A stretch of 64,000 bases of DNA from Hirudinaria manillensis (taxonomy: Eukaryota > Annelida > Clitellata > Hirudinida > Hirudinidae). Position numbers and translations under genes: made by a program. The stretch lies in NCBI GenBank assembly GCA_034509925.1, contig CM067532.1, forward strand, positions 4,234,142 through 4,298,141. The letters are read 5' to 3'. Below are positions 1-64,000 of the stretch, piece after piece. The notes under the pieces are model-generated. The model saw nothing but the letters and a program-made list of their open reading frames with translations, ran no database searches and had not been told where the DNA came from. The number at the start of each line of letters is the position of its first letter. Positions within the stretch are counted from its first letter, which is position 1.

Positions 1-1514
1 TGGAATATGTGCAGACAGAAAGGGAAGGACAAACTAAATCTTTCATTCCACTTGTCAACAACTTAAACAACAAAATCAAATCAGCTCTTTTTCTTCTATA
101 ACACAAACTTGGTTATAATGGTTATAATGTTTGGTTACATCAGCTGTAACTTTGATATTAATATCATTTAAGATGTAATTATATTTGTTATAAAATGCAA
201 ATAATTAGAGATCATTTAATTTCACTTTTTTTTTAATTTTTTAAATTTGTTTATATTCAGTTATTTTCTTTACATTTATTAGATTTAAGATTTATTAAGA
301 TATATTAAACAAACAAATTGGCAATGATGTCTATCAGAATCTATCAGAATTTATGGTGCAGAGTTGTACATCTGATATGCACGTCCAAGCTGTTCTTATT
401 GATTGGCTCATCCATGTGTTGCTGTGGTTGGGCCTCATTGCTCAATTATGCTAAGTTTTCTGATTTCCTATAAAAATTGATCTGAGAATGTCTGCTAATC
501 ATTAATGATGTTATTTACTTGGTGATGTGAATAAGTTATATATTTCTGGCAAATTCATTTAAATTATGTGATCAGATTGTTAACATTTATTTTTTAAATA
601 ATTTGAGTAATGACATTTACATTAAGAATTTCAATAGAAAGTGTGGTGAAATAATTTTAATGATGTGAGAGTTGTAAGCAGTGTCCTTGCTTCTATTGCT
701 TGGGCACCTGGCTGAGAAGCAAGCTATGCAGGACAGTATATTAGGACCATGTTGAGCTTGTTGCATCCACAAAGTCCCACTTGCAAATAGAGTGTTAGGT
801 CGGCATATTTTCTCAAATGATTAGACTGAATGGACAACTGCTTAGTATATAAAAATTGAAAATGTTCCACCATGGGAGGTGGCCAGTTGGGGCTGAATGG
901 ATGATGTTGCCTATTGAAGGGCCCCAAAACTTTTATCAAGGTTGGTGAGCTTTATCCTGGGCATATGTTGCATGGTTAGCATTTTTATATTTTACTGCTC
1001 GTTTAGGGCTATTAGTTATGTTGCTTTAAGACTTGAACTTTGTCATTTGCATATATTTTTGTATTCTTTGGATTAAACACAAGTTCATGTTTTGCCTATG
1101 GCATAAATATGATTGCTCAGCTAATTAATTTTTAATAAAAATTTCATTATGAGGGTTTAACAATCAAATATTGTCAATGGTCTATTTTTGATCTAAAAAA
1201 CTACATCCAACTTTTAAAAAATGTCTTACCTAAATGTAATTGGGATTGTTTGAAAGATTTTTGAACAAATAACAATTTAAATTTTACAATGTCCGTTCAT
1301 TGATACTATCTGACAACCTATCAATCACTATATCAGGATCAGAGGTTTTTTTAGGATGACTTGAATGTTTTATGCTAAATTTCGAAGTTAGATCTAGGTA
1401 ATTTTAATAAATATTATAACAAAAATTACAGTATAATTTGGAAACTTTAAACTTAATCTCAGTTTAAAGCCTGATGATTGAAAAAGATTTTTGCAAATTT
1501 TTGCTCGATTTCAG
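1..1514. other. Non-coding, probably 5' intron of MED15
   Basis: AT-rich sequence with no exon I can support on either strand. Since the first MED15 exon in the window starts mid-protein (an acceptor TTTCAG ends at 1514 and the reading frame is already open), this stretch is most simply a long MED15 intron. The KIX-domain exons expected at the MED15 N-terminus are not visible and should lie to the left of the window. A minus-strand open frame near 724-939 shows no protein-like features. Confidence 0.4.
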
Positions 1515-3942
1515 GCCAGCAATCTAACCAAGTCATACGACAGCCAAGTCAGATGACATCAGTCATACAACAAAGAATGCAGTTTCAGGGATATTCAGGT
1601 GGGCCAAGGAATGTGGCACAGCAGGTTGTTATTTTTTTGGGCGAGTTGTTTATGGGGGATGAATGTCATAATTATGTTTTGACTGACGCAAAGGGTAGAG
1701 GAGACATGATAATGATGCAGTCACAACCGTCACGAATCCAAATGATGTCTCAACAGGGCCAAGTAATGTCAGGACAAGTGAGAACATTGGAACATTGAAA
1801 TTTTTTCTGAAAAGACATATAATTAAAAGGAAATTTTGCCAAGTGTTTTAAATCTTTGCAGTTTGTGGGCAATTCTATGCCGGCCCAATTTCATCTTTCT
1901 GCTCAACCACGTGGTCAACATATTTCACAGTTGCAAGCTTTTAATCAGGTAATGCAGCAGTCTGGATGATTTTGAATTTTCAAATTCAAAATAATATAAT
2001 TTATATTTGTTTTAAGTCAATGGTGGGGAGTCCTGGAAATCTCCAAGGTTCTGGTGGCTCCCAGCAATCGTTGGTTTCTCAGCAACATTTGCAGCAAATG
2101 CAGCCATCACCTGCATTAGCTGGGTCGGGAATGATGATACCTTCACCTTCAAATCTCAACATACCCACTCAGTCTCCTGCAATGCAACCTCATCTCATGG
2201 GCCTTTCGCCATCTTCTCGTGTCTCTCTTTCATCTCCTGGTTCACATTTGGGCACACCAGGTAAGTTTGGCAAAGTATTTCTTGAGTTTTCTTTATTATT
2301 TTGAAACACGTCTGTGATTGCATAAATCGGTTAGGGAATCCTGGCTCAGTACCCATTGGAAGTGGACAGCTAGCTACAGAGGAGCAGGAATATTTACAGA
2401 AGTGGGAACACCTTCAGAAGTATCTTGAACCCCTTAAGAAAATGATTAGTAAAATAGATAAGGAAGAGGGTAATTCATAATTCACTCATCCCTGCACAAT
2501 AAGTCATAAACTTATATCAAGCTTTAATAATGAATGATGTTGATGACTGGCCTTCAGATAAAAAAATGGACTTGAACAAAATGAAGAATTTGCTTGACAT
2601 ATTGACTGACAAGAATAAGAGGTGGGTGGACACTTTCTTTACTATGACCCGTTTAGATTTGTTATATTTCTTCTTTTTTTTATATGTATAAATGCAGGCT
2701 ACCTCTTACTGCGCTCCTAAAATGTGAGTTAGTGCTGGAAAAGCAATTGGTAAGGGGGTTCTAAATTGTTGGATTCATATGCTTTCTATTCATGGATATT
2801 CCAAATTTATCTCGTTGCATTGCAGCTCAATGATATTCATAATTTGTTTATTTGTCTGCCAATGAAATGGTGTATGCAAATGAAGTGATATTAAAAATAT
2901 CAGTATTTATTGTTGATTGTTTTGCAGCAAGTTACCTCTGATGCTGTCACTTCATCTGCAAACATTTCTTCTATGGGAGCTGGAGATGGTTTAGCTGTTG
3001 GACAAGAACTTTATGACACTCTAGTCAGTCACAAGAAATCACCAACATTTAATCACACCCTTGCCCAGACCTTTGGCTCTACAAAAAATGTTATCTATTT
3101 TCCTAGGTTGGTCATTTCCTTGGGTCATATTTTTCAAGATTTGTAACATGTTTCAACATATGTTTTGAGGTATGAGGAGCCAGAAGTTGAAATAATTAAG
3201 CCTCCCTTTGAGAATGCAGAGGATTTAGAAGTCGAAGATCCAATACAATTGGAGGTTGCCAGACTAAACAAGAGATTTGTTGTTAACATTGATAATTCCC
3301 ACTTCCCTGGGTCAGACTATGTTGCCTTGGCATGCAAGCTAGGTATAAAATTAGCTTTCAGCCTATGCTGAATGGTCAATCCAATTTAAAGTGTTTTTTA
3401 GATGATGACAGTCTACCTGCTATGCCTCCGTTTGTTGTTCATCTGCCAAAAGGATATCCATTTAGAAGTCCACAATTTTTCATGGATGAAAGTGTTTTTG
3501 GTATATTTATTATTTTGTTTGCATGCTGTCACCTTGGTATCTTAAATGTGTAATTATTAAATACTTGTTTATTATTATGCTTATTTAATAAAGACTCCCA
3601 TGAATTTACTGATCACAGGTTCTTCAGAATTATTTAAAAGAACCAGTGAATGCTTTAAAGATGAAGTGAATCGACTATTGGGCAGTTATTCCCTCACAAC
3701 TCTCATGAATTTATGGGTTTGTTTTCCATCATCTCATTTTCCTTCCCAATGCAACTTAGTTATGGATTTAGTTATGCAGTTCCTTTAACTGGTTTGGAAG
3801 GATTGCTTAAATTGTTGTTTAATAATCTGTGTAAATCTGAAATTCGGAAATGTATTGTTGCAACTAGTTTGCAAGGAATGCATTGACTTAACCAATTAAA
3901 TTACTTTTGTTCCAGGAGATTGCAGTAAGGAAGTCATTATAA
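1515..3942 (+). CDS. MED15: Mediator complex subunit 15, 3' part
   Basis: MED15 is a tail-module subunit of the nuclear Mediator complex and links activators to RNA polymerase II. Exons read: 1515-1624, 1694-1777, 1862-1948, 2017-2260, 2335-2469, 2558-2621, 2698-2749, 2928-3106, 3170-3342, 3402-3500, 3619-3716, 3916-3942; all phases agree and the last ends in TAA. The N-terminal part in view is low-complexity and rich in Q, S, P and M, as in the family. It is followed by the conserved block with KYLEPLKKMISKIDK and LLDILTDKNKR, and a C-terminal domain containing ARLNKRFVVNID, a DDDSLPAMPP stretch and LTTLMNLW, which match the order in human MED15. An AATAAA lies at about 3972-3977, 30 nt past the stop. 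The N-terminal KIX domain is outside the window. Confidence 0.93.
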
Positions 3943-5060
3943 AGATATCTTGCATGAAAGGCATGTTGGAGAATAAAAATATATTTTTTGATTGGCATAC
4001 TGAAATTTTTATTTTTGTATTAAAATGTAACGTTTGTAAAGTTACTTTATGTGAACAGACCTGATGTTAGCTGCATTGGATGGGGGAGAATACAGTGTCT
4101 GTTTTAATTGTCAAGCATAGAATAATTAGGGTGCACTATCATTTTGAGGCTCTGGGTGGGGAGGGCTGAGTCAGTGAATCTCATTCAGTGCAGGAAGGGG
4201 AGTGCATAAATGGCCTTTGAAGGACCTGCATATCAATATGAGGGATTGCTAGGAGAGTGAAATTCACTAAAAAATAGTTTGTCATTGCCTCTTCAACCAC
4301 TGGGCAAGCACGACGGTCGCAATCATGACCGGTGTTTGGTATCGGATTTATTTTTGTAAAATTCAGGAGCTTGGAGTCCACTAAATTGAAGTGTTCGGCG
4401 CGTCCGCTTGCCGATGAGGGTCCGCAGTGCAGCGTTGATCACACATTGGAACGTAAGCTCGCAATTTTGTGTCCATTCGGGATGATTAAATTTTAAAGAA
4501 AATCTTTTGTCTATATTGAGGAGAGCTTTAGGTCAGACCTCGTTGGTGGTTAAATAAGACTTGACCGAATACAATAATTCAAATCTTTAAATTAAATTTT
4601 AATACTCCCAAGTTTAAGTACTATAACAATTTATACTTATGTAAAGCCATTACCGGCACTTAGACCCTGTACAAGGCTTTCCGCCGAAGCGGAGTGATTG
4701 TGACAGGACTATTGCTGTTGCCACAACTCGCGAAATATTAACCTTCCCGGCTAACTTGCTCGGCACGACTGTTCATTAATCTTTTTTTGTTTGGTTGAGC
4801 GTGAAACCATTAAAACAATAATTACACATTTTTCCAGCGTTTTTAATATTATTTGAGATTAACTTTGACAGTAACTGATTAATATCTAAAACAATAAATA
4901 CTCAATTCTCTGTGGATTAAAGTTTAATTTATAAATTGAAACATATTAACTTTAGAGATGAACTTCGCAATTGAATAAGTCAAAACAAATTGAATGTTTC
5001 CCGCAACTCCCTTGAGAATTTTAAAAGTCATCCAACGTTTTACGTAATTTACCGGCAATT
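3943..5060. other. Intergenic, MED15 to neuropeptide gene
   Basis: I see no gene here. A locally GC-richer patch at about 4290-4460 and another at 4650-4760 have no readable frame of any length. The stretch ends at the probable promoter of the neuropeptide gene. Confidence 0.5.
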
Positions 5061-5061
5061 T

Positions 5062-5070
5062 CTATATAAA
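5062..5070 (+). promoter_or_regulatory. Probable TATA box of the neuropeptide gene
   Basis: The sequence TCTATATAAATGG sits about 65 nt upstream of the ATG at 5129. A start site 25-30 nt downstream would leave a short 5' leader of about 35-40 nt. This is inferred from motif and spacing only. Confidence 0.4.
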
Positions 5071-5128
5071 TGGTGGCCAAGGGTGGCCTTATTAGGCTTC
5101 ATAAATAAATTTCACAATCTTAATTTGT

Positions 5129-5533
5129 ATGATGAAAATAACTACTTTGTCAATTTTAATTACTTTCGTGTTGTTATTTGATGAACATTCTCCGACTATA
5201 GCTTTCGATGAAGTCGACTACAACTATGATTATCAAGATATCAAGTCCTCCGCAAAACGAGTTAACGACAAAAGGCGAGGATGGGGGAAACGTCTGAGTC
5301 CGCAGAAGCTGTCCTATCCTCACATTTCCTCTGATTCTGTTGATGTTTCTCAAACTGGTGACGATTCTCAGGTGCAAGAGAAAAGCCTTGAAAGTTCTGG
5401 AAAATTCTGGTATCCTTCAGACTGTCAAGAAAGTTCGTGTTTTAATTTGTCAAAAAGAAGGGGATGGGGCAAAAGAATGAAGGCAAAACCTATCTCAAAA
5501 AGAAGAGGCTGGGGGAAGCGTTTTGAATATTAA
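5129..5533 (+). CDS. RGWamide-type neuropeptide precursor
   Basis: A 134-residue single-exon preprohormone. Residues 1-25 form a hydrophobic signal peptide (core ITTLSILITFVLLF). Three copies of KRRGWGKR follow, near residues 48-55, 108-115 and 123-130. Each is flanked by dibasic KR sites, and the Gly before KR is the classical amide donor, so cleavage would give Arg-Gly-Trp-NH2 three times. An acidic, serine-rich spacer with one Cys pair (CQESSC) separates copies one and two. RGWamide is known from annelids as the counterpart of molluscan APGWamide; the product would be made in the secretory pathway of neurons. ATG 5129 is followed at once by a second ATG (5132), so either could start. The gene stands alone between MED15 and a repeat-rich stretch. 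Cnidarian RWamides are an alternative comparison but lack the RGWG core. Confidence 0.88.
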   Translation: MMKITTLSILITFVLLFDEHSPTIAFDEVDYNYDYQDIKSSAKRVNDKRRGWGKRLSPQKLSYPHISSDSVDVSQTGDDSQVQEKSLESSGKFWYPSDCQESSCFNLSKRRGWGKRMKAKPISKRRGWGKRFEY

Positions 5534-5639
5534 TTTTTAAAAAATATTTTTATTTTAAACGATGTTATAGCCAGTTGAAGTAAAGCTTATTTCTGACAAT
5601 GTTTGACACTTCTATTGGGTGAAAATATCTTCGTTGATT

Positions 5640-5935
5640 TGTTCGGAAAAATGGTGTAGAAGTTAGAACCAGGTCGTCTGCATAGAGTGGCATTAACTGT
5701 GCAGAGGCTAAAAGTGCGCTGAAATAGGGCTATAACCTCCTTGATCATGGAATTAATGGCGATGTTGAAAATCAGGGGAATAAAGGGGGAGAGAGTAGAA
5801 GGGTAGCTTCCCTCTGCTTCGTTTCTATTTAGAAATTCTTTAGTTGGAATCTAAAATCCTTCCATGTTTATATGGTCATACAATGAATCAAGGTTCCTAT
5901 GACATTTTATATCTTTTAAAATTCTGTAAAATCTA
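5640..5935 (-). mobile_element. LINE reverse-transcriptase remnant
   Basis: Read on the minus strand, about 5660-5790 encodes SPFIPLIFNIAINSMIKEV in one frame and LYADDLVL in another. This is the LINE reverse-transcriptase order: the SPLLFNI-like block followed by the YADD catalytic box. A frameshift and in-frame stops separate the two, so the copy is dead. The distal part (5800-5935) resembles 31030-31340, showing that a dispersed family is present. Confidence 0.75.
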
Positions 5936-5968
5936 AATTGTATATAAACATATTTCGATTGATTTTCC

Positions 5969-5987
5969 GGGGGGGGGGGGGGGGGGG
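5969..5987 (+). repeat. Poly-G tract of 19 bases
   Basis: An uninterrupted run of 19 G in otherwise AT-rich sequence, just beyond the LINE remnant. Length in such a run is unreliable in assemblies. Confidence 0.9.
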
Positions 5988-5989
5988 TG

Positions 5990-7846
5990 TGGCTTCATTC
6001 CCCAAAGAGATACCTCAGCTTCGAAGTCGAATTACTTTGTGAGAGTCTTCGGGAAGAGATGCTATGGCGGGTCGAGAGAGACTTGCATATATGCAGAACT
6101 GTTGAGTGATTGATTTGGCCCGGAACGATTCAATTTTCCAAAGAACTTTTATACGTTTCAATGTCCTTTTTTAAGTTTATTATAATTTTGTTTTTTTTTA
6201 TGTTAACTGTATGTTATTATTTTGCCTTTTCATTTAATTTTAGCTTATTTTTGCTTTGGTTTTCACATATGTATTTACTAGCATTGGTTACATTGGATAC
6301 CGTGCATGTTGCTAACATTGTTGTGTTGGTGTTTGACGTAAACTTCTGGCAGTGTGGAATATATAAAGAAGGAGCATAATTAAATCAGGTTTGTCACTTG
6401 GAACGATTAATTGTTTCGCATAAGATCCCTGCGACAAGTTAGGTGTTCGTTTTCAAATGTTGATTTTTTTAATGACGAGATTGTTTATTCCAGTTTATTT
6501 ATTTACTTAGACTATGGAAGCCATACCGTCCAATCTTACTGAAAATTGTAAAATTATCTCAAAGACAACGCGGCAGCATGCACTTGTTGAGTTTCTTAAG
6601 ATCCTTTTGAAAATAAATTTTTACTGTATAAGATTTTTCAAAATGTAGATCCCGCAGTTTCAGAAACCAACATTTGACTGTTTTGCACCAGATTGGGGTT
6701 CTAAGAAGCAATATCTGACGATATTCCAAAATGCTGCTAAAAAGGTTGTCCACATAAGTGTTTAATGTAGTTTTTAGCTATTGTTGACTTGTAAATAATC
6801 TTAAAGGTGGTGCTGAGAAATAGAATAAACAAATACCTTTCAATTCTAAGAAGTCTGAAATCCTGTTCCTCTTCAAAAACATGTAACATTTTGCATTTTT
6901 TTTGCTGAAGATATTGATTATCATTTTGATTAGCTTTAAGCCAGATCGTCAAACTCCTGGCAAAATACTATCTGGTCACCTAGCAGCACATTTGAAAAAT
7001 TTAATTAGATCACATTTGAAAAATTTTGCCTTTTTCTGACCATTTCCATACCTGAAATCTTGCAATAGTTCGACAATCTTTACTTTTACTAGGAAGAAAC
7101 TTATGATAGAACAAGATAAATATCCAAAACATGCTAATCAAAACCTTCACTTGTCCTCTCTTTTTAATGCTTTCACTAGACAAAATGTGACCCAAGTAGG
7201 TAGACCAATAGGGTCTGTGCAAAAACACATTTATATTTTTACTTTCTGACAAGATTTTGCTTCATAATCTATGAAAAAACAACTTTAAATTGTGGAAATT
7301 CTCACCAACTATTGCTTCTATCATGAGTCATCAAGTAGACTACAATAATATAAAGGTTTCCTATCATTGTTTCCATATTCTCTTGGAAATGTCTAGGAAC
7401 TGCAGGTATGACAAAGGGTGACAAATATGCTGAATGAGATCATCAGTAATGCTCTGATGCAGTTAAAAGTTTTTTCACATAGAAATAAGAAAAGATTAGA
7501 ATTTTTTATGTCTGTTTTTGTCTTCAAATTGCTGTCATGTCTTTAGCTGTCTTAAAATGGCACCTTAAAATGACTCACCACAATTGACTAGCACCTTGAT
7601 ATGGGAAATACTGTCTTTGTCATAGCCACTTGTATTGCATTAATATTTCTTATTAACCAACTTACTTTTGTACCAACTTGTGGAAAAACCATAACTCAAA
7701 AGTGTCCAAAATAACTGTTTGTATTTTCCTGAGAAATTCTGGAAAAGAACTAGGTATAATCTTAAAAATATTTATTATTTGAAGGAATGTATGCCTTTTT
7801 TGCTTTTTAAATGTTTTTTTTTGTGATTACAATTCCTTATATTGAA
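5990..7846. other. No supportable gene; possible scattered exons
   Basis: AT-rich. Two short stretches look faintly coding on the plus strand: one near 6650-6740 (reading KPTFDCFAPDWGSKK) and one at 7323-7405 (an ATG-started 27-residue frame ending at a donor). Their splice phases do not join to the exons further right, so I do not call them. The minus-strand frames at 6559-7252 have no recognisable content. Confidence 0.35.
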
Positions 7847-10700
7847 GGCATAAATTACTATGTTGAAAAGACTGCTGATGTTAAAGAAGAATTGAAGTTT
7901 GGCCGCTCTTGTAAATTTCCTATTTTAAATAGCAGTAGGAAAGAGGTGCAAAAATTAATCTTTATTATTTATTGCAATTATAATTTTATTTAAAGATGAG
8001 ATTTTTTTTAGAAATGTCTTGAAAGTTTTGTGTCTACAGACAGAGAGGAATTAAATTCCAAGGATCTTCCAAATCATTTGCATCCCAGGGTTGGTTGAAT
8101 CAACATAATAATTAAAGTAACATGCTTCCCCCCCCAAAAAAAAAAAATATACTGTCTTATATTAAATTTTACTCCAGAATGGGCAATAGAGTTTATTTCT
8201 AGGGAAGTCTTATTCTTAAAAAGGCAGTAATATATATTGCTTCGTGGTAGAAAAATGATGAATGAAGAAAAGTACACAAAGTTTTGGTCATTTCTTACTG
8301 GTATTGCATTACATTAAAATTTTAGTCAATTATTATTAATTGTGAAGATGTGAAGATGATTTACATAAGTTTTGAGTGATTCAATAAATTTACATTTTTG
8401 TTCCTTTTTTTTATTAAAAAAGCCACCGCTTATCAGTTGATGATTTCCATACTTCTTTTTTTTTTGATTAATTGAATTTGACTTCAATTAATGTTTATCT
8501 AATCGGTACAAAAATATATCATGTTGTTATGAGTGATGAATTCTAATGAAGAATATATGCATATGCATATTACTATTTTGATCCTTATGCTTGAAACTCT
8601 GCATATACCTCAATAATTAATAAATTAATACTGTATTACCATATTCATTTTATTGTTTATTCAAAAAAGAAAAATTACTTACACCTTTTAGTCTTGGAAT
8701 TTTGTATCATTTCAGCTTCCACTTGTATATAAAAGGATGGAATATTATCCAAGTAACTTAATGGACATTTCCAGTTGTCATGACAATTACTTGAGAATCA
8801 AGAAATATAATAAAAGTGTATGTCTTTTTTCAATTTGAAAGTTCTTTGTTGATAAAATAGTAATTAGGATGTGAATAAGTTTATAGTAATTAGAATATGA
8901 TTAATCGTGTATGTTAATGATTTTAGTCATGTGGGTAGTGTAATTAATTTAAATTTAATTGCAATAACAAGCAAATTAATTTCCAGGATGAAGAGCTTTG
9001 CAGCCCCAATGAACCCAGGAATGAATTTTATGGTGCTCTTAAAAGCAATTGTGGAGTTGAAAGAATGATAAGTTTTTAATTTATTTAAATATTATCTATT
9101 AAAGTCTTTAATTTTTATTTTAATTTGAAAAAAATCTCTGAATTAATTAAAATATTATGTCCAAAATTGATTAAAACTTCTGAGAATGTTTTAAAAAATA
9201 AATGTAGTCATTTAACTTTTGTGACAATAGATAAGTATTATTATTTGCTTTTATTTATTTCCTACTTCAATTGCAATTTATTTATTCATAATGTTTTTAA
9301 GGTTCAACAAACATTAGCAACGAAAGTTTGTTAAAGTCAGAATCCTTTTCTCATGTCACTGCATCTCTTCGACCTTTAGAGGTATGTTTGTTATTTTTCA
9401 AGTTATTCCATAGTTACCTTGAGTGCTAATTTTAACAATTTTGAAATGTTATCCAATTCTATTCAAAACATATTTTTCTGTATTCTTTGCATGTGGTCCA
9501 CCTTCTCTGTACCAGCCATGCAGGTGCTAAGTTTGATAAAAATATTTTAGCATTTGGAGGTCACTCATTACCATTACATTTTTCCCACATGAGAATTTTG
9601 TCTTGAGTCAAAGTAGTTGTGGATTTTTTAAATAAAATTAATTCTAATTAACCAGTAATGCATGTTGCCACATGGGTCACACAGCTGCTCACGACAAGCG
9701 TTTAAAAAGAATTGTAACATTTTTCTAAATTGTTCAAAAAATAACTTTTATCTGCCATTTTTTTGTGCTGAGGCATGAGACTTCTTTTTTGCCAGCAATG
9801 TTTTAAATATCTGACTGAAACTTCCACATTCAAAGTTAAAAATTTGATTAGAGATAATAAATGTCAATCTGTCAGCCTTGTTCTCTGAGACAATTTTGTG
9901 GGTTGTAAGAGAATGAAAGCGGCTGTTTGCACAGGCCAAACATTGACTTTATCAATATGGCAAGCTTTCTGAAGTGTTTAATTAGTTACATTTGTAGGCT
10001 TTCTTCTGCTTTGGTGTCACTAAAAGTGAGGGATGCAGAAAATAATGCAACTTAAAGTTCAAAATTTGCAAAATCAAGAAGTTTATATTGAAACTATTAC
10101 TAAAAATTTGTTAGCACTATCTCAAGTGATTCTTACACTTAATAAAGCTAAGCATATATTTCTCAGGGAAATAAAATAAATTCTCATTTACTTCTTGCAT
10201 TTATTACTTGCAAATAAATTTATTTATTAAATTATTATTTTGATTAAATTTGTTAGCATCCGTTCATTCTGATTTAGAAATATTTACAAGGGCTGCGCTC
10301 TTGCTTGCACACTGGCTGCATTTTGATGTATCTGGTCTTTATATATGTATATGTTAATATTCCAACATTATGTTCAATCATTCATATTAATTTCAGGATA
10401 TGACCAACTCATTCAAACAATGGAGACACTTACCACATGTTTTTAATAGGAACTACTGCAGCAAAAATCTCTCATTTCCTAGAAGGTCAATAATAAATTG
10501 ATTATTTGAAAACATTGTCATACATTGAAAACATGGTTTTAAAAGGGGATTCATATTATATATATATTATATTCATATTAAAAGGACATTGCACATTGTA
10601 TATCAGTAACAAAATCTTTTTTAGGATGAACTATGCTGATTTGTTCCTCTCTGGCCTGCCTCTACCAACAGACAAATTTAATGTTCCTCACTGTGTTTGA
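7847..10700 (+). CDS. Unrecognised multi-exon protein
   Basis: I do not recognise the product. Six exons join in consistent phase with GT-AG borders: 8012-8089, 8716-8817, 8987-9071, 9302-9381, 10397-10485 and 10625-10700, ending in TGA. A further exon ending at 7945 (reading INYYVEKTADVKEELKFG) precedes them in phase, but its 5' border is unclear, so the start given is approximate and upstream exons may be missing. The joined part is about 170 residues, hydrophilic, rich in Ser, Asn and Lys, with no membrane segment, signal peptide or repeat that I can see; the C-terminus is Cys- and Pro-containing (PLPTDKFNVPHCV). Phase consistency over six exons is the main reason to believe it. Function unknown. 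Confidence 0.45.
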
Positions 10701-12495
10701 AATTATATCATTGTGTGAAAGTTATATGTCAACATATATGATTAAAAACATATGATTAAAATTGAGCAATTCATTTATGTTTGTTGGTATTGAGTTATAG
10801 TATAGGAACGTGAAGACAGGTAAAATTTTAACAAAGCCCATGTTAAATGCCCATGGAAATGCATGTTAAATATTAATTTAATTATTTAACAATTACATCT
10901 GCCCTTCTTCCAATCATCAGACATAACCAATTTTTTTATTAACTTTAATGATTCATTTGATCTTACAATCTCTAATCAACTGTTCCAACAAGAGTCAGTA
11001 GTCATTAAGCATTAGAGAGCTGCGCAAGGTACGATGGCGCGTCCAAAGGGGGGATATTTGAACACTGTTAGAAGCTAGCTTCTGGCTTCGTATTCCCGCG
11101 TGGGAGCTTTGGTTGCGACCCGGCCTACCATGATGAGGTGAGTGGCTTCGAATCCCGTTGCGTAAACACCGAACTGATCACGTAGCTATGTAATTGATGT
11201 TAATAGGTAACCGGGTTGCCGAATAGCGGAGCTTATAGCACGCAAAAAGCTGTCATGACTGTTATAGGTAACTCATTCGGAAAACTGAAAATGAAGATGT
11301 TTAAAATAAGTTTTAATGACGAAGCTTTGAGTAAGTCTGGTTTTACATAAATATTGAAATAATAACAGCCAAAATTTATTTAAAGTTATAATAAAGGTTT
11401 GTAGTAATTCTCTATTGAAGGTGGGATTTTGCGATGCAACTACATATAAATATGGTCTCCAAGAATATGTAAAATTTTGTAGAGAAAATGTGGTGGTTGC
11501 CAGTCAATGTGATTGGGAAGAACCCTACCAATCTGATCGAATTCTTTATTGGGCTTTGGATGTAATGTTTCTTTTGAAAAGGTTCCAAAAAACGTTGGGT
11601 GCATGTGGAATTGAACTATTCAACTATTGACAGTTATTGTCGACATTCATAAATTTATGCCATAAACATTGTGAAGGCTTTGTAAGCTTTGAAAACTCAT
11701 CCAAGCGTATCCGCTAGCCTGAACCTTTTCATACGACGGTATCGCAAGAAGTCTTAGTTCTTGTAAATACTGTTAGGACTTTCTTGGATTTTTAGATTAA
11801 ATTAAATTGTTTTTATCCTTCGGAGATGTATGCGATTCATAACAAAGTCGAATTCTGCTACCAGTCATTATTTTTGATTCTGGTATCCTACGCCAAATTT
11901 TACGTCGCAGGTTTTACTGAAATTTTTTTCAAGAATATTTGGAATAAATGCTTTTAATCGTAATAGATGTAGCATAATCCGCAGTTGCATTAATTCTATA
12001 CATCTGAAAATTAACATTACATATGTTTTCAAAATTTAGCCTATATCGTACGTACGTATCATATTAGTTCCCCTGATTCATTTTCATAACTCCAGCTCCG
12101 GCATTATTTGAAAAAATCGATTTTGGTACATCTCTTATCGCTATTATTACCTGATGTTATTATGTTTCAACCTTCTAAATATTGTGCAAACTGAATACCT
12201 TTAAGCCTTGGTAGCGTTCAATGCATGTCTCTAGATGAAACTTGTCCCATCAATAACGCTCTTAATAAATTGATTCGGAACGACCTCGGCTCAAAATGGT
12301 TTTGCTAATCGACAAAGTACTCTTCTATTTTTTAAGCTAAAGAGAAGCATTTTGCCACATTTTTTTCTGTTGAAGTTTATCGATTATGAATTTTTTCGTT
12401 TCGCCTATTTGGTACCAGATAGATAGTATTGATATTCAAACCAATTACTAAAATTTTTCAAATTGTCACTAAGAAATGAAATAATGTGTTCCCAG
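10701..12495. other. Mostly non-coding, GC-richer island at 11.0-11.3 kb
   Basis: A locally GC-richer island at about 11010-11280 includes GGCTTCGAATCCC (11144-11156), which resembles a pol III B box, but no tRNA fold was found. A 70-residue open frame at 11421-11630 (VGFCDATTYKYGLQEY at its start) has protein-like composition and an acceptor before it, but no donor upstream joins in phase, so it is not called as a gene. It may be an upstream exon or a relic. Confidence 0.3.
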
Positions 12496-15400
12496 GTTTG
12501 TCTAAAGATATCTGTTCATGTGAAGAAGCTACTGATATGAATTTCATACAAATAAAAAACATTCCTGAAAGTTTGCCAGAAGGTAATACCCATTGAAATT
12601 CCATTTGATCACGTAATAGGATTAGTAAAATCCTAGAACATATGCCATTATTAATTAAGTCTGCTTATTCAATTATCGATTATTTTGCCCATGTACATGT
12701 AATTTACGAAGTTTATAATGTGTGCCAAGGCTAATTCAAAGCTTATTAAAGCTGTATAAATTCGAATCAGATTAAAACAAATCTCAGAGTAACTATTTAT
12801 CGAACATGAACTTGGAGGTCATGAGATCCTTTTTAGGGTGTATGAGATCTTGCATAGGATGGGCAAGATTAACTTAGCTATCGTTCTCTAGACCTAATTT
12901 CAGAGTTATAGCATCATAATTACTCATTTAGACGGAGCCCATGGTACTTATGCCTGTACTTTTACATTGAGTATCTCTACTTAATAGCAATTTATCGAGA
13001 TAGTCGGAAGGAAAAAATGTAGAATGAGACGTAGAAATGTGCAGCATTTTATTAAAATTATGTTATATTCATAAAGTCGAGAGCTTCGTAGTAGTTATTT
13101 TATAAATCTTAGGCGGAATGCTCCCAAACAAAGGATTCGCGGATCTGCACGAAGAGAGCGGGAAATCTTGGAATGGGGATGGGTGGGGACAATTTCTGTC
13201 CCCAATATCACTTTCTAGTTCCTATATCTACTTTGTCATTTCAGTTCATTCATTCAAATCATTTAAACTGATATATATTGTGATTATAACCGCTTATCTC
13301 CTTCTACTCGAAAACATTTGTTTTTCGCATTCAAAAAACATTAATTCAAGGGTCATACTGACGTAAATAAGGAGCACTTCCCCCACCTCCACGCTTTAAA
13401 TTGCATTTAAAAGACATTTACAATTTGCCCAAAATACCTCAAAGTTTATTATTGTCCAGTAAAAAAGAATGTTTTGTGATTTTTTCATAGCCTTATTTCT
13501 CTTTACATTTTTCTATCTGTTTTGAAGGAAGTGTCATCAAAAGATTCAATTTCACGGATGTAGACGACATATTCTTGCGAGCTGTTCATCCATCAGATAT
13601 TACATTTAACAACGTAACACAAGAATTCAAAATAAAAAATAAATTCAATATCACCGTTAGCACACCTTTACTATTGGACAACATCAGATTGATTTGTAAA
13701 ATCATTGCGACTGGCCAAGAGGTTAATTGTGTTTCATTTAAACTCATTTGTCTCTATCGTGTTTTAGAAGTGGAATTAATATGATTGAGTCCTGTTCCCT
13801 TAGCTTTAGAACATATTAAATTTATAATTGTCGATTGGCGAAATTTTTAGCGAAATCAAAAAATTTGGAGATGTAGATTCGAACAGCACTGTAACCAGTT
13901 AGAGAGAGAGATGTCGGAGCAGTGCGACTCCTTGACTTTAGATTTAGAATAGTTTTGATTTTTAAGCAGTTTTTCGATGCACTTATAAGGCAGAAGCCTA
14001 ACTTCACGATCATTTTAACCATAACAGTAATTGCAAACACACAGATTGAATATAAATTACTTTTGGAAATACATGATGAAAACAACAACGCTCCAATATT
14101 TACAAATTTGCCTTATTTAATCAATGTTAGCGAGGTTGGTGTGTTTAAATAGACTGATTAAGCGATTTTTAAAAGTTTCTAAAAAAAAACTATTTTATTC
14201 ATCATTTGATAGGCCACACCCCAGGGCTCTACACTTTTGCCTGAAATAACTGCAATAGATGCAGACCCTAGTGATTCAGGGAAGTTAACTTATGGCATTA
14301 AAGTAACAGACGAATATTCGGTAGATTCATGCAAATACAGACGCATTTTTTAAACTCTAACATCTAAATTTTTTTCTTTCGTATTATAAGGAATACTTTA
14401 ATTTTACGATACCTTCAAGCGGCAAACTCACATTGACAAAGGAACTTAACTATGAGCTTGTAAAGTATATTATTCTATCCGTGTTCGTGAAGGTATGTCT
14501 CGAAATTGCGCAAATGAATCTAAATTGAAAGATCTTCGCGTTTGTCTAAAGGACAATAGTTACAATGAATCGATATTGGGCATACCACAAGCCCAGCACG
14601 TTGTTTGGACTTCAGTTACCATTAATGTTGTATCAGTCTTTGGAGAGGAGCTGCAAGCTATAAATACATCATATTCTTTGACTGTTTCAAATCTTGTGAG
14701 TTTTTAAAAGTTTACTTCGAAATTTTTATCACCATCAGTTGGCGGATCTAAAACACTTTGGCTGGGTTCCAAAACTTGTAGGAAGGAGGACAATTTGACA
14801 ATTGGCAGGCCCAGGGAATTGCATGTAAATAATCGCTTTAAATGTTAAAGCTGCCTTTCCCTGGTTGCCATAAACAAAAAAAAATGATTCTGTGAAACCA
14901 TAGGCCCCGCTCCCAGCCACATATTAGATCTGACTATCATCGAACAAGCTCTACTTTTACTCATTTTTTAGGACGTGGATATCGTAATCGATCCATCTCT
15001 TCAAAATAAGTCAGAATTAGAATTCAGTTTAATAACTAACGAATTGAATGGTTAGATTCTTTTCTCGATAAAAAAAAACTTCATACTTTGTTAACAAATG
15101 TTTTAATTCGACAGACGACTGGAAATATTTTCAGTTGACAAGTTTTGTTCATCTACATGCAGCAAACAACCCAAAAAAATCATTTTACATTCTATTCATG
15201 AAGGTTATCGAAAGATTTATTTCAATTTTAATTACGTGCTTAATGCGCCTGATCAAATTCCAGAGCAAGAAAAGAGTAAAGAGCACTTACGTCGTTTCTA
15301 CTATATTCCTAAACATTTTCAAGCCCGCAAAGTTCCTAAATCCATTTACAAGTATGGTTTTGGCAGAAAGTACTAAAGTTGGGACGTTCATAGCAAAAAT

Positions 15401-17741
15401 GGAAACAATAAATAGAAAAGTTAGTGAAAATAAATATATATATTTTGACTTTTCGCGATGTACCCCTGGATGGCCATCAATTTTTTAAAGTTTCATGATT
15501 TCGTTATCTGACGATGTGTTCCAAAAATGATAAGTCAGGCCGAATATAAAAGGGAGCGGGTAATAATAGAAGGTCGCTCAACGAGGTTATAGATGCAGTT
15601 ATATCCAATTAACTTAATAAAAAAAACTCGCCTTAAAAAAAATGCAGCTTCTTCAAACAACGTAAGGAATAGATGTAATCGCACAAGCACTGAAAGTGTA
15701 GAAAGGATTTCGGATTTTTTAATTTTAAAATTTATAATTTTCTCTGGTAAGCAACATAATGCACGGGAGGAACCATCAATAAATATAACCTGATATATTA
15801 TGGAAACAAATTCAGGCATTACACTGAAGAAACTTGACCAAACATTATTTAAAAATTAGTTTATGCGTCGCTTTACACATTTCTTAATTAATCTAGGAAG
15901 TCCAAATTTTACAAGACATCTTATGCATTAAAATTATGTCAGTACGTCTGAATAAATGTCACATATAATCTTGCACTTTCCATCAATATTGAACTGAGTT
16001 TGTTAAATGATTAAATCTTTTTATGAGATTTAAAAATATTTGTTTTATTACAACCTAGAATGAAACAACATTTTATTTTCTGGATAAATCTACTGGGACA
16101 GAATATTTTAGCTTGGACAGTTCAAGGTACTTGATCAAATTGCTTTTTGTTGAATAGCTTTGGATTTCTTTGCATTGCATCAATTCAATACTAATAATTG
16201 AAGTTTAATGAATCATAATAATTAAAAATGGCAGTGGAATCATCACAACGTCAAAAGATCTTAGAAGCATCGCAAAGAAGGAAGTTAATTTATGTGTTGG
16301 ACTCTCGGAGCATGGACATGTTAGTTTTACTAATATCCTAAATTGGACATATTTAATATATTTATCCTCAAATTGTAGGATACAAATGAAACTGGATGGC
16401 TGAATATAATGATTTCTCCAATAGCAGAGAGCAGCCCCAAGTTCATCAAAACTTTCTATGAATTTGAACTTTTTAATGCAACATGGATAGGACAAGTTCA
16501 GGTAGCTAGGAATAGATGATGAATTCACTTTCTCATACTATAGGCTGTTGTGACTTATTTTGAAGGCTTTAAGTACTTCTTCTTACTCTTTAAAGTACAG
16601 GTTGTTGGACCAATACAAGTAAACTATTGTTATTAGATGTGATTCATATAAGCAAATGATAATTGACAAATCTAATTTGACAGAAAGTTTTCAATAGATC
16701 AGACTGGTTTGATTACATGCACAGAATGCACTTCTATAAATAGTACTACCATTGCTTTAGTGGTAATAGCAGAGCTGGAAACACCATATAACAGAAGTGA
16801 TTCTGCTCTCGTTGTTATCCACCAAGAGCCAAGAAATTACATATCTCCAACTGAAGCAAACTGGTTTCTTGCTTTTGTTCTCTCAATAAGTTTGGCCTGC
16901 ATATTTTTTGCCATAATTCTGGTATCTGCTATAATCTGCACATGTTGTACAAAAGGGTGAGTAAAATTCAAAATTAAAATGTAATTAAGTTGTTGCCAGT
17001 CTTGCTCAAATTTGTTAACAATTATGTAATTATGAAAACTGTGAACATCCTTTAGAGCAAACTCTGAGAATGAAAATCCTCATCAAACATCTCAATCTCC
17101 TGGACCATTCACTTTTGAAAAATTAAAGTATTTAAATAATTACTTTAATACATTTTTAATTCATAATTATTTATAAAAATGGGCCTAAACATTAGGGATG
17201 GTTTGACCTTAAAGAGAATTAAGAAGACAATTTTCCCCCAAAAAACTAAAAGCACCAAGCAAAAAAGAAATTCTGACCCTGAAGTGAGATCAGTATCATC
17301 TGATGTGCCACAGATGGAAACAAGCTCAAGGCAATTTCTAGTCCATAGGGAGCCAGTACAGCTTGACAGCTCAATAGAAAGACTCGGACTTTATTCATGC
17401 ATCGACTCAAGCAAAAAACCAGATCGAATTGACTGGACATCATCCCAGGTATCATTTCCTTTCAATTTCTATATACATCTGTTTATTATTTGTCATAAAA
17501 ATTGATGTTTATAAAGGCATTCTAGGAATTACAAATCATGTCTCTCATATCTTGTTAGGTAGATATTTGGGGACATAATATTACGTAATTCATAACAATA
17601 ATAAATTAATCCACTATTTTGTACACGATACTGATTTGCATCACAAAAACATCCTTTGATTTTCAGGATACAATCAATGCTAGCAATATGACACTGACCA
17701 GACCAGCAGTTGGAACAAATGGGATCACTTTGTACTATTAA
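12496..17741 (+). CDS. Cadherin-like single-pass membrane protein
   Basis: Likely a cell-surface adhesion receptor. Cadherin features appear in order: domain start ending NIPESLPEG (exon 12496-12582); exon 13528-13721; exon 14045-14134 with the calcium-binding type DENNNAP linker; exon 14213-14320 (ITAIDADPSDSG); exon 14391-14695 (GKLTLTKELNYE); exons 14972-15050 and 15115 onward; exons 16059-16126, 16235-16319 (SSGIITTSKDL) and 16379-16501; then FSIDQTGLI, one membrane helix (WFLAFVLSISLACIFFAIIL) and a CTCCTKG border, exon ending 16956. The basic, Ser-rich cytoplasmic tail (17056-17127, 17196-17448, 17667-17741) shows no beta-catenin motif that I recognise. The middle (about 14455 and 15200-15300) seems to change frame, so this is either a decaying gene or carries sequence errors. 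The true N-terminus and signal peptide were not found; a short ATG exon near 11291-11330 would be in phase but is doubtful. Confidence 0.7.
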
Positions 17742-17855
17742 GTGATATTGACTAATGAATGTAAACAATGGCAAAACAATTTTATTTGTAATAAAAATTT
17801 CAGACCATGAATGAATATAATTTTATATTTTATAATATTTTGCTGTCTGTTGCCA
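17742..17855. other. Short convergent spacer
   Basis: About 115 nt separate the stop codons of the cadherin-like gene (+) and TMEM230 (-). AATAAA-like sequence near 17788-17795 could serve the cadherin-like transcript. Confidence 0.4.
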
Positions 17856-18460
17856 TCAGTCAAATTCAGGGATATCATCAAAGGAATATCCTGCTGCACC
17901 TTTCCATGCCTTATAGGCAAGATGAACATGGTAGGAACCAGGAATGAACATTAAGCTCCCCAAAATTAATAAAGGCCATGTTCTGTCTGAGTACTGTTTA
18001 AATAAAGTTCACTGACAATTTACATGTTCAGATAATAGGAAAAAGTGAACTTAATATTGTTCAAAGCAAATGCACCTCAATGTCAATGTGACCAGTTAGC
18101 AAAAGTAGACTGATGAGAATGAGAATAAACCCCACAATGAAGAGTAGAGAGGCCAGCATGATTGCTTTGTAAGGAATCTTTGATGGGTGCATCTTAAACT
18201 GACATAACAACGACTGAATTATATACAAACCAATAATAAAACAAAGGTGATGATAAATGCGAGAAGTCATCAAAAGAAATCATTTTTCCAACAGAATCCT
18301 GATAAGAGTTACTCAGTAACAAATATTCTGCGACGTGGTTTTCAGGGTATTTTACGAAATTAACATTTACCTGCAGATCTCGAAAGCCATCTTTATTATG
18401 TTTCAGTTGGTGATACTTGGCTTGACTTTCCTGATGATCGTGATTCCTTTTTTTCATCAT
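17856..18460 (-). CDS. TMEM230: Transmembrane protein 230
   Basis: TMEM230 is a small two-helix membrane protein of secretory and recycling vesicles; human variants have been linked to Parkinson disease. Three exons in transcript order: 18460-18371, 18198-18076, 17993-17856, giving 116 residues against 120 in human. Conserved landmarks: KDGFRDLQ before the first helix, the [15 protein letters not shown] start of helix one, a second helix with [17 protein letters not shown], and the C-terminal [11 protein letters not shown], close to human YSYDDIPDFDD. The start is the first of two adjacent ATGs, after an in-frame stop-free but ATG-less leader. Introns are 172 and 82 nt. It converges with the cadherin-like gene. 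Confidence 0.93.
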
Positions 18461-18698
18461 TAGGCTGTTTATAACAAGCAACCAGCAAGTTTCGAATCAC
18501 CACCCAACAACGGTAGAAAAATGTAAACAAAATGCATCAGCAGTGTGAAAATAAACATCAAAGGAAAAGTTAAGTTTAATGTATTCTTCAACTTAAAACT
18601 TTAAATCAATTTAACAAATAATACTTTTTAATATATAGTTCAACTATAAATGTATTGTTGATTTATAATAAAGATAAAAAAAAGGTACATCATCTCCG

Positions 18699-18929
18699 AT
18701 GTCATCAAACTTGCTGGAGCCGAATAGATCTAATCATGAAGGGAAGAGTTACAAAGTGATTTATGTCAATGTTTTTTTTACATTTCTAATAGGTATCTTT
18801 ACCTACTTACTAACTTTATCTACTACTAAGAGTTATCTGGCAGCGGTAATGCGCCCTGCCGCGCTGGACCTTTTCCATGTGAGTCGGCAGAAAAGACCAA
18901 TGGTTAAAAGTTTAGGAAAACATCGCTAG
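18699..18929 (+). CDS. Short membrane ORF, doubtful
   Basis: A 76-residue frame with one hydrophobic segment (VFFTFLIGIFTYLLTLSTT, about residues 26-44), starting about 240 nt from the divergent TMEM230 start. I recognise no family. Its last residues and stop fall inside the 18903-18985 repeat copy, which argues either for a repeat-derived stop or that the real gene splices before it. Could be a first exon. Confidence 0.25.
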   Translation: MSSNLLEPNRSNHEGKSYKVIYVNVFFTFLIGIFTYLLTLSTTKSYLAAVMRPAALDLFHVSRQKRPMVKSLGKHR

Positions 18930-18985
18930 CCGGCAAAAATTGTGACCCTAAAAGCAGGAGTTTAATTAATCAATATGAAAATTAA
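18903..18985 (+). repeat. Direct repeat, copy 1
   Basis: About 80 nt containing GTTAAAAGT..AGGAAAA..CGCTAGCCGGC and AAAATTGTGACC..GCAGGAGTT. It matches 19071-19150 with a few substitutions and small gaps. Confidence 0.8.
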
Positions 18986-19070
18986 ATACACCAAATTGAT
19001 AACAAAACTGTCCTCTATAACCATTACTTATCCAATTTCTTTGACGCAAAATCTGAAGGATCCCTTCATT

Positions 19071-19150
19071 GTTAAAAGTCTAGGGAAAAAACCGCTAGCC
19101 GGCGAAAATTGTAACCTCAAAATGCAGGAGTTAACCAATATGAAAAATTA
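19071..19150 (+). repeat. Direct repeat, copy 2
   Basis: Second copy of the unit at 18903-18985, same orientation, 168 nt further on; shares the GCTAGCCGGC core, a near-identical AAAATTGTNACC segment and the trailing CAATATGAAAA. Confidence 0.8.
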
Positions 19151-19830
19151 ATGCTGGTGCTCGAGTCACATCATGAAGAATGCCAATTGTTTTCTATTAA
19201 TAGCTAGAAGCACGGAGGCAATTCAGACCGCCTTTTGTTCTGAGTTTCTGCCAGAGTATTGGAACTTTTTGCCACCGAGGTAACACCGTTAAACGTAAAA
19301 AAAAAATGCTTGCCTCAAGGCACCTTTTCATATTTGGAACAACATCCCAGCCACATAAATGACAACAGCTCTAACAATTTTAAAATGCAATTAAGACAAA
19401 AAAAATTAATGTAAATTAGAAGGCTTATTTCAAATATGCCCCCTTTATCAACTAAATGCAGCTCTTCACACTTTTTGTGACTTCCCTTCACAAATAACGA
19501 CTAGGAGCTGAGAACCATTCACCATCAGCCATCAAGCTGAGGTAAATACGATGTCACATCTGGAATAACTGGTGAGCATTTTAATGGTGGTAACAACCAG
19601 GATTTGCGGGATTACAATTTAAATTACAATTTTCTAAAGCATCACATTCCAAATTCACAGATGTGGCACTCCTAAGCCCCTTCTAAAATCAAGCCTGTCT
19701 GTTTACTCATGGTTATTTTTTAATCTTATTTTTATTTGATCCAGATATTTTGGTTTGTTTGATTTGTCTTGAGACAAACATGTTTTGTGTCAAATGTTGA
19801 CCTTGCTTGGCAATCAGCAAACATCTTTTG
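19151..19830. other. Non-coding, HSDL1 3' flank
   Basis: No supportable exon on either strand. Part of it (minus direction) would be the HSDL1 3' UTR. Confidence 0.4.
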
Positions 19831-22238
19831 TTATGACATTTGAAAAGCAAAGGCTCCAAGCAAAGCAGTGAATACACTGCAAACCCTCATCTGGAAATCA
19901 ACGTGAGTCAACATCAGATTTATTAATTTCTGCTTGAAATCATAAAAAATAATATGAACAACTCAAATTACAAAGCAAATGGTAGCAATTCTAATTTGTT
20001 AACAGACTATTTCCTTTCTCAGTACCAGTGGTAAGTAAATTATGTTAACATGAGAAACTTGCTTATTATATATTTAAGATTACCTGTAATTGGTAGTAAA
20101 TATGACCGGTTGTCTCAGAGGTCCATCCCACAGTCGCAAGGGCCGATCGTGCATATGATTCTGGAGAAGGCCTTAGATCAAGAATCTTCCAGTTATTCCT
20201 TCTGCTTGAATCAATTTCATATGGATTCAAATTTAGAAATTCTATGCTTTTATAATCTCTCCTTAATTTGCTCTGAAGAAGCTTGACATAGGCCTGCAAA
20301 TGTTATAAAAAGGTCACAAAGTTTATTTTATGTTAATTACAGTCTGCATTTAATGCCAAAACTTCAATTAAGAACAACATCCAAGAGATCCTTCTTATTT
20401 AACTCATTAAAATTAAAGGTGCTAAGAAAGGTTAGCTTCCTACAAATATTACTAAAGTAATCAGTTTCCAAACCAAATTAAAGTCATTTCAAAGTGAAAC
20501 TACTAAAACCTAACCATCCAAGCACAGCTGAGACTTGAAGGAAAAACTTGAGAAGGAGTGATGGTGACAATGACACCTCTATTTCTATTAGAAGATATCA
20601 GTTGAAGATATTAATTGAGGTATTAATTGAATAAGCTAATCAAAACCCAATTAGAAACTGAATATATTTATCAAACCTGTTTGTACGGGTCATACAGGCA
20701 ATAGCTATGCAATATATCTGAAAAGTATGAAATAACTCAGTAAAAAGTCTGGTCTTCCTTGATGCAAATAACAAGCTCTAACACCTGAGTTATATATGTC
20801 ACATTCATTTGAGTGAGCTCTGAGACATCCTTCAAATCATGAACAATGTTTAGACAAAGAAATATCCAAACTCTGAATAATTTTATAAAAAAAAACCTTA
20901 TAAGTCAGACTGTGAAATGCCTTTTCTGATGAATCTTTGAAACTGGCACTGCAAACTTTTTTTTTTTATTTAGAAAGCCATACCAATGCTTAAAACATTA
21001 ATTTCAAAAACATCTGAAGAAATACAGACTATGGAAAAGTTATGGAATAACATATACGTTTCAAACTTAATTTAAGATTTAATTTGAACTTTAATTGTAT
21101 CCACTCACTAAAAATTCTAATATCCTTGCCAGCAAGTGCACAATCAACAGCTTCCATGCTTTTGTCCATACTATTGTAATCAATGATGATATGTTCTAAT
21201 TTAGTATTCACCGGCCCTGACAATTAAAAATAAAATTAGTGTCAGTGGTTTTACAGCTTTATAAAAAAACTTAGATCTAATTAATCAGGGACTAACTTGT
21301 GATGGTTTCTTTCTGTAAGCAGGAAGCAGTACCAATAAGCAAAACATCTAATCCATTTAATGCTAACTCATCCACAAACCCAGAAACCGTGAAATCTTCA
21401 CATACGGACACAACTTCAGCAAAGCAATATCAAATGTATATAAATTGTGAAAATAGTAATGCAAAAAAATCTAGTAGTGCATACAGAGCTGAACAACTTT
21501 TGACTATATGCTCAAAATAATGTAAAAAAGATAGTCTGGCATTCACAGTTCTGATACAACAATAACTTAATTATTGGATTCTGGGTTGGCTAACAATCTT
21601 GACATATCAAAACATCTACATTTTTACACTAATATTGACATTTCTAGATCATCATTAAAATTGCTATTGTAGACATGCCCCAATATGTTAGATTACAAGG
21701 TTAAACTTAAAAATATGGTAAACAATTACCTGCCCAGCCTCCATGCTTGTAGAATGGAGTTTTCCATAACTTGGCAAGGCCATAAGTTTTAATGTCTGAG
21801 TAGCAGTATAATGCAGTTTGAAAAATTTTCTTGGTGATATAAACTGCACCTATAATGGCAAGTCCATTCACAATCATACCACATCTTTCATGGAGATCTC
21901 TTTGAAAAAGATCAAGTAAATGTTGGAAACTGAAAATGTCATAGAGTGGATGAAAATTAATTATGGTTTATTAAAAATCATATTTACAAATACAATTAAA
22001 TCTCTAGCCCAATTTGCATCCAATTCGTTTGTGAATTTTTGACCGACTTAAACATGATTAAATTATTAATTACTTTAGATGATTGTCACTTTGTAATATG
22101 CCCACCTCGTTCAATGAAGCGAAAGTTTGTTTAAGTTAAAATTTTGATTTATTCCATGCGTAACCCTAATTATGCTTAATCCTAATGTCTGTCCCGAACA
22201 ATAACATGAAATACACACCTGTCCACCGCAAGAGCCAT
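19831..22238 (-). CDS. HSDL1: Hydroxysteroid dehydrogenase-like 1, degenerate SDR
   Basis: Nine exons in transcript order: 22238-22219, 21929-21730, 21413-21297, 21216-21109, 20870-20785, 20717-20677, 20584-20515, 20293-20084, 19890-19831; 303 residues (human HSDL1 330). The N-terminus MALAVDSFQ and the helix GLAIIGAVYITKK match the HSDL1 start, and VIVTIT, RPSPESYARSAL and TSETTGHIYY align with later conserved blocks of the 17-beta-HSD12/HSDL1 branch. However, the cofactor loop TGxxxGxG is replaced by SVCEDFTV, NNxG by WIFL, and the YxxxK pair aligns to Ser and Met (SCAWM followed by AY). Human HSDL1 is already known to be inactive through a Tyr-to-Phe change; this copy has gone further. The frame is intact, so it is probably an expressed pseudoenzyme and not a pseudogene. 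Divergent from KRIT1, with 693 bp between the starts. Confidence 0.85.
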
Positions 22239-22931
22239 GGCCAAAACAAATGATTAAAACATATTGCACAGCGAGCATGTTCTGCCATTTAAGCTGATTA
22301 TAAAGAAATTGATCTAAATATTTTTACGGAAAGCGTACGTTATATACTGCAAATTATTATATGAAGCAAATGCTATTAAATTGGAAAAATTTAGAAAGTG
22401 AAAGGCTGCACTGTGATAATTTAGCAGCTAAGTATATCACTTGAATTTATGAACCATGCTTATATTATAGGGGTTATTATAGCTTATATCGGCAGCTCTT
22501 GGTCAGAATATTATTGTAAAAATTCGAATTTTTCTTTATGCTGGTATTAAAATAGTTCTGGCGGTCTTTTATTTATTTACCCATAATCACATTCAGTGGT
22601 CAAAATAATCTTGGGGCAGCCCTGTATGGGACTGCGACTCCGAGCAAGTATCTTGGGGACTTTAATTCTTTTGCATATAACTTACGGTTTGTGTAACATA
22701 CGTAAAGTTGATTAAGGACGGTGAAGATGGCAAACTTCTGGCAAACTTTTTAAACGGCAATATTTCCTGAACGTTGTTGATTAGTTGTTTTGACTTGTTA
22801 TATCTGATCTATTCTTTTTTGTTGGTCAATCAACTCGTTACCGTTGGATCAGAAGTTGACACTTTCGTTGGGTTTATTGAAATGTATTATCCGGAAACAA
22901 CAAGATGTTTTGCCAGTGATGATAACATGTT
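22239..22931. promoter_or_regulatory. Bidirectional promoter region HSDL1/KRIT1
   Basis: The 693 bp between two divergent start codons. No TATA box stands out. It must contain the 5' ends of both genes if neither has an upstream non-coding exon. Confidence 0.4.
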
Positions 22932-25900
22932 ATGTTGATAGATATGGAGGCTACAATTGCAGTTTTACGTCCGAAACATGAGACTGACACAAATGGAGAT
23001 ATGTTTTCTAGCATTGATATACTTTGTGATGGAGGAGAGCTTTTATATACCAGCATGTTATTAGATGTCGAGCCATCACAAGTTCTTTGCAATTACTTAT
23101 ATAACAGCACTGGAGGAGATTCTGGTGGATTAAAAGGTAACGAAAATAAAGTTGTGAATTTTGAAGGGTTTGATAAGTTAACACATCTAGGTAAGTAGTG
23201 ACATCATAACATAAAGTGGAAGTTAAAAGCTACTATTTAATAATTTGACATTGAATGTAACTCATATGATCATAAGATTAGCATAAGCTATTAATGAATC
23301 TTTTCTCAAAACATTCATTTACATTTATTTCATGAGCATAATTTAATGATGTCATTTCAGGTAGAAGGGCTGTAAATGTTCCCCCTATTGCAAATAGCAC
23401 TGGTGCCCTTTATTGTATTCCAATTGACAAGACAGGTTTAATTTATTTGTATTTTGAAGATTGATACATGATATTTTTCAAAATACTTGGCTGAAATATG
23501 TGATGAGAACAGAATTGATATATCTATGATATATTTGATATTTTCATTTGAAAATACATTTTTCAAGCCATATAGTCTTAAATATTTCCAATCATGATAT
23601 TCAATGAAGCAGGTTTTTCCTGTCACCGAGCAGCTTTTCATCAGACTTTATACTTATAAACAATATTTCTTTGTCAAGTGGTACATCTTCCTTAGTATTT
23701 GAGTGTCAGACATGGTCAAATTGAATGTCAAATTTAGTATATTTCCACCATCTATAAGTTGCCTTGGATTTTGGATATAATAAGAAGGTAACTTCTCTTC
23801 TAAAGGTCAAATGAAACCTAGGAGTTGTAGAAATTTAAGTGAACACTTCAAGCCAGTCACAGAAATGTTGAAAGCATTGTTGAACAGTGGCCACCACCAC
23901 TTCTTTCCCATTGAGAAATAGTGAGATTTTGAAATAAAGAATTTTGGAAAAAAGTCTTCTTTCACTTTTTAAAATTTGCCACATTGTACTTTTTTCTCTC
24001 TATCATACTAACATTTTCTTTGTTCTGAAGACTTACTTCCAAAGCAGTATCTCCATTTGCTGGAAGAAGATTAATGGATCACAAATTCCCCTTTATAGGA
24101 ACACCAATTTTATTTAGCAAAATGTTAACAAATTGCAATAATTGGGTAATTAAAACAAGAGCATCCAAATTAATATAAATCTAGTGCAAAAAGATAATTA
24201 TTTTTTCTTAAATTAAAACATATAACAATTTATACAATAACACCCTGCCATGGTGAAAAAAGGAAACTTTTACTGCTGAATTAAAATAGCTCACTTATAA
24301 AATAACACAGGCTGACTTCTTATTGGGCCTGTTTTGTTTTTAACTCAGTTCCAAGTGCATTTTAATTTGTCTAAAAACTTGTTCCTTTAAAGAAACAATG
24401 ATAGGAAAAAGGTTAATGGATATGACTAAGTCAGAGAGTCACACAGTAACAAATTAATGATAATAAAAGACAGAATTAGCCTTTCTTTGGAGAAAACAAG
24501 CCTCTGAAGACCATATCAAGATCATTCTTCTCATTTTATTTGCCAAAGGTTCCCACAAATACAATTATTTCCCAGCAAGACACCTCAAAGGAGACAATGT
24601 CATGTTTCCGTGAGGAAAAGGTGAATGTAATGAAATGGCCAGCATGTTCTTTGGATTTAAATCCTACAGAAAATGTTTGGGAGACTCTCACAAGGCAGTT
24701 GTATTGCAATTGCAAACAATATTCAACTATTAACTCCAAATTTAAAGGAGGTGGTACTTGAATCCTGGAAAAGCCTGCCAGAAGAATTACCCAGAAAAAT
24801 TAGCATCAATGAAGTCAAGATGCATTGAAATAATATAAAAGAATAGATAATATTGATGATATTTTTGAATTAATAAAATGTTTTAGAACCCTTATTATCA
24901 TCTCTCATTTCTGGTAGAACTTGAAAGTCTGACAAGCATATACATGACAAAAATCGACTTTAGAACATATGTCCAAAAATTAGCATCATAATAAATTAGT
25001 TAAAGTAATATATAATAATAAATAAACAGAAGAAATTTACAAGTTAACTGCTGTTTTCATGTCAATGAACATATCCAAATTTGGGGTTTGTAGAATAATT
25101 TTATTAAACATTATCATTGTCCACTTAAAGGTGTGATAATCACCATATATCAAAAGCATCAGATATTATATATCAAAATATCAGATGTTTTCCATCCCTG
25201 GATCTGAAATCATAACAAAGTTATCTGCATTCTATCCATAAATATAAAGTGCAAAAAGCTATAGCATCTATGGTGACCAAATTTAAACAGGAAATATATT
25301 GCCATGCAAAGTATTTAATTTTATATAATTTTGTTTTCTAAATAATGCGAATAATTTTGCTGGAATTTACATGGACTCATATCTATTTATTCAGTATGTT
25401 CACATATAGATATGTTTATAACTTAGGACGATTGTATATTTCAGATGAGCTCACCATTCCACAGAATAACAAAATGTCATTTTGTTCTCTAGACAAATGG
25501 CTCGAAAACATCCTAAAAAATAAATTTGCATCAAATTTATTAAACAACTCTGCTTTAAGAATTCAAAAGTTGGTGCTATATTTAACAATACTAATAATTA
25601 AATTTAAAATTTGATTCAATTTTGTTTAAGCTGGATTATTGAACAACATTCTATACCAGGAGCTATGTCATTACTATTTTCATCTTCATCTGATGACAGG
25701 TTGTGCCAGATTATAATTAAATACTTAGCCTAAGAGAGTCACTTCTGATGTTTTATTTTCAGATTTAAGTGGTCAATCTCAAACCCTGCCTTTCTAGAAA
25801 CAAGCCTACATTTTACATTTAGCTCTCCAAGCTCATTGCAGCCTAAATATAATCACTGTGATACATTAGCTCACATGGAAGCATGTGACCGGTGTGACAT

Positions 25901-28900
25901 TATGTTAAGCAATCCACTTTTTGGGTCAAACCTTTCCTTTAAATACAAAGTACCTTTCAAATTAATAATTTGATAATGAACTTTATATTTTTTAATGTAT
26001 TTGAAAATTTATTCTTAGGTTGATAAAGTTGTTGCTAACAAATATTGGGATTTGAGGAGAAACAACTTAAGTTCGAATGCAGCATGCAATCACCAACAAC
26101 TTGAGTCCAATTCTATCTCATTTGTATCTGATTCTGCTAGCAGGTTGTTTTTTCTTCTTTTTTTGAGTCCTTGAATTTATTCAACTTAAAATAAAATAAA
26201 TTCCTTACAATTCACTGTTAAAAAAGATAAGAAAACAAAATGCAAACTTAAAATGCAAGGCAAAACTACCCGAAACAAAAGAGGATTAATACCAATATTG
26301 AAAGAAAAATAATTTCAAGTAAAATCGGAAGACCACATGCTTTTCATTTCATTTTAATGAATTTTCTAACATTCCAAGGTTTTTTTAAATTTGATTGAAA
26401 ATATGTGTATGTAAGTAAGGTTTTAATATATTTGGGAGGGTTCATTCAAGCCATGATCAACATCAAAATGTTCTATTTGGCATTTATTGATCCTGGATAA
26501 TAATTGAAAACACTTTTATTTAATAATTTTAATTTATTTTGTCAAAAAATATGGTGTTGACAAACTCTAGAAATGCTTTCAACAGATTTTGTTTTGTAGA
26601 AAATTCCTAAAACAATCTTTTCCTCTTCACTATTATGTGAATGTTGGAAATATCGACGGTGTTAGAAATTGTCTCCGACAAGGTTGTTCAGTTTCTCAGA
26701 AGAATGGATACTTTGAAACTCCCATCCACCTCTCTGCTGAGTTGTTCTTGAAACTTTTTTTGTGATTTCTCAAGTTTTATTTTTATTTTCTTCATGACTA
26801 GAAAAGGTCACCTGGAGATTCTGAGACTAATACTTGATGAGAACAAATGTAATCTCAACATAGTCAATCATTTAGGACAAAGCCTCTTACATGTCTCTGT
26901 CATAAATGCAAGGACACACATTGTGGAATTTTTGCTTGCAAGAGGGATTGATCCAGTAAGCATTTATAATTTGTTAGCAAACCAATTATTATTTTAATGT
27001 GGTTAGGTTATAAGATGGCTTGTATATTGGGCATTGGCAAACTTCAGCCTAATTGGCATTACGATCCAGCCTACTTCTCTCTAGTTATTATTATTATTGC
27101 ATCCCGATTGATGGCCTTTTTCCTATACAAATCTTAGATTAAATATTGTCATTCATTAAGATTTCACATTTCAAAAATCTTTCTATAGCAAAATTCAGTT
27201 AAATTTGTTAAACTAATTCAAGAACATTAAAGATATGTTTGGAAAGACGGCTTTACTTTATTGTGATGAATATGCATCATTAGAACATAAAGCTTGCCAA
27301 AAATTGCTAAAAAAGTATCTTGAAGAGGTGAGTGCTGGAAATTTCTATTTTCATGTTATTTTTGGAAATAATCATCTGAATTTTCTAAAACAATCAGTTG
27401 GAAGTTCAGTTTTGCTCCTTTTCAATGTTTTAACATCTTCTTTTAGAGTTTTCTGCTGGACTTCCAAGTTGGCACTATTGACATTTATCTCATGGATAGT
27501 ACATGTGTTCGACTTTGCCTCATTTCTCAAGCAAACACCACTGTTTCACAACTTCATGAACAAATGATGAAGGTTTAGTTTATATTTGTTTGATAGTACA
27601 TGTTACATTGCATTGCCTAAACTTCTGACAATTCATCAAAGGAACTGAATTTGCCCGATTGTTGTTCTCATTTATTTACCATTTGGATTTGCTCAAAAAA
27701 TTTGCGTGAGTGTCATTACAAGTTTTTATTTAAATTTTTAACTCAGAATATTTCACTTTGAATCCGGTAATAATATATTGTACATCATTGAATTTCTGAC
27801 TTATTATGATGGAAGAATCTTCAATTTTGTTGCAAAATTTCTCAGAAATTATGATTTCTAACTTACATATGGTAGAGGAAATAATTTTGAAAATGAGCAA
27901 ATTTTTCAGAAATCATTTTTTTTGAGTCTAATGAATGTTTATTATATAAATATTGTGTGTCTAATTTGGTTCTGCATTGCTTATTATTTAGACAATCTTT
28001 TCATTGTTTTAAGAGGATGTTATTTGAAGGATTTATGTAGCACTGCTAACCAAGGATTGCAAAGACAACATATTACAATCACTGGAATGTAATCTATGAT
28101 GATTCTTGTATAATTCAAATACACATTTGACTGTTACTTCATGATTACTTAGAATTATATAGGAGAACTTTTAATCTAAATTAACTTAGATGATTTGGTT
28201 ACATCACTAATTTATATCTTTCTTTAAGAACTGCAATTAAAGCCTGAACACAGACCAATCCAACAGCTTAATAACTGGAAGAGAGCCATAGTTAGCAAGC
28301 TGACAGATCAGCCTCCAGAACTGGAAGACCCAGAACTTTACTGGAAAAGAGATGCTTTACTGTCTCTTAAAGATGAAAATGCTGTAAAATTTGTTGTTCA
28401 TGAATTACTGAAACTAGTTTAGCAACTCTGATTTTTTTTTTCAGATTACAAATCCTATAGCTATTAATTTGTTGTACCTTGAGGCTTATCATAATTACAC
28501 AAAGTCTTTGTATTTATGCACATATCATGATGTTGTTCTACTTGCTGGGATTCTCATGCAACTATTTTTTGGTGACTACAAGGAGCCCTTTGATCACTTT
28601 TCGAAAAAGTTAGTGACTTTCTTCTGAGTCTTGAAAATCAGTAACGTTGTCTTGTTTATATATGAAATCCTTTTGATTTCAGGCCTCACTTGTTTGGAAG
28701 CTTAATTCCATCCCACATGCTTGCTTGTGGTAGCCAAGTGACACTCATACAACATATTAAGGAGCAGTATAAAGCCTACAGTGAGAAATGTGCTAACAAG
28801 TATGCAGCTGTAAGTGATCTGATTATCTGTCTATTTAATCCATCCATCTGTTTTCCATCATTCAATATGGTCTCAATTCATCTAAAATACTTCAAATGTT

Positions 28901-30096
28901 GGTCCATTTTCATAAATTCCAATTTCTGCCTTTAGCCTTTATGCTCAGGTGTTGTTTTTCCAAATATTGCTAATATTTATATTATGTAATTTTGTTCTTT
29001 ACATGTTTTTTACCAAGCTTTTGTTATGCAAATAAAGTAATACATGTAAGTAATGATATTGGGAATAGAAATGGTTCCCATCCCCCATCTAGATCTGCAT
29101 GAGTTTTTATTGCCACCCTAAATCCACTCCAAGGATCCCCATTCCCACTCTAAGGTACTTCATCATCATCCCAATCCCACTTGGAATTTTTTAAAATATA
29201 TAGTAACCTTAGTATTTCATTGAAACATTTGTTTTGTATTCAAACCATTTAGAAATAACAGCCTATCCAAACAATCTCGGTTCAACAGTGTCTTTCTATC
29301 ATTCATATGAATGAATGACCACTTTTGAATTTTTGGAAAAATTGGGTTTACCAAAGTAAAGTTTTATAATTAATTAATGTAGTCAGCTTTACTGTTTCAG
29401 CTTCATCAGGCTCATTTCCTCAAAGTTTGCAGACAACTCACTACATATGCTTGTGCCTTTTTCACTGGTTATAAATGTTCCAAGGTATGCTAAACATATT
29501 AATTACACTCATGAAAAACATTTAAAATTTAAAGGACCTTAGTGCTTATTCAGAACAGAGTTAAAAGTCCTATTTTCATTGGTGTCAATGATGTTGGTAT
29601 CCACATAATCACCGTCAGCCCAAGAGTGAGTCTTTGATCTTGTACAAGTAGTTTGCAACTTCAGATATCATATTAACAGTTAATAGCTTTTAAACTCAGC
29701 TTAATAGAGTTATTGGCATTATCTGTGTTTTGGTAATTTGTAAAATATTTTTAAAATATATATTGCCATGATTAATTTTAAAAAAGAATTAAATGCAGGA
29801 AATGGTGAAAAGCTTTTTGTATAAGGACATTGAATGGGGTTTTGAACAAGCAAATGGTTGGCAAGAATTGCACATAAAAACAAAATCAAACAAGCAACAA
29901 ACTTATGTCTATCTCACCAAACAAGTTTGTGTTTATTTGAAGTCTTTGGTAATTATAATTGTTCCAATCATTTCATTTTAAGAATTAGGTTATCATTCTG
30001 TTTTAGGCTGCACTTATAAATAATCTGATGAAAAAGTTATGTGAATTGAACAGTGTTGCAAATTCACTGCAACAAACATCAAAGAAATTAATGTAA
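22932..30096 (+). CDS. KRIT1: KRIT1, ankyrin-repeat and FERM scaffold
   Basis: KRIT1 (CCM1) binds Rap1, ICAP1 and CCM2 at cell junctions. Eighteen exons: 22932-23190, 23361-23435, 25445-25568, 25631-25699, 25763-25949, 26019-26143, 26600-26740, 26802-26955, 27223-27327, 27447-27572, 27642-27705, 28229-28383, 28445-28608, 28683-28809, 29401-29484, 29554-29625, 29799-29924, 30007-30096; 748 residues (human 736), all phases consistent. In order: Nudix-like N-terminus (IAVLRPK), SLDKWLENIL, NPxF motifs NPAF and NPLF, VDKVV followed by NKYW, ankyrin repeats (TPIHLSAEKGHLEILRLIL; GQSLLHVSV), then FERM with FTIWICS, LQLKPEHRP, YACAFFTGY, FIGVNDVGIH. The third human NPxF (NPYF) is NKYW here. ATG 22944 is an alternative start. 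Intron 2 (2 kb) holds a mariner remnant. Confidence 0.95.
24530..24845 (+). mobile_element. Tc1/mariner transposase remnant
   Basis: The + strand reads QQDTSKETMSCF, then WPACSLDLNPTENVWETL and QYSTI, the C-terminal DDE region of Tc1-type transposases (WPxxSPDLNPIENxW). The QQDN catalytic Asp context is partly kept. A frame change near 24750 moves to ESWKSLPEELPRK in another frame, so the copy is dead. It lies in KRIT1 intron 2. No terminal inverted repeats were found, so the borders are approximate. Confidence 0.85.
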
Positions 30097-31752
30097 TGTA
30101 CACTTTTTCTAATCTTCTGTTGCTTTTGGCCCACATTTAATTTTGTACAGAACATTACCTTTACTTGTATTAAAAAACCCTTGAGTTTCCCAAGAAGTGA
30201 ACTGAAGCAACACGACACAACATGAAAAAGTTAAAGCACACTTTCTTTAGTGGGAGTGGTTATGATATTTTTACTTAATTATCTAATGAGATTATGGTAA
30301 TCACTTATACAAAGTCATCAAAACATGTTAAATTGATTAAGAAACAAGTGATGCAACAGAAAGGGTCTTTAAAGGGCCAGCTGATAGGAGAGGATATGCA
30401 TTAACATGTAATAAACATTTTGTTCAATACCATGGCAAGGGGATAGTTCGATTTGTTGGAATGCGAAAAAGAGGAGGGTCCTTTGCTCAAAATGCAGAAA
30501 CAAAACCTGATGGGCGTTCAATTACAGTTTGCGCTACTGCGCTTCCAAATTTCACTTGGAATTATATTATTATTACGGTTTACAGAATTAAAATTAGTCG
30601 GGACCGCCTTTTTTTTATATTTTTAACTGTTGTATTTGAAAATGAGATGAAATTTTGTTACAATAAAGATTTAATTCATACTATTGTTGACTTGAGTTGA
30701 TATGGGTTCAAAAGACCCGCAATGGTATCTAACGCTATAAAAAAAAATCACCACAGTTTCAGGGTTAACAAGGAACATATAGTGATTTAAGCAGACTAAT
30801 TGAAACACGTGGCAAACCTTTCTTTCTCGATTCAATAGCCAAATATAAAAAGTGCTATTTTAAATATTTCTAAATCTGAAAACATCCTCCCCATCTAACT
30901 TATTTCTCAAGTCAATTTCTTTTGCATTACACATTTAGTTCTGCATCTATGCAAGCCCTCTTGTGGAACTGCTTTTGGTGGCCTCAAAGAGTCGTGAAAG
31001 TAATCTTTCCTTCCTGTTAAGTCTTGAGCGCTTCCATGAGGTTCCCTCTGCTTCTCCCTATTTCGAGATTTGTGGGTCTACAGCCTTCCTTAGCCTCTCT
31101 TCACAACTTTCCTAGACCCTTAATCATCCTTGATTTTTGTTGTGCTATTTCCAAAATTTCAATTTTTATAATTGTATGCAGTCTAAGTCTATCTAATGCC
31201 TTAAACAGTTTCAGTATGACATATGTATGTCTAGAAATTCTTAGGTCTGTAGTCTTAGGCTCTTCCAGACTTACGATCATTCAATGGATCAAGGTTTCTG
31301 GTGTCATTCGATTTCCTTTAAAGTATTATAAACTCTAAATTTAATAAACGATATACTTTAAATTTAATTCTTGCTTGATTTATATTCCCTGAAGAGATAA
31401 TTGAAAGAAACACTGATTCGAATCGGATGGATCCATTTCTTAGCAGTAAAGATATGCGTCCAGGGAAAATGAGATCAGTTATTAACAAGAATTTATATAA
31501 ACCAACCTCATTCGTGTTTGTCATAACAATTTAGCAAAAAGTCATAATTTTAAATTTTGATTGAAATTTTTTCTTCAGCTTGAGACAGCTAACCATATGT
31601 TTCTTTGTGTTCCTTTGATGTTAGTGTCGATTCGGCGTGAGACCCTGGTTTGAGTTTCTGCAGCCGATTAAAAATTTAGTTAGAGTGTTAAGGTTAAGAA
31701 GTTATAAGCACTCCAAAGCAAATCTATAAATATAAAGTGCAGAAAATAAGAT
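30097..31752. other. KRIT1-GPR89 intergenic with LINE-related piece
   Basis: No gene supported. It contains the LINE-related block at 31030-31340. A plus-strand frame at 30461-30700 and a minus one at 31318-31524 lack recognisable content. Confidence 0.4.
31030..31340 (-). mobile_element. LINE-related fragment, second copy
   Basis: Shares with 5800-5935 the blocks TTCCCTCTGCTTC and CAATG-ATCAAGGTT-CT followed by a CATT..TTT..TCTAAAT tail, in the same order and orientation. It is longer than the first copy and not readable as an intact protein. By association it belongs to the same LINE family. Confidence 0.5.
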
Positions 31753-34700
31753 ATGTCTCTGGCAATGGATTCGTTCATAATGCTTATTTCTCAAGCAAGT
31801 TTAAGTTTTCTATACTTTTTGTTATTGGATTATAAGACGCATATTAGGATAGGAAAATTTAATTTTATGGATGATGTGGGCGTTTAACATTACAGATATT
31901 ATTTGTTGGGCTGGGCTGGATATTTTTCTTAAAAAAGCTTTTTAGAGATTATGAGGTGAGTTAATGATTTTTTTTCCAGATTGTTTTGTTTAACTGAATC
32001 AGCTTTGCCCTTTTATAATGCAATAACTCCTTGGCTAATATCTTTATTTACATAATGTCCTTCCTAATGCAAAACAAGAATGGCATACACGTTGCCTGTC
32101 ATAAGGTTGGGACAAGGGCTAGAATTTTACATTTTGCTTAGCTGTGATGGTGGAGTTAGCAAGACTTCATCAAGAGCTTTGAATCTCTATAATTTCTGAA
32201 TGCAGATAGAAACAAAATTTTTCTTTCTTTTTTTAGTCGTCCAAATTCACTAGTAGATAATGAACATTTATCATCAGGTATCATCAATAACTGACATATA
32301 TATGTATGACATGTATCAACAAAATTATGGTTAAAAAGTGTAACTGTCCCAATCTTATGACTGTAGAACATAACTTGACAGTTTGATAACATTTGTCCTA
32401 TTAATTTTATTACATTTCAATAATTTTTAATTGCTACTCACTTTTTTCAATAGTTGCAACCATTGGTATTTAATTCTATAAATGTTTCAACTTTGACGAT
32501 TGTGATAACTGCAACATAACCTAGTGTCACATTTGGAATGTTTAAAAATCAACCGCTTATGATAAAAATGTGCAGATTATTTTAAAAAATAGTGGACACT
32601 CCAATGAATGTCGGAATCTACATTTGGGAGATCTAAAAAATCAGGAACATTTATTAATTAATAAAAAGGCAATTAAAGCCGATTTTAGGGCCTGTCTGGG
32701 AGGCTTTCAGGCAAAAGAGTTAGATAAAAGAATTCCCCTTAAAAAGACCTTTCAATAAACATATAACATGTACTTTTAGCCTAAATCGGAAAGGTCAGAA
32801 ATACCTCCTCAAAGTTGTGATTGAAACCAAAGCATCAATGAGCGACGTGGGCATAAATACAAGATGTTATTAATGACCAATTTAAAGTAATAATTCTTTT
32901 AATATCAATATCAAGAAATTTATGGAAAAGGATAATTGAATTTTACAAATTTTGTAAAATATGTTTATATGTCTGCCATATGCAAAATCCTTGATGGCGG
33001 ATTCGCTATGAACATCTTGGGATAAGTGTTTCTGCTTGTTCGACGGTGGTTGTCGACAGAATGGGTTCCGGAATCTTGCTCTGTCTTTTGTTGACGTAGC
33101 TTCTTGCCGAGTGTACCGTTTCTTCGCCTGGATCTAAATCTGGGTATTCTTCATACCTTTCGCGAAGTTGGTCCACATGGCATTTCCATACCGGACCTTT
33201 TGAGTGGATTTTTACTTCTACCATTCTAGGATCCCGGATTTTGATAATTGTAGCCGGAATCCATTTTGGCTGCTTATCTCATTTTGGACCCATGTAAAGT
33301 GCATAACATAGCGTGCCTTCCTGCAGGAAGTTGGTTGTACTCGTCTGTTTGATTGTACTCGTGTTGGTCCTGATTTTTTAGTGTTATTTTGTACCTGCTT
33401 CTTTTGCACAAAGTGAACAGGAGAAGGCATTAGGGCATCCAATTTTCTTCTGATTTGATGACCATTTAGTAGTTTGCTAGGTGAGAAACCTGAGTCTAAA
33501 GGTGTTCTCCTGTACATTAATAAGAATTCCTGAAGTGCTTGTTTTGGTGTATGTGCTGAGTTTCTCAGGGATTGTTTGAATGTTTGCACCATTCATTCTG
33601 CTACTCCATTTGTGGCTGGGTGGTATGGGGCCCCTGTAAGGTGAGAGATCCCTCTTTCTTTGCACCAACTTTGAAATTCCTCCGATAAGAAGGACGGTGC
33701 ATTGTCTGTCACAATAGAATGTGGGTAGACGAAATGAGCAAAGGCCTCCTCCAATAGCTGGATGGTTGTATTTGCTGTGATTGAGCTCATAGGATGTATG
33801 CATGGATACTTTGAGAAAGCATCCACTATTACCAACTCCCGAGGAAATTTATCACATGGTCTAAATGTGATCTGCTCCATAGTTTTTCGGGTAACATCCA
33901 AGGATGGTTTGGGGCTTTATTTGGGCTGTTCTGCGCATGATGTGCATGAACGTCATAGGTGTTCAATGTCCCTCTCAATGCCCTGCCAATAAACCACTGA
34001 TCTTGCCAACTGTTTTATGCAGTTTATCCCAAAGTGTCCCAGGTGCAACAAATCCAACACTTGGTTTTGGAGTTTGTGGGGAATGACTATCCTTGCTCCA
34101 TATGGTAGACATCCTCCCTGTGTGACAAGAGAATCCTGCAGTCTCTGGAAGTCACTTACCTCTTGAGTTGTAACTTTGGGCCATCCTTCCTTCATGTGTC
34201 GCATGACGGTTGACAGAGTTGTATCTTTGCGGGATTCTTTTGCTAACACCTTGTGATCAGTAGGTTTGAGTTGTTGATGGTGTTTATTGTACACACTGTT
34301 GAAGTATCCTCTGTTTCTTTTTTCTCATCGAATTCTCGATCTTCACCGGCCGGTAATCTGCTGAGCCGTTTTCCGATACTCAATGGTGTATTCGTTTTGA
34401 CTCAGGGTCAACGCCCATCTGGCTAGGCGATTTGCAGCTAAAGCTGGAGTTCCTTTTTTTGGATTAAATAAGGAAAGTAAAGGTTTGTGGTCCGTAACCA
34501 AAATGAATTTTCTACTGTAGAGGTAATTATGGAATTTCTCTAGCCCATATACATATTTCTATTCTTCCTCTTTGATGCTCTTTTTCTTCACCCAAAAAGA
34601 GCAGAATATCAAACGGCCTCATTGGAAATGTGTTTAGGGTCATTAAAAAGGATTTATTAGGGAGCAAAATAGATTTGAAGCTAGGCTTGTTTGTTGATGC

Positions 34701-37700
34701 TCTTCAAAAAGAGGCCGAAGCTAGATGTAAGGAGTCTGAGTTGAATTTGCCGAAGGCATATTGTGGAGGGAAGTCAATGCCCAAGCTCAACGGGAGTGCA
34801 GGCAGGAAAAGGGCACTTCCTATTTCGATAAAATGAAAAATTTGAAGGTCTTAAGTAGATTTTAGGCCTGAAAATCAACTCAGCTCGATAATCTTGAAGA
34901 ATTCCCTTGTCATGGATCTGATCTATTACAAGGAGATTCTTCACAACTCATCAGCCCTAGCCAGGTCTGGGCATCAAACTATATTTCTCGAGGATTTTCG
35001 AACTCTATTCGAAAATACCTGGCTTTCCTCAACTTCAATTGACTACATAGTGACAGCGGTGATAAAACCAGTCGGGGTGACTTATATTCCCATTGTGGTA
35101 AGTCACCAAGCCATCGCCAATGGTCACTATGAAATTACTTACTTTAAGTCTTTATCGAACCTGTGAAGATATCTTTTCCCTCCTCTTACCAGCGGTGACA
35201 CACATTTTGTTTGCTTTGTCATTGACATTGTCATTGACAAGCAAATATTGTGGTGTGACTCCCTGGATGAGGAATTAAATGTTAATAAAGGCACGAAATT
35301 CGGTGAATTTCTGGTTTCAATAACTCCTCATTGGAAGGCAGCCGAAGAATGGCTTACCTTCCCTTTATCCTCAATTCCACACTTCAAACAATGTGATGAC
35401 CACAATTGTGTCATATTTACTATTGAATTTGTGAAAAGTCTGGGCAGTGGCGGTGACCCTACAAAACCTTTTGATCCTCAAGAGCCTAGGAATCACTACC
35501 AACTGCAAATTTTGAACACATCCTCCAATATGATTGATTCGTGCTTGTATTGTGGAGGCAATGAGGAGGGATTGTGGTTTGAATGTCCCCAACGCCAGAG
35601 GTGGATACACAAGTGTTGTATTCGAGAGGCGGGTCAAGACTAGAATAATTTTGAATTTATTTGTAACCTTTGTAATAATTATTTATAATATCAGTTTTTT
35701 TTTTGGTGTTGTCACCACAGTTTTTTTGTGTTTTCATTAACTCCGTCCATGATAGATATTTCAATATTGAATTAGTATCTTTTATGTGAATTTGAACAAT
35801 GTTTTTAACATTTTATTCATGTAGTTAATTATTGGAGTGAAATAATGTTATAATGCTGATTGTTAATTAATAAAATAACATAAACAGTTGCATTGAATTT
35901 ATTGCTCGATGTTCTTGTTCTATTTGTTTTTTGAAAGGTCTTTCTAAGGGGAATGCATTTATCTAATTCTTTCGTCTGAAAGCCTCTCAGACGGGCCCTA
36001 AAATCAGCTTTAATCGCTTTTTTATTAATTAATAAATGTTCTCGATTTTTAGATCTCCCAAATATAGATTCCAACATTCATTTGAGTGTCTACTATTTTT
36101 TAAAATAATCCGCACATTTTTATCATAAGCGGTTGATTTTTAAACATTCCAAATGTGACACTAGGCTATGTTGCTACTCATGTTGCACATATCACAATCG
36201 TTCAACTTTGTGCATACTTCTTGGGCTTTCTATGGCCACTTAAATTTGCAAAATTGTAGAGTGAATCACTTTAAAAAAGTGTTTTTTTTTTATTTAATTA
36301 TTCGTTTTCAACCTATAAATAAATAAAAGTTTACAAATCATCTACAGGTTCAACATTGGCTGGTTTTATTGATATTTTCGGTCACATTTGCATTGTCATG
36401 CACAATGTTTGAGCTGATAATTTTTGAAATACTTGCATTACTTGATCCAAGGTGGTTACTGTAAAAGTATATTTGAGTATTTTCTTACTTATCAAGATAT
36501 AGTAATAGTGAAAACAAATTATTTTTTAAAGTTCAAGATTTTTTCATTGGAAGATTGGGCTTTATGCTACATTGTTCACTGTCATATTTATTCTGCCATT
36601 CTACATTGCCTATTTTTCTGCCTGCAATGTTCAACTGTGTAAGTATTTTATGTATAACGGCATAATATTTTATGTTTTTTTGTGCAAAGAATTTTGCATA
36701 ACAGAATTTAAATTGCATATCATATAAAAAGTGAAGGGAACCAAATTATTTCGAATTTGTCTTGCTGCGGCTTGCTGGGCAACATTTTTTTATTTCTTCT
36801 GGAAAATTGGAGATCCATTTCCAATATTAAGTCCAAAGCATGGTAAGCTGCAACACATTTATTATAACTCAACTAAAATTGAAGAATATTTGATTGAATG
36901 TTGAATTTTTTAAGGAATTCTTTCAATTGAGCAATGCATAGGAAGAGTTGGAGTTTTTGGAGTCACTATTATGGCTGTTTTGTCTGGCTTTGGTGCAGTT
37001 AACTACCCTTATACTTGCATGTCCTACTTTGTCAGGTTAATTTGTGTTTTACTAGGAAGGCATCTCAAACAAATTGAAAAGAAGTTAATTTTTTAAATGT
37101 TCTTGCTGGAGCTACTCAGTCTGGATTGCAATAGATTAGCAATGGATATTGCCATTAATTTGTCTATTTATGGAAGTAAATTGAAGGGTCTCCTAATCAC
37201 CACTTATATAAATTTGTGCGGTGATTATGCCCAAAAAAATTGTAGTTGATAGCATTTTAACAATGTAAAGTGACAAAATTATGTTATCTTTAATTAAGAG
37301 GTGATTTTTGAGATCATTGAATGAAATGCCTGCATTTGGTTCAACATGCAGAGCAACAAGAACAGGCGTATTGTGTCTAGTAGATCACATTATATAAATA
37401 TCTTGTCAATTGGTTATCACACAATCAATCTTTTACTCGATAGACACGTTGATGAATCTGACATTCAAGTACTGGAAAGGAGACTTCTTCAAACTATGGA
37501 TATGATTGTCATGAAAAAGAAGAGGTTGTCTTGATTGTTATGAACTCTGAATATTTCTTCAATTTTTGAATGTAACTGTAGTCATTCTTCATAAAACATT
37601 CCTGTTTGTTTGAGTACTCAATTTTCTTCTTCTCCACTCTAGATAGATTTATAAAACTTGTTGTAAGTCATACTTGATCAGAGCTAATGTGAATTATATC

Positions 37701-39855
37701 ATTTTATATGAAATAGATGATTTTTTTCTAATTTTTGCATCTGAAAGAGCAGCTTTGCTAAAGCGAGGAAGCCATGAGTTTGAGAAACAAACGCATGAGG
37801 GTACTGGGACGTGGGGCATACTCACAAGACTCAAAAGTTCAAGAGGTGTTTGTTTGTGGTGTGAATTGGCATGTGTTAGACATTATGTAAACTCATAAAT
37901 CTGATTTTTCATTTTGCAGAAAACAAATGCATGAGGGAAGAAATCCATGCCCATGAAGAATTTTCAAGGCAGCTCTTCTTAGAATCTGTTGATTTGCATA
38001 ATGAACAGGTTATTTTATTTAGGACCAATTTCTTTATAAGAAAATAAGCCTAACAATAAGACTTGTTCAGATTTACAAGGGCTTGTGTTTAACAATATTT
38101 TGTCTTTTTAGGATCGGAAAAGATATCTAAAAACACTCAAAGGAAGATATTTTAACCTCCTTGGTCATTTTTTTTCATTGTATTGTGTCTGGAAAATATT
38201 CATGGTAAATACTGGGAATAAATAAGTTCTTATGTTATCATAAAATTATCAATATTGACATGGTTTCAGGCAACGTTCAATATTGTCTTTGACCGAGTGG
38301 GTAAGGTCGATCCTGTCACAAGAGGAATTGAAATTGCTGTCGATTACTTGGGGATTCAGTTTGATGTTAGATTCTCTTTTGGATAAAAACTTGTAGACAT
38401 TTGAAATTGACTTATGATGTTATTAGTAGTGATACTCAGCAATACTTAGCTCAGATGCTTGCAATCCTGCTTATGACTAGATTGCTTTTGAAACACAGTT
38501 TGCTCTGGTACAACAGATGAATGCATAAATGGAGAAATATTGTATTTGGTTCTACATAAATTATAAATCATTGGTTTGATGTTGGTAATTTATAAGTTTT
38601 TGGATAAATTCATTTTCTTACCCATGCATTAGTTGAATAGTTCATTATTTTATATGCCTAAAGTTTTTTATTAGTAGAATTATTTAATATTTTACAATGC
38701 CATCAAGTTATTTTCTGAGTTGGGGGATTTCTTCAGCAATGTGGATGAAGATAGTAAATTTAAATTGTTTAAGATTTTGATTCCTTCTCCGACAGGTCCA
38801 GTTTTGGTCGCAACACATATCATTCTGGCTTGTTGGAATTATTATCATAACATCCATCCGAGGGTTGCTCATCACACTCACAAAGGTTGGTAGCTTCAGT
38901 TTATATAAAAAAATGAGTTCCATAAAATTTGACTCTTTGTTGTTACCCAGTTTTTCTATGCCATTGCCAGCAGCAAATCATCAAACATCATTGTGCTCTG
39001 TCTTGCTCAAGTCATGGTGAATGCTTTCTTTGATGTTTTGATGATTTCTGTAAACTTGATAATTTGCAAATGTAATTGGCGTGCATCGCAGGCCCTTTGA
39101 CATAGCATTACTCATCCAGGGCTCTTGTGGCAGTACTAGCTAGGTTTTGAACATTTTGACTGCAACCACTGCCATTGTAACATCTAAGCTAATTTGCATA
39201 ATTTAAGCTGTTAACTCCATTACACTTAATTAATTTTAGATTTCCATAAGAACTATTTTGGAGCTACATTTTGTTTACTTTGACTACGTTTAATTCATTA
39301 TACTGATTGTAGGGGATGTATTTTGTTTCATGTGTGCTACTGATGAGAATGAATTTACCACCTGAATACAGGTCAGTGGAATCGAATGTTCTGTACTAAT
39401 GCAATTTAAAATCCTTCTACCCATTTCCTGTTTAAGTTTAGGCCACCCATTAATTGTAAAATTTGATTGTTACATATATATATATTTGATTGTTACATAT
39501 ATATATATATACAATTTTAAGTGCATAAGTGAAGAAATAATGAGCTATTTGATATCATAATGAAATGGAATGTTTCATCAAATTAGATTTAGAAGAATTA
39601 AAAGTTTAACTCTGGAGATATCTCTCCTGTTACCCACTTTACATCAAAAGATAACATTAAGATATCAAATCAAATGCAATGGAACTTTAATTGGGTTAAT
39701 TTTCAAGGACAATCATTACGGAAGTGCTAGGAGATCTGCAATTCAACTTTTACCATCGGTGGTTTGACGTGATTTTCCTGGTCAGTGCACTCAGCAGCGT
39801 TGCCTTTTTATATTTAGCTCATAAACAGTTACCTATAGATGATGTCCAGAAATAA
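31753..39855 (+). CDS. GPR89: Golgi pH regulator
   Basis: GPR89/GPHR is a multi-pass Golgi membrane anion channel that keeps Golgi lumen acidic. Fifteen exons: 31753-31794, 31896-31955, 36348-36451, 36538-36638, 36732-36842, 36915-37035, 37444-37524, 37748-37845, 37920-38008, 38112-38204, 38270-38365, 38796-38885, 38951-39016, 39313-39371, 39708-39855; 452 residues (human 455), phases all consistent. Landmarks: [80 protein letters not shown], and the C-terminal [18 protein letters not shown]. Intron 1 uses a GC donor (CAA/GCAAGT). Intron 2 is about 4.4 kb, far longer than its neighbours, because it contains a composite transposon. Confidence 0.96.
32495..32757 (+). repeat. Left terminal inverted repeat
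   Basis: Begins near GACGATTGTGATAACTGC, then CCTAGTGTCACATTTGGAAT. It matches the reverse complement of 35930-36213 to the end of AAAGACCTTTCAA. It carries an open frame ([14 protein letters not shown]) also kept in the other copy. Confidence 0.88.
33006..34600 (-). pseudogene. Ty3/gypsy RNaseH-integrase remnant
   Basis: Read on the minus strand in transcript order: the RNase H end ([13 protein letters not shown], then [11 protein letters not shown]), a zinc-binding integrase N-terminus ([13 protein letters not shown]), the DDE core ([35 protein letters not shown]), and a C-terminal GPY-type/chromodomain-like end ([13 protein letters not shown]). The frame is broken at several points (near 33592, 33950 and 34320). 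Gag, protease and most of the reverse transcriptase are missing and no LTR was recognised. Confidence 0.88.
34606..35643 (+). pseudogene. Transposase tail with Ulp1-like protease and PHD-like finger
   Basis: Reads [17 protein letters not shown] and [18 protein letters not shown], like the region after the DDE core in several DNA-transposon proteins. After in-frame stops near 34834 it continues to a C48/Ulp1-like protease: His in [11 protein letters not shown], Asp in LWCDSL, Cys in [12 protein letters not shown], in the order His-Asp-Cys of SUMO proteases. A PHD-like finger ends the frame (CLYCGG..WFECP..RWIHKCC). A stop at 35164-35166 interrupts the protease start. The element family is inferred, not identified; Ginger-type and Mulinator-type elements with Ulp1 domains are possible relatives. 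Confidence 0.65.
35930..36213 (-). repeat. Right terminal inverted repeat
   Basis: Reverse complement of the left repeat, with a small extra segment (CATGAGTAGCAA) near the outer end. The outermost recognisable match is ACGATTGTGATA, around 36190-36205. Confidence 0.88.
39473..39512. repeat. AT microsatellite with short tandem duplication
   Basis: (TA)n runs, with the unit TTTGATTGTTACATATATATA present twice in tandem. It lies in the last GPR89 intron. Confidence 0.85.
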
Positions 39856-40486
39856 TTTATTGATTAAAAACTAAAACATTTCTAGCTGTTTTGAGTTATT
39901 TTAATTTTATTTGTAATCAATATTTTTATTGCCAATTTATGTAGGACCCTGGCACATTCTGTTAATATCCTGAATATGTTAGTCCTTTTCATATGAGGGT
40001 TTACTGATAGATAGAAATTTGGGCCTTGTAAGGGGAAAATATGTTTAGAGGTGACCCTACTGAGTATGATGTCAAGGTGGCAAAATTTTAACATTTTTCT
40101 TTATTTGTCATGACATCTGTTGACCATGTGAGCAAACTGCACTAATTCAGTAATTAATGCATTTTATTATCTTAAATTTAGGAAATTTATTAAAGGAAAT
40201 ATGGTCTCCAAATCCAAATAATAGATAAATTCCTCTAGGATTTGCAAAACTGGAAATAATACAATGCTTTTAGTGATTGTTGTCTGGTGACAGCAGCAAC
40301 CACAGAAAATAAAACATCGCTTAATAAACCAGAGCTGGTTATTTTACTACATTTTTCCAGTGGCTGTAAACTTAGGACTTTTTAGTCCCAAAAATGCATT
40401 TTTGAAATCTTAGGACTCATAAATATAAGTTACAATATCACCTTTTATTAGCAGTATTAAAAAAAGTAGGAATCATTTGGAAGTGC
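39856..40486. other. Convergent spacer GPR89/PPIL3
   Basis: No gene seen. It should contain the 3' UTRs of both flanking genes. Confidence 0.5.
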
Positions 40487-42147
40487 CTAATCAAGTTTGT
40501 TAGATTCTATCTCTGCTATGGGATTTGCATGTATTGTCACAGAACAAATCCTGACATCATTTATTGGCCTGTGAGAGTTTTCTTTTACTGGTGTATTTTC
40601 CAGAGCTTCCAGAGTGTTAAAGCCATCAATAACCCTTTCAAAGCAAGAAGAAATTAAATTTTAAAGTAAATGTTAAGTAAGTTAACACGTAAAATTATAT
40701 CACTGCTACACTTTGTTATTATTATTTACACTTGGAAAGCAGGTTGGCATTTCTCATGTGGCACCACCAATAAAAGTAAATATTCTGCATTGAAAAGGAT
40801 GGGCAAAACAAGTAGCGATCAAACAAGAAATGCCTTCACATCATGTTAGGATACATAAAGCATTCAAAAGGCTGATAAATGCAAAAGTAGGGAAATGGAT
40901 GAAATACTTTGTTATGTGACTGAAGAAAGTAAGATTAGTTAAAGACCAGCCTAGCTCAAGTTAATGCTTTCAATCTAAGTTGGTAAAAGGCTTTATGTTA
41001 AGCATTGCAAAATAATATTGTTTGCATGTTGAATTAAAATCATCAGTTTAGCATCAAACCAGCAAAAGTAGAACTTAATCAGAATACGTCATTTTAAATT
41101 AAAAGTTTTAAGGCAAATATCTAAAAAAAAAACAAAACATTTGATGGAATTATGAGTTGCAAGCTCACCTTCCAAATACTGTAAACTTTAAATCCAGATG
41201 GGGTTGTTTGTCATATATGATAAAAAATTGTGATCCATTGGTGTCAGGACCATTGTTAGCCATGGAAACTATGCCCCTCATAGAATGCTTAAAACAATAA
41301 CGTTAATGATGATAGGCTGATGAAACAAGATTACTAGATTACAAGATTAATAAAGATTACAATTTAGCAACATACTTTCAGAGAATCAGAAAATTCATCC
41401 TCAAACTTTTTCATCCAAATGCTTGTGCCACCTTTACCACTCCCTGCAACAGCAATAATTGTTTAAGCTGGTCCAATAATGAATTAAGTCGTTTCTTTCA
41501 TTCACTCAACATTGAAATTCAGTGACCTGTTGGATCACCTGTCTGAACCATAAAGCCTTTGATGTTTCTGTGAAATATGTTTCCATCATAATACCCACTG
41601 GCACACAAAGCCAAGAAATTCTGAAAAATTACTCATTTTCAAAAAATGTGGCCACTTCAGACTATTATTAATTGCCGTTACCTCACATGCCTTGGGGCAT
41701 TGTTCACAGTACAGTTCGATTTTTATGTCTCCAACATTTGTGTGAAGAGAAACTGCCTTGTAATATTAAAAAAAAAGGTTGGACTAGCAAATAAAAATTG
41801 CTACATAACTCTTTTACCAAGCAAAGCTTCCCGGAAGATTGGTACTAGTGTTTAATGATTTCTGAACTCCAAACATTCAGTTTGTAAAGTTACCGATAAA
41901 AAGACTAACTCATTTGATATTATAGCTGATATAATATAGGAGACCAATGCTGCAAACGCTTCTAAGTCTTCGAGAAGGTGGATAAACCTTATACTAATGA
42001 ATTTGATCAGGAATTTGCCTTAGCCAAATAATACGCTTAGTCTTTAGCTTCAAGCTTATTAACATAAAATCGATTTTATCGTTGCAAATGCCGACGACTC
42101 GTTACATCAATTTTACTTTGAAAACGAATAGATAAAAAAATTACCAT
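40487..42147 (-). CDS. PPIL3: Cyclophilin PPIL3
   Basis: A peptidyl-prolyl cis-trans isomerase of the cyclophilin-like 3 type, associated with the spliceosome. Exons in transcript order: 42147-42145 (start codon only), 41756-41682, 41620-41527, 41443-41376, 41287-41169, 40634-40487; 168 residues (human 161). Landmarks: [37 protein letters not shown] (the catalytic Arg is in FHRNIKGF), [37 protein letters not shown] and [12 protein letters not shown]. The PPIL3 subtype is given by the ending [14 protein letters not shown]. The start is inferred: exon two opens with an acceptor and no ATG, and the only upstream ATG directly followed by a good donor (ATG/GTAATT) in phase is at 42147. Confidence 0.92.
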
Positions 42148-43870
42148 TTTGTCAACAAAGTACTGGTCGAGTTAATCGAATAAAAGTAATGCAAGGTTTT
42201 GAAAAGAAGATCATCTCTAAGATATTTTAAAATTAATAATAAATTTTAAAGTAAATAAATCAAAACATAATTTTTTTAAACTTTTAAGAGAATAACGATT
42301 CACATATATGCATCATCAAATTTTGAGAGCGTTTTGGTCATTACGAATAAATAATCCACTTCAGAAAAAGTCCTTGCACAAATCTAAGGACTTACTGAAG
42401 TAGGAATTCCGTCGCTGGAGCTGATCAAAATATGTGTAACGGACGTTAACAAAAAACAATAAAACCGACTTCCAACGTTTTCCAATAATGTTTTTAAACT
42501 ATCGGGTGACAAAACAGGCGATTGGATCACTTGATAGTAGGGTTGTACCAGATGATAAATTTCACCGGAGTTTGGATATGAGATAATTCGGACATCTACT
42601 GTATTCGGATATCTGATCAGGATTTCACAGGATTCAAACCTTCATTTTAATGTGTCCAACGTAATCCAAAAATCAAAAAATGGTAACACAAACATAATTG
42701 AATTTGGTTTCCTTAAAATCTGGATACAGAATAATTGGATAATTTTGCGAAATGCATCAATGTTTGCTGTCTCAGCTAATACACCCATTCGAGCTCCGCC
42801 CAGGACCCGTGCGGGCATCTGTGCGGGTCCCGCATAGGTTTTGTCCATAGGGAATATTTAAGTGATAATTTTGGTTGACATACAATAACTCGTTATTGGT
42901 AACAAAAATCACTAACTTCGTTACCGTCACGAATAACGAGTTACTATCAGAAAATATGTTGTTAGGAAACCGCTGCCAGTAAAAGAGGAAAAGAAACCAC
43001 AGACCAAGACTTCCAAAATCCAGAGATTGGTAATCCCCTTGGTTCTCCAAAGAAAGTGACTAAAGTGAATTAAAAAATCTATAATATTTGTGGACATGGG
43101 TATTCGTAACTTTAATGTTCAGTGGGGGAAGGGGGTACAAATGAACCCCACTTTTGAACGTTCGTAAAAAAAGAAACGTTTCACCTTTGCCAAAAAAATA
43201 TTTGTAAGACGTTATCGTAGACATGTTGAAGATACTTATCACAAGAATTCATAACAAAATTTCAAAAAGAGATTCTAGGATTTCACCAAAAGAAACTCAA
43301 TAAACTTCGGAGTACACTTGTGATCCAAGGGTTTAAGTAGTTCCAATTGAAATTACTTACTAATTCTTCGGCTAAACTTTGCCAAGACCGTCCTTGGCTA
43401 TTGCCTTTACCAACATCAAACAAAGGTTTCGTGCAAAATGCTCTATCATAGATGATTGTTTTCATAGAAAAATTCGTTTAAGTGATTCATTTCATCAAAT
43501 TAATAAATAATCTTTATTAAATTTGCGACTATGTCTATTAACATGAGATCTTTTTTGTAACAACAACCGGCTCCAAATTACTTTAATTTGCTTACATTTT
43601 AGTAATCGGCTGCCTCAACGCTTGTTTGCTATTATTTGGCATTTCATTTCAAAGATTGCGAGCATCTTGTGGGCATTTTGTACATACATAAATTTAACTT
43701 TTAAATTGAAATTATTGTTAAAAATATAAAGAATTTTAGGGATCGTTGTTTCGTTACATCAACTTTAGTTTTTTGGTTTTAGATGTTTTTATGCATTAGC
43801 TGCTTATAATACTGTTTTCACAAACTAAGTTACATTTTTTTATAGCTTTCTTTCAAACTGGGTGGAAACT
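42148..43870. other. Intergenic PPIL3-RNF25
   Basis: No gene supported. A short GC-rich patch with a near-repeat GACCCGTGCGGGC/GTGCGGGTCCC at 42800-42835 stands out against the AT background. Minus-strand frames at 42642-43465 look like chance. Confidence 0.4.
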
Positions 43871-45409
43871 ATGGCATGTGCGTCTTTTAATCCAGAATTA
43901 GCACACCAAAACAGGTTCGTTTGTGAATACTACCAAGTTTTCAATGAGATAGCTGGTGTGATAGCATAGAAGTTTATAAAGAAATTAGATATGGGTTTAA
44001 TACATAATGACATTAATCGTAAGTTGATATATGATTTTTGTAAGTTGAAACAGGTAGAAGTACCTATTATGTCGTTAGTAATTTTGGGTCCTTATTTTAA
44101 TAGTGTAGGGAAGATCACTAATATTTATAAACTCAGTTATGCCAGTTTAATGCACCAATATATTTTTAAATTTCTTTTTGTAAAAAGATGTAATTTTATT
44201 GCTTCAGTGATCTGATTGAAGAAATTACTGTTCTGAGAGAAATATATTTGGATGAGATAGTGATTGAAGATTCAAGGTTATTGCCAATACTTATTGCAAA
44301 TTCTTATTTAAAACATTTGTTATATAAATTGCTATTGTTCGTAATTTGGGTTATTTAAATTTTAACATTTAACAAAGGCTTTGGATATTATTGTTTATAG
44401 TGAGGGCCTGTGTGCTATCAAATTCAAGGTGCATCCTTCCACTGGCGAAAATATTGATAAAAAGCTGGTCTCTGTTATTTTGGTTGTTGTACCTGATGAA
44501 AAAGTATGGTTACTCCTACTCATATTTGGGAAGTACATTCATTTAAAAGACTTTTTTTTCAGTATCCTTATGTTTTGCCAAAACTTTATTTGACTTGTCC
44601 AAGGGGATTATCAGAAAGCTATTTGAACAAGTTCGTAATTCAAGTATATTCTATATTCATTATTTACTATATTGTTAAGCAAAAGTCCTTGATTGTCTAG
44701 TCTCCATGTGGATTTACTTAAACTGGCAAATGATCAGTCTGGCCTTCCAATGATATATACATTAGTAGAGGTACCTTATTTTTTTTTATTGGAATATTTC
44801 TTTATTTGTACATGCATTGCATAAATTTTGTAGTTTGTGAGAGAGAGTCTTACAAATAACAACATCCCCTCAACAGAATGTATGATTTGTCTAAATGAGT
44901 TTAAAGCAGATTCTCCTGACATTGTGAAGACCTCATGTAGCCACTACTACCATGCTGGATGTCTTCATGATTACAACAATCACATTGAAAAAGAGGAGGG
45001 AGTGACAAAAAAATCCAATGACATTACAGTGAGTTTAAAATAAACTCGTTTTGTATTAGATTAATTTAACATCTTAATTGTGTAAATCGGTCTCTTTGTT
45101 GCTGTAACATACAGACGTAAAGAACCTACATAGATAAGAGACATATTGATGTACACAAACATGTTTAAAGATGAATAATATAACTGAATTCAGGTACCTT
45201 GTCCTGTTTGCCGCTTGCCATTCACAACTGACTTGTCGAGATTTCCTGTTTCTTCGAAATTTAGGGATGACTCTGATTTTCAATATGTGCCTTCTAAAGA
45301 AGTTTTGGAAATGAGAGAAGATATGCAAATATTATTTCTCAGACAAAAAGAACGTGGTGGAATTATTGATTTAGAGGAAGAGAAGAACAAATATCTCATT
45401 ACTTTGTAG
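43871..45409 (+). CDS. RNF25: E3 ubiquitin ligase RNF25
   Basis: RNF25 (AO7) is a cytosolic RWD-RING ubiquitin ligase, linked in mammals to NF-kB signalling and to ubiquitination on stalled ribosomes. Seven exons: 43871-43914, 44208-44276, 44401-44503, 44563-44630, 44701-44770, 44834-45028, 45194-45409; 254 residues (human 459, where the extra length is a C-terminal extension). The N-terminal RWD domain shows EEITVLREIYLDEI, then YPYVLP and CPRGLSESYL. The RING is CMIC..CSHYYHAGC, with the last pair CPVC in the following exon. The segment KERGGIIDLEEEKNKYLIT is the hallmark that follows the RING in RNF25. AATAAA lies at 45411, two bases after the stop, so the 3' UTR is very short. Confidence 0.95.
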
Positions 45410-45706
45410 TAATAAAGAATTTGTGCCCCCAACATGCATCTTGAATTTAATTTCATTTTACTAGGAACATCTTTGCTAATTTGTTCATTGTAGGTATCTT
45501 TCATTTAGCTAAAATATTCTTTAATCCAAAAGCATTTTAATATTGCCAAATTTGGTTCAAAGCTGTGAGTTTGCATACCAAATCAGGAGGCCAATTAATA
45601 TGGAAACCTCATTTAACCCAAATTTCGTAAATTTTGACATTAGTTTAGCTTTTACCACACAGTGGATTTAAACATTCATATGATCGTCTAAGCCAAAGTT
45701 TAAGAA

Positions 45707-45838
45707 TTAAAGCGAGCATTTTTCACAAAGACCAATTACAGACATTATTAGCAAGAATTGTCAAGAACACGATTTAAAAGATTGCCATGTTTTCTTTACA
45801 TCTTGATTTATTACAATTGATTTATCATAATTTTTCAC
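45707..45838 (+). repeat. Imperfect tandem duplication, unit 1
   Basis: About 130 nt starting GCGAGCATTTTTCAC and ending ATAATTTTTCAC. It resembles the next 134 nt through several blocks in the same order. Confidence 0.75.
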
Positions 45839-45844
45839 AGTTGA

Positions 45845-45978
45845 GTGAGCATTTTTCACATATTGCACAAAAAACAATTATAGACAACATTAGTGAGGTT
45901 TGTCAAGATCACAAAATTTAAAAGGCTGTCATGTCTTCATTACATCTTGTTTAAATGATTTTTCTCCATAATTTTTTT
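45845..45978 (+). repeat. Imperfect tandem duplication, unit 2
   Basis: Second unit, starting GTGAGCATTTTTCAC. It shares CAATTA.AGACA, TTGTCAAGA.CAC, AAAGATTGCCATG-like and TTTACATCTTG blocks with unit 1. It lies between RNF25 and MFSD1 and does not code. Confidence 0.75.
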
Positions 45979-46175
45979 TGCATTTTTTTTCATAAATTTG
46001 ACAAAAATGACCAGGCCAGGCATTTCCATGAACCTTTTCGTCCTTTGATTGCTTTAATTGATTTCCTCTGGTTCACTCCTTGAGATTAGAAAAGATTCGA
46101 TAAATAGTTGAGGACCGGAATGAGTGAGCACATTCCATTAATGGACTGGTCACATCAAATCATTCCCAATTCTAC

Positions 46176-49052
46176 TTACTTCACCTCAACTACCATTTTC
46201 CTTTCCTTTGATGATGCATTTAATTTCCCACCTTCAAAATAAAATAAATTTGTAATTATTAATAATTATATATACTATCAATTAGTTAAAGTTTTCATTA
46301 GCCATCAACCACTTGACTGTGGTTACTCAAAAAATAAATTACTGAATAGTTCCAATAATCTCTAATCAAGTGGAGTGGGAATAATATTGATCAGATATTT
46401 GATTTGTCATGTTTGCATTTTCTTTAATTAAATTTAATTTAATATTAAATGTTTAAATTTAAAAATAGGTGGATTCATATCCTAGAGGAAAAACTTAATT
46501 TGAAAAATGAAAACCTGGGGAGAAATGCAAAAAAATATCATGAAAATGGTGTATACCTTGTGCTTTGTCCAACAAGTACAAAGCTACTGTGAGGAGTAAG
46601 GCAACTAGAAAAAAGATGTCAAATCAGGAAATTGAAGCTTTAAAGTTATAATATTGTGGCTTACCACACAAAGACAAAAGGAAGAAAACTTCTAGGAGCA
46701 AATATCCTTTGGCATCAACAATCTTTCCAGCTCCATAAACAGCAATTGCAAGTCCCAAATTTTGGATTGACTGCATTCTGTAGAAGATCAAAATACATTT
46801 TGGACATTATTATTAGGTCTTTAAATTCCTATGGTTATAATCTGATGCTTAAAGTTATGAATGCTGTTATTATAGTTACTTGAGGGAATGCTAGCCCTTC
46901 ATCATGATAATATCAATGTTGACAAAAAAATGAGTCCACATTTCAGCTAAATGAAATTTTATCTCACAATAATAAAAAAAACTTTATTTACACTCCATAT
47001 GCTGTTCCAATTTGGTGTCTTGAGACAATTAGTGCAACGAGTGGCCAAAGAGCACTGGCAAGTATGGAATAAGCAAACCCTATGATGACCTTTGATATGA
47101 AAATCAGGCAGAATGTAAATGAAATTAAATTTAGGTTTAAACCAAGTTCATTGCTTACCACTGGGATGTATGGTGGAATGAATGTGAATGCAAGCATGCC
47201 ATGACAAAGAAGGGTAAAAGTAACACCAATCATAATCCAAGCCACATTCCTTCCTGTCCTATCTATGCAAAACCCTGTCAGTGGTGAGATGACAGCAGCC
47301 AAGATGTAAATCAAGCTAAAAATCAGAATGCAATCATTTAATAATTATAAAACATTCGAAAATATAAAAATCAACCTGTTGACTAAACTGGCTTCGTCAT
47401 GACTCATTGCATATTTATTTTCATAAAATACCCTGCAAATTAATATTAACAGCCATTAATGAGAGGTAAATTTAAAATAATCTAATACTGAGTATTAGCC
47501 CTTATATCTGCCACTGAAACTAAGTGAGTAGCAATATAAATTTAAAGATGGAACACTTACAATCCCAGACTAATGAAGGGGAAAACAGCGACATAATAAG
47601 CCACACAGATGATGCACAAAATCCAAAATGTTGCATTGAATTTAATTAGCCCTCCAAGATGAATGCCTTCATCTAAGTACAAAACACATTATCATCTTTT
47701 GTGATGCACTAAATTAACCATTTGTAAACAACATTACCTTTAGAATGCTCGACTGATTTTTTAAGAATTCTGTTTGCCCTCTTATCAAAAAATCCCATGA
47801 CGAAAGCACTGAAAAGTGAAAAGACGCATACACAACCACCTGTAATGAAAATTAATGTTAAATAAAGTCATAAAAGTTCTTAAATAAAAAATATCAACCA
47901 ATCATGAGAGCAATTCCAAGACATGTATGCCCATGAATGGTCTTATTGATAGATTCATAAATTGGTTGCATTGACACCATTGCAAGAGTACTCCCCTGTA
48001 AAACAGTAAATATTTGAAAGATATGTTTAAATACAAGTAAATGTTCAAAGGCATAAGGTTAATAGATACTGAAGAATAACTTGATGTAACTAGCATAAAT
48101 GTATCACTAACCACTCTGGAAAAACTTAATTGGAGTCCAAAGACCATGTTGAGAGCTTTACCTTGGAACCAATTAACTGCATAAGAGTTCTGTGCCACAG
48201 CTAAAGATTCTCCACCAAGTCTATAAAACAAGAATAGAACAATATCTTGATGAAATAAAACTTGGATTTCAATCTAAATTTGACATATTATTAGATTTGC
48301 TCAATCATAGTTACCCAAATATAAATCTTCCAAGACACATAACCCAAAATACATTCATCAGAGCACCAGCTGCAAACACGACCTGAGATTTAAAAAAACC
48401 GCACAATTTAAAAATGTGCCAAACAATAATAAATATTTCAAATAACTCACCTGCCCAGTGGTTACAATAAATGAAAATATAATGGTTCCCCAGCAAATAC
48501 CAAATACATTATCAAGGAGTAGTCCCCCAAAGAAACACAGAATCACATTTGGCCAGGAATACAATGAATAAAAGAGTACATATTCGGAAGTAGTGAGTTG
48601 TAAATCTCTGATAATGGTGTCTTGCAGAGCTCCAGGAGAATCATAGCAAAAATAGCTTCCTAAAAATATGGAAATGTGATCAAAAAAACAGATATTCTTC
48701 TAATGCATATAAATATAATTTAGTAATACAGCTTCAATAGCATATCTGCTCTCTTATTTACTTAAACTGGCATTGAATATGTCACAGATTTTCATAATGA
48801 ATGAGTTTCACAATAAGATATGTAATAGTCACAATCAATGAAATCAAGATGAACGAAATTTTCATTCAGTGAAAATAAAAATTAAAAAAACTAACCAAAA
48901 GAAAGAAAGCACATAAAAAATAGAACAAAATATTTGTGCAGCCATCGTCTTGGATCACATGCCAGGAGTCCCTTTTGAATTATCAATTCTTCATCGTCGG
49001 AGCAAGCATTTGCATCTTTAGAATTTAAAGGATCTCGTTCCGAGTCAGCCAT
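46176..49052 (-). CDS. MFSD1: Major facilitator superfamily protein MFSD1
   Basis: MFSD1 is a lysosomal 12-helix transporter, reported in mammals to export dipeptides. Thirteen exons in transcript order: 49052-48896, 48659-48451, 48382-48315, 48220-48112, 47995-47899, 47839-47738, 47672-47561, 47432-47376, 47315-47159, 47089-46992, 46777-46665, 46604-46557, 46231-46176; 460 residues (human 465), all in phase. Landmarks: LFYSLYSWPNVILCFFGG, GICWGTIIFSFIVTTGQ, LGGESLAVAQNSYAVNWF, ASALWPLVALIV, HQIGTAYG, MQSIQNLGLAI. The cytosolic N-terminus has DDEELI, which fits the acidic dileucine lysosomal sorting signal. It converges with RNF25 and is divergent from the CDP-DAG synthase gene, 898 bp apart. 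Confidence 0.96.
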
Positions 49053-49950
49053 TGCAAACGCTTAGATTAAGAATATTGCAACAAACTTACAGGCGTAAAG
49101 TCACACGACAGGTAAATAAAATCATATGGGCAAGTGATGTGAGATATCTAAAAAATAAAGGCTTATAAATTATATGTATATTTAAAATGATTTGTGTATA
49201 TTAACTTTGAAATTAAGATATACATGAAATATAATTTTATTTTAGAAGTTCTTATGAAAGCAATAAAATTATGAGATTTCTTAGGTGTCCAAATTAAGGA
49301 GTGGACTAACCCGACACTGATTAGGATTAAGACTAAGGGTAGACATGGGATCCAAGGATTATTCAGAAACCAACCAAGAATGTTGCTGGCTGACCGCTGA
49401 TTGATATGGCTTACTAAACCAAAATAAAATTGCTATGGTTTACGCGGTTTGAATCAACATTTCCAACATTATCTTCTTTCTGACTCGTTCTACCCTTATT
49501 TAATGGGTTAGCCATTTTTTGTACTATATTATCTGGTGGAATTGGAAATAAGTTTGAATGTTTGGAATAACAAATCGAACTATTTCTTCATCAAACTTAA
49601 GTGACTTTGTTTCAAAATTGCATAACTTCTATTTCATTATCTTCACGTACACTAGCCTCTGAATCATTGAAAAGCAATTTAGATGGATAAACAGCATTCT
49701 TTATTAAATAATTTCGATTAAAAAGATACTTGTTAATTTTTGCAATAAAGGCAGTTTATTTATTGTTAATTTTTTTTTACAATAAAGACATCATTCATTA
49801 ATTTCTAAAATTTGCACACTCCCAAGATGGAAAATTATGCATTTTGGTTGGCAGCGGCTTTTTTTTCGGTGTTTCGTTGATTCGCATTTTCGGTGGAAGT
49901 TGTTTTCATATTTCTCGCTTCTTCTAAATTAAAAAGGTACTAGGCTGATC
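49053..49950. promoter_or_regulatory. Bidirectional region MFSD1/CDS
   Basis: Region between two divergent start codons, AT-rich, without a gene. It presumably holds both promoters and 5' UTRs; no specific motif stands out. Confidence 0.4.
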
Positions 49951-52563
49951 ATGTCGGACCTGCGCCAAAGGCAGATTTCCTTAACTGACCATTCCTCAAC
50001 AGTAAGTTTACTAATAATAATTTTTCCAAAAATATATCCTTGGCTCAACCGCGAAACTTAATGTTTAAAATTTATAATTATAACTTATGAAGTGAACTTG
50101 TGAAAACTCAGCCTACTGGTCAAGATGATTCGATAACACCTTTTACTAATATATACGGTTTTAAAAGCATTAATTTGCATAATTATCATTAAACAAAGTA
50201 TTTCCAACTGATTTTGGGTATTATTAGATTCCTCTTCTAATTCAAAAGATAGACATATCCGTATTTTTTGATCTATTCAATAGCAAACTGACAACCGGGA
50301 TGAAAGATCTGATGAAGATGTGGAGATCATGGACAGCGAGATAGGTGTCACTAATAGGGAGAAAAGTGCAAGTGACAACATTTTTGATTCAACTCTTAAG
50401 GGTGTCCCCCCAAGGTTTGCTGCCTAAATGACTGATCTTCAATTACAAAAAAATGAAAATAGGACATTTACACTTGTTCATGCCTATATGTTGCTGCCAA
50501 CAGATGGAAAAATTGGATGATTCGGGGGGTTACAACATTATTGATGATAGCAGCATTCTGTCTAATTATTTGGCTTGGTCCACTGTGTTTGGTGCTTTTG
50601 GTTGGTTTGAGTTTGAAATGCAAGATGTGATGGAATTTGGGAATGCTGTTACTCTGTTGTTATGATTTTTTTTTTGTTTTCAAGTTCTCTAATTTTGTGT
50701 CTTAGGTGGAAAAATTGGATCATTAGGACAATTCTTACTGGATTCATGTTGCTTAGTTTTTCTGTCATTATATCATTTGGTCCTCTCGCCTTAGTTTTTA
50801 TGGTGAGAGATTGTTCCCATTTTGTTTGCTTGCTTGTGGTTATTTTAATAGTCCTAAATCATTATGGCAATGATGGCTGTCATAGTTAATGCATGTTAGC
50901 TTAGCTTGAAATGCAATGGATTTTGGAAATATTTGCATTCCTTGCATATCTCTGTGATGGTCTACTTTCCAGATTCTTCTCATTCAAGTCAAATGTTTCC
51001 ATGAGATCATTACCATTGGTTATATTGTCTACAAATCCCATGAACTTCCATGGTTCAGAACCTTAAGTTGGTATTTTCTTATGACTACAAATTATTTTTT
51101 CTATGGTGAAAGTATGATGCAGTACTTTGGGGTGCTCATCTCAAGAACAGTGAGTAGCTACATTTAATAATACATGAATTAAAATGGTATTAATTTATTA
51201 TTTAATTTAAAGGAATTTTTGAGGCCATTTGTGACGTACCACAGGTTCATTTCATTCTCTTTGTATGTTGCTGGATTTGTTGCTTTTGTGTTCAGCTTGG
51301 TCAAGAAACATTATTTAAAACAGTTCACCCTTGTAGGTTTGCTTGTCTTTATCTTAAAGAAGCACATTTAAAAAAAAATAATTTTTCATTATTAGTTTGG
51401 ATGGACACATGTGACTCTAGTCATCATTGTGACACAGTCTCATCTTATTGTGCAAAATATTTTTGAGGGTCTCATCTGGTGAGAAAACATGTGTAAAATT
51501 CTGGTATCAAAGGTTATATTAACCTTAAATACAGGTTCCTGGTTCCAGTTTCCATGATCATTTGCAATGATATAATGGCTTATTTGTTTGGTTTCTTTTT
51601 TGGAAAAACCCCTTTGATCAAACTTTCACCAAAGAAGACTTGGGAGGGTTTCATTGGTGGAGCTTTTTCAACTGTTGTTTTTGGAATAATTGTCAGTAAA
51701 GAATAGTCTTGACTTCAATAAGAGCAATTATAAACAATTGATTTTTATTTCAGATTTCGTATTTCCTTGTCCAGTTTGATTACTTTGTCTGTCCCATTGA
51801 ATACAATGAAATGACTGAAGCTCTCACTATGGAATGTAATAGATCTTTTGTCTTCCAACTTCAGCATTATAATATTCCTCACCCTATCCAATACATTGGA
51901 TCTATTGTAAGTTTTATTACACCTTTCATTTCTTTATTCATTAAACAGCATTCTTTCATTCTTGAGTGAAAGCAACGTCTTTTATCAGCTCCACAGAGAC
52001 TGGAGGACAGTTAGTGTCTATCCCTTCATATTGCACTCCATTTCCATGTCTGTTTTTGCTTCCATAATTGGGCCATTTGGAGGGTTCTTCGCCAGCGGCT
52101 TTAAAAGGGCTTTCAAAATTAAGGTATTGTTAATGAAGATCATTACTAGTCATTGTCAAATTTGATCACAAATTGGAGGGAATTATACTCACATTCCTAT
52201 GGGATGAATGAGGCATTTGCAAACAATAACAATAAAATACTCATTTCATAAAAAGGAAGTGCATTATTATTATTCTCAGGATTTTGGTGACACCATACCA
52301 GGTCATGGAGGTTTTATGGACAGAGTTGATTGCCAGCTGCTCATGGCTACTTTTGTACATGTTTATCTGTCCAGCTTTATAAAGTTGGTATTGTTTAAAT
52401 AAATTTATTAACTTATTAGATATACTTGTGTCATATTTTTTTCAGAACTGTGAGTCCAATGAAGTTGGTTCAGCAAATACTTGCTCTGAGACCTGACGAA
52501 CAACTTCAAGTATTCAATTCCCTTGAGGAATCTCTTAAGAGGAGGGGCACATTGTCAGCTTGA
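49951..52563 (+). CDS. CDS2: CDP-diacylglycerol synthase
   Basis: The enzyme makes CDP-diacylglycerol from phosphatidic acid and CTP at the endoplasmic reticulum, feeding phosphatidylinositol synthesis. Exons: 49951-50001, 50284-50414, then 50504-50600 or 50706-50802, 50973-51149, 51213-51332, 51396-51478, 51535-51691, 51754-51906, 51989-52123, 52280-52383, 52446-52563; 441 residues with either third exon (human CDS2 445). An acidic cytosolic N-terminus is followed by WKNW and the first helix. The family signature is present: [12 protein letters not shown], then [21 protein letters not shown] and [27 protein letters not shown] and [14 protein letters not shown] match the luminal and second-helix region. 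It is the single animal CDS1/2 type; the symbol is given for the family. Confidence 0.96.
50504..50600 (+). other. Alternative exon 3a of CDP-DAG synthase
   Basis: 97 nt, acceptor CAACAG, donor TTTTG/GTTGGT. Encodes [18 protein letters not shown] then [13 protein letters not shown]. Enters in phase 2 and leaves in phase 0, exactly like 3b, and is closer to the vertebrate sequence (MIRG, LLMIAAF). Confidence 0.9.
50706..50802 (+). other. Alternative exon 3b of CDP-DAG synthase
   Basis: 97 nt, acceptor CTTAG, donor TTATG/GTGAGA. Encodes [18 protein letters not shown] then [13 protein letters not shown]. Same length and phases as 3a; including both would insert a second helix and is therefore unlikely. 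Confidence 0.9.
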
Positions 52564-53748
52564 AATAGTTACATTGACCATGCATCTTTAGATCTCATGT
52601 CTGCACCTTCCAATTAAATGGAATTGTTGTCTACATACAAATCTTCTTGAGTATATTTTGTTCAGTGTACAATCAGAATGGATTCATTTCCGATATTAAT
52701 GCTTGAAATCTCTGTTTGGGAACAATACCTTTTAAAGGATTTGGACAGATGCGTGTTCAATCAGACGACATCAAATTTATAATCAATATGAGATCTCTGT
52801 GATAGTCCATTTGCTGGTGTACTTCATATATTTAATGATGTAGTTGACCGATCGGAAATAACAAAGTTTCAATTTTTAGTTGATTTATATTTTATTGCAT
52901 GCAAAGGTTTTGAAATGTACTAAGGTAGACGAGTGCACTCAACGAATCGACACTCGCTTGCACCTCCGATAGCTAAAAGCGGACCAGTTATCTCGATTTC
53001 ATTAACCCCGTGCCAAAGTTGCATCGAGTTCTCTAATTTTGGACGTCAGAAACAAAAATTGGCTTGGTGGAGGTAGTCTTTGGAGCGTGGCACCATTGCC
53101 ACGCATTTCTGAATCATGAAAATTGTTATGGCTATCAATGCCTGGCTGCAAATGGCCAGAATGCATTAGGCAACATTGAGTCACCCACATCTCTGAGCAT
53201 CAGTCATCTTTTACTTCCTGCTTTATTCAATTGCATCTTATCAGGCAAAAAATAATTTTAGGGCTATTTGACAGCTTATAATGACATCCTTAAATACCCT
53301 CGAGCTCAAATTGCATTGCAAGATAAAAGTCCTCTGATAAAACTACAATGTGGCATAAACTAGAGGAACCACAAGGCTACCACAAATTTTTTTAAAAATC
53401 TACATCCATTTGAACGCTTTATATTCTGGAATGGTTAGCAACAGAGGTCACTGCTCTATAGTCCAGCAGTGGTTACAAATGAAAGTAAAAAGGCATAAAA
53501 CAGAAAAACCAGCATGTAAATGGTGGAATTTATGATTTTGATTAATCTTAGATTTAAATAAATCTTACAGAAACAAAAAGCAGGAATTCTAAAGTCATAT
53601 CGTGAAGCAATATTTTGTCAAAAGGCCCATGATTCAAGTCAGCACCTCTTGGGTTTTCTACAAAAATCAATGGATCAGTGAAAGTTAAATAAAGAAGATG
53701 CATAAAGTCACCAAGCTTACCAGGCCAACTTGATTGCAAACAGATCCC
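52564..53748. other. Convergent spacer CDS/profilin
   Basis: Contains the 3' UTRs of both genes. A moderately GC-richer stretch at 52920-53260 has short open frames on both strands without recognisable content, possibly an old repeat. Confidence 0.4.
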
Positions 53749-54310
53749 TCACATATTTTGTGATTCAAGATATTCAGCAATGGCTGCCACTGCCTTGTTT
53801 ACATTTCCATGCTGCTTTCCTTCAGAACAGTGAGCAATGACTATGGCTAGAAAGGATGTCAATAATGCATGATTATGTAGAACATTGCAGGTTTAATAAT
53901 ATTGAGTTTGACATACCAGACTTGGAGCTCTGAAGGGTAAGGCTTCCACTTCCCTTTTTTTTAGCTAGAACTAACTTGCCATCCTCCCCTCTGAGAAATT
54001 GATATTTCTGTCCCTCAACAACAACCCCATTTGACTGGAAGCTTGAGAAGCCATTGGAACTGAAACAGTTTGCTATTACACCGGCTTCTGCTTGGGAGAC
54101 TTTTAAAGCCTGTAAAAATACATAATTAAAAAGTAAGTTTCAGAGACATTTCAACAGGGCTGAAATCCACAATATTACATTTTTGTGGCCATCCGATGTC
54201 CATTTAGAACCATTCAAACCAATTATGCATGCTTTGTCACAGTGTGAGCTCCCAGTTTCATCTTGGCCTTTTGAAATAATACTGTCAATATAAGCATCCC
54301 ATCCAGACAT
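53749..54310 (-). CDS. Profilin
   Basis: Profilin binds G-actin, proline-rich ligands and phosphoinositides and controls actin polymerisation. Three exons in transcript order: 54310-54179, 54109-53917, 53846-53749; 140 residues, the usual length for the family. Landmarks: MSGWDAYIDSIISKG (N-terminal helix with the conserved WxxY), CDKACIIGLNGSKWTS, VEGQKYQFLRGEDGKLVLAK, AIVIAHCSEGKQHGN and the final helix AVAAIAEYLESQNM. The sequence looks like invertebrate rather than vertebrate profilin. Introns are 69-70 nt. Confidence 0.96.
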
Positions 54311-56116
54311 GGTGACAAGGAACTGAAAGTTTTAAACAAAAATACGGTTTGTTAATGCAATTCATAGTTGCTCAGATTTGGTTCATCATTAAAACCACAA
54401 AATATGAAATCACTGAATAAATTATTTAAACAAAGCAGTTCTATCAACACCTCCCGAAATTTACATCCTGTTTGTGAATTCACGAAGAATCTGAACAAAA
54501 CTTCAGATAGGCGAAGTTGTATGCGTTTAAGAGAAACGAAAAATAATAAATAAAACTTAAAAGTCAAAACGAAGCACTAACCAGTACAGAAAACGAAAAC
54601 TTAAGCAGCAGGAACAGATTCGACCAACCACACCGTTCTCAGAACCGGAAGCGGCACTGAGGCGTGTCTAACCAGTCCCACGAAATGAAGCTAGGAAGTT
54701 AAGAAAATTCTGAAATAAATATTTAAAAACACTTTAAAGTATTTATATTTATCATGTAAATTAAAGATTTTTAAGTATATTATTTCCATTTCTGGGTATA
54801 AGACATCATTAAAATAGCTACCGTCTGCTTGCTACAATTCTGGGTCGGGTACAATAAAAATTTTAATGCTGAAGATCGGTTGTTTGTTACGTTTAAAAAC
54901 ATATAAATCTACAAGTCAGTCCCCACGGTCATTAACAATTGAGCCTATTTCACTCAGAGAGTCAATTGCAGAAATGTAATATTAGGGCTTGCAAAAAATA
55001 TTTTTAGGAAATAGTGTTTTTATTTTTCAAAATGCTTATCAAATACGGCCGTGAGTGACTTGCCAAATAATAATGGGTTTTATTAACATTTCCACTTATA
55101 ATTTCATAAGGAGTCCAAATGTAATTTTAGTGATACATACTACACATTGTCCAGTAGGGGTTTTCAACCTGCACGGACCCCAAATCTTGCCATAATTCTT
55201 CGAGGATGTACTCGTTTTAAACTCGTCAGTAAACAGAATAAAGCGCCTATCTAACACAATTAATAATTTTCTAGACGACATAAAATGTCGATTAGTAATT
55301 TTAGTTTTGATGAAATGAGTGACTTTAACACTGAAAAATATTAGTAGTATGTTCCGAGATGGCCTTCTCAAACGAGAAGTTTTCCGAAGCTTTTTTCCCA
55401 GAAACTATGAAGTAAAAGCAGTGGTAGCTAAATTTCAAACTTATTAAGTAGTATAATCTCTGGATACTTGCAAGTCTTCCGATATTTAACAATTGAACAA
55501 GCTAGTGCGCATTGGAGCTAACAGTAAACTTTTCCGCAATTGTGTAAAGGTTATAAGATTCGCAATGACAATAAAATGCAATGAACGAAATTGACAGTCA
55601 TGACAAGCCATGACTTTGCCTCTTTGCTTCAAATTTAACGTTGCTGCTGTTTCTACTGGTGAAGATATTCCTTCAGCAATTTACTTTTGGATGTTGATTT
55701 TGGTTTGTTGTTAAATTATACTTCCATTGGGCAGTGTTTGAAGACAGATAACTTAAATGAGTTGGTCAGCAACAAAATCTACTGCGGTGAACATAGAGAG
55801 TTACACAGACAGTGCCGGGCGGCGTCCAATATTTCAAAACAGGCTTCGGCGGGATCTGGATGTTTTACGAGTTCTAAGCATCCAAATCAGTTCAATTGTG
55901 ACAAAAAATTACATAATCTGTAAAACTGAGTAATGCTGAACATATTTAGCAAGTTATCACCGCTAACATAACGGCGCCCCATGCGGTTTAAGAATTTTCT
56001 CCTACCTGTAAACAGGTGGTTATGACTCAAAGGCTTAAAGATTTTGCAGAACTCAGATGGCGAAATAAATATCCATGAATTTATTAGGCGCTTTTCCTAC
56101 ATTTGTAGTTCTAGAT
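54311..56116. other. Profilin upstream, no gene
   Basis: Contains the profilin 5' flank. A short frame near 55687-55920 is not protein-like enough to call. No supportable exon. Confidence 0.4.
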
Positions 56117-56363
56117 CAGGGATTCTTAACCTTTTTTTGAGGGGGACACACCTATGCCGCTCGACACCCCTTTCCCAACTGGAATCAGGATTTTGCCACA
56201 AAGTTAATGTGAACTTTTGCGGTTCTTTTATCAGAATAATTTATTACAATTCGTTAACCCTCCTATAAATCCGCTACATTATCATCCCCAAAACATATTC
56301 ATTCAGAATGCAAAAAAGACATCAATTAAATTTTTATAAGATCTAGTTTCATATGAACCTCTG
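56117..56363 (+). mobile_element. hAT-like MITE
   Basis: Starts CAGGGATTCTTAACC and ends GAACCTCTG; the ends form imperfect inverted repeats with the CAG/CTG terminus of hAT elements. The 8 flanking bases are TTCTAGAT on the left and ATCTAGAG on the right, matching at 6 of 8 positions as a decayed 8-bp target duplication. It is 247 bp with no coding capacity. Confidence 0.6.
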
Positions 56364-58881
56364 ATCTAGAGGGCTGCACTAATCGCGCCCGATCGCGCTT
56401 CGCTCTTGCCTATAGCACCGAATCGTCATGTCTCGTGCCCGACACCCGGTCTGCTTTTTGCTTTTATATGTAAGATCCTTAATAGTAGGGCTAGCATAGT
56501 GGGGCTGAAATGATTTTGTTTTAAATTTAAAGTAAGGCTCGGATTGAGAGAATTGATGTTTTTGTAATTTTCTAAAACACTTTTATTTTACTTTAGAAAT
56601 ATATTTTACAATAACTATAACAAACGCGATATAAACTGCGCGATAATCTAAAATCCCCGACCTAAATAACAATTTTATGAATATTTATCAAGGTTTCTGC
56701 GGATTCCTTCAACCGGCTCGAGGGTTTAACACTGGCACGGTTGCGATTAGTAAATAGTCTAGTCAAATCCTCTTTGAATCTGAGTAAATTTAACTGTATT
56801 ATCTTTCATAATACAACTAAAGTCATAAATTATATCATTCAACTACGTTTATAAAGTACAGCCACAAACCGTATTGATAAGTGCAATGTGTCCCTAGGAG
56901 TGTGGTATGGATGAATGCCTAAAGTGGTCTTGTAGCATTAATTACGGCAGCTGTAAAATCTCCAAAAACAGTGGAGTTTTTACACTGCTATCCCGTGCTG
57001 TGCTTTGATGTTTCCATACAATTCATATTGCAATATGATACGGACGTCCACTTATCACGTTTAAAACCACAGCACATACTCAAACAGCCATAGCCACTTT
57101 TTTATTTCTTCACGCTAGAGCTTAAACTCAACTCTCATTCTGAATTTCAAATCCATAAACTCAAGCAAAATAAGGCTTGCTCACCTTAATCTTGGGACTT
57201 TTAACAAATAATTAAGGTCCTCAGTCAGAAAAGGTAAAACACCACAAAGAAGGCTTTCTCTCATTGTTTTATATTCAAATTCATATTTGTTTGGTAATAT
57301 CGCTGGGACTCGAGCAACAAAACAGAATCAGAATTATTGAGCAATCAACAAATCCAAAACGATGAGTAGAGTTGATCAAAAGTCTCATCATGGCGTGAAA
57401 TAAAATGTTATACACAAGAAAATGTAACCAAACTTGGAACTCATGGAAAACATTTAACACAGAATAAGCCTCAACACAGTCTGCAGAAGTGCCATTATTT
57501 CCCCACCATAATTCTCTAAACAGCTAAGAAAATTAGTTATTATTGTTCCCAATAGACAATGGAAATCAACAAACATCAGGAAAAGCTTTAGAAAAAGCAT
57601 GGGACTTGACTAGTGGCAAAAGTGAAAAGCTAAGCAGGTGTTAAATGCTGCAGGTGCTAACATTGGCACATCCTTAATCAACTCGCTGAACAATGGTACA
57701 AGAAGTAAACACACGAATGTTAAAAAGACATCTCTTCAGAACTGGAAATAATAAATGGAACAAAATGATGCAATAAATAACTTGATAATCGAGTGATCGC
57801 ATACTACACAATTAAATAATTTCTACAATCAAATCAACTTAATTGAAAAGGCCTTCATATTTGAAAAACAAAACATGGCATAGCATTTCGAAAGTACATA
57901 TAATTGAAAACTCAGGAGCAACTAGCTTCAGAGGTGCTAAGGAAGAAGCCCCTTTCCTCCATAATTTTTTGCAAATTCCTGTCATATTGTCTGTGCCTAA
58001 AAAAGTTAACAAATTTGTTTCTTCGGCCTTCAATCAAACACCAATTCTGCACATTGTTATTGTAATTATATTATCTCTAATCAACATTTTTTTAAATATA
58101 TAAAACCCTTCCACATGTGGCTATAAAACTAAAGTTGGCAAGACTGCATGATAAGCCTCAAGGTAAGATATTCTTAATCTTTTTGTACAGCTAGATGAAG
58201 CTAGAGCTATCCAATTGTCAACAGATTATGTTTATGATATAAATATGTAAGAAATATGATTTTGTCTATAATTCGTATGCATATGGTGGAGAAATGGAAA
58301 CTTTGCTGATGGAGCACCAGCAGTGAATTCTCAGAGGAGTGAACCCCTCATGAAACATTTTGGCTCATTTTAGATGATCTCCTGAGGCTCTCTGGGATTG
58401 TGCGACATGGAATGATCAGTCGGGCATCCCTGTTAGATTATTAAATTTCACCTTCCAGCTTCCTATTTTTCAAGCCTTCTTTCTTCTTCCTTCCTAAATA
58501 ACCGTGCAACTCTGAAACTGAGACTCGACCTTTGGCTCTTGTCTTACAAAGGCCTATCTTTGCGCTGACCTTTCAGAAGACTTTAATTTCTGGCTCATTA
58601 GTGTCCCATTCCTTCTATGCTGGATGTAATCAACCAGCCCATGGCATTCTCCAGGAGATTTTCTCTTGGTACAGTTGTTCTTTGCATACTGTGCCAGGCT
58701 TTCTTTCAGGAAATACATTCTCACTTATGTATGTACAACATAAGTCCTTCAGGTTATGGTGGCAAAAACAGCATACTCCCAGGCAAATGCCTGGAAATTG
58801 CTGCAACAGGAAGAATAATTTTCTTAAGAAAGGGCTCAACACATCATAGCAAAAAGAACGTGAAGGAAGGACTTGCATTTA
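56364..58881. other. Gene-poor stretch
   Basis: No supportable gene. Overlapping open frames on both strands at 58530-58880 probably reflect slightly higher GC content, since none resembles a protein family and they exclude each other. Confidence 0.4.
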
Positions 58882-59056
58882 CAGTCAAATCTTGTTTCTA
58901 TGCCACCCTTCGGGACCAAGCAAAACATTGTCAGGACCCTGGTGGGTAGCAAGAGTGGCATAGTAAATTTATTTTGTATTGAATTTTGTTGGACCGAGCA
59001 AAATTGGCATATTAGCAAGAGTGGCATAGTAGCGAGGTGGTAATGAGATTTGACTG
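58882..59056 (+). mobile_element. Pogo/Tigger-like MITE
   Basis: Perfect terminal inverted repeat CAGTCAAATCT..AGATTTGACTG flanked on both sides by TA. The interior has two copies of AGCAAGAGTGGCATAGTA (about 58949 and 59012) and an inner inverted TATGCCAC. The 175 bp length, TA target site and the CAGTNAAA-type end fit a pogo/Tc1-superfamily MITE. Confidence 0.75.
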
Positions 59057-59165
59057 TATATACATACATACCTATATACAGTCAGATATGTATGTATATA
59101 TATTGAGGGTAGTGAATATATATGACATAGTTATATATATTCACAAATATATATGTATATATAAG
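59057..59165. repeat. AT-rich simple repeat
   Basis: Runs of TATA, TACATA and TATG units directly abutting the right end of the MITE. Confidence 0.85.
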
Positions 59166-60043
59166 CAGCTGATCAATAAAATATAATCAAAATATTGAGG
59201 CTGGTTGTTGATACAAAAAGTTGGAAATGATCTCAAAAAGTTTGTGGAAAATGATTAATAAACTTAATCATTAAACTGAATTAATGAATTTCTATTCAAC
59301 TCAACTCCTTGAATATAAGGCCTGGTTAATTTTCATGTGTTATCCATATATATACTGTTTAAAATATGCTTATAGATGATCTTATCCAACCATATCATAT
59401 CTCCTAATTCTGGAAATTCACAGAATACCTATTTTTATTATTTGCTCTACTGAACTGGCTTTTGTTTGCCACTTGTCAAGGTACCTAATGAAAATTATTT
59501 TAAAAATCCAGATGCATTGTTACATATAGGACTTTAGGTGTGATGTTCTTCCAGAATTATTGAAATTATCATGCATGTCATAAAAGACAAATTTTCTAAA
59601 TAAGCCAATCAAGATATTGCTTTTGAATAGATTGAGATAAAAACATGGTTATAGAAATATAATTATAATTAAGTTGTGAAATATTACTTAAAAATTCTAG
59701 AAAGTATATTTTAAAGAGGAGTGCTGAATACAACTAATTTTTAATTTTCAACAAGACTGTAGATGTTCGCAGAGGAGTAGCTGATTGCAATTACATAGGT
59801 TTTTTTTTTATGATGATGAGTTATCAAATTGATTGCCTCAAAGGAATTATTTATTCAATACATAACAAATATATAAAATCTTTTAATGAAAATACAGCTT
59901 AAGTTTCAGATGTCAGCTCCTACTAGTTGATTGTAAGTATCAGACTATGGTCCTGTCATTACATTTGTGGGGATGTAGCCACCTGAGCTTACTTACAATT
60001 TTGTTGTATTACTGATATTAAAAATAACAATCTAAAATAACAA
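59166..60043. other. 3' flank of MICAL-family gene
   Basis: AT-rich, no gene seen. It should include the 3' UTR of the minus-strand MICAL-family gene ending at 60044. Confidence 0.4.
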
Positions 60044-63000
60044 TCAAATGGCTGACTTTAGTCGCTCCTCTTCCAACAACAGCACAAGTTTGTCTCTCTT
60101 CTCAACAACATCAACCAATTCCTGAAGGATTTCTTGTTCTTTTGACCTCTCTACTGCCTCTATAAATGCAAACATAAGTAAAACTGTGAATATACATATA
60201 ATTTTATATTTTAGGTAAAAATTTTATTTCCAAAGAATAGAAAGAATATAATTCAAATTTTAGTATCAGAATTATAAAAATAATTTATATCCACCATCTT
60301 GAAGCATGGTTTCTTGAAGTTGTAACTGTAGTTGGTATTGCTTATCCTCCAGCTCCAATTCTTTGGTTCTAAGGCAAACATGCAATTTTCTCTCCAATTA
60401 AGTGAGCCTCTGAAACTTATTGTTAAGCTAATGAAGACTTACTGGACTATCAGTTCAGATTCATGTCGGTTGAGGAAATTCATCTCCTGGATGGCATTAA
60501 ACCATTCCTGGATCAAAAACACCTCATCCAGAAGCTTCTCTTGTTCTTAAGCGAATAAATTAATTTCTGGAGTATTACACGATAAATAATGAAAAGACCC
60601 CAAAGATGTGATAAATTCAAGTGTAGTTATTCAATTAGGGATCCTATAGATTAAATAGAAGCTTAATTCACATAGTTTACATGAGATTAATTAGATGAAG
60701 TCCAAAGAAACAGAGAAAGCATACTGTTCGTCTTAGCTAATTCTAATAGAACTCCCAAATAACCTGCTAATAAAAAACATGAGCAGAAGCTCAAATCTCA
60801 TACTTTTTACATCACACTGCCTTCCCAAAGTAAAATACAAGGATTTCTTTATAAAAAAGCTTTATTTATATTTCCGAAGTTTAATGCCCAACAACCAATT
60901 TTATTAAATAGAAAAAAAAAGGATCTTATAAAATAAAAAAGTCAAAGAGGTATCTAAAATTGTAAACAATATCACAGTTCATTTCAGTAGCTTAAACTTA
61001 GAAGATGAACCTTTTTTTGTATGTTTTTGTACACCAACCATTCTTTTCTCCCCTAAGAATCCTCTCAATTTGCACTCCACGCTCCTCAACGTGCTGTTGC
61101 TGGATCTCAATCTCTTCCAATTTGTTCATAATTTCCTGCACCGCGTGCATTCGACTCAATTCCTTTTCTTTGTGCTTTCGTCTGATCAATTTAAGCTGTT
61201 TTTTGCGTTGCTTACTGTTTTCTTCTTCCGAGACATTTGACATCTTCTCGTTCTGATCAAATATTGATTTGATATTTTACATTTAAAATTGATTAAATCA
61301 TCTAAGCCTGATCGCTCATATCACTAACATGAGAATGCAGACTCCAAAGCGATAGCCGTTCTTCACCGATTTCACTTTCTGTTTCAAAATCATCGACTGC
61401 AAAAAATCCATCCCAACGTAATGGCTATTTGTTCCGACATGAAAACGTCCAAAACTTACGGTCTGCCTTTGGGGGAACGGGATTTAAGGTGGGAGTCTTG
61501 ATGTTTGGAGGAGCGATATCCTGGACGCGTTCTTTAATGCTGTTCTTTTCTTTGTTCCGTTGCTGTACCTTTTTGATCCCTTCCATTATCGGAGCCATTT
61601 CCTCATACATGCTTTGCCCCATCCCATCAGACCTCCCTCCACCAGTCTTATGTTTCGAAACCAAACCTCTTTCGAATACTTTCCTTTTGTTTTGCTTTCT
61701 TTTTTCAAGGGGCAAAGAATTTGTTTTTTCTTTATTAAGATTTCTATTGAATATTTGTTGATCAGTTCTCGCTTGCCTGCCAGATGAGTTAGAGCCATTC
61801 TTGTCTTTCTTTTCATGTTTCAATTGGATGATTTTTGATAAGAAACCTTTTCTCTTCTCTTTAACTTCAGAAGTTTTTAAGTTTTTATTTCTTATTTCAG
61901 TTATTTGACTGCAGTTTTTGTATCCATATTTATAAGAGGTCTCTGGATCAGAAAAATAATTATCTTTCACTTCAGCTTTCAATTCATCTTTGAGATGCAT
62001 GTCAGAATACTGCTTCACCTCCTCTGATGAATCAAAAGGAGAAAACAACAAATTCGGCTTGTCTTTGTGGCAGATGTTTTCACCTCCACCTTTATGGGTA
62101 GGTAAACCAGCATGCCCCAATGAAGTCATTTCAACTGTAATTTTATTTCTTTCTTCAGTCAATGAATGTTTACCCATTATGTCATGTTTCTGTGGAATTT
62201 CCCACTTGCTCGAAGGTACATGTTCTGGTACTGTATCTTTTGCTGGAACTTCATTTGAAATGTCATTCTTCTGAGCAAGTTCTCCAAAAAATGCTCTGTG
62301 ATCAATTCTAACAGGTTGTGGGGGCTCACAGAAAAATCGTCTTTTGGCATCAGTGAATTTGCTAGGAGAAACAAGAGACTTACAAGAAGCAATGCTACTC
62401 ATTGACAAGCTGTCTTTGGGTACACTCTTGTCAAAATTCTCGCTACTCATAGAGGGTTTGCTTCTTGAACTCCTACCATTATTATTTGAATCAGCAGTTA
62501 ATTCTTGCTGCTTTGAAATACATTCCAAATTTAAATTTTCTGGAGAGACATTAGTCTCATTATGACTCTCGAGCAAGCTGTCTATAGCAGCCGAAAGTTT
62601 TAAGCAACTGTCATATGATGCACTTCTCTGAGAGAGTCTCTTACCTTCATCTTTATCACAAGATTCAGATTGAAAGCCAGATTTATGGCTTTCAACATTT
62701 TCTACTTCAACCATGGATGAAGGAGAAGAGGATAAGTCAACAATTCCAAGAGAAGGATCCAAAACCGTAGCGGGATCAGCATCAGTGGAAGATTGGTAAT
62801 CATCCAAACGAGAGGATCTAGACGTGACAGCATTTTGGGCCTCAATGATAGCCTCCTTCACAATGTTTGCTGCAACTATGCAAGCACTATCACTCTCCAG
62901 ATGCTGCACATTAAGGTTTAATAAATCATCATCTGGGGAATGTTTGAGAACCACATCAGTTCCTTTGTTGCCATCAGATCCATCACTCAGGGTAATGATG

Positions 63001-64000
63001 TTTGCAGAAGGACATAAAGCTTGCTCTGACATTTTCTCAATCATATCATCATCACCTGACTGGATTGCTACTTTTTCAGCAAGGATTTCTTCTGCAGAAA
63101 TTCCAACATCATTTCTGGAGGAGGTGCCAGTTTCGTCGTTGCAAAGAACAACCTCATCATTATTTGTCAGGATGGGAGAGGAGGGAGAAGAAGATATGTT
63201 ATTGATTTCTAACTGATTCATGTTGTTTCCAGAGCTGAGTTCGTTGGAACTGAACCTCACTGGAGCATTTCTCTTCTTCATATGTTCTTCTTTCCTCCTC
63301 TTCTTGGTAAATTTTTTTGGTTTTCGTTTTGACTTGAGCTTCCTTCCCTTGCCATCGTCTCGTGACTGTTCGTCTTGAGTTTTCCTATCCGGGTCACATT
63401 TCTCTGGCTTTATTTGATCGCCAAGTTGCACGTCTTGGCTGTCGACCTGATTACCAAGACCAAGGAAAGCTCTTGCATCTATTCTGACAGGTTGTGCAGG
63501 AGTGCTGAAGAAAGCCATCCTATTGCTTGAGATGGCAGATGAGTGAATGGATTTGACATTTTCAGTCTTTTTATCTACAAGCTCTGTCTTGAATTTTTCT
63601 TCATTTTCTATAATTGAAATTGTTGAACTCTAACAAATTGTTAGAAATATTCATTTTTGAAGTGAATGAAATAATAAATAAAATGAATTCTTTCTGAAAG
63701 CACCTCATTACATAAATAGATCTGAGAAATAAATGAATTAATGATACCACTTAGATCTTCATCTATCTCCGTGTCGGTCTCCCAGTCGGCATCGCTTCCT
63801 CCGACAGTTTCGGCCTCGGAGGTAGATTCCAGTGAAACGATGGATGTGGTTTTAACCTGATCTCTCAGCATGTCTCCAGCTCCTTTGGTGAATTTTACAG
63901 AATCAATTTGAACCTTGTCGTCTGGCTGTGTTGAACAGAGTTTGGCAATTTGTGCCCAAGCAAAGTCAGGTTCTTCATCTGAGATGTCATCAACCAAGAA
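60044..64000 (-). CDS. MICAL-family protein, C-terminal part with bMERB domain
   Basis: Exons in transcript order: 64000-63704 (continues beyond the window), 63629-61460 (2170 nt), 61396-61329, 61252-61039, 60545-60443, 60368-60295, 60159-60044; phases agree, 1013 residues in view. The first two exons encode a long disordered, acidic, Ser-rich region that includes the motif PAQPVRIDARAFLG and, about 390 residues later, PQPVRIDHRAFFG. The C-terminal 190 residues form a coiled-coil bMERB (DUF3585) domain: KLEEIEIQQQHVEERGVQIE, then WFNAIQEMNFLNRHESELIV, KELELEDKQYQLQLQ and LQELVDVVEKRDKLVLLLEE. bMERB domains bind Rab8/Rab10-type GTPases on membranes. MICAL, MICAL-like and EHBP1 proteins all end this way; the CH, LIM or C2 domains that would decide lie outside the window. 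Best guess is MICAL3/MICAL-like. Confidence 0.9.

Follow-up and report, generated by a model that had tools for sequence, protein, structure and literature searches.

Two exons for helix 1 in the CDP-diacylglycerol synthase gene of the leech Hirudinaria manillensis, probably mutually exclusive

CDP-diacylglycerol (CDP-DAG) synthase (CDS) is an essential membrane-lipid enzyme that acts at the step where phosphatidic acid is directed towards phosphatidylinositol and cardiolipin. In the blood-feeding leech Hirudinaria manillensis, the gene for this enzyme lies at 49951–52563 on the forward strand of the 64,000-nt stretch of DNA analysed here (the window), and it carries two adjacent exons that encode the same segment of the protein. 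The locus raises the question of whether these exons are alternatives to each other and, if so, what the choice between them might provide.

Gene model and reading frame

The gene was modelled as 12 exons occupying 11 positions, the third of which has two alternatives, 3a and 3b (Table 1). All 11 introns between neighbouring model exons, including those that flank 3a and 3b, have GT-AG boundaries. The Pfam model PF01148 matches residues 67–401 of the leech protein, with 256.1 bits (E = 6.6e-76) for the 3a isoform and 249.9 bits (E = 5.2e-74) for the 3b isoform, both far in excess of the 24-bit cut-off. The sequence KDx5PGHGGx2DRxD, described as the CDS signature motif (PMC7018664), is found from residue 368. 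Residues 1–61, ahead of helix 1, are hydrophilic on inspection of the translation by eye. A profilin gene is situated tail to tail with the CDS gene on the reverse strand at approximately 53740–54330, as seen from PF00235 matches to two translated fragments.

Table 1. Positions of the exons and intron elements of the leech CDS gene, and of the leech coq-2 exon pair. Positions are those of the window except for coq-2.
Feature	Position	Strand	Length	Remarks
Exon 1, coding part	49951..50001	+		ATG, 17 codons; GTAAGT donor; in-frame translation; start codon inferred
Exon 2	50284..50414	+	131 nt	hydrophilic N-terminus; last two bases (AG) begin an arginine codon
Exon 3a	50504..50600	+	97 nt	residues 62–93; AG acceptor, GT donor (gttggt); completes 441 aa
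Intron element, copy A	50613..50643	+		TTGAAATGCAA..TGGAATTTGGGAA; 12 bases into the intron after 3a
Exon 3b	50706..50802	+	97 nt	residues 62–93; AG acceptor, GT donor (gtgaga); completes 441 aa
Intron element, copy B	50906..50929	+		TTGAAATGCAATGGATTTTGGAAA; intron after 3b
Exon 4	50973..51149	+	177 nt	phase 0 start after 3a or 3b alike
Exon 5	51213..51332	+		gene model
Exon 6	51396..51478	+		gene model
Exon 7	51535..51691	+		gene model
Exon 8	51754..51906	+		gene model
Exon 9	51989..52123	+		gene model
Exon 10	52280..52383	+		carries most of the CDS signature, which starts at the last codon of exon 9 (residue 368)
Exon 11, coding part	52446..52563	+		gene model; includes stop codon
coq-2 exon pair (locus L132, contig 6:5360500-5368000)	3825-3955, 4369-4499	reverse	131 nt each	e-type and a-type exons; positions within the locus

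Both the coordinates of the two exons and their equal length, proposed in a sequence-only reading of the same DNA, were borne out, as were the phases: exon 2 supplies the first two bases of a codon that 3a or 3b completes, and both 3a and 3b finish on a codon boundary. Translation of the spliced models confirmed that either exon contributes a common 32-residue segment and yields a 441-residue product. That reading had also expected inclusion of both exons to bring in a further helix and disturb the topology of the enzyme, and here it was wrong. Because 97 nt do not make up a whole number of codons, joining 3a to 3b shifts the frame, and translation continues for only six residues into 3b (VEKLDH) before a stop, with residue 99 as the last. 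If both exons are skipped, a stop is reached in exon 4, after residue 91. Since both exons together and neither exon lead to early stops, single inclusion alone would yield the enzyme, and the reading frame itself, as translated here, is predicted to enforce the exclusivity of 3a and 3b at the protein level.

The early termination of both wrong products, after residue 99 or 91, would also be in keeping with a pair that serves mainly as an expression valve, in which deliberate double inclusion or skipping gives rise to decayed transcripts and a lower dose, the two helices being equivalent. In human, however, clusters of mutually exclusive exons often have frame-breaking lengths: 377 of them (60%) are reported to contain exons of length not divisible by three (PMC5740500). 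Being so frequent there, the frame-breaking length of 97 nt can be seen as ordinary design that needs no special role. The helices of 3a and 3b also differ at 13 of 22 positions, which argues against their equivalence, and we consider control of dose unlikely to be the main function of the pair.

Searches of the genome (148,429,096 bases in 23 contigs) with PF01148 and with the exon 3a–4 protein returned three matches each, all of them within the CDS gene, which lies on contig 7. Both searches found just this locus, in agreement with the earlier claim of a helix 1 exon duplicated in tandem within one CDP-DAG synthase gene; because only the best candidates are scored in such a search, a distant CDS paralogue is not strictly excluded. 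No relatives of the leech protein were detected in the collections of viral contigs and genome contigs, in which there were 8 and 32 pattern matches, respectively. One CDS gene is reported in insects and in C. elegans, compared with CDS1 and CDS2 in vertebrates, and two transcripts are reported for Drosophila CdsA (PMC7018664).

Further observations were made on the same genome. Contig 23 (15,581 bases) is mitochondrial and starts with cox1 (PF00115), after which come cox2 and cox3 (frames read by eye), tRNA-Gln and then nad6 (by eye). The order cox1-cox2-cox3-tRNA-Gln-nad6 is typical of annelids. A second COX1 match, with a score equal to that of the mitochondrial contig, was found at contig 9:3026446-3027786 (L004) and reflects either a recent transfer of mitochondrial DNA to the nucleus or an error of assembly. 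Matches to the antistasin domain number 63 in the genome, with many clustered on contig 2.

Similarity of the two exons and their place in the fold

Exons 3a and 3b are identical at 58 of 97 nt and at 16 of 32 residues. With each of two scoring schemes, none of 1000 dinucleotide shuffles attained the score of their local alignment. By the NG86 method, dN is 0.40 and dS is 1.86, the latter with few sites behind it, and one further estimator was saturated. Neutral drift to 39 differences in 97 nt was simulated from either exon under six settings of 5000 runs each. At least 16 residues were identical in 0.1–0.6% of the runs (p = 0.001–0.006), and at least 16 identical residues and no stop were obtained jointly at a frequency of 0.0006–0.002.

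Residues 65–86 were picked by eye as the helix ahead of the test for periodicity. The 9 positions in this stretch that are identical between the two exons recur with a period of 100 degrees (permutation p = 0.0003). With the best angle among 90–110 degrees p was 0.0015, a value slightly biased towards the observed data in that integer angles were used for these and even angles for the permutations. When the stretch is drawn as a helical wheel, all 8 positions at 200–300 degrees are identical and all 13 differing positions fall outside this sector, I67 being the lone identical position outside it. One face of the helix is the same in both copies, and most of the remainder is not. Because of this fixed face, and because the identity exceeds that expected from neutral drift, both exons are very probably functional, each having the look of a working version of one helix.

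It could also be that a single enzyme is made, from 3a or from 3b, and that the other exon is an old duplicate, no longer used but still exon-like. The donor of 3a, gttggt, is not of the usual GTAAGT/GTGAGT form, and the pyrimidine tract upstream of this exon looks poor by eye, both of which would fit with disuse; the same gttggt donor occurs at exon 10 too, however, which argues against an unused 3a. Moreover, an unused copy at the dS found here would rarely hold 16 of 32 residues without a stop, as the joint frequency given above indicates, and the tracking of helix periodicity by the identical residues also speaks against it. We regard an unused copy as quite improbable. The pair was read from one assembly, and an assembly error or a haplotype duplication might place both alleles of a single exon next to each other, but the 39 of 97 bases at which 3a and 3b differ are far beyond allelic difference. 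The same is true of the flanking introns, which, one common element aside, give no alignment above shuffles, and an origin of the pair from two alleles is hardly credible.

The position of the two working exons in the fold was examined by comparison with bacterial CdsA. The only solved structures related by sequence are two chains of one bacterial-type enzyme, 4q2g and 4q2e, which we take to be the Thermotoga enzyme (TmCdsA) of the review PMC7018664. The N-terminal domain of TmCdsA is described as a single helix, and both this domain and the C-terminal one are said to give the cavity of the bacterial enzyme its shape (PMC7018664). The N-terminus of the E. coli protein was apparently misplaced in a three-sequence MAFFT alignment, and profiles were used instead. 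The bacterial profile comprised E. coli CdsA and 24 of 29 CdsA loci, read on both strands (25 sequences); the other 5 loci, which had no open frame of >240 residues with the motif, were left out. It supersedes an earlier profile from 18 of 30 loci, taken from plus strands only, in which one sequence was a 17-residue fragment. A search of the genome contigs with E. coli CdsA gave 521 relatives, of which the best 80 were 84–99% identical, and L017 alone was used.

Alignment of the CdsA profile with the leech protein begins at residue 67 in the 3a isoform and at residue 64 in the 3b isoform. An arginine present in all 25 bacterial sequences falls on R68 of the 3a isoform but is displaced by one position, to T69, in 3b, and a glutamate that is likewise present in 25 of 25 falls on E104 in both. 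The spacing of this arginine and glutamate, which flank helices 1–2, is 37 in E. coli compared with 36 in the leech (R68, E104). At the level of sequence alignment, the assignment of the exon pair to helix 1 of the CdsA fold is firm. In an ungapped count, bacterial R5 (25 of 25), A9 (20 of 25) and L12 (21 of 25) correspond to residues 68, 72 and 75 of the unchanged face. Bacterial S/T8 (24 of 25) and P14 (17 of 25) instead correspond to two leech positions, 71 and 77, at which the isoforms have different residues, and at three leech positions that do not change between the isoforms (79, 82 and 83) the bacterial columns are variable. Because of these disagreements, the equation of the unchanged face with an ancient face is supported by the first three turns only.

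Introns and the choice of exon

The element that the introns have in common is found once after 3a and once after 3b (Table 1, copies A and B). A composite pattern, TTGAAATGCAA and then TGGA(A/T)TTTGG(G/A)AA, has just these two exact matches in the 148 Mb genome, and its reversed control has 0. The pattern was built from its own two copies, and the fair test is therefore the intron-to-intron alignment, which was equalled by 21 of 2000 shuffles under strict and 48 of 2000 under loose settings, and by 6 of 500 in a separate run. The two copies of the element differ at 2 of 24 bases, with a 7-base gap left out, compared with 9 of 14 synonymously variable codons in the exons (Fisher p = 0.0005, post hoc and with counts made by hand). 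A retained splicing element would be the simplest reading of this post hoc find, and it has modest support.

Complementary docking sequences in the introns, which the sequence-only reading had named as something to look for, did not emerge, as pairing energies were no better than those of shuffles. For six intron pairings of the docking/selector kind, the observed energy was reached in 40 to 100 of 100 shuffles, and for two chosen sub-segment pairings in 5 and 22 of 100. Folds of four intron stretches gave z between -0.73 and 0.08. The U12 donor consensus, (A/G)TATCCTT, is absent at all 11 introns, which argues against incompatibility of U2 and U12 splice sites as the basis of exclusion. Exclusion by steric hindrance would call for a branch point less than 50 nt from the upstream donor. 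The intron between 3a and 3b is 105 nt long, compared with 56–63 nt for five other introns of the gene, and for this reason steric hindrance through crowding is not obvious. Its sole yUnAy match, which may not be the true branch point, lies 91 nt from the donor and 13 nt from the acceptor.

The stretch 50664–50705 holds a long T tract and, behind it, an in-frame AG whose last base is 50684. This AG, 21 nt ahead of 3b, is a possible second acceptor that would add seven residues. TGCATG, an RBFOX-like motif, occurs at 50890, but is one of 24 in the window and hence uninformative. A candidate for a decayed third copy of the exon in the intron between 3b and 4 (50858–50907) is not supported, its weak similarity to 3b being reached by 34 and 18 of 1000 shuffles. 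In a comparison of 3b with the intron between exons 2 and 3a, 25 and 6 of 1000 shuffles did as well. Because eight pairings were tested under two scorings, these exon–intron similarities are attributed to chance.

Proposed role and comparison with known systems

Our reading of the locus, made from the genome sequence, is that 3a and 3b are probably mutually exclusive exons of the sole CDP-DAG synthase gene detected in the leech, and that their purpose is most likely to let a single gene supply the enzyme in two versions. These versions may, as the sequence-only reading suggested, be specific to tissues or membranes. A splicing factor would pick 3a or 3b, perhaps by way of the intron element duplicated after each, and wrong joins with both exons or neither would be cleared by nonsense-mediated decay. 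With the bacterial enzyme as a guide, either exon would encode transmembrane helix 1 and help to shape the substrate cavity, the unchanged face of the helix packing on the core or lining the cavity and the variable face meeting lipid or a partner. The swap could then tune the entry of phosphatidic acid, acyl preference or fit to the membrane, a job that vertebrates may assign to two genes, CDS1 and CDS2. It is put forward tentatively, as a possibility short of an expectation, that the leech tunes its supply of phosphoinositide and cardiolipin precursors in this manner, keeping the core side of helix 1 and changing its lipid side, so that exon choice would be an exon-level substitute for CDS1/CDS2 and a counterpart of the coq-2 switch in this animal. 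A naturally occurring exchange of helix 1, with one face fixed and most else changed, would be a ready-made experiment on the role of this helix.

No description of such a pair in a CDS gene was found in the open-licence literature, as judged by titles and the starts of abstracts among the matches listed. The main text of PMC9741552 contains neither CDS1 nor CDS2, and the main text of PMC5740500 does not contain the word "cytidylyltransferase." Exclusive exons of this kind are already known, and the CDS gene appears to be new for them.

The coq-2 gene, which encodes the COQ2 polyprenyltransferase, is reported to carry mutually exclusive exons in molluscs, annelids and helminths, nematodes among them; in C. 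elegans both exons measure 134 nt. The choice between exons 6a and 6e is reported to decide whether the enzyme serves the synthesis of ubiquinone or of rhodoquinone (PMC7434440). The leech genome, in which coq-2 was taken as a positive control, was found to contain an e-type and an a-type coq-2 exon, in the order e then a (Table 1). Both versions, taken together with the next exon, score above the cut-off of PF01040, and TIGR01474 is the best COQ2/UbiA model, below its whole-protein cut-off as expected for a fragment. Their length of 131 nt is not a multiple of three, and both exons joined would shift the frame into a stop. Because this leech pair has the same frame logic, the CDS exons are arranged in a way already reported from annelids, there too in an enzyme of a lipid pathway. 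The coq-2 pair also suggests that the leech may be able to make rhodoquinone. Of the A-to-S and F-to-L changes reported for coq-2 e exons, a change of the A-to-S kind is present in the leech (YAFQ/YSYQ, by our own assignment), and the F-to-L change is not obvious in a simple ungapped comparison.

The coq-2 gene resembles the leech CDS gene in having two internal exons of equal length, not a multiple of three, in an enzyme of a lipid pathway, but the coq-2 swap alters the enzyme core and the substrate, whereas the CDS swap sits in helix 1. Equal-length exclusive exons are also found in mrp-1, for which an independent origin in each lineage is reported (PMC7434440), although mrp-1 is a transporter; in insect MRP1, regulation by intronic RNA pairing is reported (PMC6071210), whereas such pairing was not detected in the introns of leech CDS. 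Human SLC25A3 and CACNA1C likewise have exclusive exons within membrane proteins, but they belong to other protein families and their splicing is reported to be backed by reads (PMC5740500), whereas the leech pair comes from sequence. As with the leech pair, CDS1 and CDS2 give vertebrates two forms of one enzyme per animal, but these are reported to have arisen by gene duplication (PMC7018664), whereas the leech pair would have arisen by exon duplication. Together with coq-2 and mrp-1, leech CDS would extend a pattern in worms, annelids and molluscs in which exon choice, in place of gene duplication, provides a membrane enzyme or transporter in two forms.
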